From Saccharicrinis carchari (GTDB lineage Bacteria > Bacteroidota > Bacteroidia > Bacteroidales > Marinilabiliaceae): a stretch of DNA of 64,000 nucleotides. Positions 1 to 64,000 of the stretch are shown here, piece by piece. The position numbers and the translations under genes are program-made. Within the stretch, counting starts at the first letter, position 1; each line of letters starts with the position of its first letter. The notes beneath the pieces are model-generated. The model had not been told where the DNA came from. It saw only the letters and a program-made list of their open reading frames with translations, and searched no databases. The stretch is from contig NZ_FXTB01000010.1 of the NCBI RefSeq assembly GCF_900182605.1, positions 62,001 to 126,000 on the forward strand, written 5' to 3'.

Positions 1-25
1 GTGTTGTAATTTTGTACGCCGCATT

Positions 26-454
26 TTATAGTTTCGTATTCTTGTTTTGCTTTTTACACCGTTGTAATTCCGCATTCTTTCTTATAACAGCCAAAATAAT
101 ACTTATAAATATTACCAGTAACACAATTACCACAACCCAGAATATCGGAAAGGCTTTTTGTTCATCGCTCTCATCTTGTTTTTCTTCACCCTCGTGTTGT
201 GTAATGGTACCAACAGTTATGCCGGATAATTTTTTGAGACTTACTAATTCAGGGAAAGCCGGATAGTTAGATTCTTGCCATAGTCCATAATTATTTAAAT
301 GGAACAAATTTGCAGGTTGCCTGGCTTTTAAATTACCCGACATCTGAAATGGAACAACAAGCATCACTGCTATTACACATGCCCGGAATACATACTGTAA
401 GCCATGTATCCTAAAGGTTCTCCGCATCCTGAATCCAAGCTTAATATTTTTCAT
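26..454 (-). CDS. Hypothetical membrane protein, 142 aa
   Basis: I do not recognise a family. The protein has a basic N-terminus, a hydrophobic segment at about residues 23-40 (signal peptide or first membrane anchor), a polar middle, an acidic stretch at about 88-99 (rich in E, D, K and Q) and a strong membrane helix at about 102-125. A short basic tail with many Lys, Arg and Asn residues ends it. The likely topology is a periplasmic loop between two helices with a short cytoplasmic tail. The start is an ATG; an internal Met at residue 10 is an alternative. It stands alone at the window edge, with no partner visible to suggest a function. Confidence 0.5.
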   Translation of the reverse strand: MKNIKLGFRMRRTFRIHGLQYVFRACVIAVMLVVPFQMSGNLKARQPANLFHLNNYGLWQESNYPAFPELVSLKKLSGITVGTITQHEGEEKQDESDEQKAFPIFWVVVIVLLVIFISIILAVIRKNAELQRCKKQNKNTKL

Positions 455-805
455 AACTCTTAGATTTATGTAAGGGTGAAATAGGGCATGAAAATATAAT
501 TAGCAATTTATAAAAATAATCTCATAAAAAAAACGTATTATTAAGCTAGCTGAAGATTAGGATTTTATGAGATTATACCATAAGATTACTAATAGTATAG
601 TTGCTCGATCTCCTGTTTGTTAAAAACAGATATAGTTTGATGAAACGATATGGTAGGGATGTTCATAGCATGGTATTTGTATTGAAATAGCGCAATACTT
701 ACTTTTATTACTTGCCAAATTCCTTATAACGAGCCGTGTAGGTGGAAATGCTGAATGATAGGTGAGGCATGTAAATGCAATTAAATTGAATTAAACGAAC
801 TTGTT
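455..805. other. Intergenic region between divergent genes
   Basis: About 350 bases of AT-rich sequence separate two divergently read genes, so both promoters should lie here. I see no clear TAnnTTTG box, hairpin, RNA gene or open frame. Confidence 0.5.
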
Positions 806-1720
806 ATGAAAAAAATTACCCTAATAATTGTGGTATCGCTGATGTTGATGGCTACCCCCACTGCAGGACAGTATTCAGTTAGTTATAGCATTACTTTTAC
901 AAGTATTTGGAATGCCGACGACCATAGCAGCATACCGGTAAATGCCCATTGGTCAAAGTTAGTAGGAGCTACTCATCAAACGCCCGATGCATTTTTACAA
1001 TTTGGTGGTTTGGCCAGCACCGGGATTAAGAACATAGCCGAAACCGGAGATATTGTGGAGTTTAATAGCGAAGTGGACATCGCAATGGCAAATGGCGAAG
1101 CAGATCAATTTATAAATGGACCTAATTTGGGAACAGCTACCGGAGATATTTTAATCGCGAATCTGGCAGTAAACAAAGATTTTCCCTTGCTTACCTTAAT
1201 ATCTATGATTGCACCCAGTCCGGACTGGATAGTTGCACTGAGTGGCTTAAATCTATTAGATGCCGAAGGAGAATGGAAGAAATCGCTTCACATGGATATG
1301 TTTGCTTACGATGCAGGTACCGATAGTGGTACAGATTACACATCGGCCAATGTGGTTACCAGTCCTTTTCAGCCTGTTTCAATGATAAACGGAGCGCCCA
1401 TTAATGGAAATAAAATGGGAACCTTAAGTATAATATTGGATACTTCTACCGGGTTAGATGACTTATCGGTTATTAATAAGATAAGGGTATATCCTAACCC
1501 GGTAACTAATGGAAAAATATTTATCGGTACCCCGGAGCAGCTCTCTGTTATAAAAGTCGAACTGTTTAATTCGGTAGGTTCGTTGGTTAAATCAATCGAT
1601 ATTAAGCAATCGCAAAACAAGATGGATATAAATGTATCTGGTATGCCTCAGGGAATATATATGCTTAAAATCACCACAAAAAAGCATGGAACTACAACGC
1701 AAAAATTGATAATTAAATAA
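806..1720 (+). CDS. Secreted spondin-domain protein with T9SS sorting tail
   Basis: A 304-residue exported protein. Residues 1-21 are a typical signal peptide. Residues 23-190 resemble the spondin N-terminal fold found in F-spondin and in bacterial spondin-domain proteins: an early FTSIWNADDHSS segment, IAPSPDW at about 135-141 (the hallmark of the family) and the acidic loop DAGTDSGTDY at 169-178. Residues 227-304 are a type A T9SS C-terminal sorting domain starting at IRVYPNP and ending in a GIYMLKI strand and a basic KLIIK tail. Export to the cell surface or medium through T9SS is therefore expected. In animals spondin domains bind matrix or lipid; the bacterial ligand is unknown. The gene is monocistronic and converges with the RluA gene. 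Confidence 0.85.
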   Translation: MKKITLIIVVSLMLMATPTAGQYSVSYSITFTSIWNADDHSSIPVNAHWSKLVGATHQTPDAFLQFGGLASTGIKNIAETGDIVEFNSEVDIAMANGEADQFINGPNLGTATGDILIANLAVNKDFPLLTLISMIAPSPDWIVALSGLNLLDAEGEWKKSLHMDMFAYDAGTDSGTDYTSANVVTSPFQPVSMINGAPINGNKMGTLSIILDTSTGLDDLSVINKIRVYPNPVTNGKIFIGTPEQLSVIKVELFNSVGSLVKSIDIKQSQNKMDINVSGMPQGIYMLKITTKKHGTTTQKLIIK

Positions 1721-1764
1721 GGCAAGGGCCGTGCACATCCCAGCTCAGTATGGAGTGCCTTGCT

Positions 1765-3459
1765 TTAAAAATCAGGGTTTGCCATAACTTTAATGGCCTT
1801 ATCCGAAACGGGATGCCTAAACGCCAGGTATTCTGCATGTAAAAAAAGACGTGTGTTTTTGTTACCGTATAAATCATCACCTACAATGGGTGTGCCGAGA
1901 CCTTGCGGATGGGCTGCATGAACCCGCAATTGGTGCGTACGGCCGGTGATAGGGAAAAAATGGATCTTGGTTTTGCCCTCGATGTGCCCAATTACCTTGA
2001 ATTTAGTTTTAGCTGCCTTGCCATGTTGGTAGCAAACCAGCTGGCGGGGGCGATCCTGTAAATCCACACGTAGAGGTAAGTCTATGAATCCTTCGTCCCT
2101 TGCTATTATACCATCCAGAAGAGCCACATATCGTTTTTGCACAGTTCTTTCTAAAAATTGTTGCTGCAAATTTTTGTGTATGTCCTTGTCCTTGGCCATA
2201 AGAATAAGTCCCGATGTGGACATATCCAAGCGGTGCACCAGTAGAGGTCCGGTAGCATGAGGGAATTTTTTCTGCATGCGTAAATACACAGAATCTTCAG
2301 TTGCTTTCCCCGGAACAGATAAAAACCCGGCAGGTTTGTTTATAACCGCAATGTATTCATCTTCAAAAATAATCTTCAAATCATCATCCTTGGCAGTGGG
2401 TGATTTTATGGGGTTTTCGTCCATAGTTATGCCGGCAAGCATATGGCCAAGGATGGGTTCGCACTTGCCGCGGCATGATGGATAAAAGTTTTTGTGGCGT
2501 CTTATCTCCGACCTGGGCGATTGCCCCCACCAAAACTCGGCCAGCGCCAGGGGCTTAAGTTGGTTTGTAAAAGCAAATTGTAACAACTTGGGAGCTGCAC
2601 AATCGCCGGCACCCGCCGGGGGAACTTTTTGTGTTGTACGCGCAAATATTTCGCCTACGCCGATGGTTTCGCCCTTTTTATTTAAAAATTGATACTGGTC
2701 GAAAAGCTTTTGCTGCAAGGCTGCCGATCTTACTTTGCGCTCTTCTTTGAGTACCTTTATTTTTTCATTAAAGCCGTCAAGTTTCTTTTGGTTGTGATTA
2801 AGCTTTTCGTTCCAATGTTTACGCAGCACCTTGTAATCGAATTGTTGCTTTAGGCTTTCCTGTTTTAGTTTTTCAGCCAGTAGGTCAAAATCGCTTTGCC
2901 CCATTTTATGCAGGGCTGTGTTTCGGCGTTGTTTACGTTCGTTTTTAGCGGTTTTCATAAGCTGTCGGTATGCTTTGAGTTCCTTTTCGCATTGCGATTT
3001 ATCCCTGATGCATTTTTGTTTCCAGATCAAGAAATCTGTTTCGTTTTCCAGTGCTTCGATTTGCTGGTTGATGCAGCTTATGCGGTCTTCTTCTTTTCTG
3101 AAAAAACCATCCTTTTTCAGTAAATCATATATCGGAGGAACAAAACCCGGAAGGTGGTTTGTGTCTGCCAGCTTACCACTAAAGGCCGAAAGGAAACCCA
3201 ACTCGCCATTTTGTTTCTGAACCACAAGCACACCGAACATTTTACCAATATTGGTGCCTTCCACATAATGGTCTAAACCAAAATCGTGCTGCCAATCTGT
3301 TTGCGTTAACAGATGATGTTGAAGCTGATTAGCCGCCAAAACACAAAGCGGATGAGGCTCGTAATAAAATGGGTAGGTAAACTTCTGAGGCAATTCTATA
3401 TGCGCAGTATTTTCCGTGAAATACGTAAAGCAATTTGCCATGGATTGATAAGCATGCAT
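1765..3459 (-). CDS. RluA-family pseudouridine synthase, long form with coiled coil
   Basis: A 564-residue protein that isomerises uridine to pseudouridine in rRNA or tRNA. The catalytic RluA domain is C-terminal (about 360-564), with the HRLDMSTSG motif at 409-417; Asp412 is the expected nucleophile. The N-terminal 350 residues are not in short RluA enzymes. They include a charged Lys/Glu/Gln-rich coiled coil at about 120-260 and a conserved PPAGAGDCAAPKLL segment at about 280-293. This long form is common in Bacteroidota. A start at Met7 is possible. The target nucleotide cannot be read from the sequence. The stop lies 45 bases from that of the convergent spondin gene. Confidence 0.9.
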   Translation of the reverse strand: MHAYQSMANCFTYFTENTAHIELPQKFTYPFYYEPHPLCVLAANQLQHHLLTQTDWQHDFGLDHYVEGTNIGKMFGVLVVQKQNGELGFLSAFSGKLADTNHLPGFVPPIYDLLKKDGFFRKEEDRISCINQQIEALENETDFLIWKQKCIRDKSQCEKELKAYRQLMKTAKNERKQRRNTALHKMGQSDFDLLAEKLKQESLKQQFDYKVLRKHWNEKLNHNQKKLDGFNEKIKVLKEERKVRSAALQQKLFDQYQFLNKKGETIGVGEIFARTTQKVPPAGAGDCAAPKLLQFAFTNQLKPLALAEFWWGQSPRSEIRRHKNFYPSCRGKCEPILGHMLAGITMDENPIKSPTAKDDDLKIIFEDEYIAVINKPAGFLSVPGKATEDSVYLRMQKKFPHATGPLLVHRLDMSTSGLILMAKDKDIHKNLQQQFLERTVQKRYVALLDGIIARDEGFIDLPLRVDLQDRPRQLVCYQHGKAAKTKFKVIGHIEGKTKIHFFPITGRTHQLRVHAAHPQGLGTPIVGDDLYGNKNTRLFLHAEYLAFRHPVSDKAIKVMANPDF

Positions 3460-3743
3460 AAAACGTTATTGCTAAAACAAAGCCAAAAGTACAAAGCTTT
3501 TGTATATTTCGTAAAATTGGTATAACTTAATTTGCAATTCATTGTTATGCGTAAAAGGAAACAGAGCGGAATTTGAATAATTATATAATTTCACTTTAAC
3601 GCTTTAAAATATGAAACGAACCCCCAAAAAGTCGGGACAGGCTAATGGTAGTATCCTCTCACGCAAGGGAGGCACTATAGATAAGTTCTCCCGATACATT
3701 GGAGCCTATTCTAAATCAGTAATTATAATAAGATCGTTAGTAT

Positions 3744-3962
3744 ATGAAAAAGTTAGTTTATGGCCATATTGTGGATATTGAAATTTATAAGGATTTACTT
3801 TTCAAGGCAGGTGTTGAATGCTTAGTGAAAAATGAATTTGAACAAGCGTCGCGGGCTGGTTTTGGTGCCGGATTACCAGGTAATGCCGACTTGTATGTGG
3901 ATGAATCAGATTTTGAGAAGGCCAGAGAGATTGTAAATGCATATAAAGAAACCAACCAATAG
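3744..3962 (+). CDS. DUF2007-family small protein
   Basis: A 72-residue protein of the DUF2007 (putative signal-transducing) family. It starts MKKLVYGHIVDIEIYKDLL, has a GAGLPGNADLYVDESDFEKA segment and ends in an alpha helix, giving the small ferredoxin-like fold typical of this family. No catalytic residues are known and its role is not established. The DUF423 gene starts eight bases after the stop codon, so the two are probably co-transcribed. Confidence 0.75.
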   Translation: MKKLVYGHIVDIEIYKDLLFKAGVECLVKNEFEQASRAGFGAGLPGNADLYVDESDFEKAREIVNAYKETNQ

Positions 3963-3969
3963 TATCTTA

Positions 3970-4356
3970 ATGAAGAAAATAGTTTTGTTGGTGGGAGCCT
4001 GCTATGGATTGTTGTCCGTTGTATTGGGTGCTTTTGGTGCACACGCCCTAAAAAAAATATTGAGTGCGCAAGCCTTACAGAGTTTCGAAACAGGGGTTAA
4101 ATATCAGATGTACCACGCCTTGGTGTTGTTGCTCATCGGTTTTTATTTTTCGTTTTCGTCAAAAATAGAAAGTTACATGGCATGGGCATTTATACTGGGT
4201 ACTTTTTTGTTTTCGGTAAGTATTTACTTTTTGGCCTTAGGTACAACCCGCGATTGGACACTTGGTTGGCTGGGGCCGATAACACCTTTAGGTGGTTTAT
4301 TCTTAATTATAGCCTGGGTACTGCTCATAGTAAATATTTATAACGGTATGAAATAA
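3970..4356 (+). CDS. DUF423-family membrane protein
   Basis: A 128-residue, four-helix membrane protein of the DUF423 (YgdD-like) family. The family signature GAFGAHALK is seen near residue 18, followed by a cytoplasmic loop (ILSAQALQSFETGVKYQMYH) and three further hydrophobic helices. I place the start at ATG 3970. The longer frame upstream overlaps the DUF2007 gene and adds eleven polar residues before the first helix. The function is unknown. It probably sits in an operon with the DUF2007 gene. Confidence 0.85.
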   Translation: MKKIVLLVGACYGLLSVVLGAFGAHALKKILSAQALQSFETGVKYQMYHALVLLLIGFYFSFSSKIESYMAWAFILGTFLFSVSIYFLALGTTRDWTLGWLGPITPLGGLFLIIAWVLLIVNIYNGMK

Positions 4357-4479
4357 TGAGTGTAGCGTGGTTTTATATTTTTTATGCTGCAAGCTTTAGC
4401 TTTTAATTCCTGACATAGTTTTTTTGTGCAAGGTCAATTTTATCCATCTTATTGCTTTAACCAATACAGTTTTTTTATG

Positions 4480-4487
4480 TATCTTTG
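4480..4487 (+). promoter_or_regulatory. -7 box (TATCTTTG) for the IMP dehydrogenase gene
   Basis: TATCTTTG matches the Bacteroidota -7 consensus TAnnTTTG exactly and lies 23 bases before the ATG, which predicts a leader of about 17 bases. No good -33 TTTG is seen at the usual 19-21 base spacing. Confidence 0.6.
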
Positions 4488-4510
4488 CACAATTTTTTAT
4501 TTGAACAGCT

Positions 4511-6019
4511 ATGGCAATTATCATCAACGAAGTTTCAAGAACCTTTAACGAATACCTGATTATACCGGGTTTAACCACCAAGCAGCATACGCCCGACATT
4601 GTTGATATGAAGGCACCGTTAGTGCGCTTTAAAAAAGGCGAAGAATCAGCAATCACCTTAAATATACCCTTTGTATCTTCTATCATGCAGTCGGTTTCCG
4701 ATAGCGGTATGGCCAAAGCATTGGCCAAAGAAGGAGGAATTTCCTTTATTTACGGCTCGCAATCCATCGAGGATCAGTGTAGAATGGTGCGTGAGGTGAA
4801 AAATTACAAAGCGGGCTTCGTGGAGAGCAGAGCTAACATAACGCCCGAATCAACCCTCAAAGATGTAATTGCCCTAAAACAAAAAACAGGATTTTCAACG
4901 ATTGGTGTAACGGAGGACGGAAGCCCAACAGGTGTTTTTTGCGGACTGATTACCGGACGCGATTACAGAGAAAACAGGGATAGTCCGGATAAAAAGGTCA
5001 AAGATTTTATGACACCTATTGATGATCTTATCTATGCCAAAAATGGAATCACCCTTACCGAAGCCAATGATATTGTTTGGGACCATAAATTAAATACACT
5101 ACCCATACTCGATGAGGATAAACGATTGGCCTACTTTGTTTTCCGTAAGGATTATGATAGTCATAAATTAAACCCCAATGAACTTTCGGATGCCCATAAG
5201 CGACTGATAGTAGGTGCAGGAATTAATTCAAGGGATTATGCCGAGAGAGTACCTGCGCTGGTGGAGGCCGGGGTGGATGTGCTTTGTATCGATTCGTCGG
5301 ACGGTTATTCTGAGTGGCAGAAAGAAACTATAGAGTATATAAAAAATAACATCGGTAAAAATGTGCTGGTAGGTGCCGGTAATGTGGTAGATAAAGAAGG
5401 TTTTTTGTATTTGGTAAAAGCAGGGGCCGACTTTGTAAAAGTAGGTGTAGGCGGCGGTTCCATTTGTATTACCCGCGAGCAAAAAGGTATTGGCAGAGGA
5501 CAGGCCACCGCACTTATTGAAGTGGCCGGAGCTCGTAATGAATACTTTAAGTCTACAGGAGAGTATATTCCCATATGTTCCGATGGAGGTATCGTTCAGG
5601 ATTATCATATGACACTGGCCTTGGCAATGGGTGCCGACTTTTTGATGATGGGGCGCTATTTTGCTCGTTTCGACGAAAGCCCTACACGTAAACTCCTGGT
5701 TGGTGGTAACTACGTTAAGGAATATTGGGGCGAAGGCTCAAACAGGGCCCGTAACTGGCAACGTTACGACATGGGTGACAATAACAATAATAACAACAGC
5801 CTTAAGTTTGAAGAAGGCGTGGATAGTTACGTACCGTATGCCGGCAAGTTAAAAGATAACTTGGAAATAACCCTCGGAAAAATTAAATCCACAATGTGCA
5901 GTTGCGGGGTCAGCTCCTTAAAACAGTTGCAGTCTGATGCCAAACTCACCCTGGTATCTTCCACAAGTATTATCGAAGGAGGAGCCCACGATGTTATTGT
6001 AAAAGATGCGAAGAACTAA
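4511..6019 (+). CDS. guaB: IMP dehydrogenase, Tritrichomonas-like form
   Basis: Converts IMP to XMP with NAD, the committed step of GTP synthesis, in the cytoplasm. It is 502 residues: a (beta/alpha)8 barrel interrupted by a CBS pair at about 95-215. The catalytic Cys is Cys319 in [18 protein letters not shown], and the flap carries ARNWQRYD with Arg418 and Tyr419. Asp261, Lys310 and Arg382 are also present. From memory, these numbers coincide exactly with the Tritrichomonas foetus enzyme, and the long flap ([14 protein letters not shown]) is of that type rather than the usual bacterial one. A run of six Asn at 424-429, coded by mixed AAT and AAC codons, is inserted in the flap. Monocistronic, with a clear -7 box. 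Confidence 0.93.
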
Positions 6020-6071
6020 AAATAGCGATGTGCCCGGCGTTTAATTAGCGTGAACCAATTACTATTTGTAT

Positions 6072-6878
6072 CTATTTTTTGCTGTGTAAAAACATATCCG
6101 AATTATGGGCAGCCAGCTTGTAGTAAATAGAATTAGGAATCACCTTCGAAAATAAATATATAATTCGATTGAGTAATCCCGGTATACAAATAACTTTTGA
6201 CTTACGCAGCGCCTTAAGGCTTTTGTTCACAACCTGTTGGGGCGATTTCCATAATAATTTCAGTTGCAAGTAATTGCCTGAATGCACTATGCCCTGTCGG
6301 CTGTGGAATTCGGTATGGGTAAAACCGGGACAAAGTGCCTGAACTTTTATGTTATGCGATTTTAAATCGATATGCATACATTCTGAAAATGTAACCATAA
6401 AGGCTTTGGTGGAGCAGTAGAAATAGCTGTTTGGTGCCGGGAAAAAGGCCGATAGGGAAGCGACATTGATAATGGCACCTTTACCGCGTTTTATCATCTT
6501 GGGGACTGCATGATGCACAATGCGTGTGCATGCCGTAATATGTACATCGAGCATTTGCTGCTGAATGCTGTATTTACTTTTAAAGTAATCACCAGAAGAA
6601 CCAAATCCGGCATTGTTAATCAGCAATTCTATGCCGGGGCTGTGGTCGATAACGCTTAAAAGATGTTCCAAATCTTCATTTACCGAAAGATCAGCAACTA
6701 ATATCTGTATATTCACCTTATGGTGTAATTGTATCTCCTGTTTTAGCTTTGTCAGTCTTTCGTTTCTACGACCTACTACTATTAAACCCCACCCTTCTTT
6801 GGCAAGCGTTTTGGCATATACAGTGCCAATGCCACTTGAAGCACCGGTAATTAAGGCAGTTCTGTTTGTATTTATCAT
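6072..6878 (-). CDS. Short-chain dehydrogenase/reductase (SDR)
   Basis: A 268-residue classical SDR with a Rossmann fold. The cofactor loop TGASSGIG is at 11-18, NNAG at 88-91, the catalytic Ser is at about 141, and Tyr154 and Lys158 lie in YCSTK. Arg37 and Arg38 after the second strand (VVGRRNE) suggest NADP(H) preference. The C-terminal part is hydrophobic (RIIYLFSKVIPNSIYYK), as in the YqjQ/DltE-like SDRs that act on lipid-like substrates. The substrate is unknown. Its tail converges with the IMP dehydrogenase gene. Confidence 0.85.
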   Translation of the reverse strand: MINTNRTALITGASSGIGTVYAKTLAKEGWGLIVVGRRNERLTKLKQEIQLHHKVNIQILVADLSVNEDLEHLLSVIDHSPGIELLINNAGFGSSGDYFKSKYSIQQQMLDVHITACTRIVHHAVPKMIKRGKGAIINVASLSAFFPAPNSYFYCSTKAFMVTFSECMHIDLKSHNIKVQALCPGFTHTEFHSRQGIVHSGNYLQLKLLWKSPQQVVNKSLKALRKSKVICIPGLLNRIIYLFSKVIPNSIYYKLAAHNSDMFLHSKK

Positions 6879-6918
6879 GTTAGCTTCCAGATTGTTTGTT
6901 TGGGAAAAGTTATTGTAA

Positions 6919-7302
6919 CGAATCGTATTTTTATGTAAATATAAGGATGAACTTTGATATTCCTAACAAGCTCAGGCTAAAATCAAAAAGGTTTTTAGCA
7001 AGAATGCCTTAATGGTTACAAGTCGTAAAAGTTCAGGTTTATCAGTGCCTGTAAATAATGGCCGCAGTTTTGCTTAAAATACACATCTCGTCCGAAGTAA
7101 AGCGCTGATTATCAGCTTTTGCAGGGTGGGTGACTTTCGCCTTACTACCTGTTCGTTTATAATGAAATAAATTTCTAAAAGTTTAGCATTGATAAAACAA
7201 TTCAGTTGCAGAAACCTTACATTTTTACTCCTATGGATAAGGGTAAATGTTTGCTTATATTGTCCTTAATCAGAAACAGTAATCTCATTAAATTCAAGAG
7301 TC
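6919..7302. other. Intergenic region between divergent genes
   Basis: About 380 bases with no supported frame. It must contain the promoters of the SDR and of the downstream exported protein, but I could not place a convincing TAnnTTTG box for either. No RNA gene is recognised. Confidence 0.4.
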
Positions 7303-8613
7303 ATGAGAAAGTCCAATATTTATCTCCACATGAAGATGCTTGCACTTTTTGTTATTGTGCTGAGTATCGTTCCAAACTTTGTTAATGCTACCCCGCTTTC
7401 GCTGTACAGCGAAGACGATATGCCGGATACCCTGAACACCGTGCAGTATCGCGGAAGAATAACCGATAGTCAATCGAACGAAGCCTTGGTGTTTGCAACG
7501 GTATCAATAGTGGGAACCAATATTGCCACTGTATCCAATTCCGAAGGTTACTTTTTGCTCAAAGCGCCAAAGGATTTACCGGTTACTACCCCAATTCATT
7601 TTTCTTATTTAGGGTATCGGGAAAAAACAGTACCCCTGGCACAATTGCAATCGGACAAAAATAAGATTAAGCTCGATCTACTTTCCATATCCCTGTCGGA
7701 AGTAAATGTGGCTCCTAAGGATGCACACCAAATTATCAGGGAGGTAATCAGCCGAAAGCACGACAACTATATGCAGGAACCCATGCGCATGACCACCTTT
7801 TATAGGGAAACCATAAAACGGAGACGTAGCTACGTTTCTTTGGCAGAAGCAGTTATTGACGTGCACAAGCAACCCTATTCCAGTTATCGTTTAGATGGTT
7901 TAAAACTTTATAAAGCGCGTAAAGATGCCGATTACAGCAAGATGGATACCATTACCTTTAAATTGCAAGGTGGGCCTTACTCCACCCTAATGCTCGATAT
8001 AATGAAGGATCCGTACAGTATTTTGACCGTGGAAGAGATGGATTATTATGATTTTTCTTTGGACAATATAACTATGGTGAATGAAAAAATAATCTACGTG
8101 ATCTACTTTAAGCAAAAACCGTATATTAACGATCCCTTGTTTTATGGTAAGTTGTATATTGATGTGGAAACCATGGCCATAACAAGTGCCAACTACAGTA
8201 TCAATATAGAAGATAAAAATAAAGCTTCGGCCATGTTTATCAAGCGTAAACCTGCGGGGGCGAAAGTATATCCCACCGAAGCCAGCTATTTGGTGAACTA
8301 TAGGAAACAAGGCGATAAATATTTTTACAGTTACTCGAGGGGCGTAATAACGTTTAAAATAAATTGGAGGAAAAGACTGTTTAACACTTCTTATACTTCC
8401 ACCATCGAAATGGCCGTAACCGATTGGCAAAAAGCTAAAGAACGTCCATTTAAAGCAAGTGAAAGGATTAAGCATAACATTGTTTTACAAGATAAAGTTC
8501 AGGGTTTTGAAGATCCACAATTTTGGGGCGATTACAATGTTATTGAACCCGAGTCGTCAATTGAATCTGTCATTAAAAAGATAAAAAAACGATTGGAAAA
8601 AAACCGGAGGTAG
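7303..8613 (+). CDS. Exported protein with carboxypeptidase-D regulatory-like domain
   Basis: A 436-residue exported protein. Residues 1-29 form a signal peptide (the start could also be Met11). Residues about 49-125 form a CarboxypepD_reg-like beta sandwich (YRGRITDSQSNEALVFATV, then TVSNSEGYFLL), the domain that opens many Bacteroidota outer-membrane proteins. The remaining 300 residues are rich in beta strands with repeated aromatic and charged pairs and end in a basic helix (IESVIKKIKKRLEKNRR). There is no TonB plug or beta-barrel terminus, so it is more likely periplasmic or surface-associated than a receptor. A very strong terminator hairpin follows. Confidence 0.7.
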   Translation: MRKSNIYLHMKMLALFVIVLSIVPNFVNATPLSLYSEDDMPDTLNTVQYRGRITDSQSNEALVFATVSIVGTNIATVSNSEGYFLLKAPKDLPVTTPIHFSYLGYREKTVPLAQLQSDKNKIKLDLLSISLSEVNVAPKDAHQIIREVISRKHDNYMQEPMRMTTFYRETIKRRRSYVSLAEAVIDVHKQPYSSYRLDGLKLYKARKDADYSKMDTITFKLQGGPYSTLMLDIMKDPYSILTVEEMDYYDFSLDNITMVNEKIIYVIYFKQKPYINDPLFYGKLYIDVETMAITSANYSINIEDKNKASAMFIKRKPAGAKVYPTEASYLVNYRKQGDKYFYSYSRGVITFKINWRKRLFNTSYTSTIEMAVTDWQKAKERPFKASERIKHNIVLQDKVQGFEDPQFWGDYNVIEPESSIESVIKKIKKRLEKNRR

Positions 8614-8638
8614 GTCGATATAACATCAGTGGTAAGAT

Positions 8639-8677
8639 GCCCTTCTCTACTATTCTGGCAAAATAGTAGAGAAAGGC
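8639..8677 (+). terminator. Strong intrinsic terminator hairpin
   Basis: Twelve perfect base pairs (TTCTCTACTATT with AATAGTAGAGAA) around a seven-base loop, extended by three more pairs after one mismatch. A short T run follows. It lies 26 bases after the stop codon of the carboxypeptidase-regulatory-domain gene. Confidence 0.75.
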
Positions 8678-8741
8678 ACTAAGTTTTTGCAAGTATAAGC
8701 CATTTTACTTTTATTGTTTGAGGAAAAAAATAAAGTAGATT

Positions 8742-8772
8742 TTTGCAAAATAAGAGGTATTATTTACCTTCG
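8742..8772 (+). promoter_or_regulatory. Promoter of the THUMP methyltransferase gene
   Basis: TTTG at 8742-8745, then 19 bases, then TACCTTCG at 8765-8772 (one mismatch to TAnnTTTG). The predicted leader is about 48 bases and supports the TTG start at 8828. Confidence 0.6.
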
Positions 8773-8827
8773 CAACCAAAATGGTACCAAACGATGGTGC
8801 CGCATATCTAAATAAATACTTACTATA

Positions 8828-9979
8828 TTGAAACTGATTGCAAAAACATTCCACGGTCTCGAAGATGTCCTGGCCGGGGAGTTGAAAGAAATTGGAGCTC
8901 AGCAAATAAAAACGGTAAACAGAGCCGTAGAGTTTGAAGGTGATCAAGAATTATTGTACAAAGCCAACCTACTATTACGTACGGCAATCAGAATATTAAT
9001 CCCCATACATCATTTTACAGCTACAAATGATCAGGAATTGTACGATGGCGTAAAGCAGTTCGATTGGTCCGGCATCATGAATGTGGATCAAACACTGGCT
9101 ATCGATCCGGTCGTGTTTTCCGAGGCTTTTACTCATTCACTTTATGTGGCCTTAAAAACCAAAGATGCGATTGTAGATCAGTTTCGTGAAAAAGAGGGAA
9201 AAAGACCATCGGTGGATGTGGAAAACCCCAACATGCGCTTGGTCATTCACCTGTCAAACGATAAAGCCACTATCTCCATGGACAGTTCCGGCGAATCGCT
9301 GCATAAAAGAGGCTACCGTGTAGGTATGCACAAAGCCCCGTTAAACGAAGTGTTGGCTGCTGGTATGGTTATGCTTTCGGGGTGGGACAAGAAGCAGCCC
9401 CTGATAGACCCCATGTGTGGCTCCGGCACTATTTTGATGGAAGCCGTGATGTATGCACGGAACTATCCACCGGGCTTGCATAAAAAAACATTCGGATTTA
9501 TGGGTTGGAACGATTACGACCCCGCACTGTGGAATAAGATAGTGGAACAAGCCAAAGAAGGCATTACCCAGCCGCGCTTGAAAATTTTTGGTAGCGATTC
9601 CGACATAAAAGCCATAGATATAGCCCGTGAATCGGCTTTGCAGTTCCGTTTAAACCGCGATATAAATTTCTCACTGTCGAGCTTTGAACGCCTCGAGCCC
9701 CATTATCCAAAGGGCATGATTATAATGAACCCCCCTTACGGTGAGCGCTTGATGAAGGATAAAGATATAATTGATTTTTATAGGATGATAGGTAATCGGC
9801 TTAAGCGTACTTTTACCGGTTACGATGCCTGGGTACTTACATCCAATAAGGAAGCCTTAAAAAATGTGGGTCTTAAACCACTTGAGAAATTAAAATTGTT
9901 TAACGGCTCCCTCGAGTGCGGTTTTCATAAATTTAACCTGTACGACGGTACCATAAAAAAAATTATAAAATTCAGGTAA
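8828..9979 (+). CDS. THUMP-domain RNA N2-guanine-type methyltransferase
   Basis: A 383-residue class I SAM-dependent RNA methyltransferase of the RlmL-N/YpsC group. The THUMP RNA-binding domain covers about 45-155. The SAM site is DPMCGSGT at 194-201, and the catalytic NPPYGERL is at 301-308, the form used by enzymes that methylate exocyclic amino groups of guanine in rRNA. The start is TTG at 8828: the protein begins MKLIAKTFHG, as family members do, and there is no suitable ATG nearby. It is a single gene between its own promoter and a hairpin. Confidence 0.88.
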   Translation: MKLIAKTFHGLEDVLAGELKEIGAQQIKTVNRAVEFEGDQELLYKANLLLRTAIRILIPIHHFTATNDQELYDGVKQFDWSGIMNVDQTLAIDPVVFSEAFTHSLYVALKTKDAIVDQFREKEGKRPSVDVENPNMRLVIHLSNDKATISMDSSGESLHKRGYRVGMHKAPLNEVLAAGMVMLSGWDKKQPLIDPMCGSGTILMEAVMYARNYPPGLHKKTFGFMGWNDYDPALWNKIVEQAKEGITQPRLKIFGSDSDIKAIDIARESALQFRLNRDINFSLSSFERLEPHYPKGMIIMNPPYGERLMKDKDIIDFYRMIGNRLKRTFTGYDAWVLTSNKEALKNVGLKPLEKLKLFNGSLECGFHKFNLYDGTIKKIIKFR

Positions 9980-9990
9980 GATGGGCTAAT

Positions 9991-10015
9991 AGCTGATGGT
10001 CAACAGCCATCAGCT
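9991..10015. terminator. Hairpin between convergent genes
   Basis: A perfect nine-base inverted repeat, AGCTGATGG and CCATCAGCT, around a seven-base loop. It sits between the ends of the methyltransferase and serB genes and could stop transcription from both sides, although neither side has a long T run. Confidence 0.5.
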
Positions 10016-10101
10016 AATGGTCAATTGTGCTCCTTATCTCCAATAGATAAATTAGTAACTAATGGTTAAAAATCAAACATATAGTTGCTAACAGCCGGCA
10101 C

Positions 10102-11325
10102 TTACTTATTAATTTCCCTGTCCCTAAAGCCCAACATATACAAAATGGCATCGAGCCCAATGTTAGATATGGCATTGTCGGCACCGGCTTTTACCTTAGG
10201 TTTGGCATGAAATGCAATACCCAAACCGGCCAATTGCAGCATGGGCAAATCGTTGGAACCATCGCCAATGGCAATCACCTGATCGAGATGGATATCTTCT
10301 TTAAAAGCCAGCAGTTTTAACAATTCTGCTTTGCGTTTGCCGTCAACAATGTCGCCGATATGTTTACCGGTGAGCTGGCCTTGTTTTATTTCCAATTCGT
10401 TCGAAAACACATAATCAACACCCAATTTGGCTTTTAAAAAGTTACCAAAGTAGTTGAAGCCGCCCGATAGGATAGCTGTTTTGTAACCGTATTTGTTTAA
10501 AGTTTTCATCAGCCGTTCGGCACCCTCGGTAATGGGCAGGCTTTCGGCCACCTCTTTAAGGGCACTTTCGCTGAGCCCTTTGAGCAACGATACCCGTTGA
10601 ATAAAACTCTCGTTAAAATCTATTTCTCCGCACATGGCGGCTTCGGTAATCTTTTTAACCTTGTCGCCTACGCCTGCTTTTTCGGCCAGCTCGTCTATCA
10701 CCTCGGTTTGTATAAGCGTAGAGTCCATATCAAAACATACTAAACGTCGGTTTCTGCGGAATATATTGTCCTCCTGAAAAGCGATATCGATACTTATTTT
10801 TCCTGCCAAATCCATAAAGTCGCTCTTCATAATCTCCACATCTATAGGCATGCCCCTAACCGAAAACTCTACCACAGCCTTGTTTTGCTTCGAGTTGGAG
10901 TTTAAATCCACCCTTCCCGACAAACGGGTGATGGTATCGATATTTAACTGTTGCGACGAAATAATACGGGTTACCTTGGCCAGATGTTCGGCCGTTATTT
11001 TACGTGCAAGCAAAGTTATGATGTAACGTTCTTTTCCTTGGTGCGAAACCCATTCGGCATAACGTTTTTCGGAGATGGGCGTAAACTTTATTTTTACACC
11101 TATTTCGTACGACTTAAAAAGCAAGTCTTTTAAAATAGGAGCCGACTCATATGCCTGTGGTACTTCAAATAAAATACCCAAGCCCAAATCCTCATGGATA
11201 ACGGCCTGACCGATATCCAGTATTTGAACATTGTAATGGGAGAGTATTTCGGCTAGCGAAGAGGTTAAACCCGGTTTGTCATTGCCGGAAATATTTAAAA
11301 GAATTATTTCTCTGTTGTTGGGCAT
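10102..11325 (-). CDS. serB: Phosphoserine phosphatase with N-terminal ACT domains
   Basis: Catalyses the last step of serine synthesis, phosphoserine to serine plus phosphate, in the cytoplasm. It is 407 residues: an ACT-like regulatory region at about 5-180 (starting ILLNISGNDKPGLTSSLAEIL) and a HAD phosphatase domain at 190-400. HAD motifs are FDMDSTLI (nucleophile Asp199, acid Asp201), SGGF at 287-290 and GDGSNDLPM at 354-362. ACT domains suggest allosteric control by serine. It stands alone, with its own -7 box upstream. Confidence 0.95.
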   Translation of the reverse strand: MPNNREIILLNISGNDKPGLTSSLAEILSHYNVQILDIGQAVIHEDLGLGILFEVPQAYESAPILKDLLFKSYEIGVKIKFTPISEKRYAEWVSHQGKERYIITLLARKITAEHLAKVTRIISSQQLNIDTITRLSGRVDLNSNSKQNKAVVEFSVRGMPIDVEIMKSDFMDLAGKISIDIAFQEDNIFRRNRRLVCFDMDSTLIQTEVIDELAEKAGVGDKVKKITEAAMCGEIDFNESFIQRVSLLKGLSESALKEVAESLPITEGAERLMKTLNKYGYKTAILSGGFNYFGNFLKAKLGVDYVFSNELEIKQGQLTGKHIGDIVDGKRKAELLKLLAFKEDIHLDQVIAIGDGSNDLPMLQLAGLGIAFHAKPKVKAGADNAISNIGLDAILYMLGFRDREINK

Positions 11326-11348
11326 GATGTAAAAATAAATTAGGATAG

Positions 11349-11356
11349 CAAATGTA
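11349..11356 (-). promoter_or_regulatory. -7 box (TACATTTG) for serB
   Basis: Read on the minus strand, this is an exact TAnnTTTG match 24 bases before the serB ATG, which predicts a leader of about 17 bases. A -33 element at the usual distance is not obvious. Confidence 0.55.
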
Positions 11357-11476
11357 CTAAATGATTGTGTGGAAAGTTAATTACGCAACGATAGTATGAT
11401 TTATTTCATGTTTTTTAACATTGAAGGTACAGCTGCTAAATAATAAAAAGTGTGTTATGGAAACTAAGGTTGCAAC

Positions 11477-11692
11477 TCACATTTTTCTGATTTCGCGAAG
11501 CAGATATTCCAATCCGTTTAGTTTGATTTCGTACAAGGTGGACAAGAGCATGCCCAGCCGGCCTGCCGGAAATCCCTTTTGATGGTACCAGGCCAAGTAA
11601 AATTCCGGAATGTCGCACAATATGCTGCCTTTGTATTTGCCATAGGGCATGCGTGTTTGTACTAACTCAAGTAATATTTTTTTATCTATCAT
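11477..11692 (-). CDS. DUF3820-family small protein
   Basis: A 71-residue protein of the DUF3820 family (once called putative quorum-sensing-regulated virulence factor). The conserved features are MPYGKYKG near residue 15, then a short YLAWYHQKGFPAGRLG segment and a C-terminal amphipathic helix. It may bind nucleic acid, as some family members are fused to exonucleases, but this is not established. It is divergent from the DUF255 gene. Confidence 0.7.
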   Translation of the reverse strand: MIDKKILLELVQTRMPYGKYKGSILCDIPEFYLAWYHQKGFPAGRLGMLLSTLYEIKLNGLEYLLREIRKM

Positions 11693-11835
11693 GTACGGTT
11701 ACGAATGTGTGTAGGTTCCACTTATAGTGTTGTTGGCTTTGATCACCAAAGGTATTTGTTTCTTTTTAAATTGAACAATTTAAGTTAAACTTTACAAAGC
11801 ATTTGTATGTTAGTGGAGTAGTAAACTTTTTATAT

Positions 11836-13851
11836 ATGAATACAAAAAACTACACGAACGCCCTTGCAAAGGAAACGAGCCCTTATTTATTGATGCATGC
11901 CCATAACCCTGTTTATTGGTATCCCTGGCGGCGCGAGGCATTGAGCATGGCAAAAGAACAAAATAAATTAATGGTGATTTCCATAGGATATGCGGCTTGC
12001 CATTGGTGTCATGTGATGGAGGAGGAGAGCTTTAGCGATAAAGAGGTGGCCGCTGTGATGAATAAGAACTTTATTTCAATTAAGATAGACCGTGAGGAAC
12101 GTCCCGATCTGGATCAGCTGTTTATGGATGTGGCACATTTAACAACCGGAAAAGGAGGATGGCCTTTAAATATTATTGCCCTGCCCGACGGACGACCTAT
12201 TTTTGCGGGTACTTATTTTCAAAAACGGCAGTGGACTAACCTTTTGCGCGAAATACATCTGTTGTTTAAAAAATCACCCGAAAGATTAAATCAACTCGCC
12301 CTGGAAATAAAGCAAGGGATAGAGCGTATGGACTTGGTTGGTCTTGTAAAAGAATCGGTATTGTTTACGGCCGAAACGATGGATAAAATTATAGATGCGT
12401 GGAAAAGCAACTTCGACTTGGAATGGGGTGGAAACAAAGGAGCACCAAAATTTCCTATGCCGGTAGAATATAAGTTTCTGCTGTCGTATTTATTTAAAAA
12501 GTCGGATGATGATGTAGGCAGATACATCGATCTGTCGCTCACCAGAATGGCCTGGGGGGGCATTTACGACCAGGTAGGCGGTGGATTTTCGCGATATGCC
12601 GTAGATACCTATTGGAAAATACCGCATTTTGAAAAAATGCTCTACGACCAAGGCCAGCTCTTAGAGGTGTATGCCAATGCCTATCAGCTTACCCAAAACC
12701 CTTTATTTAAAAAAGTGATTGAGCAAACAGTTGATTTCGTAAACAGGGAGTTGAAATCGCCGGAGGGTGGATATTATGCTTCTTTAGATGCGGATAGCGA
12801 AGGGGTGGAAGGCAAGTATTATGTTTGGACTAAGAAGGAAGTGGAAGAACTCCTCGGGTCGGATGGTGGTTTGTTCTGCTTGTTTTTTAACATAAGCAAC
12901 GAAGGCAATTGGGAGGATGGAAAAAATGTATTGTTCCAAACCATTTCCGAAGACGAGTTTTGTGAGCGCCACCAGATGGAACGGGAAAGCCTGGATAGTG
13001 TGATAAAAACCGGCAAGCAGAAGTTATTTGATGCCCGAAACCGAAGAGTACGACCTACCCTCGACGATAAAATATTAACTTCCTGGAATGCCATAATCAT
13101 AAAAGGTTTGGTGCATGCATACAGAGCGACGGGAAATAAATCATATTTACAAAATGCGATCCATGCTTCATTGTTTGTAAAAGAGAAAGCGATAAAAGAG
13201 GACGGCGGTTTGTGGCGTAGCCTTAAAGGAAAAGGTAGCATTAATGCATTTTTAGATGATTATGCCCTGTTAATAGATGCATGGATTGACTTGTATCAAG
13301 TTACTTTTGACGACCAATGGTTATTGGAAGCCCATGCCTTGAGCGAATATGCTACTTGCCATTTCTTTAACGAAGATAACCAGTTGTTTTATTACACCTC
13401 GGTACTCGATGATCCCTTAATGATTCGTAAATCGGAGCTGTCCGATAATGTTATACCGGCGTCCAACTCGGTTATGGCTATCAATCATTTTCGACTTAGT
13501 AAGTATTTTTTAAATAAGGAGGGCTATCAAACTTCGCTTCAGATGCTTAAAAACGTATCGGGTAAAATAGACAGCCATGGTAAATATTATGCCAATTGGC
13601 AACGATTAAAGCTGTATTTCATACACGAAAACTACGAATTAGTTATTTCCGGTAAGGGAAAAGAAAAGGCGCGTGATGAGTTTTTGGTTGATTTTAATCC
13701 TTATGTTTTTGTTGCAGGCCAAAGTGAGCTTATTCCTGTGGCAAGAAACAAGAATTGCAAGGAGCTTACCTTTTATCTTTGCAAAAACAATTCCTGCAGT
13801 TTACCAATCCATTCAATCTTAGGATTAAAAAGAATGATGCGGCAGGAATAG
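11836..13851 (+). CDS. DUF255 thioredoxin-fold protein (YyaL / SPATA20-like)
   Basis: A 671-residue cytoplasmic protein. The N-terminal domain (about 8-165) is a thioredoxin-like DUF255 fold with AACHWCHVMEEESF; Cys55 and Cys58 form the CxxC pair. The rest is an (alpha/alpha)6 barrel like those of N-acylglucosamine epimerases and glycoside hydrolases, with GGFSRYAVDTYWKIPHFEK and SLDADSEGVEGKYYVW as conserved segments. The family runs from bacteria to human SPATA20; its reaction is not established. I choose ATG 11836, where the conserved NAL(A)KETSPYLLMHAHNPVYW starts; the upstream GTATG-like in-frame extension is not conserved sequence. A large hairpin follows 70 bases downstream. Confidence 0.88.
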   Translation: MNTKNYTNALAKETSPYLLMHAHNPVYWYPWRREALSMAKEQNKLMVISIGYAACHWCHVMEEESFSDKEVAAVMNKNFISIKIDREERPDLDQLFMDVAHLTTGKGGWPLNIIALPDGRPIFAGTYFQKRQWTNLLREIHLLFKKSPERLNQLALEIKQGIERMDLVGLVKESVLFTAETMDKIIDAWKSNFDLEWGGNKGAPKFPMPVEYKFLLSYLFKKSDDDVGRYIDLSLTRMAWGGIYDQVGGGFSRYAVDTYWKIPHFEKMLYDQGQLLEVYANAYQLTQNPLFKKVIEQTVDFVNRELKSPEGGYYASLDADSEGVEGKYYVWTKKEVEELLGSDGGLFCLFFNISNEGNWEDGKNVLFQTISEDEFCERHQMERESLDSVIKTGKQKLFDARNRRVRPTLDDKILTSWNAIIIKGLVHAYRATGNKSYLQNAIHASLFVKEKAIKEDGGLWRSLKGKGSINAFLDDYALLIDAWIDLYQVTFDDQWLLEAHALSEYATCHFFNEDNQLFYYTSVLDDPLMIRKSELSDNVIPASNSVMAINHFRLSKYFLNKEGYQTSLQMLKNVSGKIDSHGKYYANWQRLKLYFIHENYELVISGKGKEKARDEFLVDFNPYVFVAGQSELIPVARNKNCKELTFYLCKNNSCSLPIHSILGLKRMMRQE

Positions 13852-13922
13852 GTGGTAATATTTGCAGGTGGCTAAATGGATTCTGCAAATCATGTACAAT
13901 GTGTATGCTAAGTAAATAGTAA

Positions 13923-13955
13923 TTACAAGCTACTATGCCGTTTGGCAGCTTGTAA
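13923..13955 (+). terminator. Terminator hairpin after the DUF255 gene
   Basis: Perfect nine-base arms TTACAAGCT and AGCTTGTAA, with an inner GCC/GGC stem on a four-base loop and a five-base bulge. It is followed by AAATTTTC. Confidence 0.6.
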
Positions 13956-14248
13956 AATTTTCATTGCTAAAATTCAAACCTGTTTTTTCTTTAATCCGAT
14001 AATTTCCCTTTACTTTGTAAACTCTTACTTCATAAGCTTTGGCAAGCATGTTTTTTCTGCGTAAATTATTCCTCTTGAATGTAATCGGATTGTCTGCAAT
14101 CTGCTACCGGATTGTAAAAGATACCGAAGGTGGAAATAATTCGTTAAGTATTAGGGTTAAAAATAAATTACCGGCGCATTAAACCATACTTATACACGCG
14201 ATAGGGCTTTGTGTGATAAAAAGCATGGTGTTTAATTGTGTTATTAAC

Positions 14249-14256
14249 TAATTTTG
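14249..14256 (+). promoter_or_regulatory. -7 box (TAATTTTG) for the pta operon
   Basis: An exact TAnnTTTG match 31 bases before the pta ATG. No strong -33 TTTG is visible at the expected distance, so an activator may be needed; that is inference. Confidence 0.5.
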
Positions 14257-14287
14257 CAATGATTAATTTTATATATAAGCAATCCAA

Positions 14288-15292
14288 ATGGAATTTATAA
14301 ACAAACTAAAAGCCAAGGCTCGGGTGGATATAAAGCGTATCGTATTACCTGAAGGTCTGGAAGAGAGAACACTAAAAGCTGCCGATACTATTCTTGCTGA
14401 AGGATTTGCTCAGATTATTTTAATAGGCGAACCCGGAGCAATTGCCAGAAAAGCAAAACGACTTGAACTAAGCCATATTAATAAGGCTACAATTGTTGAC
14501 CCCGCGCATCACGACAAAAAAGAGACGTATATCAGTTTGCTGTTGCAACTACGCAAAAGCAAAGGACTTACCCGTGAGCAGGCTCAGGAGTTGGTGCTCA
14601 ATCCCTTGTATCTTTCCACTTTAATGATAAAAAATGGAGATGCCGATGGCGAGGTCGCCGGAGCCCAGAATTCAACGGGCGATGTGCTGCGTCCCGCATT
14701 TCAAATTGTAAAAACTTTACCGGGCATAAGCGTTGTGTCGGGCGCTTTTATTATGATATTACCCAACAATGAGTTTGGTGATAATGGAATGCTGGTATTT
14801 GCCGACTGTGCTGTACACCCCAATCCTACGGCGGCCGAATTGGCCGAAATAGCCGTGGTAACCGGAAAAACAACACAGTCTATTGCAGGTATCGAACCCC
14901 GTGTGGCCATGCTCAGCTTCTCCACCAAAGGAAGCGCCAGGCACGAAATGGTTGACAAAGTGGTAGAAGCCACCCGTTTGGCTAAAGAGTTGGATCCAAC
15001 TTTAAAGATAGATGGCGAGCTACAGGCCGATGCAGCCATTGTGGAAGCCATTGGTGCACAAAAGGCACCCGGAAGTTCCATTGCCGGAAAAGCCAATGTA
15101 CTGGTGTTTCCCACTTTAGAAACGGGCAATATTTCGTATAAACTGGTTCAGCGAATGGCGCATGCCGAAGCCATTGGCCCCGTTTTACAAGGTATGGCGG
15201 CACCTATCAACGATTTGTCCAGAGGTTGTTCCGTGAGTGATATTGTTAATCTGGTAGCCATTACGGCCAATCAAGCCGCGGGTAAGGTATAG
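14288..15292 (+). CDS. pta: Phosphate acetyltransferase
   Basis: Interconverts acetyl-CoA plus phosphate and acetyl phosphate plus CoA in the cytoplasm. At 334 residues it is the short Pta form, without the N-terminal DRTGG regulatory region of enterobacterial Pta. Family signatures are GDADGEVAGAQNSTGDVLRPA near 117-137, the GSSIAGKANVLVFPTLETGN segment near 260-279 and SRGCSVSDIVNLVAITANQA at the end. It is followed by a dehydrogenase-like gene and ackA on the same strand, making the acetate and ATP pathway. The -7 box is upstream, and the next clear terminator is after ackA. Confidence 0.95.
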   Translation: MEFINKLKAKARVDIKRIVLPEGLEERTLKAADTILAEGFAQIILIGEPGAIARKAKRLELSHINKATIVDPAHHDKKETYISLLLQLRKSKGLTREQAQELVLNPLYLSTLMIKNGDADGEVAGAQNSTGDVLRPAFQIVKTLPGISVVSGAFIMILPNNEFGDNGMLVFADCAVHPNPTAAELAEIAVVTGKTTQSIAGIEPRVAMLSFSTKGSARHEMVDKVVEATRLAKELDPTLKIDGELQADAAIVEAIGAQKAPGSSIAGKANVLVFPTLETGNISYKLVQRMAHAEAIGPVLQGMAAPINDLSRGCSVSDIVNLVAITANQAAGKV

Positions 15293-15420
15293 AAATAACT
15301 TGTTGCTCTTATCAACAGGCAGAGATGCCGTAGGGCAATTAAATTACATGTAGCTAAAGGTTTACATTGATTTGACTGCGAAAGCAAAGTTTACATTATA
15401 AAAAAACAAATACAATATAG

Positions 15421-16380
15421 ATGGCTGAAATTTTAGTTGAACCTATTGAAGGTTATGCGCTAAGTAAAGGCAAGAAAAGAGGTGCAACCCTGTTTTCTAA
15501 AATTGGAGTTATAGGTTGCGGTAAGGAAGGACAAAGTATTTCCCGTATTGCCAGCTGGCATGGTTTGGATGTGGTTTTTTTAGAGCTTTCCAACGAAAAA
15601 ATAGCACGTGCACTCGATAATATCGGAAAGGAGCTCGATAGCCGTATCGAAAACTGGGGACTTACGCCCAGCGAAAAAAAGGCCATCATGAGCCGTATAA
15701 AAGGGACGCTCGATTACAAGGAACTGGCCGATTGTGATTTTGTGATCGAAGCCATTCGTTCCGATTCGGCCGCACATCGAAGCATAGATGAGCGTAAGGC
15801 TGTATTTAAAAAGATTGAGGAGATTGTACGCGAGGATACTATTATTGCTACAAACTCCACTACCATTATCATCACCGAGCTGGCCTCCGAAATGAAAAAG
15901 CCCGAAAGGTGTATTAGCCTCCACTTTTTTGTTACCTCCCCCGAGGCTAAGCTTATTGAAGTGGTTAAAGGTTTATATACTTCCGAAAAAGTGTACGAAA
16001 GGGTTTGCACCTTTGTAAAGCTGATCAATCGCGAAGTAATTCCGGTAGAGGAGTCCGCAGGCTTAATAAGCGTCCGTTTATACGTTACCCTTTTAAACGA
16101 GGCGTGTCAGGTGCTAATGGAAGGGGTGGCCACGATGGCTGATATCGACAAAACGATGAAGGTAGGTTTAGGTATGAGGTTCGGACCGTTTAGAACAGCA
16201 GATATTATTGGTTTAAATAAAATTTCGAAATGGATGGATAATCTCTACGAAGAGTTTGGTAACTCAAAGTATAAGCCAAACCCAATGATTAAGAGGTTGG
16301 TGAGAGCCAAGCATTTAGGAATGCAAACCGGACAGGGTTTTTATAAGTATGATGATAACGGTGTACTGGTTACGGAATAA
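15421..16380 (+). CDS. 3-hydroxyacyl-CoA dehydrogenase-family protein with altered active site
   Basis: A 319-residue protein with the 3-hydroxybutyryl-CoA dehydrogenase architecture: a Rossmann domain with GCGKEG at 32-37, then the helical C-terminal domain from about 205. Ser147 in TNSTT, His168 and Glu180 line up with catalytic positions. Two conserved Asn are absent: HFFNP has become HFFVTSP, and the usual GF(I/V)xNR is GLISVR here. The reaction may be changed or lost. It is placed between pta and ackA, where butyrate synthesis or an acyl-CoA sensing or reducing role would fit. A 22-residue N-terminal extension precedes the first strand. Confidence 0.8.
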   Translation: MAEILVEPIEGYALSKGKKRGATLFSKIGVIGCGKEGQSISRIASWHGLDVVFLELSNEKIARALDNIGKELDSRIENWGLTPSEKKAIMSRIKGTLDYKELADCDFVIEAIRSDSAAHRSIDERKAVFKKIEEIVREDTIIATNSTTIIITELASEMKKPERCISLHFFVTSPEAKLIEVVKGLYTSEKVYERVCTFVKLINREVIPVEESAGLISVRLYVTLLNEACQVLMEGVATMADIDKTMKVGLGMRFGPFRTADIIGLNKISKWMDNLYEEFGNSKYKPNPMIKRLVRAKHLGMQTGQGFYKYDDNGVLVTE

Positions 16381-16418
16381 AACGTTTAATTAATAACGCA
16401 AAGATTTAAATCAATAAT

Positions 16419-17636
16419 ATGAAGATATTAGTTCTGAATTGTGGTAGCTCCTCAATAAAGTATCAACTGATCGATATGAATGACAATGGTCATAAAGTAT
16501 TGGGCAAGGGGGGAGTCGAAAAAGTTAGCCTAAAAGGGTCTTTCTTAAAACACGAAAAAGAAAACGGTGAAAAAGTCCTGCTCGAAGGTGAAATATTAGA
16601 TCATCAAACAGGTATCGATTATATTTTAGGTGTGCTCTCCAGTAAAAAACATGGCTGCATTGCTAATTTGGAAGAGATAGATGCCGTTGGACATAGGGTG
16701 GTACATGGGGGCGAAACATTTAACTCCAGCGTTTTTATCACCAACCATGTGATTGAAAAAATGAATGAGTGTATCGATCTGGCTCCCCTGCATAATCCAC
16801 CAAATTTGAGCGGTATATATGCCGTTGAGCATTTAATGCCCAATGTGCCGCAGGTGGGGGTCTTCGACACGGCATTTCATCAAACCATGCCCAAGCATGC
16901 TTATATGTATGCCATACCTTATTCCTTATATCAAAAATATGGTGTACGCCGATATGGCTTTCATGGTACCAGCCATAAATATGTGGCCGAGAGGGGCTGT
17001 GAGATGCTAGGATCCGATTACAAAAAAACAAAAATAATCTCTTGTCATCTCGGAAATGGAGCCTCAATTGCGGCCATCCAAAATGGGCAATCGGTGGATA
17101 CCTCCATGGGATTTACGCCTCTTGAAGGTTTAATGATGGGTACGCGCGCTGGTGATCTGGATATAGGTGCGGCAACTTACATCATGGATAAAGAGTTGAT
17201 TGGGACAAAGTCGGCCAGTGTGCTTTTTAACAAACAAAGCGGTTTGCTCGGCATAACGGGTATTTCGTCCGATATGCGCGAAATAAGGGCCGCCGCCGAA
17301 GAAGGAAATGAAATGGCGCAAATGGGCTTAGACATGTATGCCTACCGAATTAAAAAGTATATCGGATCCTACGCTGCCGCAATGGGAGGGGTAGATGCGA
17401 TCCTATTTACAGGCGGTATAGGCGAAAATGCGTTTACCGTGCGAGAGCAGGTCTGCTCAGGATTAGAGTATATGGGCATAGAGATGGATGGACAGAAAAA
17501 TAGCACTGTCTTTGGTCAGGAAGCCATTATAAGTAAATCGGGTAGTAAAGTAAAAATTTTGGTAGTGCCCACCGATGAGGAATTGGTAATTGCCCGTGAT
17601 ACTAAACGTATTGTAGAAGAGTTGGCCAATAGGTAA
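16419..17636 (+). CDS. ackA: Acetate kinase
   Basis: Transfers phosphate from acetyl phosphate to ADP, giving acetate and ATP. It is 405 residues, the usual length, of the ASKHA fold. Visible signatures are LVLNCGSSSIKYQL at residues 3-16, GHRVVHGG near 91, FDTAFHQTMP near 150, RRYGFHGTSHKYV near 175, the adenosine loop ISCHLGNGASI near 208 and LFTGGIGENA near 330. The start lies 38 bases after the preceding stop, so it shares an operon with pta. A strong terminator follows. Confidence 0.97.
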   Translation: MKILVLNCGSSSIKYQLIDMNDNGHKVLGKGGVEKVSLKGSFLKHEKENGEKVLLEGEILDHQTGIDYILGVLSSKKHGCIANLEEIDAVGHRVVHGGETFNSSVFITNHVIEKMNECIDLAPLHNPPNLSGIYAVEHLMPNVPQVGVFDTAFHQTMPKHAYMYAIPYSLYQKYGVRRYGFHGTSHKYVAERGCEMLGSDYKKTKIISCHLGNGASIAAIQNGQSVDTSMGFTPLEGLMMGTRAGDLDIGAATYIMDKELIGTKSASVLFNKQSGLLGITGISSDMREIRAAAEEGNEMAQMGLDMYAYRIKKYIGSYAAAMGGVDAILFTGGIGENAFTVREQVCSGLEYMGIEMDGQKNSTVFGQEAIISKSGSKVKILVVPTDEELVIARDTKRIVEELANR

Positions 17637-17732
17637 ACCATTTTAGGCTGGTTCTGCAAGCGCGGGCTGCCGGATATAATCATTTATTTTACAGATAGAA
17701 AAAACAAATAATCTATCAAAACCTTGCTATTT

Positions 17733-17779
17733 AAAGGCGCAGCACTATTTTGTAAAAAAATAGTTGTTGCGCCTTTTTT
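17733..17779 (+). terminator. Intrinsic terminator after ackA
   Basis: AAAGGCGCA pairs with TGCGCCTTT in a long, slightly interrupted stem that ends in a run of six or more T. It separates the pta-ackA unit from the ptb-buk unit. Confidence 0.85.
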
Positions 17780-17846
17780 ACGTATAAAAATCATATTTAT
17801 ATTGATGTATGCGATGTATTTTAGAACATTGAAAAAATAGAGGTCT

Positions 17847-18743
17847 ATGTACAAAAAACTATCGGATTTAGAGCGTTTGGTTAGCAATAAAAAAGAGCGT
17901 AAAATATTGGTGCTGGCTGTTTCGCAAGATGCTTTTTCGCTCAATGCCGTTTATAAAGGCTATGTAGCAGGGTATATTATGCCGGTTTTGATTGGCGATA
18001 AGGCATTGACCGAGGCTATTATTAACGAAAATAAATTTGATTTTAAAGATGTCCGTATCATTGACGAACCCAATCCCGAAAAATGTGTGGAGCTGGCTGT
18101 GAAGATGGCACATGATGACGAAGTGCAGATACTAATGAAGGGTAATGTGCCTACCCCGGTGCTTTTAAAAGGGGTGTTAAATAAAAGTTGGGGCTTACGG
18201 ACCAATACATTACTCTCACATTTTGCCTTATTTGAGGTTGAAACATATCATAAATTCATTGCTATCACCGATGTGGCCATGAACATTGCTCCCAACCTGA
18301 AAGATAAGATAGCTATTGTAAACAACTCAGTGGGCTATTTAAATAAGATGGGCATTGCCAATCCTAAAGTAGCTGTACTAGGTGCTATTGAAATGGTAAA
18401 CGAGAGTATGCAGGCTACTTTAGATGCAGCCTTACTATCAAAAATGAATCAGCGCGATCAAATTAAAAACTGTACTATTGATGGGCCATTGGCCTTTGAT
18501 AACGCCATAAGTTTTGAAAGTGCCAAGCATAAAAAAATAAAAAGCGCAGTAGCCGGAGATACCGATTTATTATTGGTGCCTGATATTGAGGTGGGTAATG
18601 TATTATATAAAACACTGGTGTTTTTTGCTAAAGCGAAAGTAGCCTCTGTTATTTTGGGTGCAAAAGTACCTATTGTGCTTACCTCACGCAGCGATTCCGA
18701 AGAATCGAAGTATTACAGCATTGTTTTAGCTGCCATAGGATGA
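17847..18743 (+). CDS. ptb: Phosphate butyryltransferase
   Basis: A 298-residue PTA_PTB-family enzyme that converts butyryl- or branched acyl-CoA plus phosphate to the acyl phosphate. Family segments seen are ILMKGNVPTPVLLKGVL near 95-110, IAITDVAMNIAPNL near 139, the DGPLAFDNAISFESA segment near 212 and AVAGDTDLLLVPDIEVGN near 234, ending LTSRSDSEESKYYS. It heads the ptb / ptb-like / buk unit, with gaps of about 30 bases. A weak TATTTTAG box lies 30 bases upstream. The acyl chain preferred (butyrate, isobutyrate or isovalerate) cannot be read from sequence. Confidence 0.9.
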   Translation: MYKKLSDLERLVSNKKERKILVLAVSQDAFSLNAVYKGYVAGYIMPVLIGDKALTEAIINENKFDFKDVRIIDEPNPEKCVELAVKMAHDDEVQILMKGNVPTPVLLKGVLNKSWGLRTNTLLSHFALFEVETYHKFIAITDVAMNIAPNLKDKIAIVNNSVGYLNKMGIANPKVAVLGAIEMVNESMQATLDAALLSKMNQRDQIKNCTIDGPLAFDNAISFESAKHKKIKSAVAGDTDLLLVPDIEVGNVLYKTLVFFAKAKVASVILGAKVPIVLTSRSDSEESKYYSIVLAAIG

Positions 18744-18775
18744 TTTTTTATTTTATAGTAATATTTTAAAGCTGT

Positions 18776-19702
18776 ATGGACCATCCAACAACAAAATTAG
18801 CACAAATACCCGAATTTGTTATTGGCTTAAAAAAACGATTCAGAGCAGCCGTTGTTGCACCTGAAGACACTCACACCTTGGAGGCGGTTGTAAAATCATC
18901 CCGGGATGGGTTTATATATCCTATTTTAATAGGTGACAGTGCCATCATTTCAAATTTATTACCCGCATCTTTTGCACAGGATAATAGCCGGTTTGAAATA
19001 GTAGCATGTACAGATAAAGCCGAAGCTGCCAAGCTTGCTGTTGCAATGGTAAAACGTGGAGAGGCCGATATTGTAATGAAGGGTCTTATCCGTACCGACT
19101 TATTACTAAAAGCTGTTTTAGATAAAAAAAAGGGTTTGATGAAACCGCAAGGTGTATTAAGCTACGTTTGTGCCATGGAAATACCAGCCTACCCTAAACT
19201 GTTGCTAATCACCGACCCTGCTGTATTACCTTTCCCCAACCTGCAACAAAAAGTAGCAATGGCTAAGTATGCCGTTGAAATGGCTCATAACATAGGCATA
19301 ACAAAACCTAAAATAGCCCTGATGAGCGCTTCGGAAAAAGTATCTCCTCATTTTCCTAATTCGCAAGAGTACCAAACGATGTGTAAGATGACGAATGAAG
19401 GGGAAATCGGAAATTGCATCATGGACGGCCCGTTAGATTTATTTTTAGCCTGCAACCCGGCCAGCGTAGCACTTAAAGGTAGCCATACCCCTGTGGCTGG
19501 AGATGCTGATATACTGCTGTTTCCTTCTTTAGAAGCAAGTAATCCTTTTTATAAAAGTTTAATGCTGTTTGGAGGTGCTGAGTTGGCCGGACTAATAAGC
19601 GGAACCACTCATCCGGTGGTTGTAATGAGCCGCAGCGATAGTTTTAAAACTAAATATTATTGCTTGGCACTGGCCTGCTTACTGGTTGAAAAAAGTTGTT
19701 AA
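18776..19702 (+). CDS. Second phosphate butyryltransferase-like enzyme
   Basis: A 308-residue paralogue of the preceding gene with the same landmarks: DIVMKGLIRTDLLLKAVL, LLLITDPAVLPFPNL, IMDGPLDLFLACNPAS, PVAGDADILLFPSLEASN and MSRSDSFKTKYY. The two proteins have clearly diverged, notably in the substrate-side segment after DGPL, so different acyl groups are plausible. The alternative is that both subunits form one hetero-oligomer. The start is 32 bases after the first ptb and the stop is 30 bases before buk. Confidence 0.85.
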   Translation: MDHPTTKLAQIPEFVIGLKKRFRAAVVAPEDTHTLEAVVKSSRDGFIYPILIGDSAIISNLLPASFAQDNSRFEIVACTDKAEAAKLAVAMVKRGEADIVMKGLIRTDLLLKAVLDKKKGLMKPQGVLSYVCAMEIPAYPKLLLITDPAVLPFPNLQQKVAMAKYAVEMAHNIGITKPKIALMSASEKVSPHFPNSQEYQTMCKMTNEGEIGNCIMDGPLDLFLACNPASVALKGSHTPVAGDADILLFPSLEASNPFYKSLMLFGGAELAGLISGTTHPVVVMSRSDSFKTKYYCLALACLLVEKSC

Positions 19703-19732
19703 TCATAATTGTTAATAATTGAAAAATAAACT

Positions 19733-20809
19733 ATGGAAATTTTTAGAGTATTGGTCATTAATCCGGGTTCTACCTCTACCAAAATTGCGGTTTACGACAA
19801 CGAAAAATCTATTTTTTTAAAGAATATCAAACATCCGGCCCACGAGCTGGAACCCTTTAAAACTATTGCCGATCAGTACGAGTTTAGGAAGGAGGTAATA
19901 CTAAACGAGCTGATTAACGCCGACATAGATATTGAACGGATAGATGGTGTTATGGCACGAGGTGGGCTCGTAAAACCCATTTCATCTGGTGTTTACGAGG
20001 TCAATGAAGCCTTAAAGCGCGACTTGCGTATAGGTATATTAGGTCAGCATGCCAGTAATCTGGGCGGATTAATAGCCGACGATATTGCCAAGTCCTTGCC
20101 TCATGCCAGAGCTTTTATTGCCGACCCGGTAGTGGTGGACGAGTTGGAAGAAGTAGCGCGAATTACCGGATGCCCCAGCATGCCGCGCCGATCCATATTT
20201 CATGCTCTTAACCAAAAAGCCGTAGGTCGTTTGTTTGCTCGAACCCGTGGGTTTGTTTATGAAGAGTTAAACCTGATAGTGGCTCATATGGGTGGTGGTG
20301 TTTCAATTGGTGCACACAGGCAGGGTAAGGTAATCGATGTAAATAATGCCATCGACGGCTACGGACCTTTTTCGCCGGAGCGTGCCGGCACATTGCCCAG
20401 TGGTGCTTTGGTGGATGCATGCTTTAGTGGTAAATATACTTACGACGAGATGAAAAAGATAGTTACCGGAAACGGGGGCTTGGTAGCTCATCTGGGTACA
20501 AATCAGGCTTACGAAGTGGAAAAAAGAGTGAAAGCAGGTGACGAACATGCCAAGCTTATTCTGAGTGCAATGTGTTATCAAATAGCCAAAACAATTGGAG
20601 GATGTGCAGCAGTGTTAAAAGGTAAAGTAAACGGTATTATTCTTACCGGCGGTATTGCTCACGACAATTTTGTAATCAATTATATCAAAGAAATGGTCGA
20701 TTTTATTGCTCCCGTAGCCGTTTATCCCGGCGAGGACGAAATGACAGCACTTATGCAGAACGGCCTAATGGTACTGCGTAACCAGGTGGAGTGCAAAGTG
20801 TATGCGTAA
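19733..20809 (+). CDS. buk: Butyrate kinase
   Basis: Makes ATP from butyryl (or branched acyl) phosphate in the cytoplasm. It is 358 residues, typical for Buk, of the ASKHA fold. Signatures are VINPGSTSTKIAVYDNE at residues 7-23, GVMARGGLVKPI near 77, ADPVVVDELEEVARITGCP near 125-145, HMGGGVSIGAH near 188 and GIILTGGIAHD near 300. It completes the ptb-buk path; together with pta-ackA the region carries both short-chain acid kinase pathways. No terminator is evident just downstream. Confidence 0.95.
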   Translation: MEIFRVLVINPGSTSTKIAVYDNEKSIFLKNIKHPAHELEPFKTIADQYEFRKEVILNELINADIDIERIDGVMARGGLVKPISSGVYEVNEALKRDLRIGILGQHASNLGGLIADDIAKSLPHARAFIADPVVVDELEEVARITGCPSMPRRSIFHALNQKAVGRLFARTRGFVYEELNLIVAHMGGGVSIGAHRQGKVIDVNNAIDGYGPFSPERAGTLPSGALVDACFSGKYTYDEMKKIVTGNGGLVAHLGTNQAYEVEKRVKAGDEHAKLILSAMCYQIAKTIGGCAAVLKGKVNGIILTGGIAHDNFVINYIKEMVDFIAPVAVYPGEDEMTALMQNGLMVLRNQVECKVYA

Positions 20810-21282
20810 TGTTGTATCCGTATTAACCCCGGCTTTTGCAAACCTAAACTAATAAATATTTACAAGTTAATAATGCATGAATAGTCAAGGGTGATTCTTT
20901 ATCCGCAGTATGCCTCTTAGGCCGATGTTTGATTCTTGTATGCTGTTTGGCAGATAGCTAGTCGATTATATTTTTAAATATTACTCGGCTTCGAGTGCTT
21001 GCTTTGCTAAATCCGGAAGCTTCCGGTTTGTTTGGAGCTCCCACGCCGGGCACAGGCAGTGCAAAACAGCTGGTAATATTTTCTGCGGGCAGCTCTCCAT
21101 ACTTCGGGGATAGAAGCGCAGTACCTGGGCTGTCTTTGCTGGCGCCCTTCCGCTTCAATATGAGAAGAGAAATTGGATCATCCATATCATTATCGCTTGC
21201 AGGGTAGTGTTCCGGCAGAGCCTGCGCCATAGCATTACGTAAGTACATTTTTACAGCAGAAAGCCTGAATGGTTTGCGGACA
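20810..21282. other. Intergenic region with GC-rich island
   Basis: About 470 bases. The part from about 21000 to 21210 is markedly richer in G and C than its surroundings and includes the palindrome CCGGAAGCTTCCGG at 21013-21026. Open frames cross it on both strands, but none resembles a protein I know, so I do not call a gene. Confidence 0.4.
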
Positions 21283-21774
21283 TCACTTGTTCTTCTTTAT
21301 CATTTTTTGCATAAAAACCGAACTTGGTATGGTTACGTATTCACCATCTGTAGTTTTAATGATAATAAAAAATATACGTATGTCGCTGATTTGCCCTTCC
21401 ATGTTATAGTCTTTATCAAGGATGGTTATTCGTTCACCAATACGTATCGGATGACTAAAAAAGATGATGAGCGTGGATGTAATATTGGAAAGTAACGACC
21501 ACTGTGCAACAAAAGCGATGCCTACAATGGTCAGTAAGGATGATATAAACAGAAACAGATCCGACTGATCGATACCCCAAATAATAAATACAAATCCTAA
21601 AGCCACAGAAAACAGAAGCAAGGAGATCAGTTTGCTGACTATCTTTATACGGGGCTTGTGATATTCAAATTTTAACGATACCTTTTTAATAAGTTTGTTA
21701 ATCAAAAATTTAAGCAGTAAAAATAAAACTGCTACAACCACCGATTGAATTAATTTGATTTTATATTCGTCCAT
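21283..21774 (-). CDS. Small MscS-type mechanosensitive channel
   Basis: A 163-residue inner-membrane protein of the MscS family, shorter than E. coli MscS. It has about three hydrophobic helices (residues 8-28, 44-66 and 70-98). The third is the pore helix, continuing into GIAFVAQWSLLSNITSTLIIFFSHP, and the small beta domain follows (IRIGERITILDKDYNMEGQISDI). The C-terminal alpha/beta vestibule domain is missing; the protein ends just after the conserved (V/I)TIPSSVFM segment. It resembles other minimal MscS proteins and may give osmotic relief. It is divergent from the universal stress gene. Confidence 0.8.
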   Translation of the reverse strand: MDEYKIKLIQSVVVAVLFLLLKFLINKLIKKVSLKFEYHKPRIKIVSKLISLLLFSVALGFVFIIWGIDQSDLFLFISSLLTIVGIAFVAQWSLLSNITSTLIIFFSHPIRIGERITILDKDYNMEGQISDIRIFFIIIKTTDGEYVTIPSSVFMQKMIKKNK

Positions 21775-22115
21775 TTGCTTTTAATATAGGGTTTTATAAA
21801 AAACATACGCTTGTAATCTTTTGTTCTTATAGGTGTAATAGAAACGGGCGAATCTAATAAATTTATTGGTTTTTTTGCTGCTTTATTGTACAATACGATA
21901 AACAAAATAAGTATAGAAAAAAGCTATGGATATTATATATTTATTTAGCATTATGCTATCAATATATCAGAACCAAAGACCTTTAGTTTTGTTTATATAG
22001 AACAATTGTCACAGGAGGTAATAAATTATAACAATTAATTTTTTGCCTGAATGCTGGCATCTTTATGTCGTAAAAAGGCCTTGTATATTTTATAAGAACC
22101 CAAAATTATGATCAT
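21775..22115. other. Intergenic region between divergent genes
   Basis: About 340 AT-rich bases. A TAGCATTATGCTA palindrome lies near 21946. No frame or RNA gene is recognised. Confidence 0.4.
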
Positions 22116-23261
22116 ATGAAACTACTGGAAAAAATATTAGTAGCTGTTGATGTCAATAAAGATGTAACGGATCAGATAGATGTAGCAATTAATATTGCCC
22201 GGACGTACAATTCACAAATAATTATCGTTTATGTAATCCCAAAGGAAGTATTGCATCCCGATATAAGTGATATTGTAATTAAAGCGGTAAAAAAATCATT
22301 GCTTGATGTGAAAGAAACACTTGAAAATGCCGGGGTAGATGTGGTCGATCCCATCATCGAAAACGGCAAGCCCGGCGAAAGGCTGCTTCAGGTGTCCGCC
22401 GATCACAATGTTAACCTTATTCTTGTAGGATCCGGGGGGAGCAGTAACAACAATTTTAAACTGGGCATCACAGCCCATAAACTCATCCAGCTATCGGATA
22501 AACCGGTTTGGATAGTAAAAGCGGGAGGAGAAACTAAATTTAGCAATATCCTTTGTCCGGTAGATTTTTCCGACCCATCGAGGCGAGCCTTGAAAAATGC
22601 CATTTTACTTACTAAAAAATTCAGGGCAATGCTCAGGATACTGAACGTATATAAACCTTTTACCAATATTACGCCACGCATACAGGTGGATATGGAAAAA
22701 GAAAATGCCGATTTGTTATTGCAGCAAGAGTATTATATGGACGAGTTTTTAAAAGAATTCGACCTCAGCGATATAGCTTTTAAGGTGGATGTGAAACCCG
22801 GATCGGTGCACGAAATAATATTGCAAACCATAAAAAAACAGGGTCACGATTTGTTGGTTATGGGTACCAATGGACGCTCGGGGTTTAACCGATTTATGAT
22901 GGGTAGCGTTACGGAACGTGTTGTACGAGAAATGCCTTGTTCGTTTGTAACCACAAAAACCCACGATATGTTTCAATTGAAGTTTGATACCGAAATAAAG
23001 GAAATTGAAGTACATCTCCAAAATGCCCGGGTGTTACTTCAAAAAGGGCTGTATAAAGAAGCCATAGGGCAATATCAGATGTGTTTGCAAATTAATGATA
23101 TGCATATACCCTCCATGTACAAGTTGGCCAATATATATAGAAAGATAGGGGAGGAGAAGAGAGCTATCCATTACGATAATATGGGCAAAGACCTATTGAG
23201 CAAACTGTGGGATGAAAAGATAGAGATTGAAATTAGGAATCATTATAAATCAGGTATATAA
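22116..23261 (+). CDS. Tandem universal stress protein with TPR-like tail
   Basis: A 381-residue cytoplasmic protein. Two UspA domains cover about 4-137 and 141-280. The second has an intact nucleotide motif G-x2-G-x9-G-S (Gly250, Gly253, Gly263, Ser264), so it should bind ATP. The first has a degenerate loop (VGSGGSSNNNFKLG). Residues about 298-362 form TPR-like helices (VLLQKGLYKEAIGQYQMCLQ, then MYKLANIYRKIGEEKRAIHY), an uncommon addition that suggests a protein partner. The permease gene begins 15 bases later, so it may regulate that transporter. Confidence 0.85.
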   Translation: MKLLEKILVAVDVNKDVTDQIDVAINIARTYNSQIIIVYVIPKEVLHPDISDIVIKAVKKSLLDVKETLENAGVDVVDPIIENGKPGERLLQVSADHNVNLILVGSGGSSNNNFKLGITAHKLIQLSDKPVWIVKAGGETKFSNILCPVDFSDPSRRALKNAILLTKKFRAMLRILNVYKPFTNITPRIQVDMEKENADLLLQQEYYMDEFLKEFDLSDIAFKVDVKPGSVHEIILQTIKKQGHDLLVMGTNGRSGFNRFMMGSVTERVVREMPCSFVTTKTHDMFQLKFDTEIKEIEVHLQNARVLLQKGLYKEAIGQYQMCLQINDMHIPSMYKLANIYRKIGEEKRAIHYDNMGKDLLSKLWDEKIEIEIRNHYKSGI

Positions 23262-23276
23262 GGCAGCATCGTAATT

Positions 23277-25376
23277 ATGAAACTAAAAAAAGAACTGGGC
23301 TTATTTGATGTTTTTGCCGTGAGCACGGGTGCCATGTTTAGTTCGGGTTTTTTTCTGTTGCCCGGCCTGGCATCGCAATATACCGGACCATCGGTTATCC
23401 TGGCCTACCTGGTGGCCGGGGTGCTTATATTGCCTGCCATGTTCAGTATTGCCGAAATATCTACCGCACTACCACGTTCCGGGGGAGCTTATTTTTTCTT
23501 GGATCGTAGTTTAGGTCCTATGATGGGTACCATTGGTGGTATTGGCACCTATGCGGCTTTATTGTTAAAAACTGCTTTTGCACTGGTAGGAATAGGGGCT
23601 TATGCCTCAATATTTTTTGACATACCCATTAAGGAAACGGCTGTGGTTTTTGCCGTAGTATTTACTCTTTTAAATATTTTGGGTGCTAAAAAAACGTCGG
23701 GTATTCAAAAAGTTTTTGTTATTGTATTGCTATTGGTGCTCACCGCTTTTATTGTGGATGGTGTGTACCATATTTTCTGGGCAGAACAATCCGCAGTAAC
23801 TTTTCAGAAAAGGGAATTGGTTCCGTTTTTTACAGGTGGGGCCGAGGGCTTTATCTTTACAATAGGTTTTGTTTTTGTGTCGTACCTGGGGCTTACACAG
23901 ATAGCCAGTGTGGCCGAAGAAATAAAAAATCCTGATAGAAATATTCCTTTGGGAATGGCTTTGTCGTTGCTGGTTACCGCCTTAATATATGGCTTGGGCG
24001 TTTTTATTATGGTGGCCGTAATTCCAAATGATGCGCTCGCCATCGATCTGGCACCGGCAGCAACCGCAGTACAGCAGTTGTTCACTTGGCTTCCTCCACG
24101 CACGGGATTGTATATCATTGTTTTAGCCGCCTTGTTTGCCTTTGCCTCAACAGGTAATGCCGGTATGCTGTCCACTTCGCGCTTTCCCCTGGCTATGGGC
24201 AGAGACAAGTTGTTTTCGGAAAAATTTACCAGCATAAGTCGCTTTGGTACGCCTGTGCCCGCAATATTGCTCACAGCAGGACTTATCGTATTGTTTATCG
24301 TTGTTCTTTCCGAAGAGGGTATTGTTAAATTAGCCAGTACCTTTCAATTGTTTATTTTTGTTGCGATCAACTTTTCTGTAATCGTATTTCGCAATAGTAA
24401 AATTGCCTCCTACGATCCCGGATTTAATTCGCCACTGTACCCATGGATGCAAATTTTCGGTATACTAACTTCCTTGATGCTGATATCCTTCATGGGATGG
24501 GTGCCTATCTCATTCACTATATTTATAATTTTATTAGCCTACCTGTGGTATGTTTTTTTTGTGCGTAGCAAGGTAAAACGCGAAGGCGCCATCTTTCATT
24601 GGTTCGCTTTGCTCGGCAAACATCAGCACGACGACCTGGAGGGCGAGTTTTTGACTATTTTGCGTGAGAAAGGAATGCGACAGGACGATCCTTTTAACCA
24701 GACTATCGTGCGGGCAAAAATTCATGAGGTCGATCAGCAAAAGAAATTTAAAGATATTGTAAAGCTTGTTGCGGATGCTTCGTCAGAGGAAATAAATACC
24801 GATAAAAAGCTTATTCAACAGGAGTTTTTTAAATCAAATCCTTTCGATGCTGCCCTAATGATTCCGGAAGTGATGCTGCTCAATGCCCAAATACCAAATA
24901 TTGATCACCCGGTATTACATATTGTTCTCTCAAAAAATGGTACTACTCAAACGATTGAAATAAACAACAAAAAACATAAGAATACCATAAAAGTATTTTT
25001 CTTTTTGATTAACGATGCTGAGCAAACCAAACAACAACTGCGCATGCTCACAGGCATATGGGATATTGCAGAACGTGACTATTTTGTGCAAGATATACTT
25101 GCACTTGAAAATAAAGGCAAAATAATAGAATATCTGTTGCACAGTAAGCAATACATCACTTTTAAACTCACAAAAGATTCCGCTGCTGCAGAGTTTATCA
25201 ATAAAAAATTAATTGATGTAAAATTGCCCCCCGATGTACTGGTGGTTTTTATTGAGCGAGGTATCCATTCCTTTGCCCCACATGGTAAAACTGTGCTTCA
25301 CGAAAATGATATCCTCACCATCATTGGCGAAACAAGTTCGATAAATAATCTTTATGACCGGTATGTTTTAAAATAA
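23277..25376 (+). CDS. APC-family permease fused to EIIA-like and TrkA_C domains
   Basis: A 699-residue inner-membrane protein. Residues 1-430 form a twelve-helix APC-superfamily amino-acid transporter (GAMFSSGFFLLPG near 18; the conserved SVAEEIKNPDRNIPLG near 211). A cytoplasmic tail follows. Residues about 490-625 look like a PTS EIIA type-2 fold, but the usual IPH phosphorylation motif reads IPE (Glu531), so PTS phosphorylation is unlikely. Residues about 635-699 are a TrkA_C (RCK_C) ligand-binding domain (DVLVVFIERGIHSFAPHGKT). Gating by a small ligand is plausible. It is translationally close to the universal stress gene. Confidence 0.82.
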   Translation: MKLKKELGLFDVFAVSTGAMFSSGFFLLPGLASQYTGPSVILAYLVAGVLILPAMFSIAEISTALPRSGGAYFFLDRSLGPMMGTIGGIGTYAALLLKTAFALVGIGAYASIFFDIPIKETAVVFAVVFTLLNILGAKKTSGIQKVFVIVLLLVLTAFIVDGVYHIFWAEQSAVTFQKRELVPFFTGGAEGFIFTIGFVFVSYLGLTQIASVAEEIKNPDRNIPLGMALSLLVTALIYGLGVFIMVAVIPNDALAIDLAPAATAVQQLFTWLPPRTGLYIIVLAALFAFASTGNAGMLSTSRFPLAMGRDKLFSEKFTSISRFGTPVPAILLTAGLIVLFIVVLSEEGIVKLASTFQLFIFVAINFSVIVFRNSKIASYDPGFNSPLYPWMQIFGILTSLMLISFMGWVPISFTIFIILLAYLWYVFFVRSKVKREGAIFHWFALLGKHQHDDLEGEFLTILREKGMRQDDPFNQTIVRAKIHEVDQQKKFKDIVKLVADASSEEINTDKKLIQQEFFKSNPFDAALMIPEVMLLNAQIPNIDHPVLHIVLSKNGTTQTIEINNKKHKNTIKVFFFLINDAEQTKQQLRMLTGIWDIAERDYFVQDILALENKGKIIEYLLHSKQYITFKLTKDSAAAEFINKKLIDVKLPPDVLVVFIERGIHSFAPHGKTVLHENDILTIIGETSSINNLYDRYVLK

Positions 25377-25607
25377 AGCTTACGGTTTTGAATGTAAGGT
25401 TCCTGAAAAACCATTGTACCCTATAAAAATTGGGATAGAGGCCTTGTGCAGCAAAATGAGCATTCGCCTTGGAATTCCATTCTGGACCAATTAAAAACCC
25501 CAAACCAGCCCATATTATACCTGTCATTCATATGCATGTCAGCCAAAGGTAATGTAATGGCAACTTTTTTATTTATCATTGTACTCTCTAAATTTTAGCA
25601 AGCAAAT

Positions 25608-26918
25608 ATGGAATTATTGTCGATACAAAATGTAGTAAACGGAGATAACATGGCTTATTTTCTGATTATTGGAGCCACCCTAATTATTATTCTATCGTAC
25701 ATGTTTTCCATTATTTCCCAAAAAACGGCGGTGCCCAGCGTTATCCTGTTGATATTACTCGGTTTTTTCAGTAAAAAAATATTCAATATTGGTATTGAGG
25801 ATGTGAATTGGGTTTTCCCCTTGGAGATATTGGGTATAGTGGGATTGATGCTTATTGTGTTGGAAGGTGCATTGGATTTAAAGCTAAGCAGAGAAAGATG
25901 GCCCATGATATGGAAATCTGGGTTAATAGCACTTGTTGCCTTATTTGTTAATGTATTCATCTTTACCTTCGGTATTCAGCTTATTATTGGCAACCTCGAT
26001 TTCCTGACGGCTTTTATCTATGCCATACCACTCTCCATTATTAGTAGCGCAATAGTTATACCCAGTGTAAATCAGTTGGAGGAGGAGAAAAAAGAATTTT
26101 TAATCTACGAAAGCACGCTGTCCGATATATTTGGCCTGATATTATTTTATGCCGTAGTAAACAATGTACATACCACCGAAGCAACAACCATCGGTATAAA
26201 TGTGGTTGCCAATTTGGCCGGTACATTAGTTTTGTCGGTGGTGGTTGGGTATTTTATGATTATCTTTTTTCAACGAATCAACACCCAGGTAAAACTCTTT
26301 TTGTTTATTTCCGTATTACTATTGTTATATGCGGTGGGTAAGGTGTTTCATTTGTCGTCGTTGCTTATTATATTGGTTTTTGGATTGATACTCGAGAATA
26401 GACACATCTTTTTTTTCGGGCCGATAAAAAAGTTTTTACGCGAGAATCAGGTAACACAGGTATTAAACGATTTTAAGCTATTGACCGCGGAAAGTGCCTT
26501 TGTGGTGCGCACCTTTTTCTTTTTTGTGTTTGGTCTTAGCATAACCATTGCGGGTATATTTCATACTTCGGTAATGTTGGGTTCACTTGTTTTCTTGGTT
26601 CTTATTTTTGTGGTGCGATGGGGGCTCTTTAAGCTGATAGTGAAAAAGAATTTTATGCCCGAAGTGTTTATTGCACCGCGGGGCTTGATTTCCGTACTGC
26701 TTTACTTTGCCATACCAGAGGAGTTTGTAATCAACGATTTTAATACCGGTATCTTATTGTTTATCATCCTGGGCACAAGTATAACCATGGCCTGGAGCCT
26801 GGTGCATTATAAATTGGGTAAGGGTGGACGTATGAAAAAACTGGCCGAAGTGCGGAGCTCATTTTTAAAAGGACATAAAACAGAGGAAACAGATAGTGAA
26901 AATGAAGACAAGGAATAA
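25608..26918 (+). CDS. Cation/proton antiporter (CPA-type)
   Basis: A 436-residue inner-membrane protein with about twelve helices and the Na+/H+ exchanger fold. The helix pair around VLEGALDLKLSRERW (near 83-97) and the ESTLSDIFGLILFYAVV segment (near 167-183; acidic Asp in the transport site) fit CPA1-type antiporters. The tail is charged and ends in a Glu-rich stretch. Start choice: ATG 25608 is used, but Met15 (25650), just before the first helix, is equally good. The stop overlaps the start of the protease gene by 17 bases, suggesting coupled translation. Confidence 0.85.
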   Translation: MELLSIQNVVNGDNMAYFLIIGATLIIILSYMFSIISQKTAVPSVILLILLGFFSKKIFNIGIEDVNWVFPLEILGIVGLMLIVLEGALDLKLSRERWPMIWKSGLIALVALFVNVFIFTFGIQLIIGNLDFLTAFIYAIPLSIISSAIVIPSVNQLEEEKKEFLIYESTLSDIFGLILFYAVVNNVHTTEATTIGINVVANLAGTLVLSVVVGYFMIIFFQRINTQVKLFLFISVLLLLYAVGKVFHLSSLLIILVFGLILENRHIFFFGPIKKFLRENQVTQVLNDFKLLTAESAFVVRTFFFFVFGLSITIAGIFHTSVMLGSLVFLVLIFVVRWGLFKLIVKKNFMPEVFIAPRGLISVLLYFAIPEEFVINDFNTGILLFIILGTSITMAWSLVHYKLGKGGRMKKLAEVRSSFLKGHKTEETDSENEDKE

Positions 26919-29103
26919 TCAACTGCAGGTATCATTCAAAAGCAGAAAGTTTGGTGTTATTTTGCTTTTAACCATAATAACATCTGTTGCAGCAGTTAAA
27001 GCACAAATAAGCGCACCGGGCAGTCCGGCATTCAGTCTGGATGTGAATGAGCTGTTAAAAAATGTCGAGGAACTTCCATATACACCCGGCAAGGCACAAC
27101 TTAAAGAAGCACGCATAATAAATAAAGATGAGCCATTAAAATTTGCGCATCAGTTTACCGTTAATTATACGCCGGATAACTCGGGTACATGGACACAACT
27201 GGATAACGGCACAAAAGTATGGCGCTTGCTTATCAGCTCACCCAATGCCTATAGTATCAATGTAATTTTCGACAGGTATGTGCTTCCCCCGGGAGCCAAG
27301 CTGTTTATCTACAATACGGACAAAAGCGATATAAAAGGTGCATTTACCGATGCCAATAATCAGCCTTCCGGTATCCTGGCTACGGTTCCTGTCCGCGGCG
27401 ATCAGGTGATTGTGGAATATCAGGAGCCGGCAAAGGTTCAATTTAAAGCAGAACTGATGATTGGAGCAGTAAATCACGATTTTTTGGGGATACACAACTT
27501 AAAAAGTACAACTTCGTTTAATAGTTCCGGATATTGTAATGTGGATGTTTCGTGTTTTGATCAGGATAATAACCTGGATGTGCGACGTGCAGTGGTTAAA
27601 ATAATTATCGATGGACAAGAGCTATGTACCGGAACCATGATTAATAGTGCGGGCAGCGAAGCAAAACCATATTTAATCACTTCGGCTCATTGCTATAAGC
27701 TGGATGCCAGTGCCAATACCACCCTGTTGTATTTTAATTATGATGTGCCTTATTGCTCAGATATAATTGAAGCCTACCCGGAGCATACCCTTTCGGGTGG
27801 GGAAGCCAGAGTAATGGTTAATGAATTGGATATTGCTCTGGTTGAAATGTTTAACATGCCGCCTGCATATTATCGCCCGTATTTTGCCGGGTGGACTTTA
27901 AACCCGGAGCCCACCGGATTGTTTAAAGCCATTCATCATCCGTGGGGCGACGTAAAAAAAATAGCCACCTTTGACGGAACAATTGAGGCAAGCAGTTTTA
28001 ATTCGTACTTTAACCGTCCGTATGCGCAAGTTGATAACTTTCATTGGCGGGTGGCACAGTGGTCAACAGGAACCACTGAGCCCGGTTCGTCGGGAGGCCC
28101 TTTGTTCGATGGCAATAATAATTTTGTCGGTGCCTTATCGGGTGGTGCTGCTACCTGTTCATCGCCCGTAAACGATTATTATTGGCAATTTTATAAGGCG
28201 TGGGATCAGAAAACGGAAAGTAACCAACAATACAAAGCCTGGTTAGATCCGCTGAACTCCGGGGTGCAAAGTTTAAATGGTGCCAACCCCTATGAACAAC
28301 AAGCCTTTGTGAGGTTAAGTAACATCGAAAAGGGTGATAGACCTGCCAATTCAACTCTAATTGGGGGGGGATACCTGAGTGGGCACAATGGAATTAAAAC
28401 AACGGCCTATGCCGAACGCTTCGACGGAATAAAGAAGGCAACAATAAAAGGGATTTACCTGATGCCCGGCAAATCACCGCAGAGCTCGTCTCAAACGTTT
28501 AATATATCGCTTTGGCAAGGCACTAATGAGCCTGAAACTATGCTTGTAAAAAAAGAAGACATAGCGCTTAATTCGCTGCGGGCAAATCGGGAGGGATACC
28601 TGGAGTTTGATACCCCGATAACGGTGAATGGGAGCTTTTTTGTGTCTTATGAAATCAACTATAACAATACGCCCATCGATACTTTGGCCGTTTATTATGC
28701 GGCACGAACGCAAAAAAGCAATAATACCATGCTGGCATATCATCAGTCCACCGGATGGAAATATGCATCGGAATTGCACGAAAATAAAAACTACAGCCTA
28801 TGGTTGGATGTGCTGGCCGAGGCCGTGGTGTATGGCGATACGCAAATCATTCCTGATACCCGATCCGAAGTAGTTATTTATCCGGTGCCCACAAAAGGAA
28901 ACACCTTATTTATAAATTCCGGAGGATATTTTATTCAAACTGTTGAGGTTAGGGATGTGCTGGGGCGCTTGTGGTCGGTAGCGACGGTAAACCAGGCCGG
29001 CGAAAACCTGCCCATTGAAATAGGGGTATTGCCCAATGGTGTTTATATTCTTAAAATACGTACAAAAAATAATTGGCTAAGCAAAAAGTTTATGGTAGAG
29101 TAG
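26902..29103 (+). CDS. Secreted lysyl-endopeptidase-like serine protease with T9SS tail
   Basis: A 733-residue exported S1-type protease. The signal peptide ends near AVKAQ at about 34. A propeptide-like beta domain follows, then the trypsin-like domain: His263 in LITSAHC, Asp310 in ELDIALVEM and Ser397 in EPGSSGGPLF. The HHPWGDVKK segment near 345 resembles Achromobacter lysyl endopeptidase, so cleavage after Lys is likely. Residues about 495-640 form a beta-rich accessory domain and the last 75 form a T9SS sorting domain (VVIYPVPTKGNTLFI). I choose ATG 26902; a GTG six bases earlier is also in frame. The start overlaps the antiporter gene. Confidence 0.88.
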   Translation: MKTRNNQLQVSFKSRKFGVILLLTIITSVAAVKAQISAPGSPAFSLDVNELLKNVEELPYTPGKAQLKEARIINKDEPLKFAHQFTVNYTPDNSGTWTQLDNGTKVWRLLISSPNAYSINVIFDRYVLPPGAKLFIYNTDKSDIKGAFTDANNQPSGILATVPVRGDQVIVEYQEPAKVQFKAELMIGAVNHDFLGIHNLKSTTSFNSSGYCNVDVSCFDQDNNLDVRRAVVKIIIDGQELCTGTMINSAGSEAKPYLITSAHCYKLDASANTTLLYFNYDVPYCSDIIEAYPEHTLSGGEARVMVNELDIALVEMFNMPPAYYRPYFAGWTLNPEPTGLFKAIHHPWGDVKKIATFDGTIEASSFNSYFNRPYAQVDNFHWRVAQWSTGTTEPGSSGGPLFDGNNNFVGALSGGAATCSSPVNDYYWQFYKAWDQKTESNQQYKAWLDPLNSGVQSLNGANPYEQQAFVRLSNIEKGDRPANSTLIGGGYLSGHNGIKTTAYAERFDGIKKATIKGIYLMPGKSPQSSSQTFNISLWQGTNEPETMLVKKEDIALNSLRANREGYLEFDTPITVNGSFFVSYEINYNNTPIDTLAVYYAARTQKSNNTMLAYHQSTGWKYASELHENKNYSLWLDVLAEAVVYGDTQIIPDTRSEVVIYPVPTKGNTLFINSGGYFIQTVEVRDVLGRLWSVATVNQAGENLPIEIGVLPNGVYILKIRTKNNWLSKKFMVE

Positions 29104-29566
29104 GGAGCTTGTGTTCAACAACATCTTACACCTAAAGCGCAACAGTGCATAAAATGTGGGTTAACCTATTCTTCGTTGCTGGAAGAAACGGATGTGATTT
29201 ATGATAGTGACGCTGATTTTATGTGCCTTTTTATACTCGTTTAAAGGTCTTTGACGGGAGGATCCATGCGCTTAACAGAATGGATATCCTATTGGGGAAT
29301 TGCAGGTTTGTTGCGGGTTAAACTGGGCGCAATGGTTTTGATACAACTTTTAATGGATGGTTGATAGGGTGGGGATATGTACAAACTAAAAGTCAAATTT
29401 ATCAAATAGTCCATACCTGCAGCCAGAGGCTTTGCCCCATCCTTCACTTCGTTGATCATAAAATAGGTCCACTTATCCCTGTATAGGTTTCTTAGCCCCA
29501 ATCTTTTTGATGGGTAGAAATGCGCAACTATATTTGGACATCATTAATCAATTAAAAAAATAAGAC
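29104..29566. other. Intergenic region
   Basis: About 460 bases with no supported gene. A short minus-strand frame near 29289-29501 has no recognisable features. The downstream end should hold the promoter of the small secreted protein, but no clear box is seen. Confidence 0.4.
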
Positions 29567-29947
29567 ATGAAAAATGTATGGATGATTATTGCCACTGTAA
29601 CACTAATGGTTGTTAGCATGAATGTAAAAGCAAAAGAGGCCGGCAAGAGTGACAAGGGCATATTGGGTACCTGGAAGTTTGAAGTGAACGAAGCTCCTTA
29701 TGATTATCAGCGTGGAAAAACAACTTTTTATCAAGAGGATAGTCTAGTGAGGGTAAAAATAGCTTTTAAATACGAAACCATAACGGGCAGTAAACTTAAA
29801 ATAGACGGTGACAAGGTAAGCTTTAATGTGAAAGTTCAAGGTGAACTGGTTAATGTTGCTCTAAAGTTGGAGAACGATGCGTTAATCGGTAAAGCTGTAA
29901 CATGGGAAGGGGAGCTGCCTCTGGTGATGAAAAGAGAGGTAAAGTAA
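29567..29947 (+). CDS. Small secreted protein of unknown function
   Basis: A 126-residue protein with a clear signal peptide (1-22, ending VKAKE) and a predicted all-beta body. The pattern GILGTWKFEVNEAPYDYQRGK followed by alternating strands is like small lipocalin-type Bacteroidota proteins in which GxW marks the first strand, but I cannot assign it firmly. The last codons run into a GTAAA repeat (three copies, 29943-29957), and the stop lies inside it. Monocistronic. Confidence 0.65.
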   Translation: MKNVWMIIATVTLMVVSMNVKAKEAGKSDKGILGTWKFEVNEAPYDYQRGKTTFYQEDSLVRVKIAFKYETITGSKLKIDGDKVSFNVKVQGELVNVALKLENDALIGKAVTWEGELPLVMKREVK

Positions 29948-30252
29948 AGTAAAGTAATGGATTAAGGGAGTACTAAAAAACCTTTTTGTGCGTAGGCGAA
30001 AGCCAAAGGACAGGTTATAACGCAGCTAAATAAAAAGATAGTATTGTATCAATTCTTATAGAAGGGGAGGGCGTGGGAGTGTAAACTGAATTTAATTCCT
30101 CCCGGGGCGAATCGACCTCCCTTCATTATACTGGGCACTTGTCCCGGGCTATTACCCGGACAGGTTGTTCCGAACTTGAATAGGAAGGCTTTGATACCCC
30201 GCCTGGTGGCAGAATGGTTATACTTAGATGCTTACATCTCAATATCTGAAAC
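29948..30252. other. Intergenic region with structured GC-rich part
   Basis: About 305 bases. From about 30055 to 30170 it is GC-rich with several pairing segments, including TGTCC-GGG with CCC-GGACA around CTATTA (30140-30162) and GAAGGGGAGG with CCTCCCTTC further out. It could be a structured RNA or only a terminator region; I recognise no family. Confidence 0.35.
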
Positions 30253-31893
30253 TTACCCTACCCTTTCGTGGTTGGGGATACGAACATAAAAGGTGGTGCC
30301 CTTTTGCGGTTCAGATTCAACCCTGATTGCGCCATCCAACAGATCTACATATCCCTTTGTAATGGATAGCCCCAGTCCGGAACCTTCGTAAGCTCTCGAA
30401 TAAGCCCCTTCACCCTGTTCAAACTGATTGAAAATTGACGCTTGTTTGTGCTGTGCAATACCTATGCCCGTATCGCTCACCCAAAATTCAGCAAAATCTT
30501 TACCAATATGGTAGGTCACCTTTACATAGCCCTCGCTGGTAAATTTTATGGCATTCTTTATTAGGTTGGTGAGTATGGAGTTTAGTTTATGTTCGTCTGA
30601 AACAAACGGCTGAGCGGAAGTCGTTTCTTTTTCCTCCAGAATAAGTTGAATTTCTTTTACTTTTGCTTCGCGGATGAAAAAATCATGCAGTTCAATCAAC
30701 ATATGTTTAATGTTCATTTCTTTGTGTTGAGCTTGCTCAATGCCCGATTCCAGTTTAGAAACATCGATAATGTTGTTAATGGTTTCTAACATTCGGTTTC
30801 CGCTTTGTTCAATAACCTGTATAAATTGCTCTTGTTCCTGTGACGAGTAATCCGCCGTTCGTAATAGTTCGGTAAAACCCAGAATGCCGTTCATGGGAGT
30901 TCTAATTTCGTGACTCATATTCGCTAAAAAGGCCGATTTCATCCTGTCACTTTCTTCTGCCTTATTTTTTTGCTCTTCCAGTTCTTTCATTATTTCAGAA
31001 TTCACTTCCAGTTGATGCTGAAGGTCTTTGGTTTTACTTCGAATCCTCGTTTTTAAAACATAGTTTGCGGTTAAAAGAAACAGGGATAGAACAGAAATAA
31101 TAATTCCGGACAATAAAAAATATTTATAATAACTCTGCCAGGGGTTACTCCTTTTAGCGTATGGTTCAATCCACTTGTTGTAAATTTGTTGGTATTGGCC
31201 GTTGGCCAGGATCACTTCTAATCCGTTATTTAAAATTTCAGCAAGTTCGGGCGATGATTTTGCCACCTTAAAGCCCATGCTACGTTCTAATAGTTGATGA
31301 TTTAATGAATGGATGTAGTCTTTGCCAAGTTTTGTGGCGTAGTACATAGCTGCCACCTTTTGGGCTACAATGCAGGTAACATCTTTTCTGTCGAGTGCCA
31401 TCACCAGTTTTTCGTAGTCATTCACAAAAATGAATTCTGCCGTTGGGTTAATGGAGTGCACATAGCGTATCAGTACATCGTTTTGCCATAAGGCCACAAG
31501 TGGTTTTTTTAAAGATCTGAAATACTCAAGCGAAAATTTATTTTTGTAATTGCCGTTGTATAAAAAGCAGTGTGAAGTGTTTATGGTTGATCGGGTGTAG
31601 ATGTAATCGTTATCGGGACTTCCCGGATAATGGGTGCCGGCAATGGCGTGTATTTTTCCATTGTTCAGTTCCTCATTAATCGAATACCATTCACCCCCCT
31701 GTAGGTTTATGTCGGTGTCGTAGATATCCTGGATGGCATTGAGGATGTCAACATTAAATCCAACCAAGTCCTCCTCTTCGTTAACAAAGTTATACGGAGG
31801 ATAGCTGTTGCTAAGCTTAATTTCGTATTGAGCCTGTAGGCTTTTCGAAACAAGTGCCGCCAATAGTATGAAGAGTGCAACGGTATGACGCAT
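30253..31893 (-). CDS. Sensor histidine kinase with periplasmic solute-binding domain
   Basis: A 546-residue membrane sensor. Order: signal peptide to about residue 22; a SBP_bac_3-type amino-acid-binding-like domain at about 24-240; one membrane helix at about 258-280; a short coiled coil; HisKA with FLANMSHEIRTPMNGILGF (His328); and a HATPase_c domain (NLIKNAIKFTSEG, then DTGIGI and GSGLGL). No receiver or HPt domain is attached and no response regulator lies nearby, so it is an orphan kinase. I choose ATG 31893: the longer TTG start at 31917 would lie inside the -7 box, and the signal peptide begins properly at 31893. Confidence 0.9.
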   Translation of the reverse strand: MRHTVALFILLAALVSKSLQAQYEIKLSNSYPPYNFVNEEEDLVGFNVDILNAIQDIYDTDINLQGGEWYSINEELNNGKIHAIAGTHYPGSPDNDYIYTRSTINTSHCFLYNGNYKNKFSLEYFRSLKKPLVALWQNDVLIRYVHSINPTAEFIFVNDYEKLVMALDRKDVTCIVAQKVAAMYYATKLGKDYIHSLNHQLLERSMGFKVAKSSPELAEILNNGLEVILANGQYQQIYNKWIEPYAKRSNPWQSYYKYFLLSGIIISVLSLFLLTANYVLKTRIRSKTKDLQHQLEVNSEIMKELEEQKNKAEESDRMKSAFLANMSHEIRTPMNGILGFTELLRTADYSSQEQEQFIQVIEQSGNRMLETINNIIDVSKLESGIEQAQHKEMNIKHMLIELHDFFIREAKVKEIQLILEEKETTSAQPFVSDEHKLNSILTNLIKNAIKFTSEGYVKVTYHIGKDFAEFWVSDTGIGIAQHKQASIFNQFEQGEGAYSRAYEGSGLGLSITKGYVDLLDGAIRVESEPQKGTTFYVRIPNHERVG

Positions 31894-31914
31894 TGAGAGA
31901 TTAAATTTTGCTCT

Positions 31915-31922
31915 CAAATGTA
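31915..31922 (-). promoter_or_regulatory. -7 box (TACATTTG) for the sensor kinase
   Basis: An exact TAnnTTTG match on the minus strand, placing the transcription start near 31908. It supports ATG 31893 over TTG 31917 as the start. Confidence 0.6.
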
Positions 31923-32180
31923 TAAATTTTTAAATAAAATTGGTGTAAAGTCCAGTCATATCTTCTGAAAAGTATCTGCCGGATGGTAGCGCATGAAATA
32001 AGATATAGTTTACATGAACGCCAATCTCCCTTATGGTCGAATAAGTTATTCGGCATAAGCGGATTAAAGGTTTACCGCAGTCATTAAGCTATAGTGTCCG
32101 TGTTGGCTTTTTCTTCAACTGTTAATAAACATAAGTAAAGGTAAGAATCGGAAGAGAAATAGGGTAGTATTAGCTGCCAG

Positions 32181-32930
32181 TTATTCCCTGTTCCAAATCT
32201 CCCAGGCTGCTTCGGCCTGGAGGTGCAGCATTTCCAGTCCGTTTTTAACGCTGGCACCTTGATCTTGTCCTGCTTTTAAAAAGGCGCTTAGTGTAGGGTT
32301 GTAAATTAAATCGAAAAACAGATGTTGCTTGCTGGTATATTGATAAGGTATATCGGGTTTGGCCTCCATATCGCCATACATACCCAGGGGAGTTGTATTA
32401 ATAATGATGGTATTTTGAGCCATGGTTTCTGCATTCAGGGCTTCATAAATGGTCTGGTTTTGGCCCTGAGGACTTCGGGAGACAAACTGGTAGGCGATAT
32501 CCATTTTTTCCAGCGCAAAACCCACGGCCTTGGCCGCTCCTCCCGTTCCCAGGATAAGGGCGTTTTTGTGCTGCGCTTTCAGCAATGGTTTTATCGATTC
32601 GCTAAAACCGATGATATCCGTATTAAAGCCTTTTAATTTCGGCCTGGAAGCATGGCTCCAATCCAACTTTACCACGTTTACCGCACCGGCCTCTTCGGCC
32701 ATGGGGTCTATCTCGGTTAAATAATCCATTACTTTTTCTTTGTATGGAATGGTAACATTGAGTCCGCCAATGTACGGATGTTTTGCAAGTAGCTGTGGCA
32801 GTTCGTCAATAGAGGCAATAGGGAAATTCAGATAGCGGGCTGCTATGGATTCATTTTTAAATTTATCACTAAAATATTTTTGCGAAAAAGATTGGGATAA
32901 AGGATATCCAATTAAACCGTATGTTTTCAT
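32181..32930 (-). CDS. aroE: Shikimate dehydrogenase
   Basis: Reduces 3-dehydroshikimate to shikimate with NADPH in aromatic amino-acid synthesis. It is 249 residues, slightly short for the family. Shikimate-site residues are present: SQSFS near 12-16, Lys64 in NVTIPYKEKV (catalytic) and Asp105 in GFNTDIIGF. The NADP loop is LGTGGAAKAVG near 128, and VSRSPQG follows the second strand. It is the last gene of an operon with DUF368 (18 bases upstream) and the TPR protein. The operon mates have no evident link to aromatic synthesis. Confidence 0.94.
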   Translation of the reverse strand: MKTYGLIGYPLSQSFSQKYFSDKFKNESIAARYLNFPIASIDELPQLLAKHPYIGGLNVTIPYKEKVMDYLTEIDPMAEEAGAVNVVKLDWSHASRPKLKGFNTDIIGFSESIKPLLKAQHKNALILGTGGAAKAVGFALEKMDIAYQFVSRSPQGQNQTIYEALNAETMAQNTIIINTTPLGMYGDMEAKPDIPYQYTSKQHLFFDLIYNPTLSAFLKAGQDQGASVKNGLEMLHLQAEAAWEIWNRE

Positions 32931-32948
32931 CTTGTAAAATAAATATTG

Positions 32949-33860
32949 CTACTTCTCCTGTAATTTTTTCGAACCCAGCGACTCGGTAAGCCAGATGGCA
33001 GCTATACCTGCGATAATAAAAACAACAGCCACAAAAAAGGAAGTATCAATGGTGGGTAAAAACCAGTCGTAGCCAATTGTTTTAATTTTATCTCCAAATA
33101 CTTCTGTATTTTCAGTTTTCCAAGGCCATAAAATGCCCAGCGATCCCATAATAAAACCGGTGAGTATGGCGATGGTAGGGTTATGATATTTTTTGAGCAA
33201 CCACGATAAAAAATGAGAAAAACCAATAAGGCCAACGCCTGCGCCAATAGCCACGGGTAGCAATATATTAAGGTTTAAATCGCTAACCGCATTTATCATT
33301 ACCAGTTGGTAATTGCCCATTAAAATCAACACAAAAGAGCCCGACAAACCGGGTATTATCATGCTGCAAATGGCTACTATACCGCAAATAAAAAGGTAGG
33401 GTATCGAACTGTCTTCGGAAGCCGGAGTAAGCACACTGATAGAAACAGCCATAGCTGTGCCTACAACAAAAGAAGCGATACTGGCAAAGTTCCATCGACT
33501 CACCCTTTTGCCCACAAAAAATATACTGGCCATAACCAAGCCAAAAAAGAAAGCCCAAATATAAACCGGATGGGCCACAAAAAGATACTTAAATAATTGT
33601 GCCAGGCTAAGCACAGCAATACCAATACCAACAAATAATCCGATTAAAAACCACAGGTCGATATGTTTTATCAAGCTTTTTATATCACCTTTAATCAATA
33701 GTTTTACTGCTTTTACATCAAACGATTTAATAGCATTAATCAATCTTTCGAACACACCGGTTATCAACGCGATGGTGCCACCGGATACGCCTGGAATAAC
33801 GTTGGCTGCCCCCATGGCCATGCCTTTAAAAATTAGCTGCAAAAATATTCTTGTATTCAT
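32949..33860 (-). CDS. DUF368-family membrane protein
   Basis: A 303-residue polytopic inner-membrane protein of the DUF368 family, with about eight helices. Family hallmarks are GMAMGAANVIPGVSGGTIALITG near residues 13-35 and IIPGLSGSFVLILMGNY near 165-182; the two PG(V/L)SG motifs are related in an inverted-repeat fold. DUF368 proteins have been linked to undecaprenyl-phosphate lipid-carrier recycling; I recall this for the PopT group, and whether it applies here is inference. Operon: between the TPR gene (37 bases) and aroE (18 bases). Confidence 0.88.
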   Translation of the reverse strand: MNTRIFLQLIFKGMAMGAANVIPGVSGGTIALITGVFERLINAIKSFDVKAVKLLIKGDIKSLIKHIDLWFLIGLFVGIGIAVLSLAQLFKYLFVAHPVYIWAFFFGLVMASIFFVGKRVSRWNFASIASFVVGTAMAVSISVLTPASEDSSIPYLFICGIVAICSMIIPGLSGSFVLILMGNYQLVMINAVSDLNLNILLPVAIGAGVGLIGFSHFLSWLLKKYHNPTIAILTGFIMGSLGILWPWKTENTEVFGDKIKTIGYDWFLPTIDTSFFVAVVFIIAGIAAIWLTESLGSKKLQEK

Positions 33861-33897
33861 AATATTTTTTAATATTATCTGCTTTTGAGGTGCTCTC

Positions 33898-35298
33898 TTA
33901 AATGGAGTTAAGATATTCTGCTATCTTGGGCATTGAAACCAAGGATGGGTATTCGTTTAAAACAATTTCCAAATCATTGGGTAAAAGCTGTCGGGCGATG
34001 ACCAAATGCTTTAAGGCATCTTCGTTGTTGTTATTTTTATTATAGATTACGGCAGCCAGGTAATGCAAGGCACCATTGGTGTGGTCTTTGCTTAACACCC
34101 GTTTTAAAAAAGCCGTAGCATTAAAATTTTTTTCGTTCTCTTCCATAAACTGGAACATTTCAATCCAGCTGTATGTGTCTTGATCCTCCGTAAGGAGTGC
34201 TTTTTTCAAACATCTTTTTGCTTCGCTGGGTTTATTCATTTTTTTGTAAGCTTTGCCCAGCGATAACCATGCGTCGGCCGAATCCGGGTCGATATGCAAC
34301 GCCTTTTCAAAAGCAGCAACACTTGTTGGGTAATCCTGCACATGGTACGATGTGCGGCCCAGCGATAGGAGCGCATCTGTATTCTCAGGATCATTATCGA
34401 TGGCCAACTTATAAAAGCGGGATGCCAAATCATAGTTTCCTAAATTTTCGTGGCAATCACCCATATAATAATAGGTCAGGGGCGAAGGGAAACTGTACGA
34501 CATATATTCGGCGTAGGCGCTAAGGGCTTCGGCATATTCGCCTATTTGTGCCAGGCTGTTGGCTTTGTTAAAGTAGGCTTCTGACAGATCAGGTGCAAGC
34601 GCAATGGTTATGTTATAAGCCTCAATGGCTTGCTGAAATTTTTCCTGTTTACTTAAAAGAATGCCCATGTTGTACCAGGCGTTCTCCAAATAAGGGTTCA
34701 AATCCAGCAGTTTATTATATACGGCTATCCCTTGCTCTATCTCATCGAGTTTATCGTGTGCATAGGCCAGCTCAAATAACATGTTTTCGTTATTGGGGTA
34801 GCGTGGCTGATACTTGGCGAGCAGCTTACGAGCCTCCAGGTTATAATCGTCCAGATTCAGGTTAAACCCTATCTCAAAAATAAAACTTTCCAGCTCTTCG
34901 CCATCGGCAAATTTAATGGCACTGGTATAATACTCCAGCGCCAGTTCCCTTTTATGCCAACGGGTGTAAATAATACCAAGGTTAAGGAAAACTTCTGAAT
35001 TGTTGGTTTCAACCAGTTTTAGATAATTCAATATCTTTAACGATTCTTCGTCTTGATGTTGTTCCAGGAGAAGGGTACTGTATTTTAATTGCAGCGCAGT
35101 GGAATCCGGATGTTGGCGCAGACCCATCTGTAAAACGGAAGTGGCCTTGTCCGTCATGTTCTGCTCGTTATAAAAATCAAAAATAGATTCTATTTGAGAC
35201 ACATCAAAATAGGACTCTTTGTTGCGATGAACCAACTCTTCAAATTTTTCTACAGCTTCTCGTGTCCCGTCATGATTTGCGTGAGAGTATCCTTGCAT
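33898..35298 (-). CDS. Tetratricopeptide repeat protein
   Basis: A 466-residue soluble protein made almost wholly of TPR repeats (about eleven to twelve). Typical repeats are NAWYNMGILLSKQEKFQQAIEAYN-type, each with W, LG, Y and A/P at the expected places; several begin at DPEN or DPDS. No signal peptide or membrane helix is seen, so it should be a cytoplasmic scaffold. It opens the operon with DUF368 and aroE, behind a consensus promoter. Function unknown. Confidence 0.88.
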   Translation of the reverse strand: MQGYSHANHDGTREAVEKFEELVHRNKESYFDVSQIESIFDFYNEQNMTDKATSVLQMGLRQHPDSTALQLKYSTLLLEQHQDEESLKILNYLKLVETNNSEVFLNLGIIYTRWHKRELALEYYTSAIKFADGEELESFIFEIGFNLNLDDYNLEARKLLAKYQPRYPNNENMLFELAYAHDKLDEIEQGIAVYNKLLDLNPYLENAWYNMGILLSKQEKFQQAIEAYNITIALAPDLSEAYFNKANSLAQIGEYAEALSAYAEYMSYSFPSPLTYYYMGDCHENLGNYDLASRFYKLAIDNDPENTDALLSLGRTSYHVQDYPTSVAAFEKALHIDPDSADAWLSLGKAYKKMNKPSEAKRCLKKALLTEDQDTYSWIEMFQFMEENEKNFNATAFLKRVLSKDHTNGALHYLAAVIYNKNNNNEDALKHLVIARQLLPNDLEIVLNEYPSLVSMPKIAEYLNSI

Positions 35299-35322
35299 AT
35301 GATATCATTGATTTACAACGGT

Positions 35323-35352
35323 CAAAATTACCACATTTTTAGTCAATAACAA
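35323..35352 (-). promoter_or_regulatory. Consensus promoter of the TPR-DUF368-aroE operon
   Basis: On the minus strand: TTG at 35352-35350, 19 bases, then TAATTTTG at 35330-35323. This is an exact match in sequence and spacing to the Bacteroidota promoter, with a predicted leader of about 17 bases. Confidence 0.7.
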
Positions 35353-35366
35353 TAGGGTAAGTCCCT

Positions 35367-35403
35367 AAAAAAGGGCATTGTTGAAAAGTTGTTAACAATG
35401 CCC
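35367..35403 (-). terminator. Intrinsic terminator after the DUF4301 gene
   Basis: Perfect ten-base arms GGGCATTGTT and AACAATGCCC, followed on the minus strand by six T. It lies 28 bases past the DUF4301 stop codon. Confidence 0.85.
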
Positions 35404-35430
35404 ATGTTTATTTTAAATAAGCTATCGTAT

Positions 35431-36972
35431 TTATTTTGTGTTTTCAGGCTGATGCTGTGGGCGCAACAGGTCGTTTACTGTTTTTACCGGGTTAAAAGTA
35501 CTGATGGGCACTTCTACAAACAAAGTGATCCAGTCACTCATGGCTCCATTCCATAGTCCTGGCAATTCAAGGGCTTTGAGTACTCTTCCGCCAACCGATT
35601 TATCAGAAATGAATCCTGTTTTGGGATCCACATACTCCAACAGATCAAACTTATTACCCTTGTAATCCTTGGTTCCACATACCAAATCCACCGGGTTAAA
35701 GTGGGTACTTTTCTTTACCAAATTTTTCTTTTCCGGATTTTCCATGTCAATTTGCGAGCCTTCCACTATTTGCAATGACGTTTCTCCATATTTTCCAATG
35801 CCCCAGAAGGGGCCCCCACCAGGCTCTCCCTCGTTTTTTACCATACCACAAACCCGGATGGGCCTGTTTAGTTTGGAAATAATATAAAGTCGTTTTTCGG
35901 CAAGTGGATATTCCGCTATACCTTCGGGCAGAGCTATAAATAGTTGATCTTGCATAAAATCAAGGATTTCTTCCAGTAACGGTAAGTTTTCTTTATCGCT
36001 CGATAGCTGTTGAAGATAATCAAATATTTTTTGCTGATACTGATACAAAACACCCGCCAGCGCTTCTTTGTGCTGGATGGTGTCTTTTAAGCGATACTCA
36101 GGAATTACGTTGTCGATATTTTTGATAAAGATGATGTCGGCTTCCAGGTCGTTTAGGTTTTCGATAAGTGCTCCGTGACCGCCAGGACGAAACAGGAGTT
36201 TACCGTCCTCAGTACGGAAAGGGCTGTTGTCGGGGTTTACGGCAATGGTATCGGTGTGTTCCTTTTGTTCCGAAAAACTGATGTTAAACTTCACGTCGTA
36301 CTTGGCCTCGTAATAGGGTATGTTTTTGTTAACCACTTCTTGAAAAAGCGCTTTGTGATCGCCCGAAACCGTAAAATGAATGTTTACATTTCCTTCGTTG
36401 TCTTGTCCATAGGTGGCACCTTCGCACAAGTGTTCTTCAATGGGCGTGGTGGCTCTGTCGCCTTCTAAATGGAATTTTAAAACCCCTTTGGGGTGGTTTC
36501 CGTAGTTTAAACCGTTGGACAATAGTAATTTTTCAACAATTAAAACGGCATTATCCATCACGGCTTTTTTATCGGAAAAATCAATCCCACTTACTTTTGC
36601 CAATTCCTGCGAAAACGCAAAATGATTGATATGAGATAGAAAATCCTGAACAGGCCCTTGTTTTTTTAATTCCTCTTGCTTGGCTTTGTCGGCATTTATA
36701 AAAGTAAACATATCTTTAAACATCCTTGTGGCTGCACCCGAAGCAGGTACAAATTTAATCACGGAGCAACCCTGATCGATACCGGCTCTGTACTGGTCGG
36801 TAAACATCAACTTTTCCTCTTCGTCCAATACAATAATTCCTTTGCCGGTAGAGGCAGGCTTTTGTATGTCCATAAAAGCAAAGCCTTTTTCAAATTGCTT
36901 TAGCTGTTTGTTTACGCTTTCGGTCGTGATGCCTTTACTTTTTAAAAGCGAAATGTCTTTGTCTGTAATCAT
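35431..36972 (-). CDS. DUF4301-family protein
   Basis: A 513-residue cytoplasmic protein of the DUF4301 family, widespread in Bacteroidota. Conserved segments include VPASGAATRMFKDM near residue 74, a GNHPKGVLKFH segment near 158, RPGGHGALIENLNDLEADIIFIKNIDN near 270 and RVCGMVKNEGEPGGGPFWG near 374. The layout suggests a nucleotidyltransferase-like fold, as in sugar-phosphate uridylyltransferases (G-rich loop at the start, PGGHGA, KNxDN), but no reaction is established. Single gene with its own terminator. Confidence 0.85.
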   Translation of the reverse strand: MITDKDISLLKSKGITTESVNKQLKQFEKGFAFMDIQKPASTGKGIIVLDEEEKLMFTDQYRAGIDQGCSVIKFVPASGAATRMFKDMFTFINADKAKQEELKKQGPVQDFLSHINHFAFSQELAKVSGIDFSDKKAVMDNAVLIVEKLLLSNGLNYGNHPKGVLKFHLEGDRATTPIEEHLCEGATYGQDNEGNVNIHFTVSGDHKALFQEVVNKNIPYYEAKYDVKFNISFSEQKEHTDTIAVNPDNSPFRTEDGKLLFRPGGHGALIENLNDLEADIIFIKNIDNVIPEYRLKDTIQHKEALAGVLYQYQQKIFDYLQQLSSDKENLPLLEEILDFMQDQLFIALPEGIAEYPLAEKRLYIISKLNRPIRVCGMVKNEGEPGGGPFWGIGKYGETSLQIVEGSQIDMENPEKKNLVKKSTHFNPVDLVCGTKDYKGNKFDLLEYVDPKTGFISDKSVGGRVLKALELPGLWNGAMSDWITLFVEVPISTFNPVKTVNDLLRPQHQPENTK

Positions 36973-37167
36973 GGTATGTTATTTTTTAAGGATGTAATAA
37001 GCTGAATTAAAATTCTACAAAATGTAAATATACGAAACAATTTTGCGATTGATAGAACAAACAGTTATTGATAAGTGGATTTTAATAATTACTACGCAAG
37101 CACAACATAGGTATAATCAAAGGGATAGTAATGCGATTTTTTTTATAGCGCACAGAGGCATTTTTTA

Positions 37168-37175
37168 TACATTTG
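37168..37175 (+). promoter_or_regulatory. -7 box (TACATTTG) for the radical SAM gene
   Basis: An exact TAnnTTTG match 25 bases before the ATG, predicting a leader of about 18 bases. No clear -33 element. Confidence 0.55.
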
Positions 37176-37199
37176 CCATGTACTTTTTAAAATAAATAA

Positions 37200-38150
37200 A
37201 TGGAATATGCATGGGGGCATGCCCGACGCTTTAACGATTACAGCTCTTACCTGAAAAGGATGTTTGATCAGCGGGTACAGAAAATTTCGGTGGATGCAGG
37301 TTTTACCTGTCCCAATCGTGACGGCGCTAAAGGCAAAGGCGGCTGCACCTTTTGCAACAACAACACCTTTAACCCTGCTTATTGCAGTCCGCAGGATAGC
37401 ATCACTAGCCAGATAGAAAAGGGGATCAATTTTTTTGCCCCCAAGTATAAAACGCAATATTATTTGGCATACTTCCAGGCTTACAGTAATACTTACGATA
37501 GCATTGAAATACTCAAAAAACGCTACAACGAGGCCTTGGTACATCCCCAGGTAATTGGTTTGGTAATAGGCACAAGACCCGATTGTGTGAGCAATGAGTT
37601 ATTGACTTTTTTATCAGAGTTAAATCGTCATTATCATGTTATCATTGAGTATGGTATTGAATCCACTTTAAACAAAACCTTAAACACGATAAACCGTGGG
37701 CACGATTATGAGAGTGGGGTAGAGGCCATTCAAAAAACTTCCGATGCAGGGATTAATGTGGGGGCACACCTTATCCTGGGGCTTCCGGGCGAATCGAGGG
37801 AAGAGATACTGCAGCATGCCGTAAAGATATCGGCCTTGCCGTTGAATTATTTAAAACTTCATCAGCTGCAATTGGTGCGAGGTTCAAAAATGGGTCGCGA
37901 GTACCTGAAAAAGCCGGACTCGGTTAAACTGTATGAGGAGGATGAATATATTGAACTGGTAGTCGATTTTTTGGAGCTTCTCAATCCCAATATCGTATTG
38001 GAACGTTTTGTGAGTCAATCGCCAAAGGATTTGTTGATTGCTCCCAAATGGGGTTCTAAAAATTTTGAGTTTGTGGCCAAAGTGGATAAAAGATTAAAAC
38101 AAAGAGATACCTGGCAGGGAAAGCTGTTTATGGAGCGTTTTTTAAGATGA
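37200..38150 (+). CDS. TIGR01212-family radical SAM protein (YhcC-like)
   Basis: A 316-residue radical SAM protein. The cluster-binding cysteines are Cys37, Cys49 and Cys52, spaced C-x11-C-x2-C in CPNRDGAKGKGGCTFC. This unusual spacing defines TIGR01212/YhcC. Other segments are GTRPDCV near 125, EYGIES near 149 and HLILGLPGESREEIL near 190. The C-terminus holds an ERFVSQSPKDLLIAPKWG segment. The reaction is not established; homologues are near Elp3-type enzymes. Single gene. Confidence 0.92.
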   Translation: MEYAWGHARRFNDYSSYLKRMFDQRVQKISVDAGFTCPNRDGAKGKGGCTFCNNNTFNPAYCSPQDSITSQIEKGINFFAPKYKTQYYLAYFQAYSNTYDSIEILKKRYNEALVHPQVIGLVIGTRPDCVSNELLTFLSELNRHYHVIIEYGIESTLNKTLNTINRGHDYESGVEAIQKTSDAGINVGAHLILGLPGESREEILQHAVKISALPLNYLKLHQLQLVRGSKMGREYLKKPDSVKLYEEDEYIELVVDFLELLNPNIVLERFVSQSPKDLLIAPKWGSKNFEFVAKVDKRLKQRDTWQGKLFMERFLR

Positions 38151-38670
38151 GCGTTTTCTCTCACCACTTGTCCCGCCCAGGCGCAAGGGGAATGATTATA
38201 ATGGCGAGTGCCCCCGATGAAAAATCGGGGCAGACCATATGGCAAAAGAAATCAATTAATTGAGGATGGTGGGTGTACACCGGTCCCTGTTTATTTGGTA
38301 TGCAATTGCTTATCTTTTCAATTAGCCTCAGTTGCCTGGCGACCTCCGAAGCAAAAGTAAACCGCGTAGTTGCCGATGCGCTTACTCCTAAAGCTATAAT
38401 TAATATCTTTATGGTAAATACAAAAAAGTTTGGTCGCCTGTTCTTTTCTCCCGGAAATATTCTGTATTATTGTCAAAAGAATATGTTGTCTATTGTCAAT
38501 AAGGTGCTGGCTGTCAACAAGTAAGATTTTGTTTAAGTTGTCAATAGTGTGAATGTCAAAATATCAATCATTCAATAATGTATTTGGTTATTATTGCATA
38601 CAATTATCAAATTTGTAGCAACATAACATAGTATTAAGGATATTTTAATGATTAAATGGTGAGGTAAATT
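38151..38670. other. Intergenic region
   Basis: About 520 bases. A perfect seven-base hairpin (CCCCGAT with ATCGGGG, 38212-38230) lies 60 bases after the radical SAM stop and may end transcription, although no T run follows. The open frame at 38273-38524 has no family features and I do not call it. The last 150 bases are very AT-rich and likely hold the lipoprotein promoter. Confidence 0.45.
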
Positions 38671-39462
38671 ATGAGTACAGGTATAGGTAATATTAGTTGG
38701 GTAGTCCTTGTGTTTATCTGTTTTATCTCGTGCAGTACTGATGAGTTAACTAACGAATTGGACAATATAAAAAATAATAAGCAAACACTTATAGACGATA
38801 TGAAATTGCCTCACGAGGGGCTTCCACATGGTGTGCCCGAACATTTCGATTGGCAAGCGAAACCACGTGTTGGTTATGGAAATAATTTACCTAAGGGTTG
38901 GAGTGCTATAATTCCATGGGGGCAGGTGTACTTCGATATTGATCAGATAATGGTAAAAAATACGGCCGTGTATTTGCGGCATCTACAGGTGTGGTATTTA
39001 AGTAAGTCCACACAAAAGTGGATTCAAGTTCAATTATCTTCTAATATTAATGGGGCTTATTATGTTGAAGATTTTCAAGGAGATGTAAGTCAACCTGCTG
39101 ATATCTTTAAAGAGAATACAGGTGTTAGTGTTCAATTAATTAAAGATCATAACTTCCATTTCTGGCCCGAAGAAGGGCGGTGTGAAATACAAGCTGACGA
39201 TATTGATGGTGTTTGGGTAAGTATGCAAGGGCGGCTTAAACAAGTGGATGATAAAAAGGTGGACGATCGCTCAAAAGCTCGGTTGTTACTTTCTGTAGGG
39301 GCTGATTACTGGTTGTCAAAAAATGCAACTTGGGATCAATGGAAAACGAATGGCGACGTGGGTATTGGTCGATTTAAATATTTAAACGCGCAATGGCAAT
39401 GGTTTAATATGCACACCTTAACAGATAGGCAACTTGATGAAAATCCGCCACCATTTCAATAG
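38671..39462 (+). CDS. Lipoprotein of unknown function
   Basis: A 263-residue protein I do not recognise. It has a lipoprotein signal: a hydrophobic stretch at 9-20 and a lipobox FISC with Cys21. The mature part is rich in Trp and aromatic residues and predicted mostly beta. Notable segments are LPKGWSAIIPWGQVYFDID, HFWPEEGRCEI, ARLLLSVGADYWLSKNATWD and GRFKYLNAQWQWFNMHTL. The aromatic, acidic surface would suit carbohydrate binding, but this is only an impression. It stands alone, not beside a SusC/D pair. Confidence 0.6.
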   Translation: MSTGIGNISWVVLVFICFISCSTDELTNELDNIKNNKQTLIDDMKLPHEGLPHGVPEHFDWQAKPRVGYGNNLPKGWSAIIPWGQVYFDIDQIMVKNTAVYLRHLQVWYLSKSTQKWIQVQLSSNINGAYYVEDFQGDVSQPADIFKENTGVSVQLIKDHNFHFWPEEGRCEIQADDIDGVWVSMQGRLKQVDDKKVDDRSKARLLLSVGADYWLSKNATWDQWKTNGDVGIGRFKYLNAQWQWFNMHTLTDRQLDENPPPFQ

Positions 39463-39668
39463 AATAGTGTCCTAATTCAAAATAGTAATATTACTTCATT
39501 AATTTGTATTCATCCTACTATAATACTCCTTGGCTTTTCCTTTTTAACCACATAGCAGCTTATCCGTCTCATGGTATATAGTTATTTAAGGAAGTCAGAA
39601 TTGGACTCGATTCAATCCCTTTTATACCCCCTGTTTTAAAGATTTTATTTGGAATTTTAACAAAACAA

Positions 39669-39702
39669 AAAAGCGCCTAAAACATTATTTTTAAGCGCTT
39701 TT
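39669..39702 (-). terminator. Terminator after tRNA-Leu
   Basis: AAAAGCGC pairs with GCGCTTTT; on the minus strand the stem ends in a T run. It lies 25 bases downstream of the tRNA-Leu 3' end. Confidence 0.75.
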
Positions 39703-39726
39703 AACGATTTTTGAAGTGTGTGCGTG

Positions 39727-39810
39727 TGCCCAGAACAGGACTCGAACCTGCACGTCATTGCTGACACTGGTCCCTGAAACCAGCGCGTCTACCAATTTCG
39801 CCACCTGGGC
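39727..39810 (-). tRNA. tRNA-Leu (anticodon CAG)
   Basis: 84 bases with discriminator A; CCA is not encoded. The acceptor GCCCAGG pairs with TCTGGGC (one G-T pair), the anticodon stem CTGGT/ACCAG encloses TTCAGGG with anticodon CAG, a long type II variable arm follows, and the T loop is TTCGAGT. It has its own promoter and terminator. Confidence 0.95.
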
Positions 39811-39848
39811 CAATAAAGTTGAGTGCTGCTGAAAAATCAACAGGGTTG

Positions 39849-39878
39849 CAAAGATAAATACTTAATTATTTTCTGCAA
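39849..39878 (-). promoter_or_regulatory. Promoter of tRNA-Leu
   Basis: On the minus strand: TTG at 39878-39876, 19 bases, then TATCTTTG at 39856-39849, an exact consensus. It predicts a leader of about 32 bases before the mature tRNA. Confidence 0.7.
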
Positions 39879-40018
39879 GAAGAATCACTAAATTAAATGT
39901 AGTTATACTCAACTTTTTTGAAACTCTGGCTCACCTCTGTGCAAGGATCGGGAATGATTTCCCTCAACATCCCCTTTCTAATAAATATATGATATTGAAG
40001 GAATCCAGGCACCAATGG

Positions 40019-41665
40019 TTAAATATCAAGCATTTCCAGCCCCTGCTCAAAAACAATATCACGCGGAATGCCGGCATCGCGAATTTTATCCAGGTCGGAT
40101 TGCAGTTCAGGCTTTATAAGTCCCATTTTCGTAATCATTTCGTTCGCTTTTTGATAGTCGCCATCCCCCTGCATTATTAAAATCTCTTTTGACAGGTCGA
40201 TCATGGCCTGACGCATCTTTACCATATCCACTTTATATTTACCCGTTGTAGCATCTTTGGTAAAAGCTTCTTTATCTTTAAAATAATTAAAACGTATCAT
40301 ATTAGCCTTGCCATGCGAGCTGGAAGCACCAAAGCGAATGGAGCGAAACAGTCCGGCCATAAATGTTACATAATTATCCATCAACTCCTGCTTATCGCCC
40401 AGTTCATTCATTTTGGTGAGCATGTCAACCATGTACAGGCCAAGAATATCTGCTTTGCCTTCTTCAATAGCGGTTGAGGTTTCTTTAAGCGCTTCGCGGA
40501 CTGTGCCTGCACCATCGAGCGTGTTTTTAATGCCCAGCCCATGTGCCACCTCATGGAACATGGTGTTTTGAAAAAAGGCATCAAAGGTCACATTAGCAAG
40601 TTGTTCATCGACAATGAGCAGCTCAGCAATGGGCATCAGTATCTTATCGAACTTAGCTTTCATAGTGTTTTTAAGTTGTAGTTTACGGCTGCCCTTTTTT
40701 AATTGTACCTGTGGGTCGTTAGGAAGGTTGATGGCAATGGTTTTGCTGCCGGCATTGCAATCGCCCGCATAAAAAACCACATCGTAGGCACCTAAATCCG
40801 AATCGCTTCCCGGCACTTCGGCCTTGTACTTATCCTCTACCGGCAAGCCGCTTTGAAGTTGGGGTAATAATGTTGCAAAGTGTGCCAACCTGGCCGACCA
40901 CACGGTATCTTTTATTAAGATGTACGATTCGAAAGCTGTTTTTGCACCAAGCAGTGCATCTTCATAGTTTTCGATGGGGCCAATAACAAAGTCAATTTTA
41001 TTGTCCTTCATGCTCATCCAGGCCATATCACTTTCAAAATATTCGCTATTCAGCAAGGCCTTGGCTCTTTTTGTCAGGTAGTCTCTGAATCCATCATCCT
41101 CTGCCAAGGTGGCGGCTTGGTTGAGTAAGTCTGCGGCTTTTTGTAATTCCCGGCTATATTCTACATGATAGGGTATTACTTTTAACTTGCCGTTTTGGTC
41201 GCGTCGGATAACGGTATAAAGGCCTTTCTTATTTTCATCCTCCAGCGCCTCAAACTCGTCTATGGTCATATCTACAGGATAAAACTGTGCTCCATCCGGC
41301 TTTTTACCAATACCTTTTACAAACGGCTGATTGCCATTCAGCCTCTCCCAGGGGCCATAATTGATATGCAGGAATTTTGCCAGGTACGGATCATCCACAT
41401 TAGACAATAGCTCATCTTTGTCTCCCCAGGCCTGTTTCCAGAAAAGGTCGTCCATTATTTCAGCTGCATCGAACAATAAAGGCAACATCTTTTTTTGCTT
41501 ATCAGATAGATAGGATATATCGGCGGTTAATTGAACCGGCACAAATTCCTCTACTTTTTCTTTGATGTTTGGCACCGAAGCACTGTATTTGTCTGCTTGT
41601 TGTTTCGATTGACACGAAAACAAGAATAACACAAGACCTAAAATATATGTACAACTATTTTTCAT
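40019..41665 (-). CDS. M49-like (dipeptidyl-peptidase III family) metallopeptidase lipoprotein
   Basis: A 548-residue lipoprotein: signal peptide with lipobox LFSC, Cys18. The body resembles the M49 dipeptidyl-peptidase III fold, with a zinc site HEVAHG (His371, Glu372, His375) and a second motif EEGKAD (Glu401/Glu402). Classical M49 enzymes have the six-residue HExxGH; here it is a standard HExxH, as in a divergent branch shared with the domain fused to some plant Nudix hydrolases. It probably cleaves peptides in the periplasm. I choose ATG 41665 because the frame start at 41692 places nine extra residues before the signal peptide. Confidence 0.82.
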   Translation of the reverse strand: MKNSCTYILGLVLFLFSCQSKQQADKYSASVPNIKEKVEEFVPVQLTADISYLSDKQKKMLPLLFDAAEIMDDLFWKQAWGDKDELLSNVDDPYLAKFLHINYGPWERLNGNQPFVKGIGKKPDGAQFYPVDMTIDEFEALEDENKKGLYTVIRRDQNGKLKVIPYHVEYSRELQKAADLLNQAATLAEDDGFRDYLTKRAKALLNSEYFESDMAWMSMKDNKIDFVIGPIENYEDALLGAKTAFESYILIKDTVWSARLAHFATLLPQLQSGLPVEDKYKAEVPGSDSDLGAYDVVFYAGDCNAGSKTIAINLPNDPQVQLKKGSRKLQLKNTMKAKFDKILMPIAELLIVDEQLANVTFDAFFQNTMFHEVAHGLGIKNTLDGAGTVREALKETSTAIEEGKADILGLYMVDMLTKMNELGDKQELMDNYVTFMAGLFRSIRFGASSSHGKANMIRFNYFKDKEAFTKDATTGKYKVDMVKMRQAMIDLSKEILIMQGDGDYQKANEMITKMGLIKPELQSDLDKIRDAGIPRDIVFEQGLEMLDI

Positions 41666-41717
41666 TGATAAACGGTTTATGGTTACATACAAGGATTAAA
41701 CATTCAAATATAAATAA

Positions 41718-42356
41718 TTATTTTATGGCGTCGCTAAATAAAAATACTACAAAACCAATCACCACGAGTATAACGATGGCTGCACCGGTTATTTTATTTA
41801 GCCACCACAGGCGGCGTAGGTTTATTTTGGAACGGAACAAACTGATCAGGGACGATAGTATAAACCACCACAACGAAGCACCCGCAAGCACGCCGGCTAT
41901 TAAAATAAAATGATTGGATGCATCATCACCGGGTTTAACTGCACCAAAACTGGCAAAGAAGGCCAGAAATAAAAAAATGGCCAATGGATTTGAAATGGTG
42001 ACAATGAAAGTAGAAATGAAATCCTGAAATAAATTACTCTTACCCTTTCGTTGCTTGCGGAGCTGGACGGCAGGATTGCTGTAAAAAATATGGATACCAA
42101 GCAAAATAAGTAAAAGGGCACCAAATATTTGAATATACAAAAGTTGCTGTTCGATAAAATTAACGATATAAGATAAGCTAAAGCCTGCCAGTATGGCGTA
42201 AATTGTATCGCTAAATGCAGCTCCCAGTCCGGAAATAAAACCCGACAGGCGACCTTTGTTTAAGGTACGTTGTATACATAGCACCCCAATTGGACCTAAA
42301 GGAACAGATGCCGAAAACCCTATGATTATGCCGTCGATTAAATAGTTTAGTAACAT
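41718..42356 (-). CDS. LysE-family exporter
   Basis: A 212-residue inner-membrane protein with about six helices and the LysE/RhtB fold. The signature is near the N-terminus: GFSASVPLGPIGVLCIQRTL, followed by GRLSGFISGLGAAFSDTIYA. A second conserved part, NPLAIFLFLAFFASFG, lies near 122-137. It exports amino acids or similar small molecules; the substrate is not readable. The start is ATG 42356; the TTG one codon upstream adds nothing. Confidence 0.88.
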   Translation of the reverse strand: MLLNYLIDGIIIGFSASVPLGPIGVLCIQRTLNKGRLSGFISGLGAAFSDTIYAILAGFSLSYIVNFIEQQLLYIQIFGALLLILLGIHIFYSNPAVQLRKQRKGKSNLFQDFISTFIVTISNPLAIFLFLAFFASFGAVKPGDDASNHFILIAGVLAGASLWWFILSSLISLFRSKINLRRLWWLNKITGAAIVILVVIGFVVFLFSDAIK

Positions 42357-42633
42357 CAATTGATTTTAATATCGCTTTTATCGTTCTGTATATTAAAAAT
42401 TATCCATTTGTTAATTGGGCCATCTTTACCCTAAATAACAAAACCTAAAGCACTCCGTCGTAATACAATTTGCGGGGTGTTCGGTAATTTTTGCGGTGAA
42501 CAACTAAGCATTATGGTAGTACTATGAAATATTAAGCCTAACAAAAATGTTAACCTTTACAGTGAAGGCCAAAAATAGCAGAAAAATAACCAGATTAAAA
42601 ATTAAGATGTACCCGGCCATATCTCCCTCAATC

Positions 42634-42666
42634 TTTTAACATTGTTTTAACATTGTTTTAACATTG
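42634..42666 (+). promoter_or_regulatory. Pho-box-like triple direct repeat
   Basis: Three perfect copies of the 11-base unit TTTTAACATTG in a row, so TTAACA recurs at exactly one helical turn. Known PhoP/PhoB boxes have TT(A/C/T)ACA-like or CTGTCAT-like hexamers at an 11-base period, upstream of phosphate genes. The element ends 18 bases before a -7-like box and 57 bases before the ATG of a phosphate transporter. Confidence 0.65.
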
Positions 42667-42683
42667 AACGTTTCAATAGTCCC

Positions 42684-42691
42684 TATTTTAG
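42684..42691 (+). promoter_or_regulatory. -7-like box (TATTTTAG) of the phosphate transporter gene
   Basis: Matches TAnnTTTG except at one position. It has no -33 TTTG; the Pho-box-like repeats take that place, as expected for an activator-dependent promoter. Confidence 0.45.
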
Positions 42692-42723
42692 CCCCGTAAT
42701 CATGACGTAACGAAATACGGATA

Positions 42724-44979
42724 ATGGAAAATATTTATGTTGTACTGGTAGTTGTGCTTTTTGCACTGGCTATTTCAGATTTAATCGTAGGAGTCAGCAA
42801 CGATGCTGTAAACTTTTTAAATTCGGCCCTGGGAGCCAAAGTAGCTCCATTTAAGGTGATTATGAGTATAGCTGCCTTGGGTATTTTTATTGGGGCCACC
42901 TTCTCGAGTGGCATGATGGAGGTAGCGCGAAAGGGTATTTTTAACCCCCAGCACTTTTATTTCTCCGAAATCATGGTCATCTTTTTGGCGGTAATGATAA
43001 CCGATGTGCTGTTGTTAGATGTTTTCAACACCTTTGGTATGCCCACCTCAACAACCGTTTCTGTTGTGTTTGAATTGCTGGGGGGAGCTATAGCCGTGTC
43101 TGTGATAAAGATTGCTAAAACAGGCGATATGCCTTTGAGCGATTATATTAACACCGCCAAAGCGCTGGCTATTATAACCGGAATATTACTATCGGTGGTG
43201 GTGGCCTTTTCGGTAGGAGCCGCAGTACAGTTTGTTACACGCTTGTTTTTTTCGTTTAATTACGATAAAAGATTAAAGTATATGGCCGCTATATGGGGTG
43301 GGGTTGCCATAACGGCCATCACTTATTTCATAGTTATTAAAGGACTAAAAGATGCCGCCTTTATGGATGATGCAATGAAGGATTACATTCAGCATAACAC
43401 CTTTAAAATATTGGCAGTTTGCTTTCTGGGTTTTACTATTTTGCTGCAACTAATGCGCATGATTTTTAAAATTGATATTTTAAAGCTAACCGTGTTAGCA
43501 GGTACTTTTGCCCTGGCCGTAGCATTTGCCGGCAACGACCTGGTTAACTTTATTGGTGTTCCACTAGCCGGTTTGGAATCGTTTAAGGTGTATAGGGATT
43601 CCGGTATGGCAGCCGACAGCATATTAATGGGGTCGTTGGCTGGTGCTGTAAAAACGGACACTTTACTGCTGGTGATTGCGGGATTGATCATGGTAGTCAC
43701 CCTTTGGACATCTAAAAAAGCCCGTAAAGTGGTAAAAACATCACTCGACTTATCCCGTCAGCAGGAAGGTGAGGAAAGGTTCGGGTCATCCTATCTGTCG
43801 CGAGCCATCGTACACGGATCGGTAAACGCCACTGCTGTTGCCAATTTTTTAATTCCTAAACGGGTTAAAAAATTCGTCAAAAAGCAATTCGACTCAACGG
43901 AGTACGATGAAAGGCGAAATGCTTTGGGCGACGAAGCACCGGCCTTTGATATGATCAGAGCTTCGGTAAATTTGGTTGTGGCCAGCTTACTTATTTCCTT
44001 GGCCACCTCCTACAAACTACCCCTATCCACTACCTACGTTACTTTTATGGTGGCCATGGGCACCTCGCTTACCGATGGCGCCTGGGGACGCGACAGCGCT
44101 GTATATCGTATAACCGGCGTACTATCGGTGATTGGTGGATGGTTCCTGACGGCTTTTTCAGCCTTTACCGTTTCCTTTATTATTGCCACCATCATATATT
44201 TTGGAGGTACCTTTGCCGTGTTTGGGCTCGTTGCAGTGGCTATGGTGTTAATTTACAGAACACATGTGTTAAGTAAAAAACGTACCGCTATTGAACTGGC
44301 ATCAAAAGACATGGAGCTGGAAGAAGTGGAGGAAAAAGCTTTGGCAAAAGCATTGTTTAATAAATGTACCAAAAACGTTACCGCTTCACTCAACGAAATG
44401 TCGGGTCACTTTTCATCTGCGCTAACTTGCTTTCAGGCCGAGAATAGGAAGGATTTGAAAGCTAAGGTTAAAGACATTAATCGTATTAACAAAACCATCA
44501 AAAAATATAAGGACAACATATATAAAACGGTTAAAAAATTGCAAGAATCGGATATCGATTCGAGTTTACACTATGTTCAGGTGATTGACTACCTTCGAGA
44601 GTCGGCTCATTCGCTCACCTATATAGCCAAACCGCTTTATAACCATTTAGATAATAACCATTCGCCATTTACGGCGGATCAGTTTAAAGAAATAAGCGTT
44701 TTACAAGGTGAGGTACAGGTAATTATTAATAAGGTGGTTAGGATGATCAATAAGGGATCGTACCATAATCTGGAGAGTTTACAGGAGAATTTGGCGGCTA
44801 CGGTAGATCACCTTAAAGATTTACGGAAAAAACAGTTGCGACGCATCAAAAAGGAAAAATCGAGCACCCATACCAGTATGTTGTATTTAAACTTTTTGCA
44901 CGAAACACAAAATTTGATTCTACATATCGGCAATGTGCTAAAAGCCCAACGTGACTTTGGAAATTACAACAACTCGTAA
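42724..44979 (+). CDS. PiT-family inorganic phosphate transporter with PhoU-like tail
   Basis: A 751-residue inner-membrane protein of the PiT/PHO4 family (cation-coupled phosphate uptake). The paired family signatures are GVSNDAVNFLNSALG near residues 23-37 and AFAGNDLVNFIGVPLAG near 259-275. The membrane part runs to about residue 525. The remaining 220 residues are a long helical, charged cytoplasmic domain like PhoU/DUF47, which in other bacteria controls phosphate transport. Directly upstream is a three-copy Pho-box-like element. The next gene starts 13 bases later, so downstream genes may be partly co-transcribed. Confidence 0.92.
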   Translation: MENIYVVLVVVLFALAISDLIVGVSNDAVNFLNSALGAKVAPFKVIMSIAALGIFIGATFSSGMMEVARKGIFNPQHFYFSEIMVIFLAVMITDVLLLDVFNTFGMPTSTTVSVVFELLGGAIAVSVIKIAKTGDMPLSDYINTAKALAIITGILLSVVVAFSVGAAVQFVTRLFFSFNYDKRLKYMAAIWGGVAITAITYFIVIKGLKDAAFMDDAMKDYIQHNTFKILAVCFLGFTILLQLMRMIFKIDILKLTVLAGTFALAVAFAGNDLVNFIGVPLAGLESFKVYRDSGMAADSILMGSLAGAVKTDTLLLVIAGLIMVVTLWTSKKARKVVKTSLDLSRQQEGEERFGSSYLSRAIVHGSVNATAVANFLIPKRVKKFVKKQFDSTEYDERRNALGDEAPAFDMIRASVNLVVASLLISLATSYKLPLSTTYVTFMVAMGTSLTDGAWGRDSAVYRITGVLSVIGGWFLTAFSAFTVSFIIATIIYFGGTFAVFGLVAVAMVLIYRTHVLSKKRTAIELASKDMELEEVEEKALAKALFNKCTKNVTASLNEMSGHFSSALTCFQAENRKDLKAKVKDINRINKTIKKYKDNIYKTVKKLQESDIDSSLHYVQVIDYLRESAHSLTYIAKPLYNHLDNNHSPFTADQFKEISVLQGEVQVIINKVVRMINKGSYHNLESLQENLAATVDHLKDLRKKQLRRIKKEKSSTHTSMLYLNFLHETQNLILHIGNVLKAQRDFGNYNNS

Positions 44980-44992
44980 ATAATTATATCCT

Positions 44993-45865
44993 ATGCTAAA
45001 TCAGAAAGTAGAACTGCAAAAGAAAAGAGAATTTGGTGATGTGCTCAATGCCTCGTTTGCTTTTATAAAACAGGAATACAAAGGTCTTGGACGTGTTTTG
45101 TTGTTGTATGCCGGTATACCTGTTTTGGTTCAGGCTATTCTGAGCACCGTTTATGTAGACACTTCGCTGGCCGATGCTTTAAGGAACCTAACCAACCCGG
45201 AAGCATCACAGGACGTGGTGAGAGCTATGCCCGGTAAAGCCTTCTTATTTAATTTGATAAATGTAATTGTGCAGGTTTTTTTATCCGGATTGGCCTACTG
45301 CTACATTGTTTTATATGCAAAAAAGGGAGATCAGCAGGTTGACATTAAGGAAGTGTGGCATAAGTTCACTTCTTTTTTTGGGGCCTTTTTAGGATATAAC
45401 ATCCTTACCGGATTAATATTGGTGGTGGCTTTTTTGGCATTGATCCTACCCGGTTTATATATCATGGTGCCCCTATCCATCATATTAATTGTTAAGGTAG
45501 CCGAAGATCAGGGCTATGGCGCTTCCTTTTCGCGATGCTTTTATCTCATAAAAAATCATTGGTGGCAAACATTTGGTTTGTTAATTATAGCATCCATTAT
45601 TTTACTAATACTGAGTAGTCTTTTTGGGGTGCCTGCCGGAATTGTGGCCGGAACGCAAGGTATATTGAACCCCGACGCCAATCTGCTGTCTTTTCCGTTT
45701 ATGCTCACCGCTTTTGTTTCAACCATTGGTACTGCCATTGTAACGCCAATACCAGCCATAATATTAAGCTTTCAATATTATAGCCTGGTCGAACACAAAG
45801 ACAATACGGCGTTACTTTATAAAATTGATAAAATCAACGAAAACGGCGGTATGCACAATGATTAA
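44993..45865 (+). CDS. Membrane protein of the MoxR/DUF58 block
   Basis: A 290-residue integral membrane protein with about six helices and a cytoplasmic N-terminus (EFGDVLNASFAFIKQEYKGLGR). The pattern is like the membrane domains seen next to DUF4129 proteins in Bacteroidota (glycerophosphodiesterase-membrane-domain-like), with FLALILPGLYIMVPLSIIL near 152-170 and a SRCFYLIKNHWWQTFGLL segment. It overlaps the DUF4129 gene by eight bases. Its role is probably structural in the membrane complex served by the MoxR ATPase; that is inference. Confidence 0.7.
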   Translation: MLNQKVELQKKREFGDVLNASFAFIKQEYKGLGRVLLLYAGIPVLVQAILSTVYVDTSLADALRNLTNPEASQDVVRAMPGKAFLFNLINVIVQVFLSGLAYCYIVLYAKKGDQQVDIKEVWHKFTSFFGAFLGYNILTGLILVVAFLALILPGLYIMVPLSIILIVKVAEDQGYGASFSRCFYLIKNHWWQTFGLLIIASIILLILSSLFGVPAGIVAGTQGILNPDANLLSFPFMLTAFVSTIGTAIVTPIPAIILSFQYYSLVEHKDNTALLYKIDKINENGGMHND

Positions 45866-46589
45866 CAGATGGCTCTTTATTTTTGTAGTTGTTCTCATAG
45901 GCTTGTTTGGGGCAGATGCTAACGCGTTGGATTCAATAAAAACGGTAGTCCAGGACAACTCAGCCGTACATTATAGACCTGTTTCGGCAGATAAAATGGA
46001 GAGCTATAAACAAATGAAAGCCTATAATTATGAGCGATTTCAAAAACCCGAATCGCAATGGGCCAAATTTAAACGTTGGCTCTGGAGTAAACTAAGCTAT
46101 GGTGGCGTAAGTCACAAAATAATTGTCTACCTTATCATAGGCCTCGCTGTTATAATATTGCTGTTTGTAATATTAAAATTACTAGATGTAGAGCTCACCG
46201 GATTATTTATTCTGGCGAATAAGCACCACATTTCTAAAAGCTTTTATTCACAAAAGCATCCTGATATTTATAGTCGCAACATCGATGATAGGCTGGCTAT
46301 GGCAATTAAGAATAAAGATTTTAGGCAAGCTGTGCGATTCATGTACTTATTGAGCCTGCGCCAACTTGACACCTTAGGACTTATACAATGGCAACCCTGG
46401 AAAACAAACAAAGAGTATTGTCATGAATTAACTTCGCCCGGCCACAAACAAAGTTTTACCTATCTACAACTTAGTTACGAATATATTTGGTACGGTCAGT
46501 TTACCGTTGAAGAAGAACAATTTAACAAAGTAAGGACACAGTTTAAGGACTTTAATAGGGCGATAGGTAATAAACAAATACAAGTTTAG
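45858..46589 (+). CDS. DUF4129-domain membrane protein
   Basis: A 243-residue protein: signal peptide at 1-24, a periplasmic segment rich in Tyr, Lys and Gln, a membrane helix at about 85-107 (IIVYLIIGLAVIILLFVIL), and a cytoplasmic C-terminal DUF4129 domain with AIKNKDFRQAVRFMYLLSLRQLD. The start is ATG 45858, overlapping the preceding stop. DUF4129 genes typically travel with MoxR and DUF58 genes, as here. Exact function unknown. Confidence 0.8.
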   Translation: MINRWLFIFVVVLIGLFGADANALDSIKTVVQDNSAVHYRPVSADKMESYKQMKAYNYERFQKPESQWAKFKRWLWSKLSYGGVSHKIIVYLIIGLAVIILLFVILKLLDVELTGLFILANKHHISKSFYSQKHPDIYSRNIDDRLAMAIKNKDFRQAVRFMYLLSLRQLDTLGLIQWQPWKTNKEYCHELTSPGHKQSFTYLQLSYEYIWYGQFTVEEEQFNKVRTQFKDFNRAIGNKQIQV

Positions 46590-46592
46590 GCC

Positions 46593-47783
46593 ATGGCAAA
46601 GCACTTAAACAATAAGCATTTAATTATTGCTGTGCTTGCTGCATTTGCCCTTTATTTTTGTGCTTTAATTTTGGCACCTCAACCAATCGATTGGCGCCTT
46701 AGTTTCTCAAAAAAAGATAAGATACCTTTTGGAAATAGCATTTTGTTTGACGAGTTAAAGCAACTTGTCTCCCAGGATTCCATTAGTACAATGCACTCAC
46801 CCATCTATAGTTTTTTACAGCAGAATGATTTACAAAACTCGGGCTGGATATTTATAAATGATTTTTTTTATCCCGACGAATTGGATACAGACAAAATGCT
46901 TGGTGCAGTAGAACAGGGCAGTCATGTTTTTTTGGCTGCCACAAGCTTTTCGGAAGACTTGTACAAAACGCTTCGCTTTAAGCTAAACGAAGATTTTACA
47001 CTTACCTCTGCACAAAACGATTCCACCATTTTAAATTTAAGCAACCCGCTTCTTCGATCGAACCGGGGATACATTTATAAACGAGCTTTTAATAAAGTGT
47101 ATTTCCAAAGTTTCGACACCCTTAATACAACCGTATTGGGAATTGGAGATAAAGGGGTAGCTAATTTTATAAAAATAAAATACGGTACCGGCAGTTTTTT
47201 TATCAATCTCAACCCTTTGGCTTTCACCAACTACAATTTACTGATTGGCCAAAATTACGAATATGCCTTTAAGTGTTTGTCTTATTTGCCCAATACTTCG
47301 GTTATATGGGACGAACATTACAAGCAGCAATCGCCTGTTTCCGGTTCTGCATTCAGGTATATTCTTTCGCAAAAAGCACTGCGCAATGCGTGGTACATGC
47401 TGTTGTTGGGTATAATTATATATATGGTTTTTGCTGCTAAACGGCGGCAAAGGGCAATACCCATTGTACAAGCTCCGCAAAACACCTCTTTATCTTTTGT
47501 AGAAACCATAGGTCGCTTATATTTTAGCCGCAAAAACCATTTGGATATTGCCCTAAAAAGATACACTTATTTTTTGGCGTTTTTACGACGCAAATATTAT
47601 ATCGATACCGATAACTTACATGCAGATAGCTATAAGGAGATTTCAGAGAAACTAAATGTACCCGGTTATATGGTTAAGCAACTGTTTAACATGGCACAGC
47701 GCTTTAAAAAAGTGAAAAGCATAACGCAGGAGGAGCTGGAGCAGTTTAGTAAAAAGATAGACTTTTTTTATGAGTTGAAGTAG
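46593..47783 (+). CDS. DUF4350-domain protein
   Basis: A 396-residue membrane-anchored protein: one helix at about 9-27, a large extracytoplasmic DUF4350 domain (SFSKKDKIPFGNSILFDELKQL near 39-60) and a second helix at about 269-286 (NAWYMLLLGIIIYMVFAA). A basic cytoplasmic tail of about 110 residues ends it. DUF4350 has a type 1 glutamine-amidotransferase-like (ThuA-like) fold in related families, probably without catalysis. It starts three bases after the DUF4129 stop and precedes moxR by 16 bases, so all are one operon. Confidence 0.8.
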   Translation: MAKHLNNKHLIIAVLAAFALYFCALILAPQPIDWRLSFSKKDKIPFGNSILFDELKQLVSQDSISTMHSPIYSFLQQNDLQNSGWIFINDFFYPDELDTDKMLGAVEQGSHVFLAATSFSEDLYKTLRFKLNEDFTLTSAQNDSTILNLSNPLLRSNRGYIYKRAFNKVYFQSFDTLNTTVLGIGDKGVANFIKIKYGTGSFFINLNPLAFTNYNLLIGQNYEYAFKCLSYLPNTSVIWDEHYKQQSPVSGSAFRYILSQKALRNAWYMLLLGIIIYMVFAAKRRQRAIPIVQAPQNTSLSFVETIGRLYFSRKNHLDIALKRYTYFLAFLRRKYYIDTDNLHADSYKEISEKLNVPGYMVKQLFNMAQRFKKVKSITQEELEQFSKKIDFFYELK

Positions 47784-47799
47784 TATAAAATACAGCAAT

Positions 47800-48780
47800 A
47801 TGGAAGAGCAAACACCTTTTACAAATCGGGTTGATTTAGCAGAACTGAGCCAAATTACCCAAAACATAAAAAATGAGATAAGCCGGGTTATCGTAGGTCA
47901 GGACAAAACCATTGAACTTATGCTGACCGCTCTGCTGGCCAATGGACATGTTTTATTAGAGGGGGTGCCGGGAGTGGCCAAAACCTTACTGGCTAAACTA
48001 ATGGCAAAAAGTATTTCAACCAACTTTGCCCGTGTTCAATTCACGCCCGACTTAATGCCTTCTGACGTGCTGGGAACCAGCATTTTTAACATGGGCACCT
48101 CCCGATTTGAGTTTAAAGCAGGTCCCATATTTTCTAATCTGGTGTTGATAGACGAAATAAACCGTGCCCCCGCTAAAACGCAAGCCGCCTTATTTGAGGT
48201 GATGGAAGAGCGACAGGTGACCATGGACGGAAAATGCCGTAAGATGGATGCCCCCTTTATTGTATTGGCCACACAAAACCCGGTGGAACACGAAGGAACC
48301 TACCGTCTGCCCGAAGCCCAGATGGATCGTTTTCTGTTTAAAATAGAATTAAACTACCCCTCACTGGATGAGGAGATTACTTTGCTCTCCAATGCACAGG
48401 GAAGAGGCGTTAGGCCTGAATTGTCGCTGATAAACCCCGTGGCCAATTCACAACAAATTGTAGCGTTGCAAGCCTTGGTAACACAAGTATTAGTAGAACC
48501 CGAACTCATACGCTATATCGCCCAAACGGTAGAGAAAACACGAAATTCCAATGCTTTGTATTTAGGGGCAAGTCCACGGGCTTCACTGGCCATTTTAAAC
48601 GGGTCTAAGGCCTATGCCGCCATACAAGGTCGCGATTTTGTTACTCCCGAAGATATTAAATTTGTGATGGTGCCTGTTTTAACGCATCGCGTTATCCTTA
48701 CTCCCGAAAAGGAAATGGAAGGTGTACAAACCCATACCGTTATACAGCAAATTATTGATTCTATCGAAATACCCCGATAG
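47800..48780 (+). CDS. MoxR-family AAA+ ATPase
   Basis: A 326-residue cytoplasmic AAA+ ATPase. Walker A is GVPGVAKT at 55-62, Walker B is LVLIDE at 114-119 followed by INRAPAKTQAA, and sensor 1 is in LATQNPVE near 157. The C-terminal lid carries SPRASLAILNGSKAYA. MoxR proteins act as chaperone-like ATPases that assemble or activate protein complexes, often with von Willebrand or DUF58 partners. Here DUF58 follows after 92 bases and DUF4129/DUF4350 precede, which is the common gene set. Confidence 0.95.
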   Translation: MEEQTPFTNRVDLAELSQITQNIKNEISRVIVGQDKTIELMLTALLANGHVLLEGVPGVAKTLLAKLMAKSISTNFARVQFTPDLMPSDVLGTSIFNMGTSRFEFKAGPIFSNLVLIDEINRAPAKTQAALFEVMEERQVTMDGKCRKMDAPFIVLATQNPVEHEGTYRLPEAQMDRFLFKIELNYPSLDEEITLLSNAQGRGVRPELSLINPVANSQQIVALQALVTQVLVEPELIRYIAQTVEKTRNSNALYLGASPRASLAILNGSKAYAAIQGRDFVTPEDIKFVMVPVLTHRVILTPEKEMEGVQTHTVIQQIIDSIEIPR

Positions 48781-48872
48781 CTTATTCGCGAATCATAGAA
48801 GGCATCTGTTGGAGAAATCGGGAATACGCGAACCTTGTTTCAAATTACTGATTATTAAATGTATCGTCTTAA

Positions 48873-50213
48873 ATGCGCAAACGCTGGAAATCAATATTTA
48901 TCACGTACCGTTTTTATATTTCGCTGGCCTTAATAATAGTACTCATGCTATTGGGACAATACTTCCCGGTGTTTTACGTGGCGGCACAATTAACTTTTTG
49001 GCTTTTTGTATTGTTGCTGGTGGTAGATGCCCTGCTGCTTTACGGTGCCAGAAATAAACAAAACCTGCAAGCCAAGAGGATTTTACCCACTCGTTTTAGC
49101 AACGGCGATAAGAATAGGGTGGAGCTGCACTTTACAAGTCGTTTCAGCTGTAAAGCTAAAATTACACTTATAGATGAACTACCGGTTCAGTTTCAGATGA
49201 GAGATTTTGAAGAGAAGTTTACGTTGCAACCCGGACAGGAAAAAACCTTTTGCTACCAACTTGTTCCGGTTGAGCGTGGTGAGTATTATTTTGGTGCTTT
49301 ACATCTTTTTATCTGTTCCCCTATTGCTTTTATATCGCGACGATATAGTTTTAACCAGAATGCCATGGTTAAAGTGTATCCCGGTTTAATTGAGATGCGC
49401 AGATTTGAGCTGATGGCTATTTCCAATCGCCTTACCGAGATAGGGGTAAAAAAAATTCGCAGGATAGGTCATCAAATGGAGTTTGACCAGATAAGGGATT
49501 ATATCACCGGCGATGATTACCGTACCCTCAACTGGAAAGCTACAGCTCGCAAAAATCGTTTGATGGTGAACCAGTATCAGGACGAAAAATCACAGCAAAT
49601 ATACAGCCTTATCGACATGGGACGCACTATGCAAATGCCCTTCAATGGGATGTCCTTGCTCGATTATGCCATCAACACCTCGCTGGTAATATCTAATATA
49701 GCTATGCTCAAACACGATAAAGCCGGGTTGTTTACCTATAGCGATACCTTACATTCCATTGTGCCTGCAGCTAGTAATGGGCGGCATTTGCAGCATATTA
49801 TGGAGGTGTTGTACAATCAACATACCAACTATAAAGAACCTAACCTGGAATTACTTTATGCTCAAATAAAACGAAGGGTGCACCAGCGCAGCTTAATGGT
49901 ACTATACACAAATTTTGAAAGCCTTATTTCGGCACGCAGACAGCTTCCCTTTCTGCAACGTTTAGCCAAAAGTCATTTGTTGGTGGTTGTATTCTTCGAA
50001 AATACCGAGGTACATCAACTCGCTCAGCAAAGAACCCAAAGTACAGAAGATATTTATATAAAAACCATTGCCGAAAAGTTCGTATTCGATAAAAAACGTA
50101 TTGTTCGTGAATTGAAACAACATGGCATACATGCCGTTTTAAGTGCGCCGAGCGACCTGACTGTAAACACTATAAATAAGTATCTTGAAATAAAAGCGCG
50201 AGGTTTACTGTAA
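48873..50213 (+). CDS. DUF58-domain protein, MoxR partner
   Basis: A 446-residue protein with two N-terminal membrane helices (about 12-30 and 33-57), a beta domain at about 60-190, and the DUF58 core with ITGDDYRTLNWKATARKNRLMV (Asp-Tyr-Arg signature near 212), leading into a VWA-like fold (IYSLIDMGRTMQMPF; DxG in place of the classical DxSxS MIDAS). It is the typical last member of MoxR gene sets and is expected to dock with the ATPase at the membrane. Whether it binds a metal is doubtful because the motif is incomplete. Confidence 0.88.
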   Translation: MRKRWKSIFITYRFYISLALIIVLMLLGQYFPVFYVAAQLTFWLFVLLLVVDALLLYGARNKQNLQAKRILPTRFSNGDKNRVELHFTSRFSCKAKITLIDELPVQFQMRDFEEKFTLQPGQEKTFCYQLVPVERGEYYFGALHLFICSPIAFISRRYSFNQNAMVKVYPGLIEMRRFELMAISNRLTEIGVKKIRRIGHQMEFDQIRDYITGDDYRTLNWKATARKNRLMVNQYQDEKSQQIYSLIDMGRTMQMPFNGMSLLDYAINTSLVISNIAMLKHDKAGLFTYSDTLHSIVPAASNGRHLQHIMEVLYNQHTNYKEPNLELLYAQIKRRVHQRSLMVLYTNFESLISARRQLPFLQRLAKSHLLVVVFFENTEVHQLAQQRTQSTEDIYIKTIAEKFVFDKKRIVRELKQHGIHAVLSAPSDLTVNTINKYLEIKARGLL

Positions 50214-50239
50214 GGGTTCTTTTATCTGATTCTGTTAAT

Positions 50240-51244
50240 CTAGCTTACAATTTTTGATAAAGTGTTTTCAATCACCCTCCGTGCTTCTGTAATGCTATTG
50301 GTTTCCATTAATTCCTTACGAATTTCGGAAGCGCCTCTAAAATCCGAAACGTAAATCTTAAAAAAACGCTTTAAAACAGGAAATGGCCTTGATCGCCCCC
50401 ACGCCGATTCGTATAGTTGTAAATGGCTAAAGAGGGTTGCAAGTCTCTTTTCTGTATTAATTTCCGCTAAAGGTGACTGGAACATCCATGGATTTTTAAA
50501 AATACCACGTCCAATCATCGCTCCATCTGTACCATACTTAGTTATACGTTCGTGCATGTCTTCAACACTAAACACATCTCCATTACCAATGAGGGGGATG
50601 TCAGGCGCTACCTTATTTCTAATAGCTACCGCTTTGGCAATCTCCTCCCAGTTGGCTTCACCTTCCGACATCTGCTTCTGAATTCTGCCATGCAGAATAA
50701 GCCCCTCAAGCGGCTGCTTAAATAGAAAGTTTATCCAGCGTTCGGTATCCACTTTCTTTAAGCCTATCCTTGTTTTTACACTTACCGGTAGGCTTGTAGC
50801 TTCTCGGGTGGCCTGTATTATTTCTTTTGCCAACGGTTCATTTTCAATTAAAGCAGAGCAACTCCCTTGCGCTACTACATTACGCACAGGGCAACCCATA
50901 TTAATATCAATCCCGTCAAAACGGTAATTTTCGTCAATATATTTGGTGGCCTTAAAAAACTTCTCCGGATTATTGCCCCATATCTGGGCTACAATCTTCA
51001 CGCCTTTTTCGATTAATAGTTGTTGCTCTGTTTTAGAAATAACGAGTCGCTGCGCAACATTCTCACGTCCCTTAGGATGGCATAAACCATCGGTAGAAGC
51101 GAATTCAGTAAATACCACATCCAGATGACCGGGGATGGTGTTATGTAAAACCAGTTCGCGAAACGCGGTGTCAGTAACATCTTCCATAGGAGCAAGCATC
51201 ACTAATGGTCTCTTTGAAGTATTCCAAAAATTATTCTTATCCAT
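50240..51244 (-). CDS. tRNA-dihydrouridine synthase (DusB-like)
   Basis: Reduces uridine to dihydrouridine in the tRNA D loop using FMN and NADPH. It is 334 residues from ATG 51244 (ATG 51250 and GTG 51301 are alternatives; homologues begin near LVMLAPMEDVTD). Landmarks: APMEDVTDTAFREL near the start, the catalytic Cys in DINMGCPVRNVV near 113, SVKTRIGL near 155, GNGDVF near 218 and GAMIGRGIFKNPW near 241. It lies just downstream, on the same strand, of a tRNA cluster from which it is separated by a terminator. D-loop-altered tRNA-like units next to a D-loop-modifying enzyme are noted under findings. Confidence 0.92.
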   Translation of the reverse strand: MDKNNFWNTSKRPLVMLAPMEDVTDTAFRELVLHNTIPGHLDVVFTEFASTDGLCHPKGRENVAQRLVISKTEQQLLIEKGVKIVAQIWGNNPEKFFKATKYIDENYRFDGIDINMGCPVRNVVAQGSCSALIENEPLAKEIIQATREATSLPVSVKTRIGLKKVDTERWINFLFKQPLEGLILHGRIQKQMSEGEANWEEIAKAVAIRNKVAPDIPLIGNGDVFSVEDMHERITKYGTDGAMIGRGIFKNPWMFQSPLAEINTEKRLATLFSHLQLYESAWGRSRPFPVLKRFFKIYVSDFRGASEIRKELMETNSITEARRVIENTLSKIVS

Positions 51245-51375
51245 GGACATGCTTATTTTTATTGTAAACTCATATATGGTAGCCGTGATATACCGTTTCA
51301 CGGAACTACCTTAAAAAGCATCTTTTTTTGAATTCGTGTTTTTAGAAACACAAGAAAAGATACAATTTTAGGTAT

Positions 51376-51409
51376 AAAAAAAACCGACTGAATACGCTTC
51401 AATCGGTTT
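51376..51409 (-). terminator. Terminator of the tRNA cluster
   Basis: On the minus strand ACCGATTGAA pairs with TTCAGTCGGT (one mismatch) around GCGTA and is followed by a run of eight T. It lies just past the 3' end of tRNA-Gly. Confidence 0.85.
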
Positions 51410-51412
51410 GCA

Positions 51413-51488
51413 TGGAGCGAAAGACGGGGATCAAACCCGCGACCCTTAGCTTGGAAGGCTAATGCTCTATCAGCTGAGCTACTTTCGC
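51413..51488 (-). tRNA. tRNA-Gly (anticodon TCC)
   Basis: 76 bases including an encoded CCA. Full cloverleaf: acceptor GCGAAAG/CTTTCGC, D arm GCTC/GAGC with GCTGATA, anticodon stem TTAGC/GCTAA enclosing CTTCCAA, and T loop TTTGATC. It is the last gene of the minus-strand cluster. Confidence 0.95.
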
Positions 51489-51501
51489 ATTAAATATATG
51501 A

Positions 51502-51577
51502 ACCAATAGAGGGACTCGAACCCACGACTTTCCCGTGTTACACAACGGGATGCTCGAGGCAGGGAATCTATATCGGC
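51502..51577 (-). pseudogene. tRNA-Thr-like unit 1 (altered D and anticodon arms)
   Basis: The last unit in reading direction, 13 bases before tRNA-Gly. The acceptor is GCCGATA with TATTGGT, so the outermost pair is G-T. The D arm is non-canonical and the anticodon arm is the 20-base form shared by all units. Its downstream spacer is cut short where it meets tRNA-Gly. Confidence 0.7.
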
Positions 51578-51618
51578 AATACTTTGATTCAGTTTCCTAT
51601 ATTTCGGAAACATAATGA

Positions 51619-51694
51619 GCCAATAGAGGGACTCGAACCCACGACCTTCCCGTGTTACACAACGGGATGCTCTAGGCAGGGAATCTATATCGGC
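51619..51694 (-). pseudogene. tRNA-Thr-like unit 2
   Basis: Acceptor GCCGATA/TATTGGC (one G-T pair), T arm identical to the real tRNA-Thr, altered D arm, 20-base anticodon arm. The spacer hairpin has a T-to-G pair change that keeps pairing. Confidence 0.7.
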
Positions 51695-51735
51695 AATACT
51701 TTGATTCAGTTCCCTACGTTTCGGAAACATAATGA

Positions 51736-51811
51736 GCCAATAGAGGGACTCGAACCCACGACCTTCCCGTGTTACACAACGGGATGCTCTAGGCAGGGAA
51801 TCTATATTGGC
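51736..51811 (-). pseudogene. tRNA-Thr-like unit 3
   Basis: Acceptor GCCAATA/TATTGGC, fully paired as in the real tRNA-Thr. The rest is as in unit 2. Confidence 0.7.
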
Positions 51812-51852
51812 AATATTTTGATTCAGTTTCCTACATTTCGGAAACATAATGA

Positions 51853-51928
51853 GCCAATAGAGGGACTCGAACCCACGACCTTCCCGTGTTACACAACGGG
51901 ATGCTCGAGGCAGGGAATCTATATTGGC
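51853..51928 (-). pseudogene. tRNA-Thr-like unit 4
   Basis: Acceptor GCCAATA/TATTGGC, fully paired. It differs from unit 3 by one base in the D region (CTCGAGC in place of CTAGAGC). Confidence 0.7.
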
Positions 51929-51969
51929 AATATTTTGATTCAGTTTCCTACATTTCGGAAACATAATGA

Positions 51970-52045
51970 GCCAATAGAGCGACTCGAACCCACGACTTTC
52001 CCGTGTTACACAACGGGATGCTCGAGGCAGGGAATCTATATCGGC
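51970..52045 (-). pseudogene. tRNA-Thr-like unit 5
   Basis: Acceptor GCCGATA/TATTGGC. One change in the T stem (CCC to CGC) breaks a pair; otherwise as the other units. It follows the first normal tRNA-Thr by the 41-base spacer. Confidence 0.7.
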
Positions 52046-52085
52046 AATACTTTGATTCAGTTTCCTACATTTCGGAAACATAATG

Positions 52086-52159
52086 AGCCAATAGAGGGAC
52101 TCGAACCCACGACCTGCTGATTACAAATCAGCTGCTCTAGCCAACTGAGCTATATTGGC
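52086..52159 (-). tRNA. tRNA-Thr (anticodon TGT), copy a
   Basis: 74 bases with discriminator T; CCA is not fully encoded. Acceptor GCCAATA/TATTGGC, D arm GCTC/GAGC with AGTTGGCTA, anticodon stem GCTGA/TCAGC enclosing TTTGTAA, T arm GTGGG/CCCTC with one T-T mismatch and loop TTCGAGT. Identical to copy b. Confidence 0.93.
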
Positions 52160-52166
52160 ACTATTG

Positions 52167-52249
52167 TGGGGAGAGCAGGATTCGAACCTACGAAGTCGTA
52201 AGACAGCAGAGTTACAGTCTGCCCCAGTTGGCCGCTTTGGTATCTCCCC
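52167..52249 (-). tRNA. tRNA-Tyr (anticodon GTA)
   Basis: 83 bases with discriminator A. Acceptor GGGGAGA, anticodon stem GCAGA/TCTGC enclosing CTGTAAC, a long type II variable arm, T loop TTCGAAT. The order Thr-Tyr-(Thr)-Gly resembles the common thr-tyr-gly-thr tRNA operon. Confidence 0.95.
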
Positions 52250-52266
52250 AATAAATATTTTTTAAA

Positions 52267-52291
52267 AAGCTTTCAACGTTTTTGAAAACTT
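52267..52291 (-). terminator. Hairpin between unit 6 and tRNA-Tyr
   Basis: Ten-pair stem AAGTTTTCAA/TTGAAAGCTT (one G-T) on a five-base loop, followed on the minus strand by TTTAAAAAAT. It could act as a terminator or attenuator, or as a processing signal inside the tRNA transcript. Confidence 0.5.
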
Positions 52292-52295
52292 ATGA

Positions 52296-52371
52296 GCCAA
52301 TAGAGGGACTCGAACCCACGACCTTCCCGTGTTACACAACGGGATGCTCTAGGCAGGGAATCTATATCGGC
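52296..52371 (-). pseudogene. tRNA-Thr-like unit 6
   Basis: Same structure as units 1-5 and again separated from a normal tRNA-Thr (copy b) by the 41-base spacer at the 117-base period. It shows that the pair 'tRNA-Thr plus altered unit' exists twice, on both sides of tRNA-Tyr. Confidence 0.7.
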
Positions 52372-52411
52372 AATACTTTGATTCAGTTTCCTACGTTTTG
52401 GAAACATAATG

Positions 52412-52485
52412 AGCCAATAGAGGGACTCGAACCCACGACCTGCTGATTACAAATCAGCTGCTCTAGCCAACTGAGCTATATTGGC
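52412..52485 (-). tRNA. tRNA-Thr (anticodon TGT), copy b
   Basis: Identical in sequence to copy a. It is the first tRNA of the cluster, directly after the SRP RNA gene. Confidence 0.93.
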
Positions 52486-52488
52486 GGG

Positions 52489-52596
52489 TGGGTAAGCTAC
52501 CTGCATCGCACCGCTCAACCATCTACCCTTGCTGCCGTCAGGCCCTGGGGGAATTCAACAGGAGCTGGTCGTACAGGACTTACCCGTGCGTTAGCG
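52489..52596 (-). ncRNA. ffs: Signal recognition particle RNA (small bacterial type)
   Basis: The conserved Ffh-binding hairpin is visible on the minus strand as CAGGGCCTGACGGCAGCAAGG. The outer stem is formed by GGGTAAG near the 5' end and CTTACCC near the 3' end. It guides ribosomes making membrane proteins to the translocon with Ffh. Ends are estimated from the promoter and the outer stem. It lies four bases upstream of tRNA-Thr copy b, so the RNAs may be one transcript. Confidence 0.88.
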
Positions 52597-52600
52597 GATG

Positions 52601-52630
52601 CAAAAATAGACAAAAACATATACCCCGCAA
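52601..52630 (-). promoter_or_regulatory. Promoter of ffs and probably the tRNA cluster
   Basis: On the minus strand: TTG at 52630-52628, 19 bases, then TATTTTTG at 52608-52601, an exact consensus. No other promoter is seen before the tRNAs. Confidence 0.7.
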
Positions 52631-52900
52631 TACCAAAACCGAAAAAAAACAAACTATTTTTTGCTCTTGCAATTAAAGTCTTTGGTATCAGAGGCTTGGT
52701 GTTTGAAATTATTTTGCAATACGATAGCTTAGGATTCCCACAGTCCACGGTGTCCGATTTGTACAATTTTTTTACATTTTCGTGCTTATTGGCGTAAAAA
52801 TAGCTACTGTTTATTAAGGCTATGGAAACAACTCCTTAATATTTTATACACTATGTATCATTTTTTACTCCTTTTATGAGTAACAATTTATCTCAAATCT

Positions 52901-52908
52901 TATCTTTG
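52901..52908 (+). promoter_or_regulatory. -7 box (TATCTTTG) for the DUF4199 gene
   Basis: An exact TAnnTTTG match 36 bases before the ATG, giving a leader of about 28 bases. The surrounding 52631-52943 is AT-rich and holds no other feature. Confidence 0.55.
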
Positions 52909-52943
52909 ACAAAATTCTATACTTAACTTTAAAATCTTACATT

Positions 52944-53462
52944 ATGGAACAATCGGCTTCAAAATCGTCAACAGTTTATACTTATGGTCTTTATCTGGGT
53001 ATTGCTGCTATTGTGTTTAGTTTAATTACCTACTACGGTGGTATGCTTGGAAATACTTATTTCGGCTATCTAGGTTTCGTTATAAGTATTGTGTTTATTT
53101 ATTTAGGACTTAAGGCCTATAAAGAAAATGAGAATGGCGGATATTTAAAATACGGACAAGGCGTTGGTATAGGGGTACTCATTTCGTTGGTAGGTGGTAT
53201 TGTATCGAGCATTTTTACTTTTGTGTTTTTTGCTTTTATCGATCCTGCAAAGCATACCGAAATGATGGCGATAGTGCAAGAGCAACAATTGGAAGCCGGC
53301 GTACCTGCGGCTCAGCTGGAACAAATGGATGGAATGATGAGTGCCATGATGAGCCCAACTGCAATGGCTATATATGGAGTAATAGGTTCTGTGATAGGTG
53401 GACTTATCATCTCCCTGATAATAGCTGCTATACTTAAAAAAGATCCGGAGCCTGAATTTTAA
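52944..53462 (+). CDS. DUF4199-family membrane protein
   Basis: A 172-residue inner-membrane protein with four helices (about 12-32, 36-55, 72-98 and 142-163), an Asn/Gly-rich loop (KENENGGYLKYGQGVGIG) and a Met/Gln-rich loop at about 110-138. This matches the Bacteroidota DUF4199 family. Function unknown. It is followed after 27 bases by a GT2 glycosyltransferase, a pair common in the phylum, which suggests a link with cell-envelope glycolipid synthesis (inference). Confidence 0.85.
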   Translation: MEQSASKSSTVYTYGLYLGIAAIVFSLITYYGGMLGNTYFGYLGFVISIVFIYLGLKAYKENENGGYLKYGQGVGIGVLISLVGGIVSSIFTFVFFAFIDPAKHTEMMAIVQEQQLEAGVPAAQLEQMDGMMSAMMSPTAMAIYGVIGSVIGGLIISLIIAAILKKDPEPEF

Positions 53463-53489
53463 TCAGCCTGGAATAAAATTATTATTGTA

Positions 53490-54458
53490 ATGAATTTATC
53501 CATCGTAGTGCCTCTTTTTAACGAAGAAGAATCGTTAGATGAGCTATATAATTGGGTAAGGGGAGTCTTGACTCCCCTTAATATTTCCTTTGAGGTTATT
53601 TTTATCGATGACGGGAGTAACGATACCTCCTGGCAAGTAATTGAAAAGTTGAGCGCAGAACACCAAGCAGTAAAAGGGATAAAGTTTCGACGAAATTATG
53701 GCAAGTCGGCTGCCTTGTACGTTGGTTTTGAAGCGGCGGTGGGAGAGGTGGTGATAACTATGGATGCCGATCTGCAGGATAACCCCGACGAACTACCCGA
53801 GTTGTACCGTATGGTTAAAGAAGAAGGCTACGATTTAGTAAGTGGATGGAAAAAGAAAAGGCACGACCCGCTTGGAAAAACCATACCCAGTAAATTCTTT
53901 AACTGGACTGCCCGGCATATCTCCGGTATCAATCTGCACGATTTTAACTGTGGCTTAAAAGCCTACCGTAGCGAAGTAGTAAAAAGTATTGAGGTATATG
54001 GCGAAATGCACCGCTATATCCCCATCTTGGCCAAAAGAAATGGTTTTAGCAGGATAGGTGAAAAGGTGGTGGTACATCGCGAAAGGCAATATGGTGTTTC
54101 AAAGTTTGGAATAGAGCGATTTTTGAAAGGTTTTTTAGATTTGTTATCCCTAACCTTCATTTCTAAATTTGGTAAACGCCCCATGCATTTGTTCGGTAGT
54201 TTGGGTACATTAATGTTCGCTGTTGGTTTTTTTGCAGCGTTGTATCTTGGTATTCATAAGCTGTACGCAGTTTACCATCATATTAATCAGGCATTGGTAA
54301 CAACGAGCCCCTATTTTTATATTGCTTTAACGAGTATGATAATCGGAACTCAATTATTTTTGGCGGGTTTTTTAGCCGAGTTGGTTTCACGCAACAATAC
54401 GGAGCGAAATAAGTATCAAATAGAAAAAAAAGTAAATAAACAAGATGACATTTTATAG
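53490..54458 (+). CDS. GT2 glycosyltransferase, polyprenyl-phosphate sugar type
   Basis: A 322-residue membrane-bound glycosyltransferase like DPM1/ArnC. The GT-A domain carries IDDGSNDT (Asp40, Asp41) and TMDADLQDNP (DAD at 92-94). Two helices at about 233-255 and 271-293 anchor it, and the tail is basic. Enzymes of this type move a sugar from a nucleotide to undecaprenyl phosphate. The sugar is not known. The stop overlaps the methyltransferase start by 14 bases, so the two are translationally coupled. Confidence 0.9.
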   Translation: MNLSIVVPLFNEEESLDELYNWVRGVLTPLNISFEVIFIDDGSNDTSWQVIEKLSAEHQAVKGIKFRRNYGKSAALYVGFEAAVGEVVITMDADLQDNPDELPELYRMVKEEGYDLVSGWKKKRHDPLGKTIPSKFFNWTARHISGINLHDFNCGLKAYRSEVVKSIEVYGEMHRYIPILAKRNGFSRIGEKVVVHRERQYGVSKFGIERFLKGFLDLLSLTFISKFGKRPMHLFGSLGTLMFAVGFFAALYLGIHKLYAVYHHINQALVTTSPYFYIALTSMIIGTQLFLAGFLAELVSRNNTERNKYQIEKKVNKQDDIL

Positions 54459-55191
54459 TTCGATTGCAAAAGCCTACGACCAGATTTTTCCCTTGAACAA
54501 AGCACAAAGTGATTTTATGGAGGCATTATTCCCTACCTTGATGGATAAAAAAGTTTTGGACTGTGGCTGTGGAACGGGCAGTTTGGCTATTGAGTTGGGA
54601 AGAAGAAATGCAAGCGTGGAAGCTTTTGACCTGGATGAGGCCATGATAACTAAAGCAATAAAGAAGTGCCCACAGGCTTTAAATGTGCGCTTTACAACTA
54701 ATGATTTGCTTAGCTTTGCAACTGATTATAAACCGGATAGTTTTAATTTGGTTTATTGTTTAGGTAATACCTTGCCTCATTTGCCATCACTGAAAGACGT
54801 TGCACACTATTTTAACGAGGTGTTGCAGGTTTTAAAAACAGATGGTTATCTGGTAATGCAAATAGTTAACTACGATAGGGTCTTAAATGATAAGGTGGTT
54901 GAATTACCTACCATTGAAACAGAAGATTACTCATTTGAGCGTAATTACATTCCTGAACCCAACGGCGTAATTCAGTTTTCAACGGTGCTGAGGGATAAGC
55001 AGCGCGATGAATCTTTTACGCAATCCGTACCTCTTATACCTATATTAAAAGAGGAAATTAAAAATATGCTATCAAAATATTTTACAGACATACAGTTTTT
55101 TGCCTCCTTTAAAAAGGATGCCTGGCGTAAAGATTCGTTTCATACTATTGCGGTGGCCAAAAAAGCACCGGGCCACACTTGTAAACCGTGA
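54445..55191 (+). CDS. Class I SAM-dependent methyltransferase
   Basis: A 248-residue soluble methyltransferase. Motif I is VLDCGCGTGSLAIELG near residue 32, the acidic residue after strand 2 is in AFDLDEAM, and LVYCLGNTLPHL near 107 is motif IV. The substrate is unknown; coupling to a glycosyltransferase suggests a sugar or lipid, but this is inference. Its last codons contain one arm of a terminator shared with miaA. Confidence 0.88.
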   Translation: MTFYSSIAKAYDQIFPLNKAQSDFMEALFPTLMDKKVLDCGCGTGSLAIELGRRNASVEAFDLDEAMITKAIKKCPQALNVRFTTNDLLSFATDYKPDSFNLVYCLGNTLPHLPSLKDVAHYFNEVLQVLKTDGYLVMQIVNYDRVLNDKVVELPTIETEDYSFERNYIPEPNGVIQFSTVLRDKQRDESFTQSVPLIPILKEEIKNMLSKYFTDIQFFASFKKDAWRKDSFHTIAVAKKAPGHTCKP

Positions 55192-55231
55192 GGAATGAAT
55201 TAAATCGATTTGCCCGGTGCTCCTGTTTTTT
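55159..55231. terminator. Bidirectional terminator inside two convergent gene ends
   Basis: Ten-base arms AGCACCGGGC (55164-55173) and GCCCGGTGCT (55212-55221) flank the two stop codons. Six A precede the left arm and six T follow the right arm after four bases, so each strand reads a stem and then a T run. Both arms lie within coding sequence. Confidence 0.75.
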
Positions 55232-56141
55232 GTTCTATAAAGCTAATCATTTTATTTAACTCGCGCGGATTAAACCAAGTAATTTCTTTATCGCGCTTAA
55301 ACCACGATAGTTGTTTTTTGGCATAACGGCGTGTGTTTCTTTTTATAAGCTCAATGGCTTTTGCTTCATCGTGCTTGCCATCAAAACAATCAAATAGTTC
55401 TTTGTAGCCTACCGTATTTAGTGAGTTGAGATTTTTATATGGATATAAGCTTCGTGCTTCACTTATGAGGCCTATTTGTATCATCTTATCCACCCGTTTG
55501 TTGATGCGCTCGTAAATTTCTTCTCGTTCAGTAGCTAAGCCTATCTTTGCTATATTAAATGGTCTTTTTTTTATCGTATTGGTGCGCAACTTGCTATAGG
55601 GTTTACCGGTCATCAGGCATATCTCCACAGCATGTATAAGCCTTTTGTGGTTCATTAGGTCTACTTCTGTGTAAAAAACAGGATCCAACTGTTTTAGTTG
55701 CCTTCTGATAGATTCAATTCCTTCGTTCTGATATTGATTTTTCAACTGCTCACGAAGCTCTTCGTCAATGGTAGGTAAATCGTCGATACCCTTGCAAACG
55801 GCATCAACGTACATCATTGATCCTCCGGTCATTACCACTTGGTTATGCGCGGCGAACAAGCTTTCGCAGAGAGCCAGCGCATCTTGCTCAAATTCCCATG
55901 CGCTATAATATTGATGTATAGAATGTGTACCTATGTTATGATGCTTGGCAGACGCCAGCTCTTGGGGTGTCGGTGTAGCAGTGCCAATGCTGAGTTCCTT
56001 GAATATCTGCCTCGAGTCGGCCGATATAATCTCGGTGTTAAAGTGATTGGCAATGGCTATGCTGCTTGTGGTTTTGCCAATTCCCGTGGGGCCAATAATA
56101 ACGATAAGTGTTTTTTCAGATGGAGTATTATTGTGCGCCAT
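55200..56141 (-). CDS. miaA: tRNA dimethylallyltransferase
   Basis: Adds a dimethylallyl group to A37 next to the anticodon of tRNAs reading codons that start with U. It is 313 residues. The P-loop is GPTGIGKTT at 17-25, followed by ISADSRQIFKELSIGTATP near 38-56, and the TGGSMMYVDAVCKGIDDLP segment near 104. The insertion and C-terminal part carry RLIHAVEICLMTGKPYS and NTRRYAKKQLSWFKRD, all typical of MiaA. It converges with the methyltransferase gene. Confidence 0.95.
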   Translation of the reverse strand: MAHNNTPSEKTLIVIIGPTGIGKTTSSIAIANHFNTEIISADSRQIFKELSIGTATPTPQELASAKHHNIGTHSIHQYYSAWEFEQDALALCESLFAAHNQVVMTGGSMMYVDAVCKGIDDLPTIDEELREQLKNQYQNEGIESIRRQLKQLDPVFYTEVDLMNHKRLIHAVEICLMTGKPYSKLRTNTIKKRPFNIAKIGLATEREEIYERINKRVDKMIQIGLISEARSLYPYKNLNSLNTVGYKELFDCFDGKHDEAKAIELIKRNTRRYAKKQLSWFKRDKEITWFNPRELNKMISFIEQKTGAPGKSI

Positions 56142-56215
56142 TTAATATATAGTTTTTATATGCAATAGTTGGTGCCCTAATTATATAATTTACGAATAGG
56201 GTAAGTTAAATATTT

Positions 56216-56755
56216 TTAGTAATCGTCCAGGTCGTCGGTATAGGATATTAAAGGATCATTAAAGTCATCGTCGTCACCAAAATCATCATCATAAGGGAGG
56301 TTTTTTTTAGTTGCTGAGGATTCGCCCATCGTTGCCTCCAGTAAACTGCTCATATCCAATTGTTCCGGAGCATTACCTTTTTCCTGGGTGCATTTGGGTT
56401 TGGGACATTCTGAGTGGGAGATTTTATCCATTTCGATAAACAGGTTACGATCGTTAAAAAAATCAAAGGTGTAAATCATTCTTTGCTTTTTATCCGATAG
56501 CAATTGCTTTAGTGTGGTTTCCGACATAATAAGGGAAGCGTCCGATTCCTCGATGGCCATGTCCATTAGTGTAATTTCCTTATCCTTGTGCCACGCATCA
56601 TCGGTAGTGAAAAATGAAGCCATCTGGCTGGGGTCAAAATTTAATGTTTTCTGAATAAAATGATGCAGTTCTAAAAATGTTGCGTCTCCGCTTATTTCTA
56701 TTTCTCGTAAAAAATCGTCGTCTTCTGCCGATATTATTCTTAACCTAATTGTCAT
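56216..56755 (-). CDS. pRiA4b ORF-3 / IS1096 passenger-like protein
   Basis: A 179-residue acidic protein related to the plasmid pRiA4b ORF-3-like (IS1096 TnpR passenger) family. It opens with IRLRIISAEDDDFLREIEI, then FLELHHFIQKTLNFDPSQMASF, and KQRMIYTFDFFNDRNLFIEM near 90-110. A linker with paired Cys (CPKPKC) leads to a very acidic Asp-rich tail. In Bacteroidota the family is chromosomal and not tied to transposons; none is seen here. Its function is unknown. Confidence 0.8.
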   Translation of the reverse strand: MTIRLRIISAEDDDFLREIEISGDATFLELHHFIQKTLNFDPSQMASFFTTDDAWHKDKEITLMDMAIEESDASLIMSETTLKQLLSDKKQRMIYTFDFFNDRNLFIEMDKISHSECPKPKCTQEKGNAPEQLDMSSLLEATMGESSATKKNLPYDDDFGDDDDFNDPLISYTDDLDDY

Positions 56756-57058
56756 TCTTGTTTTTTTGGGTTGGCAAATCTATAAAAATTCGAATCTAAT
56801 TGTAATGTAAACCCAAACCGTATTATATTGCCGAATATTTATTGCTGATTTTATTATTGTTGGCTAAAAAACATTTTTCTTTGCCTAATGTTTATTGGCT
56901 ACTGTTCTGGTACAAAAAGCACCATAAATGTTAAGCAGGTGTTTCAATGCAATACGCTGTATTTATCGTAGCTTTTCTGTGGATATAACGGTGGTAGAAA
57001 TAAAAAGTTATAAATAGGTTTATATTGTTTGGCATTTTTATAAAAATTTAAATATTCT
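56756..57058. other. Intergenic region with a -7 box for the leftward gene
   Basis: About 300 AT-rich bases between divergent genes. TAGATTTG on the minus strand (56775-56782) exactly matches TAnnTTTG, 20 bases before the leftward ATG. Nothing else is recognised. Confidence 0.5.
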
Positions 57059-57520
57059 ATGAAATTTTTGACTTTTATTAGTGTTCTAATTTTATTTATC
57101 GGTTCAATTGCTTGTAAGCAGAATACAAACGATACAAATTCTTCAGATGCCGGAAATACACTTGGTACAAGTCCTGCCTCCTCAATAAAAAACAGAAATA
57201 GCCGTTTTGATGCAGGTAAATTGGTTTACGACAGAAACTGCAAAGTATGTCATCAGGCAAATAGGATGGGGATGCCCCGGGTTTATCCGCCGCTAAAAAA
57301 TACGAAGAGAGTTAATGGCGATAAAGACTATTTGATAGATATTATGCTCAATGGCATGAGTGGCGAAATAATCGTAGAGGGTATCAAATACAATGGGGTT
57401 ATGGCCGCGTATCGTAACCTGAGCAATCAGCAGATTGCTGATGTACTTAACTACATAAGAAGCGATGGACAGGCTGCCAATGATTTGGTGACACCCGCGG
57501 ATGTAAAGCAAAAAAGATAA
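57059..57520 (+). CDS. Lipoprotein c-type cytochrome
   Basis: A 153-residue monohaem cytochrome c. The signal ends in a lipobox-like SIAC (Cys19), so it is anchored to a membrane lipid. The haem site is CKVCH at 61-65, followed by QANRMGMPRVYPPLK, which is typical of class I cytochromes beside oxidases or sulfur enzymes. A Met near MNGMSGE or GVMAAY is the likely sixth ligand. An Asn/Ser/Thr-rich linker at 20-48 precedes the domain. The PLP enzyme starts 63 bases downstream. Suggests some respiratory ability. Confidence 0.88.
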   Translation: MKFLTFISVLILFIGSIACKQNTNDTNSSDAGNTLGTSPASSIKNRNSRFDAGKLVYDRNCKVCHQANRMGMPRVYPPLKNTKRVNGDKDYLIDIMLNGMSGEIIVEGIKYNGVMAAYRNLSNQQIADVLNYIRSDGQAANDLVTPADVKQKR

Positions 57521-57583
57521 GGTGAAAAATCATGACAGGGATGCACTATATTGTATACATCCTTGCGCAAAAAAGAATAGATA

Positions 57584-58825
57584 ATGGCAAAAAAACAAGG
57601 ATATACCACAAGCTCTGTGCATACTCCATTTGTTAAAGATGATGCCTACAGCGCCTTGCACATGCCCATTTATGATGGGGTGGCGTATGAGTTTGAATCG
57701 TCGTTGGAAATGGAAAAAGTATTTACCGGTCAAAAGGTGGCACATGTCTACAGTAGAACCTCCAACCCAACCGTGGGGTATTTTGAGGAAAAATTAAAAA
57801 GGATTTCAGGAGCAAAAAATGCAATGTCTTTTTCGTCCGGTATGGCGGCAATAACTACCACTTTGCTATCTATTGTGCCACCGGGTGGTAATATTGTTTC
57901 TTCCAATCAGCTCTTTGGGCACACTTATGCCTTTTTAAAAAGCACCATTCAAAGATGGAATATTCAGGTTAAGTTTGTCGATATGAATAACCTGGCCCAG
58001 GTCGCAGCAGCTATCGACAAGCAAACAGGACTTTTGTTTTTCGAGACTATCACTAATCCACAACTGGAAATATTTGACATTGAAGCATTGGCAGCTTTAG
58101 CGCACAGCAACAATATACCATTGGTAGCCGATTCCACGCTTACTCCGCCCTATGTTTTTAACTCATTGGATGCCGGCGTTGATGTGGAGGTGATATCTAC
58201 CACCAAATTTATTTCGGGTGGGGCGGCGGCTGTGGGGGGTGCCATATTAGACAACGGTAGCTTTGATTGGTCCAATTCTTTGGCATTGAAGGAGTGGGAT
58301 ACCAACTTTCCGGGAAATGCCCTTATGGCCAGGATACGAAAAGAAATGTTTCGTCACTTGGGAGGCAGCATGACAGCTCACACAGCTCATTTCTTAATCT
58401 TAGGACTGGATACTTTAGCTTTAAGAGTAGATAGATGCGTGGAGAATTGTATGGCCCTGGGTAAGTATTTTGAACAACATACGAAGGTTGTAGCGGTGAA
58501 TTATCCAGGATTAAAATCAAGTGTGGGATATGCCAGGAGCAAGAAGTATTTTTCGGGAAAACCCGGAGCTGTTATGACCATCGACTTAAAAACGAAGGAA
58601 AGTTGCTATCAATTTATGGATGGGCTGAAAATGGTGCGCAGGGCAACCAATTTAAATGATAACAAAACGCTCATCATACATCCCTCGTCAACCATCTATG
58701 CCGAGTTTTCTGATACGGATCGGGAAAATATGGCCCTTCGCGATACAATGTTAAGGCTGTCGGTGGGCATAGAAGATGTGCAGGATTTAATAGAAGATTT
58801 TAAACAGGCCTTTTATATAGTGTGA
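57584..58825 (+). CDS. Trans-sulfuration family PLP enzyme (methionine gamma-lyase / O-acetylhomoserine type)
   Basis: A 413-residue Cys/Met-metabolism PLP-dependent enzyme. YSRTSNPT at 56-63, SSGMAAI at 84-90, the Lys that binds PLP is Lys208 in STTKFISGG, and ETITNPQ lies near 154-160. The C-terminal RRATNLNDNKTLIIHPSST matches the family. Members make or break carbon-sulfur bonds: cystathionine gamma-synthase, O-acetylhomoserine sulfhydrylase, methionine gamma-lyase. The exact reaction is not readable. Proximity to cysK and cysJ supports a sulfur-assimilation role. Confidence 0.88.
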   Translation: MAKKQGYTTSSVHTPFVKDDAYSALHMPIYDGVAYEFESSLEMEKVFTGQKVAHVYSRTSNPTVGYFEEKLKRISGAKNAMSFSSGMAAITTTLLSIVPPGGNIVSSNQLFGHTYAFLKSTIQRWNIQVKFVDMNNLAQVAAAIDKQTGLLFFETITNPQLEIFDIEALAALAHSNNIPLVADSTLTPPYVFNSLDAGVDVEVISTTKFISGGAAAVGGAILDNGSFDWSNSLALKEWDTNFPGNALMARIRKEMFRHLGGSMTAHTAHFLILGLDTLALRVDRCVENCMALGKYFEQHTKVVAVNYPGLKSSVGYARSKKYFSGKPGAVMTIDLKTKESCYQFMDGLKMVRRATNLNDNKTLIIHPSSTIYAEFSDTDRENMALRDTMLRLSVGIEDVQDLIEDFKQAFYIV

Positions 58826-58850
58826 GCTCGAAAGCCTAAATCAAGGAAGT

Positions 58851-60053
58851 ATGAAATTGACCGGCTATTTGGTAATTAAAAAAAAGGCGCTTGTTCTCGG
58901 ATGTTTATTTGGGTTGTTAAAATTTACAGTAAACGCGCAGACGGACACTTTAAGCCATGCCGATAGGACCGGTATAATGCAGAGGGTAGCCAATTTTGCG
59001 GATTGGGGCGTTGACTTGATTACTTTCAAAAAAGAAAACTATACTTTTTTTTTGCTGCCTGTTATGGCCTATGAAGAGCGCACAAAGTTGGCAATTGGTG
59101 TAATGCCTGTGTGGCGCTTTTATCTGGGAAAAGGCAAAGCTGGCCGGCATCATGAGGGCTTGTACTACAGGCCTTCCAATGTTTCACCTTCTTTAGTTAC
59201 ATCCACTACCGGAATGTATCAGTTTGAATTTAATTCGGACTTCTATTTTATAAAAGATTGGTATATTCAAAGTAAATGGATTTACCAATGGATGCCCGAT
59301 AAATACTATCCCGTGGGCAACGATGTGGATAAAACCTTGTATTCGGATGTAGATATAAAAAAAATTGAGTTTGCGGGCAGGTTGATGAAAGGGCTTAACA
59401 AAGAGGTTTTTGTGGGGCTGAATTATGATGTGGGTTTTTACGATGTAAAAAATAAATATGCTAACAACTTAACTGCGGATATAGCAGGTTTTAATGGGCA
59501 AAACGTGGTGGGGGGTGGACTCGTAGTTAGTTACGATAGTAGAAACAGTATTGTGTACTCCAATACCGGCAGTTTTGTAAGCGTGGCTCACCTTTGGTAT
59601 CCCAAAAAATTAGGTGATTTTGCTTTTTCTACATTAACGTTTGACGCGCGTCATTTCTTTAAATTGGGTTCCCGGGGTAAAGTATTGGGTGCCCAGTTGT
59701 ATATTAAATCAGCTACAGGTAATATACCTTTTTATCGTATGCCGGTGCTTGGCGGAAAAAATCTTTTCCGAGGAATTGCCCAGCCCTATAAATATATGGA
59801 TAAAAACAGTATGTACTTGCAGGCTGCCTATCGCTCGCCTATATGGTGGCGATTGGGCTACGAGGTGTTTGCCGGTGCCGGTAGGGTGCACTCCCAATGG
59901 GATGGCTCCTTGTTGAAGCATATGCACCTAATGGGAGGCCTGGGTTTAAGAGTAAAAGTTTTGGAAGAAGAAGGGCTAAGTGTCCGATTTGACTATGGTA
60001 TGTCTACCACTGGTGATACAGGATTGTTTTTTACGTTAGGCGAAGCCTTTTAA
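58851..60053 (+). CDS. Outer-membrane beta-barrel protein (BamA/TamA surface-antigen-like)
   Basis: A 400-residue protein with a signal peptide (1-30, ending VNAQ) and an Omp85-type barrel. GGGLVVSYDSRNSIVYSNTGSF near 220-242 and the FRG segment (GGKNLFRGIAQPY near 303-315) are the hallmark of bacterial surface-antigen barrels. No POTRA repeats precede the barrel, so it is a barrel-only member unlikely to be the main assembly factor. It starts 26 bases after the PLP enzyme gene and may share its transcript. Confidence 0.85.
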   Translation: MKLTGYLVIKKKALVLGCLFGLLKFTVNAQTDTLSHADRTGIMQRVANFADWGVDLITFKKENYTFFLLPVMAYEERTKLAIGVMPVWRFYLGKGKAGRHHEGLYYRPSNVSPSLVTSTTGMYQFEFNSDFYFIKDWYIQSKWIYQWMPDKYYPVGNDVDKTLYSDVDIKKIEFAGRLMKGLNKEVFVGLNYDVGFYDVKNKYANNLTADIAGFNGQNVVGGGLVVSYDSRNSIVYSNTGSFVSVAHLWYPKKLGDFAFSTLTFDARHFFKLGSRGKVLGAQLYIKSATGNIPFYRMPVLGGKNLFRGIAQPYKYMDKNSMYLQAAYRSPIWWRLGYEVFAGAGRVHSQWDGSLLKHMHLMGGLGLRVKVLEEEGLSVRFDYGMSTTGDTGLFFTLGEAF

Positions 60054-60202
60054 GAAAGTAAGACCGGTTTCATAATCATACTTAAATAGTATCCTATTGT
60101 GCATGGGTATTGTATTGTTAGCTTCTATTTTGTTGAACTTTATACGATTATTTAGGTTTTAAGACATATAGCTTATGTATGTGTTAATTAAAAAAGACTG
60201 TT

Positions 60203-60631
60203 ATGAAATTTTCCAAAAAAACAGAATACGGATTGCGATTTCTGCTTTCGTTGTCCGAATTGGGTGATGATAAATTCATGGGAATTTACCATATTTCCTT
60301 ACGTCATGCAATTCCGATGAAGTTTTTAGAGGCCATTGCCGTACTACTTAAAAAGGCCGGATTGTTGGAAGTGAAAAAAGGTGCCGGGGGAGGTTACAAG
60401 TTAAAACACAGTCCGGAAGAAATCTCCCTGTTAATGGTCTTTGAATGTCTGGAAGATACCTATAAAAACGAGCTCAACGTTTCTGGTGATATGAGCAACA
60501 ATCAAAAAGCCGTTACCTTGGTACTCAATCAAACGATTACTGATGTAAAGGCCTTGCTGGCGCAACGAACCTTGGCGGATATCCAAAAGGAATACAAAGA
60601 TTTGAATGCAAGTTTGATGTACTACATTTAG
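60203..60631 (+). CDS. Rrf2-family transcriptional regulator
   Basis: A 142-residue winged-helix DNA-binding protein. KKTEYGLRFLLSLSEL at 5-20 and the LEVKKGAGGGYKL wing near 65 are typical of Rrf2. Only one Cys is present (Cys91), so it cannot hold the three-Cys iron-sulfur cluster of IscR; it is closer to CymR, which senses cysteine synthesis through CysK. It lies directly upstream of cysK, consistent with that role. The dyad overlapping the cysK promoter is a possible operator. Confidence 0.88.
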   Translation: MKFSKKTEYGLRFLLSLSELGDDKFMGIYHISLRHAIPMKFLEAIAVLLKKAGLLEVKKGAGGGYKLKHSPEEISLLMVFECLEDTYKNELNVSGDMSNNQKAVTLVLNQTITDVKALLAQRTLADIQKEYKDLNASLMYYI

Positions 60632-60769
60632 CCTATTGGTAAAGTAGGAATAAAAAATAGCAAAGGATTGCATTCGGTATGTGCAGATATTCAGAGAATT
60701 ATGACTATTGAGGGTTTTTAATCCCGGCTTAAACATACTAATTTAGTAGCTTAAAGTAGCGCTTAGCCC

Positions 60770-60800
60770 TTGTTTAGTTAACAATCAAACAATAGGTTTG
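60770..60800 (+). promoter_or_regulatory. cysK promoter with overlapping inverted repeat
   Basis: TTG at 60770-60772, 20 bases, then TAGGTTTG at 60793-60800, an exact -7 match. The dyad CAAAC-AATAG-GTTTG (60786-60800) covers the -7 box and is a candidate repressor site. Confidence 0.65.
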
Positions 60801-60846
60801 TAGCCATAAATAAATAATCTATCGCAAATCATTAAATTTATTAACC

Positions 60847-61764
60847 ATGAGTAAAATTGCCAACAGTATAGTCGAATTAATAGGAAAAACACCATTGGTA
60901 CAAATAAATCGTTTAAATGAAGGTGGAGCTCAAATTGTTGCCAAACTTGAGTATTTTAATCCGGCCAGTTCGGTTAAAGACCGCATTGCACTTGCCATGA
61001 TTGAAGATGCCGAGCGCAGCGGAAAGCTCGATAAGGATACGGTTATCGTAGAGCCTACCAGTGGAAATACAGGTGTGGGCTTAGCCTTTGTGGCAGCAGT
61101 AAAAGGCTACAGGCTTATTTTAACTATGCCCGAAAGCATGAGCATGGAGCGCCGAAAGCTGTTAAAGAAGTTTGGAGCCGAATTGGTTCTGACCCCGGCG
61201 GCTCAAGGTATGAAAGGTGCCATTTCGCAGGCTCAGGGAATTGCCGATGAATACGGAAAGGCTTTTATCCCACAGCAATTTAATAACCCGGCCAATCCAT
61301 CGATACATAGATGTACAACAGCACATGAAATCTGGAACGATACAGATGGTAATATCGACGTTTTTGTTGCAGGGGTAGGTACGGGTGGTACCATAACCGG
61401 TGTGGGAGAAGAGTTGAAGGCGAAAAATTCATCTATCAAAATTGTGGCGGTAGAACCGGTAGATTCAGCGGTAATTTCAGGTGGAAAGCCCGGACCGCAT
61501 AAAATACAGGGTATTGGAGCCGGTTTTATTCCCCCCAATCTAAACACCGAGGTTATCGACGAAGTAGTACAGGTAAGCAACGAAGATGCCCTAAACACCT
61601 CGCATCGTGCAGCTAAAGAGGATGGGCTTTTGTGCGGTTACTCATCTGGTGCGGCACTGTGGGCAGCAAACGAAATATCAAAACGTCCGGAGTATTCCGG
61701 TAAGCGTATTGTTGTGTTGTTGCCTGATACAGGCGAAAGATACCTCAGTAGTTTCGAAATATAA
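60847..61764 (+). CDS. cysK: Cysteine synthase A (O-acetylserine sulfhydrylase)
   Basis: Forms cysteine from O-acetylserine and sulfide. It is 305 residues, the usual length. PLP is bound by Lys44 in [12 protein letters not shown], the substrate loop TSGNTG lies near 72-77, the phosphate loop is [10 protein letters not shown] near 176-185, and the C-terminal part ends with [12 protein letters not shown]. It follows an Rrf2 regulator and precedes cysJ on the same strand, in the sulfur-assimilation block. A consensus promoter lies upstream. Confidence 0.96.
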
Positions 61765-61928
61765 AAATCAAAAAGGATTAAATAACTTGTCTTTAAAAGC
61801 ATGGGCATCCATAGCAGCGTTTGTTCGTGCTTTTTTAAAATTCAATTGTTAAATCGTTGTTATTTAAATAATTGGCTTGTCGCAGATGAGCTGAAATGTA
61901 ATTGTTATGTGAATTTTTTAATGAAGAT

Positions 61929-63722
61929 ATGATTCAAGGGTTAAATAATATTTTTACGGAGGAGCAAATTAACAATGCTAAAAAACTGTTGGACTCCTTA
62001 AATACCGAACAAAGGCTTTATCTGTCGGGTTATTTGGCAGGTTTAAATCAATCCGGCGCCTTATCGGAAGGTTTTTCTGCAAATATCAACCAATCAAATC
62101 CGGATAAGGAGGAGGTAAAAACTACTCAACTTACCATACTTTATGGTACACATACGGGAAATTCGAAATTGTTGGCAGAACAAGCGCAGGGTTTAGCTCA
62201 AGCTAAGGGGATTGAGGTTAGCGCAATAAGTTTGCAAGAGTATCGTGTACGAAAACTTAAGGACGAAACCAACCTGCTGGTTATAGTATCTACGCATGGC
62301 GAAGGGGATCCGCCGGTTTCGGCTGAAGCATTTTATGCCTATATATTCGGTAAAAAGGCACCTAAATCAAATAACCTAAACTTTGCGGTAATTGGATTGG
62401 GCGATAGTAGTTATGCTAAATTTTGTCAAACAGGAAAAGATATTTTTAAACAGCTAAATGCGCTTGGTGGCAATGCTGTACACGACTTTATTGGGCTTGA
62501 TGTGGATTTTAAGGATACCATAGCCGATGTATTACCTCAGGTAGTTGCTAAGTTCGGTGGTAGTAAAGGAAATGGCAAGGCAGCTGTTTCAGCATCCGTA
62601 GTACAAAACGACCTGGCCAGCGATGCATGGGTAGAAGTTGAAGTGCTGGAAAAAATACTGCTGAACGGAAAGGGATCGGACAAGGAGACTTACCATATAG
62701 AGTTAGATATAGAAGGAACCGGACTAAGCTATCATCCAGGAGATGCGCTGGAGGTACAGGCCAAAAATAACCCAACCCTGGTAAGGGATATCCTGGCTAA
62801 ATTAAATATCGACGAAAACGATATAGTGGATATTGCTGGTGTACAAATGTCCATAAAGGATGCTTTAACTTCCAGTTTTGAGTTAACGGTGGTTACTGCT
62901 CCGGTTATTAAAAAATATGCCGAAAAGGCAAAAAGCCAGGTCTTGGATAATTTGGTAACCAATGATCCGATGCTACAAGACTATTTGTATGGTGCCGATT
63001 TTTTGGATGTGATTACGGATTATCCTGCCCGGCTTGATGCAAGCGAATTAGCAACTCTTCTCCGAAAACTACCCACCCGCCTGTATTCTATTTCGTCAAG
63101 CTATGCTTATAACCCCGACGAAGTTCATATTACGGTGGGTGCAGTTCGCTATCAGCTTAATCACCGGGAGCACCTGGGTGTCTGCTCAGGTTATTTGGCC
63201 GACACAATCAACGAAGGCGATATGTTAATAGTACGTGTTAAACCCAACATGGGCTTTAAACTTCCGGTGGATAATGATGTGCGTATGGTAATGGTTGGCC
63301 CAGGAACGGGTATCGCACCGTTTAGGTCCTTCCTGCAAGAACGTGAAGCAAAGGATGCTGGAGGTAAAAACTGGCTTTTCTTTGGCGATCAGCATTTTGA
63401 AACAGATTTTTTGTATCAGACCGAATTGCTTAATTATCGTAAAAAAGGCGTTGTAGCCAAGCTTGATGTAGCTTTTTCGCGCGATCAGCAAGAAAAGGTA
63501 TACGTGCAAGATCGCATGCGCGAAAATGGGGAAGAACTTTATCGTTGGCTGAACGAAGGAGCACACTTTTACTTGTGTGGTGATATGAAAAGGATGGCCA
63601 AAGACGTAAAAGAAACTTTATTGCATATTGTAAAAAAATATGGACAACTAACGGATGAGCAGGCCCTGGAGTACTTTACAAACTTGAAACTGAAAGGTCG
63701 TTTCCAGGAAGATGTTTATTAA
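61929..63722 (+). CDS. cysJ: Sulfite reductase flavoprotein subunit (diflavin reductase)
   Basis: Passes electrons from NADPH through FAD and FMN to a sulfite reductase haemoprotein. It is 597 residues. A flavodoxin domain starts near 67 with LTILYGTHTGNSK. The FAD domain carries RLYSISSS near 387, and the NADPH site is GPGTGIAPFRSFLQER near 457. The end LKGRFQEDVY matches CysJ. I choose ATG 61929; the TTG 27 bases earlier is less likely. No haemoprotein gene (cysI) follows within the window, so its partner must be elsewhere or just outside. Confidence 0.93.
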   Translation: MIQGLNNIFTEEQINNAKKLLDSLNTEQRLYLSGYLAGLNQSGALSEGFSANINQSNPDKEEVKTTQLTILYGTHTGNSKLLAEQAQGLAQAKGIEVSAISLQEYRVRKLKDETNLLVIVSTHGEGDPPVSAEAFYAYIFGKKAPKSNNLNFAVIGLGDSSYAKFCQTGKDIFKQLNALGGNAVHDFIGLDVDFKDTIADVLPQVVAKFGGSKGNGKAAVSASVVQNDLASDAWVEVEVLEKILLNGKGSDKETYHIELDIEGTGLSYHPGDALEVQAKNNPTLVRDILAKLNIDENDIVDIAGVQMSIKDALTSSFELTVVTAPVIKKYAEKAKSQVLDNLVTNDPMLQDYLYGADFLDVITDYPARLDASELATLLRKLPTRLYSISSSYAYNPDEVHITVGAVRYQLNHREHLGVCSGYLADTINEGDMLIVRVKPNMGFKLPVDNDVRMVMVGPGTGIAPFRSFLQEREAKDAGGKNWLFFGDQHFETDFLYQTELLNYRKKGVVAKLDVAFSRDQQEKVYVQDRMRENGEELYRWLNEGAHFYLCGDMKRMAKDVKETLLHIVKKYGQLTDEQALEYFTNLKLKGRFQEDVY

Positions 63723-64000
63723 TCCAAGCTCGGTTATGTCTGTTTTTTTTGACGGTAAAAGAAAGTAAAAGCCGCTCTAGCTCTAGGCGTACCAAGGCGG
63801 CTTAAGAAAGGGATATCTAATCTACCTGCATACGGCTCATGCCCATACTCAGGGGTTTTAATGTGCGCCACGAGTTCAATAGTAACACAACCTAAAGTAT
63901 TAGTAGTAGAGAAGCGGAGGCCCAGTGTCCATGCTAAAACTTAGGCGCACAAATTGGGCTTTTCCTATCAGGGTACATGGTAACTTACTTTAGTTTAAAA
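63723..64000. other. Downstream flank of cysJ, no gene seen
   Basis: About 280 bases. AAGCCGC (63769-63775) pairs with GCGGCTT (63797-63803) and on the minus strand runs into TTTTAC, so it may terminate a leftward gene lying beyond the window. Nothing else is recognised. Confidence 0.35.

Follow-up and report, generated by a model that had tools for sequence, protein, structure and literature searches.

A tRNA operon of Saccharicrinis carchari contains six copies of an altered tRNA-Thr-like unit beside two intact tRNA-Thr genes, which raises the question of what these units are and why they carry a different hairpin where the anticodon arm should be. The operon lies on the minus strand of the window, meaning here the whole stretch of 64,000 nucleotides that was analysed. 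In the order of the minus strand, the locus comprises the following features.

52486..52592, minus strand: small SRP RNA (ffs), Rfam RF04183 at 106.6 bits; it shares the strand of the unit-bearing tRNA genes and is the first gene upstream of them
52411..52485, minus strand: intact tRNA-Thr(TGT), copy 1 (ARAGORN; Rfam 71.2 bits); abuts the SRP RNA
52292..52408, minus strand: altered unit A, 117 bp, laid out as a 37-nt spacer, a 78-nt tRNA-like part (52294-52371) and 2 nt; hairpin arm 52325-52344; tRNA model 34.0 bits
52166..52249, minus strand: tRNA-Tyr(GTA) (ARAGORN)
52085..52159, minus strand: intact tRNA-Thr(TGT), copy 2 (ARAGORN)
51966..52082, minus strand: altered unit B; hairpin arm 51999-52018
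51849..51965, minus strand: altered unit C; hairpin arm 51882-51901
51732..51848, minus strand: altered unit D; hairpin arm 51765-51784; tRNA model 35.9 bits
51615..51731, minus strand: altered unit E; hairpin arm 51648-51667; tRNA model 34.0 bits
51498..51614, minus strand: altered unit F, the most downstream; hairpin arm 51531-51550; acceptor end GGTTC, not GGCTC
51413..51488, minus strand: tRNA-Gly(TCC), the last gene (ARAGORN)
51381..51409, minus strand: terminator-like hairpin of 12 pairs with a T tail after tRNA-Gly (consensus match only)

A preliminary description of this DNA had reported one six-unit tandem array with a period of 117. The period and the six units are correct, but they do not form one array: five units follow the second tRNA-Thr gene, and the remaining one is flanked by the first tRNA-Thr and by tRNA-Tyr. 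Tandem Repeats Finder gave a period of 117, 5.3 copies and 96% matches over 51498-52115, and a search of the S. carchari genome returned the six units on the minus strand at 95-100% identity to the query unit. The array is located at 113.5 kb on a 157-kb contig, away from the contig ends. The SRP RNA match and tRNA-Thr meet at 52485/52486 with a gap of zero, so that 5' processing of the tRNA would create the 3' end of the SRP RNA. A motif resembling TAnnTTTG, the Bacteroidetes -7 element, stands immediately before the SRP RNA. The spacers of the units (51498-52082 and 52292-52408) contain a small hairpin, GTTTCC-N8-GGAAAC, in which the six copies differ by loop changes or by a pair that has become G-T. 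Elsewhere in the window, at 42634-42666, an 11-bp repeat, TTTTAACATTG, occurs in three perfect copies.

In each unit, a 37-nt spacer is joined to a part resembling tRNA-Thr, which matches the real gene in its acceptor, T arm and 3' end. In place of the anticodon arm of the real tRNA-Thr, GCTGATTTGTAATCAGC, the units carry TCCCGTTGTGTAACACGGGA; the lengthening from 17 to 20 nt described earlier was confirmed and corresponds to a 6-bp stem with an 8-nt loop. The loss of the D stem and of the D-loop GG was also borne out, the D region of the unit, GATTCCCTGCC, having neither. A 7-nt anticodon loop on a 5-bp stem was not found in the 20-nt arm, and ARAGORN called none of the six units a tRNA. Covariance-model scoring, suggested earlier as a check, gave a divided answer: no unit was listed as tRNA in the Rfam scan with default filters, whereas with permissive filters three of the six scored 34-36 bits with the Rfam tRNA model, above the cut-off of 29, against 71 for the real Thr genes. 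The predicted fold of the units is a rod, not a cloverleaf; fold z values were -2.1 for unit A (with a span short by a few bases), -2.8 for a whole 117-nt unit and -2.1 for the real gene, and two other unit spans in this test were cut in the acceptor. It is unlikely that the window units act as decoding tRNAs. A decoding tRNA of the frameshift-suppressor type with an 8-nt loop was considered and rejected, because the D arm and GG are lost and the loops of related units are mostly 2-5 nt. The preliminary description had also pointed to the invariance of the arm among the copies. The observation is true (10 of the 117 columns vary, none of them in the 20-nt arm) but not significant (P = 0.14); since such invariance arises by chance in 14% of cases, it is not the evidence that matters, and it was rejected as proof of selection.

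The same swap recurs in the S. carchari genome. A genome-wide search for the hairpin in its setting found 12 places, namely the six Thr units, five Asn units and one Val-like unit, and its reversed-pattern control found none. The Asn units lie beside tRNA-Asn on contig C18 (L040) and the Val-like unit at C10:264. Nine more units were present at a Met locus, seven with the 5' half upstream and two with the 3' half downstream of tRNA-Met(CAT), each of the latter preceded by a GIY-YIG open reading frame (ORF). At L083 (G000 contig C2, reverse strand), the Met 5'-half units are 84 bp long, with seven exact copies and one imperfect copy, and one downstream 3'-half unit carries a second palindrome at the T loop. 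The suspicion raised earlier that this is not ordinary random decay was thus upheld, since the arm swap recurs in unrelated tRNA families both in this genome and across the phylum. The alternative offered earlier, that one defective gene was quickly amplified, would explain why the copies are in tandem but leaves the same hairpin in Asn, Met, Val and other units unexplained.

A search of related genomes, proposed earlier, yielded both outcomes: the unit was present in G002, another species of the genus, and absent from four same-genus genomes. G002 carries one unit after each tRNA-Thr gene, and both contain the identical 23-mer GCATCCCGTTGTGTAACACGGGA with a hairpin identical to that of the window. 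The better-aligned of the two is 89% identical over 112 bases; the one that follows the first Thr gene no longer has the 5' half of its acceptor. The Thr-Tyr-Thr-Gly operon lies on one contig in the four genomes without the unit (L042, L045, L046 and L049), where the gaps are too short for any unit, and is split across contigs in two further same-genus genomes. At another G002 locus (L072, G002:C16), tRNA-Lys genes and units alternate, and ARAGORN reports these units as tRNAs whose anticodon has four bases (AGCG).

The swap was then defined by the pattern AGAGCR-TCCCG-N6..20-CGGGA-RGGT, in which the hairpin takes tRNA positions 27-43. It was found in 42 of 295 genomes of the order, representing 38 of 184 genera, with four of these genomes matching only with 7-nt spacing as read by eye; one genome with this spacing, G060, has an array beside an intact tRNA-Ala. 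In the phylum, 34 of 296 genomes matched, at least two of which (G684 and G616) contain ordinary tRNAs. None of 299 Pseudomonadota genomes matched, and reversed-pattern controls gave no match in the order, phylum or Pseudomonadota scans. The matches in the G684/G616 pair, L304 (Ala) and L317 (Cys), were rejected as swap units, being ordinary tRNAs with a TCCCG stem, and a few further matches with a 7-nt loop may be ordinary tRNAs as well. Because the pattern presupposes TCCCG, two TCCCG-free patterns were also run. One, requiring an intact D arm, was applied to 198 genomes of the class and returned eight arms judged abnormal by eye, all of them TCCCG...CGGGA; its remaining rows look like ordinary tRNAs. 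The other, anchored at the 3' side and applied to the 295 genomes of the order, gave 54 rows, which by eye comprised 16 ordinary tRNAs, 4 unclear cases and 34 abnormal arms. Among the 34, 22 were exact TCCCG...CGGGA (13 genomes), two were near variants and ten were other hairpins from four genomes, one with a compensating change (TTCCG...CGGAA). A hairpin is therefore the rule, and TCCCG its usual, not its sole, sequence. One such hairpin, GTCTyG...CGAGAC, occupies the place of the anticodon arm at G290:C23:34556-35854 (six copies in G290) and at G271:C12:48479, and G013, of the same family as S. carchari, has an AT-rich hairpin at that place.

Wider scans were also carried out. A loose-pattern scan of genome contigs returned at least 120 stretches; among the matches listed, six had tRNA context, of which two had a 7-nt loop (probably ordinary tRNAs). 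Of the remaining four, three were in Bacteroidota and one, L207, in a metagenome-assembled genome labelled Deltaproteobacteria. A phage origin was considered and rejected: of the 38 stretches that matched in viral contigs, 23 have a 7-nt loop and, judged by eye, mostly resemble ordinary tRNAs of phages in which the TCCCG stem is natural. One entry of the viral collection, L344 (IMGVR_UViG_3300031707_006572), has three real-looking hairpin units around tRNA-Pro and may be host DNA. At L264 (G145:C119), tRNA-Ile and tRNA-Ala are followed by three hairpin units, which precede an apparent 23S rRNA start and are thus probably inside the spacer of an rRNA operon.

The units could be traced to parent genes. 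An intact tRNA on the same strand of the same locus matched 129 of 189 hairpin sites in the fetched loci at 0.7 or more on at least one side, a number that includes a few ordinary tRNAs with a TCCCG stem. The parents were Ala, Arg, Asn, Lys, Met, Pro, Thr and Val genes, that is, eight amino-acid identities and 15 anticodon species. The arm is replaced precisely (27-43), and positions 26 and 44 are parent-like in most rows, with the search pattern itself demanding about five parent bases on each side of the hairpin. Most of the extra copies are partial, and two kinds predominate. A 5'-type unit consists of leader, acceptor, D arm and hairpin, followed mostly by 8-11 nt of match to the 3' half; a 3'-type unit commonly has 8-13 nt of D arm, the hairpin, the T arm and the 3' acceptor. 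Their order was examined with 142 units from the 189 sites. Sites were left out when the locus had no tRNA on the same strand, when the parent arm itself was of the TCCCG kind, or when they lay at the edge of a locus; another 37, classed among the 142 as 'full' or 'other', did not enter the comparison. The 5'-type units stood upstream of the intact parent in 50 of 54 cases and the 3'-type units downstream in 49 of 51. The exceptions were two Thr units with a Thr gene on either side, L071 and L303, similarly flanked by Val genes, and two units in L299 in which a second hairpin in the T loop lowers the 3' match. Any tandem partial duplication would give the same order, so the order shows duplication and not its cause; a full nested-insertion model is supported only in part, since few loci combine units of both types (L083, L218, L224, L240, L243 and L295). 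T-loop palindromes were seen in 3'-type units of L083, L214, L215, L254 and L299, as if hairpin tips were a general target.

Many of these loci encode a small GIY-YIG nuclease. A GIY-YIG ORF was located within 1 kb in 42 of the 102 fetched hairpin clusters, and 58 of 58 such ORFs near units were on the strand of the unit. The other 60 clusters, some cut by contig ends, had no GIY-YIG ORF within 1 kb, and the inclusion of sites without tRNA context among the 102 lowers the nuclease share. In fetched tRNA loci without the hairpin, a GIY-YIG ORF was found in 1 of 40, the single positive locus (L089) having itself been fetched by a GIY-YIG search, as were L083, L085 and L088. The preliminary description had not seen this nuclease link, which lies outside the window: no GIY-YIG ORF was detected in or beside the Thr array of the window, the Asn array of the same genome or the Thr units of G002, and one was present at both the Met and the Val locus of S. 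carchari. In many cases it is tRNA sequence that determines where the ORF ends. The distance from the stop codon to the hairpin is 7 nt in 10 of 58 ORFs (where the stop is the TAG of TAGAGC) and 21 nt in 9 of 58; in L221, L230, L254, L258 and L260 the frame, read by eye, enters the hairpin and stops in its loop. Pfam PF01541 was confirmed in all three ORFs tested, and the nearest solved relatives by sequence are UPF0213 proteins.

The nuclease lineage follows the linked tRNA at these related loci. A tree was built from 23 of the 88 GIY-YIG ORFs, namely those that are closely followed by a hairpin, reach a parent match of 0.8 or more and are not identical to another ORF; its inner support is weak. 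Ten Val-linked ORFs from eight genomes required two label changes on this tree, compared with a mean of 7.7 after shuffling (as low in 0 of 500). One Arg-linked ORF fell inside the Val clade, and Met and Ala labels were scattered. The Met-linked ORF of S. carchari was nearest to a Met-linked ORF from another family (62% identity), and its Val-linked ORF was nearest to other Val-linked ORFs. The link between nuclease lineage and tRNA holds for Val and is weaker for Met and Ala, and it concerns the related loci, not the array of the window.

We propose that the units are non-coding remains of Bacteroidota-wide, tRNA-targeting GIY-YIG elements of the homing type that amplify segments in tandem, an account whose chances of being right or wrong we consider evenly balanced. 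Each such endonuclease, small, free-standing and of the GIY-YIG type, would be specific to a single tRNA gene and would break it around the anticodon arm. Recombinational repair would leave partial extra copies beside the intact gene, with 5' halves upstream and 3' halves downstream; in the 3' halves the D arm would often be fused to the nuclease ORF. Further recombination would then make the tandem repeats grow and shrink. The arm (27-43) of these extra copies would be swapped for the hairpin TCCCG-N-CGGGA, which may render the copy resistant to the nuclease or serve as a binding or recombination site; the anticodon arm would in that case lie within the nuclease target. What the loci themselves show is their architecture, their recurrence and spread in the phylum, the nuclease linkage and the tie of nuclease lineage to tRNA isotype, whereas we infer cleavage, mobility and this direction of events. 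The Thr array of the window may be an ORF-less derivative that passed from one unit per Thr gene, as in G002, to one plus five; with no nuclease gene left, it may since have changed by ordinary unequal recombination. A pair of empty and occupied sites with the nuclease was not observed in the loci compared, and the nuclease model does not explain the sparing of the intact gene or the prevalence of TCCCG...CGGGA. A more specific reading is that of a distinct phylum-wide class of mobile units that swap the tRNA anticodon arm for a stock hairpin, which is tenable and on balance doubtful. An isotype-specific GIY-YIG nuclease would here cut across the anticodon arm, and the element would restore the intact gene and mark both broken halves with a cleavage-proof hairpin. 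Repeated invasion of one gene would then produce nested arrays of the form [5' half-hairpin]n - intact tRNA - [nuclease-hairpin-3' half]m, and the window array would be an example of their ORF-less satellites.

Alternatively, plain tandem slippage at tRNA genes may have been combined with a mobile or mutational palindrome settling in dispensable copies. A dispersed Bacteroidota palindrome would replace hairpin tips, only broken copies would tolerate it, and the GIY-YIG gene would be a passenger. Palindromes of the TCCCG...CGGGA type occur at 95 places in the S. carchari genome versus 37 for the reversed control (about 2.6-fold); 21 of the 95 are tRNA units and most lie outside such units. In addition, 5 of the 62 units inspected, and two more in L299, have another palindrome beginning at the T loop, and other hairpins take the same place as the swapped arm in four genomes. 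The excess of palindromes elsewhere and their presence at the T loop make palindrome spreading independent of the nuclease a serious rival, which we nevertheless judge rather unlikely: the anticodon arm is the usual place, positions 27-43 are replaced precisely with 26 and 44 mostly parental, the nuclease ORFs are one-stranded (58/58) with lineages that follow the tRNA, and chance palindromes would not give 0/299 in Pseudomonadota.

A distinctly smaller probability attaches to the units being functional tRNA-like RNAs (toxin decoys, regulators or processing signals) transcribed with the operon and selected for their hairpin. The position of the units between same-strand tRNA genes, the retained acceptor and T-arm sequence, the three window units that reach the tRNA cut-off and the hairpin identical in two species are all consistent with such a role. 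The inner stem of 78 distinct hairpins extends by 2.41 pairs on average, compared with 0.65 in shuffles (0 of 2000 as high), but such pairing is also expected of a palindrome copied as DNA; it shows that the hairpins are palindromes, either selected as RNA or copied as DNA. A general tRNA-like function is further opposed by the prevalence of 5' or 3' halves among related units, loops of mostly 2-5 nt that preclude decoding, an invariance within the array that chance can supply, and four same-genus genomes that have the operon without units. Finally, a one-off amplification of a defective tRNA-Thr in the S. carchari lineage, with convergent units elsewhere, would fit the tandem period, the high identity of the copies and the lack of the array in other genomes of the genus. 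It is scarcely credible given that the hairpin stem recurs in the Asn, Met and Val units of S. carchari as well as in 42/295 genomes of the order, and that G002 has the unit too.

Hairpin-swapped tRNA copies, or a GIY-YIG link to them, in Bacteroidota were not described in the open-licence full-text literature searched, where the closest matches were the SegB precedent and reviews only. Like ordinary tRNA pseudogenes, the units are broken copies beside a parent gene, but random decay gives no single hairpin in many tRNA families. The rtT RNA of the E. coli tyrT operon consists of tandem repeats with a tRNA piece inside a tRNA operon, as do the window units; it involves one tRNA family and is not known to involve a hairpin swap or a nuclease, and rtT had no match in Rfam scans of the window with default or permissive filters. 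REP/BIME sequences and other dispersed bacterial palindromes, including the Rickettsia palindromic elements (PMC3733652), likewise are short palindromes with many copies per genome, also outside tRNA genes. The GTAG/CGTC tags of REP families given there are not part of the conserved TCCCG...CGGGA core. No such tag was present beside the unit hairpins, whose flanks AGAGCR and RGGTC are parent tRNA sequence, and here, unlike in REP/BIME, the palindrome stands in for a single defined arm of the copied tRNAs.

The closest precedent is SegB, a free-standing GIY-YIG homing endonuclease that breaks tRNA-bearing DNA and, in the account of phage T6 consulted (PMC13096335), drives tandem amplification of tRNA-Tyr together with segB. 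The T6 repeats arise there by recombination between the tRNA 5' region and the segB 3' region, and the segB 3' end, which is lost, shares microhomology with the tRNA 5' end (PMC13096335). SegB and other free-standing GIY-YIG homing endonucleases of T-even phages (PMC13096335, PMC2988022) and the Bacteroidota loci share a small GIY-YIG ORF beside a tRNA and tandem repeats of tRNA plus nuclease, and the 3' ends of the Bacteroidota ORFs run into the D arm much as the segB 3' end meets the tRNA. They differ in that SegB acts in a phage, whose amplified tRNA is intact and useful to it, whereas the present loci are on bacterial chromosomes; the Bacteroidota ORFs, known here from sequence alone, resemble UPF0213-type proteins. 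If the proposed explanation is true, tRNA genes, one of the most constrained gene classes, host a selfish system that is common in Bacteroidota and has been overlooked; it would target the anticodon arm and be the bacterial equivalent of the phage SegB tRNA amplification. It would also explain the small GIY-YIG ORFs beside tRNA genes, some with stop codons in tRNA sequence, as well as contig breaks at arrays and odd annotation calls ('tRNA-Lys', four-base anticodons); if the units are instead RNAs with a job, they would constitute a new tRNA-derived RNA family. By this comparison, the Bacteroidota loci look like a chromosomal counterpart of SegB amplification. What is new relative to SegB, for which the parts of PMC13096335 and PMC2988022 consulted describe no hairpin swap of the anticodon arm, is that the extra copies lack the normal anticodon arm and carry a stock hairpin instead.
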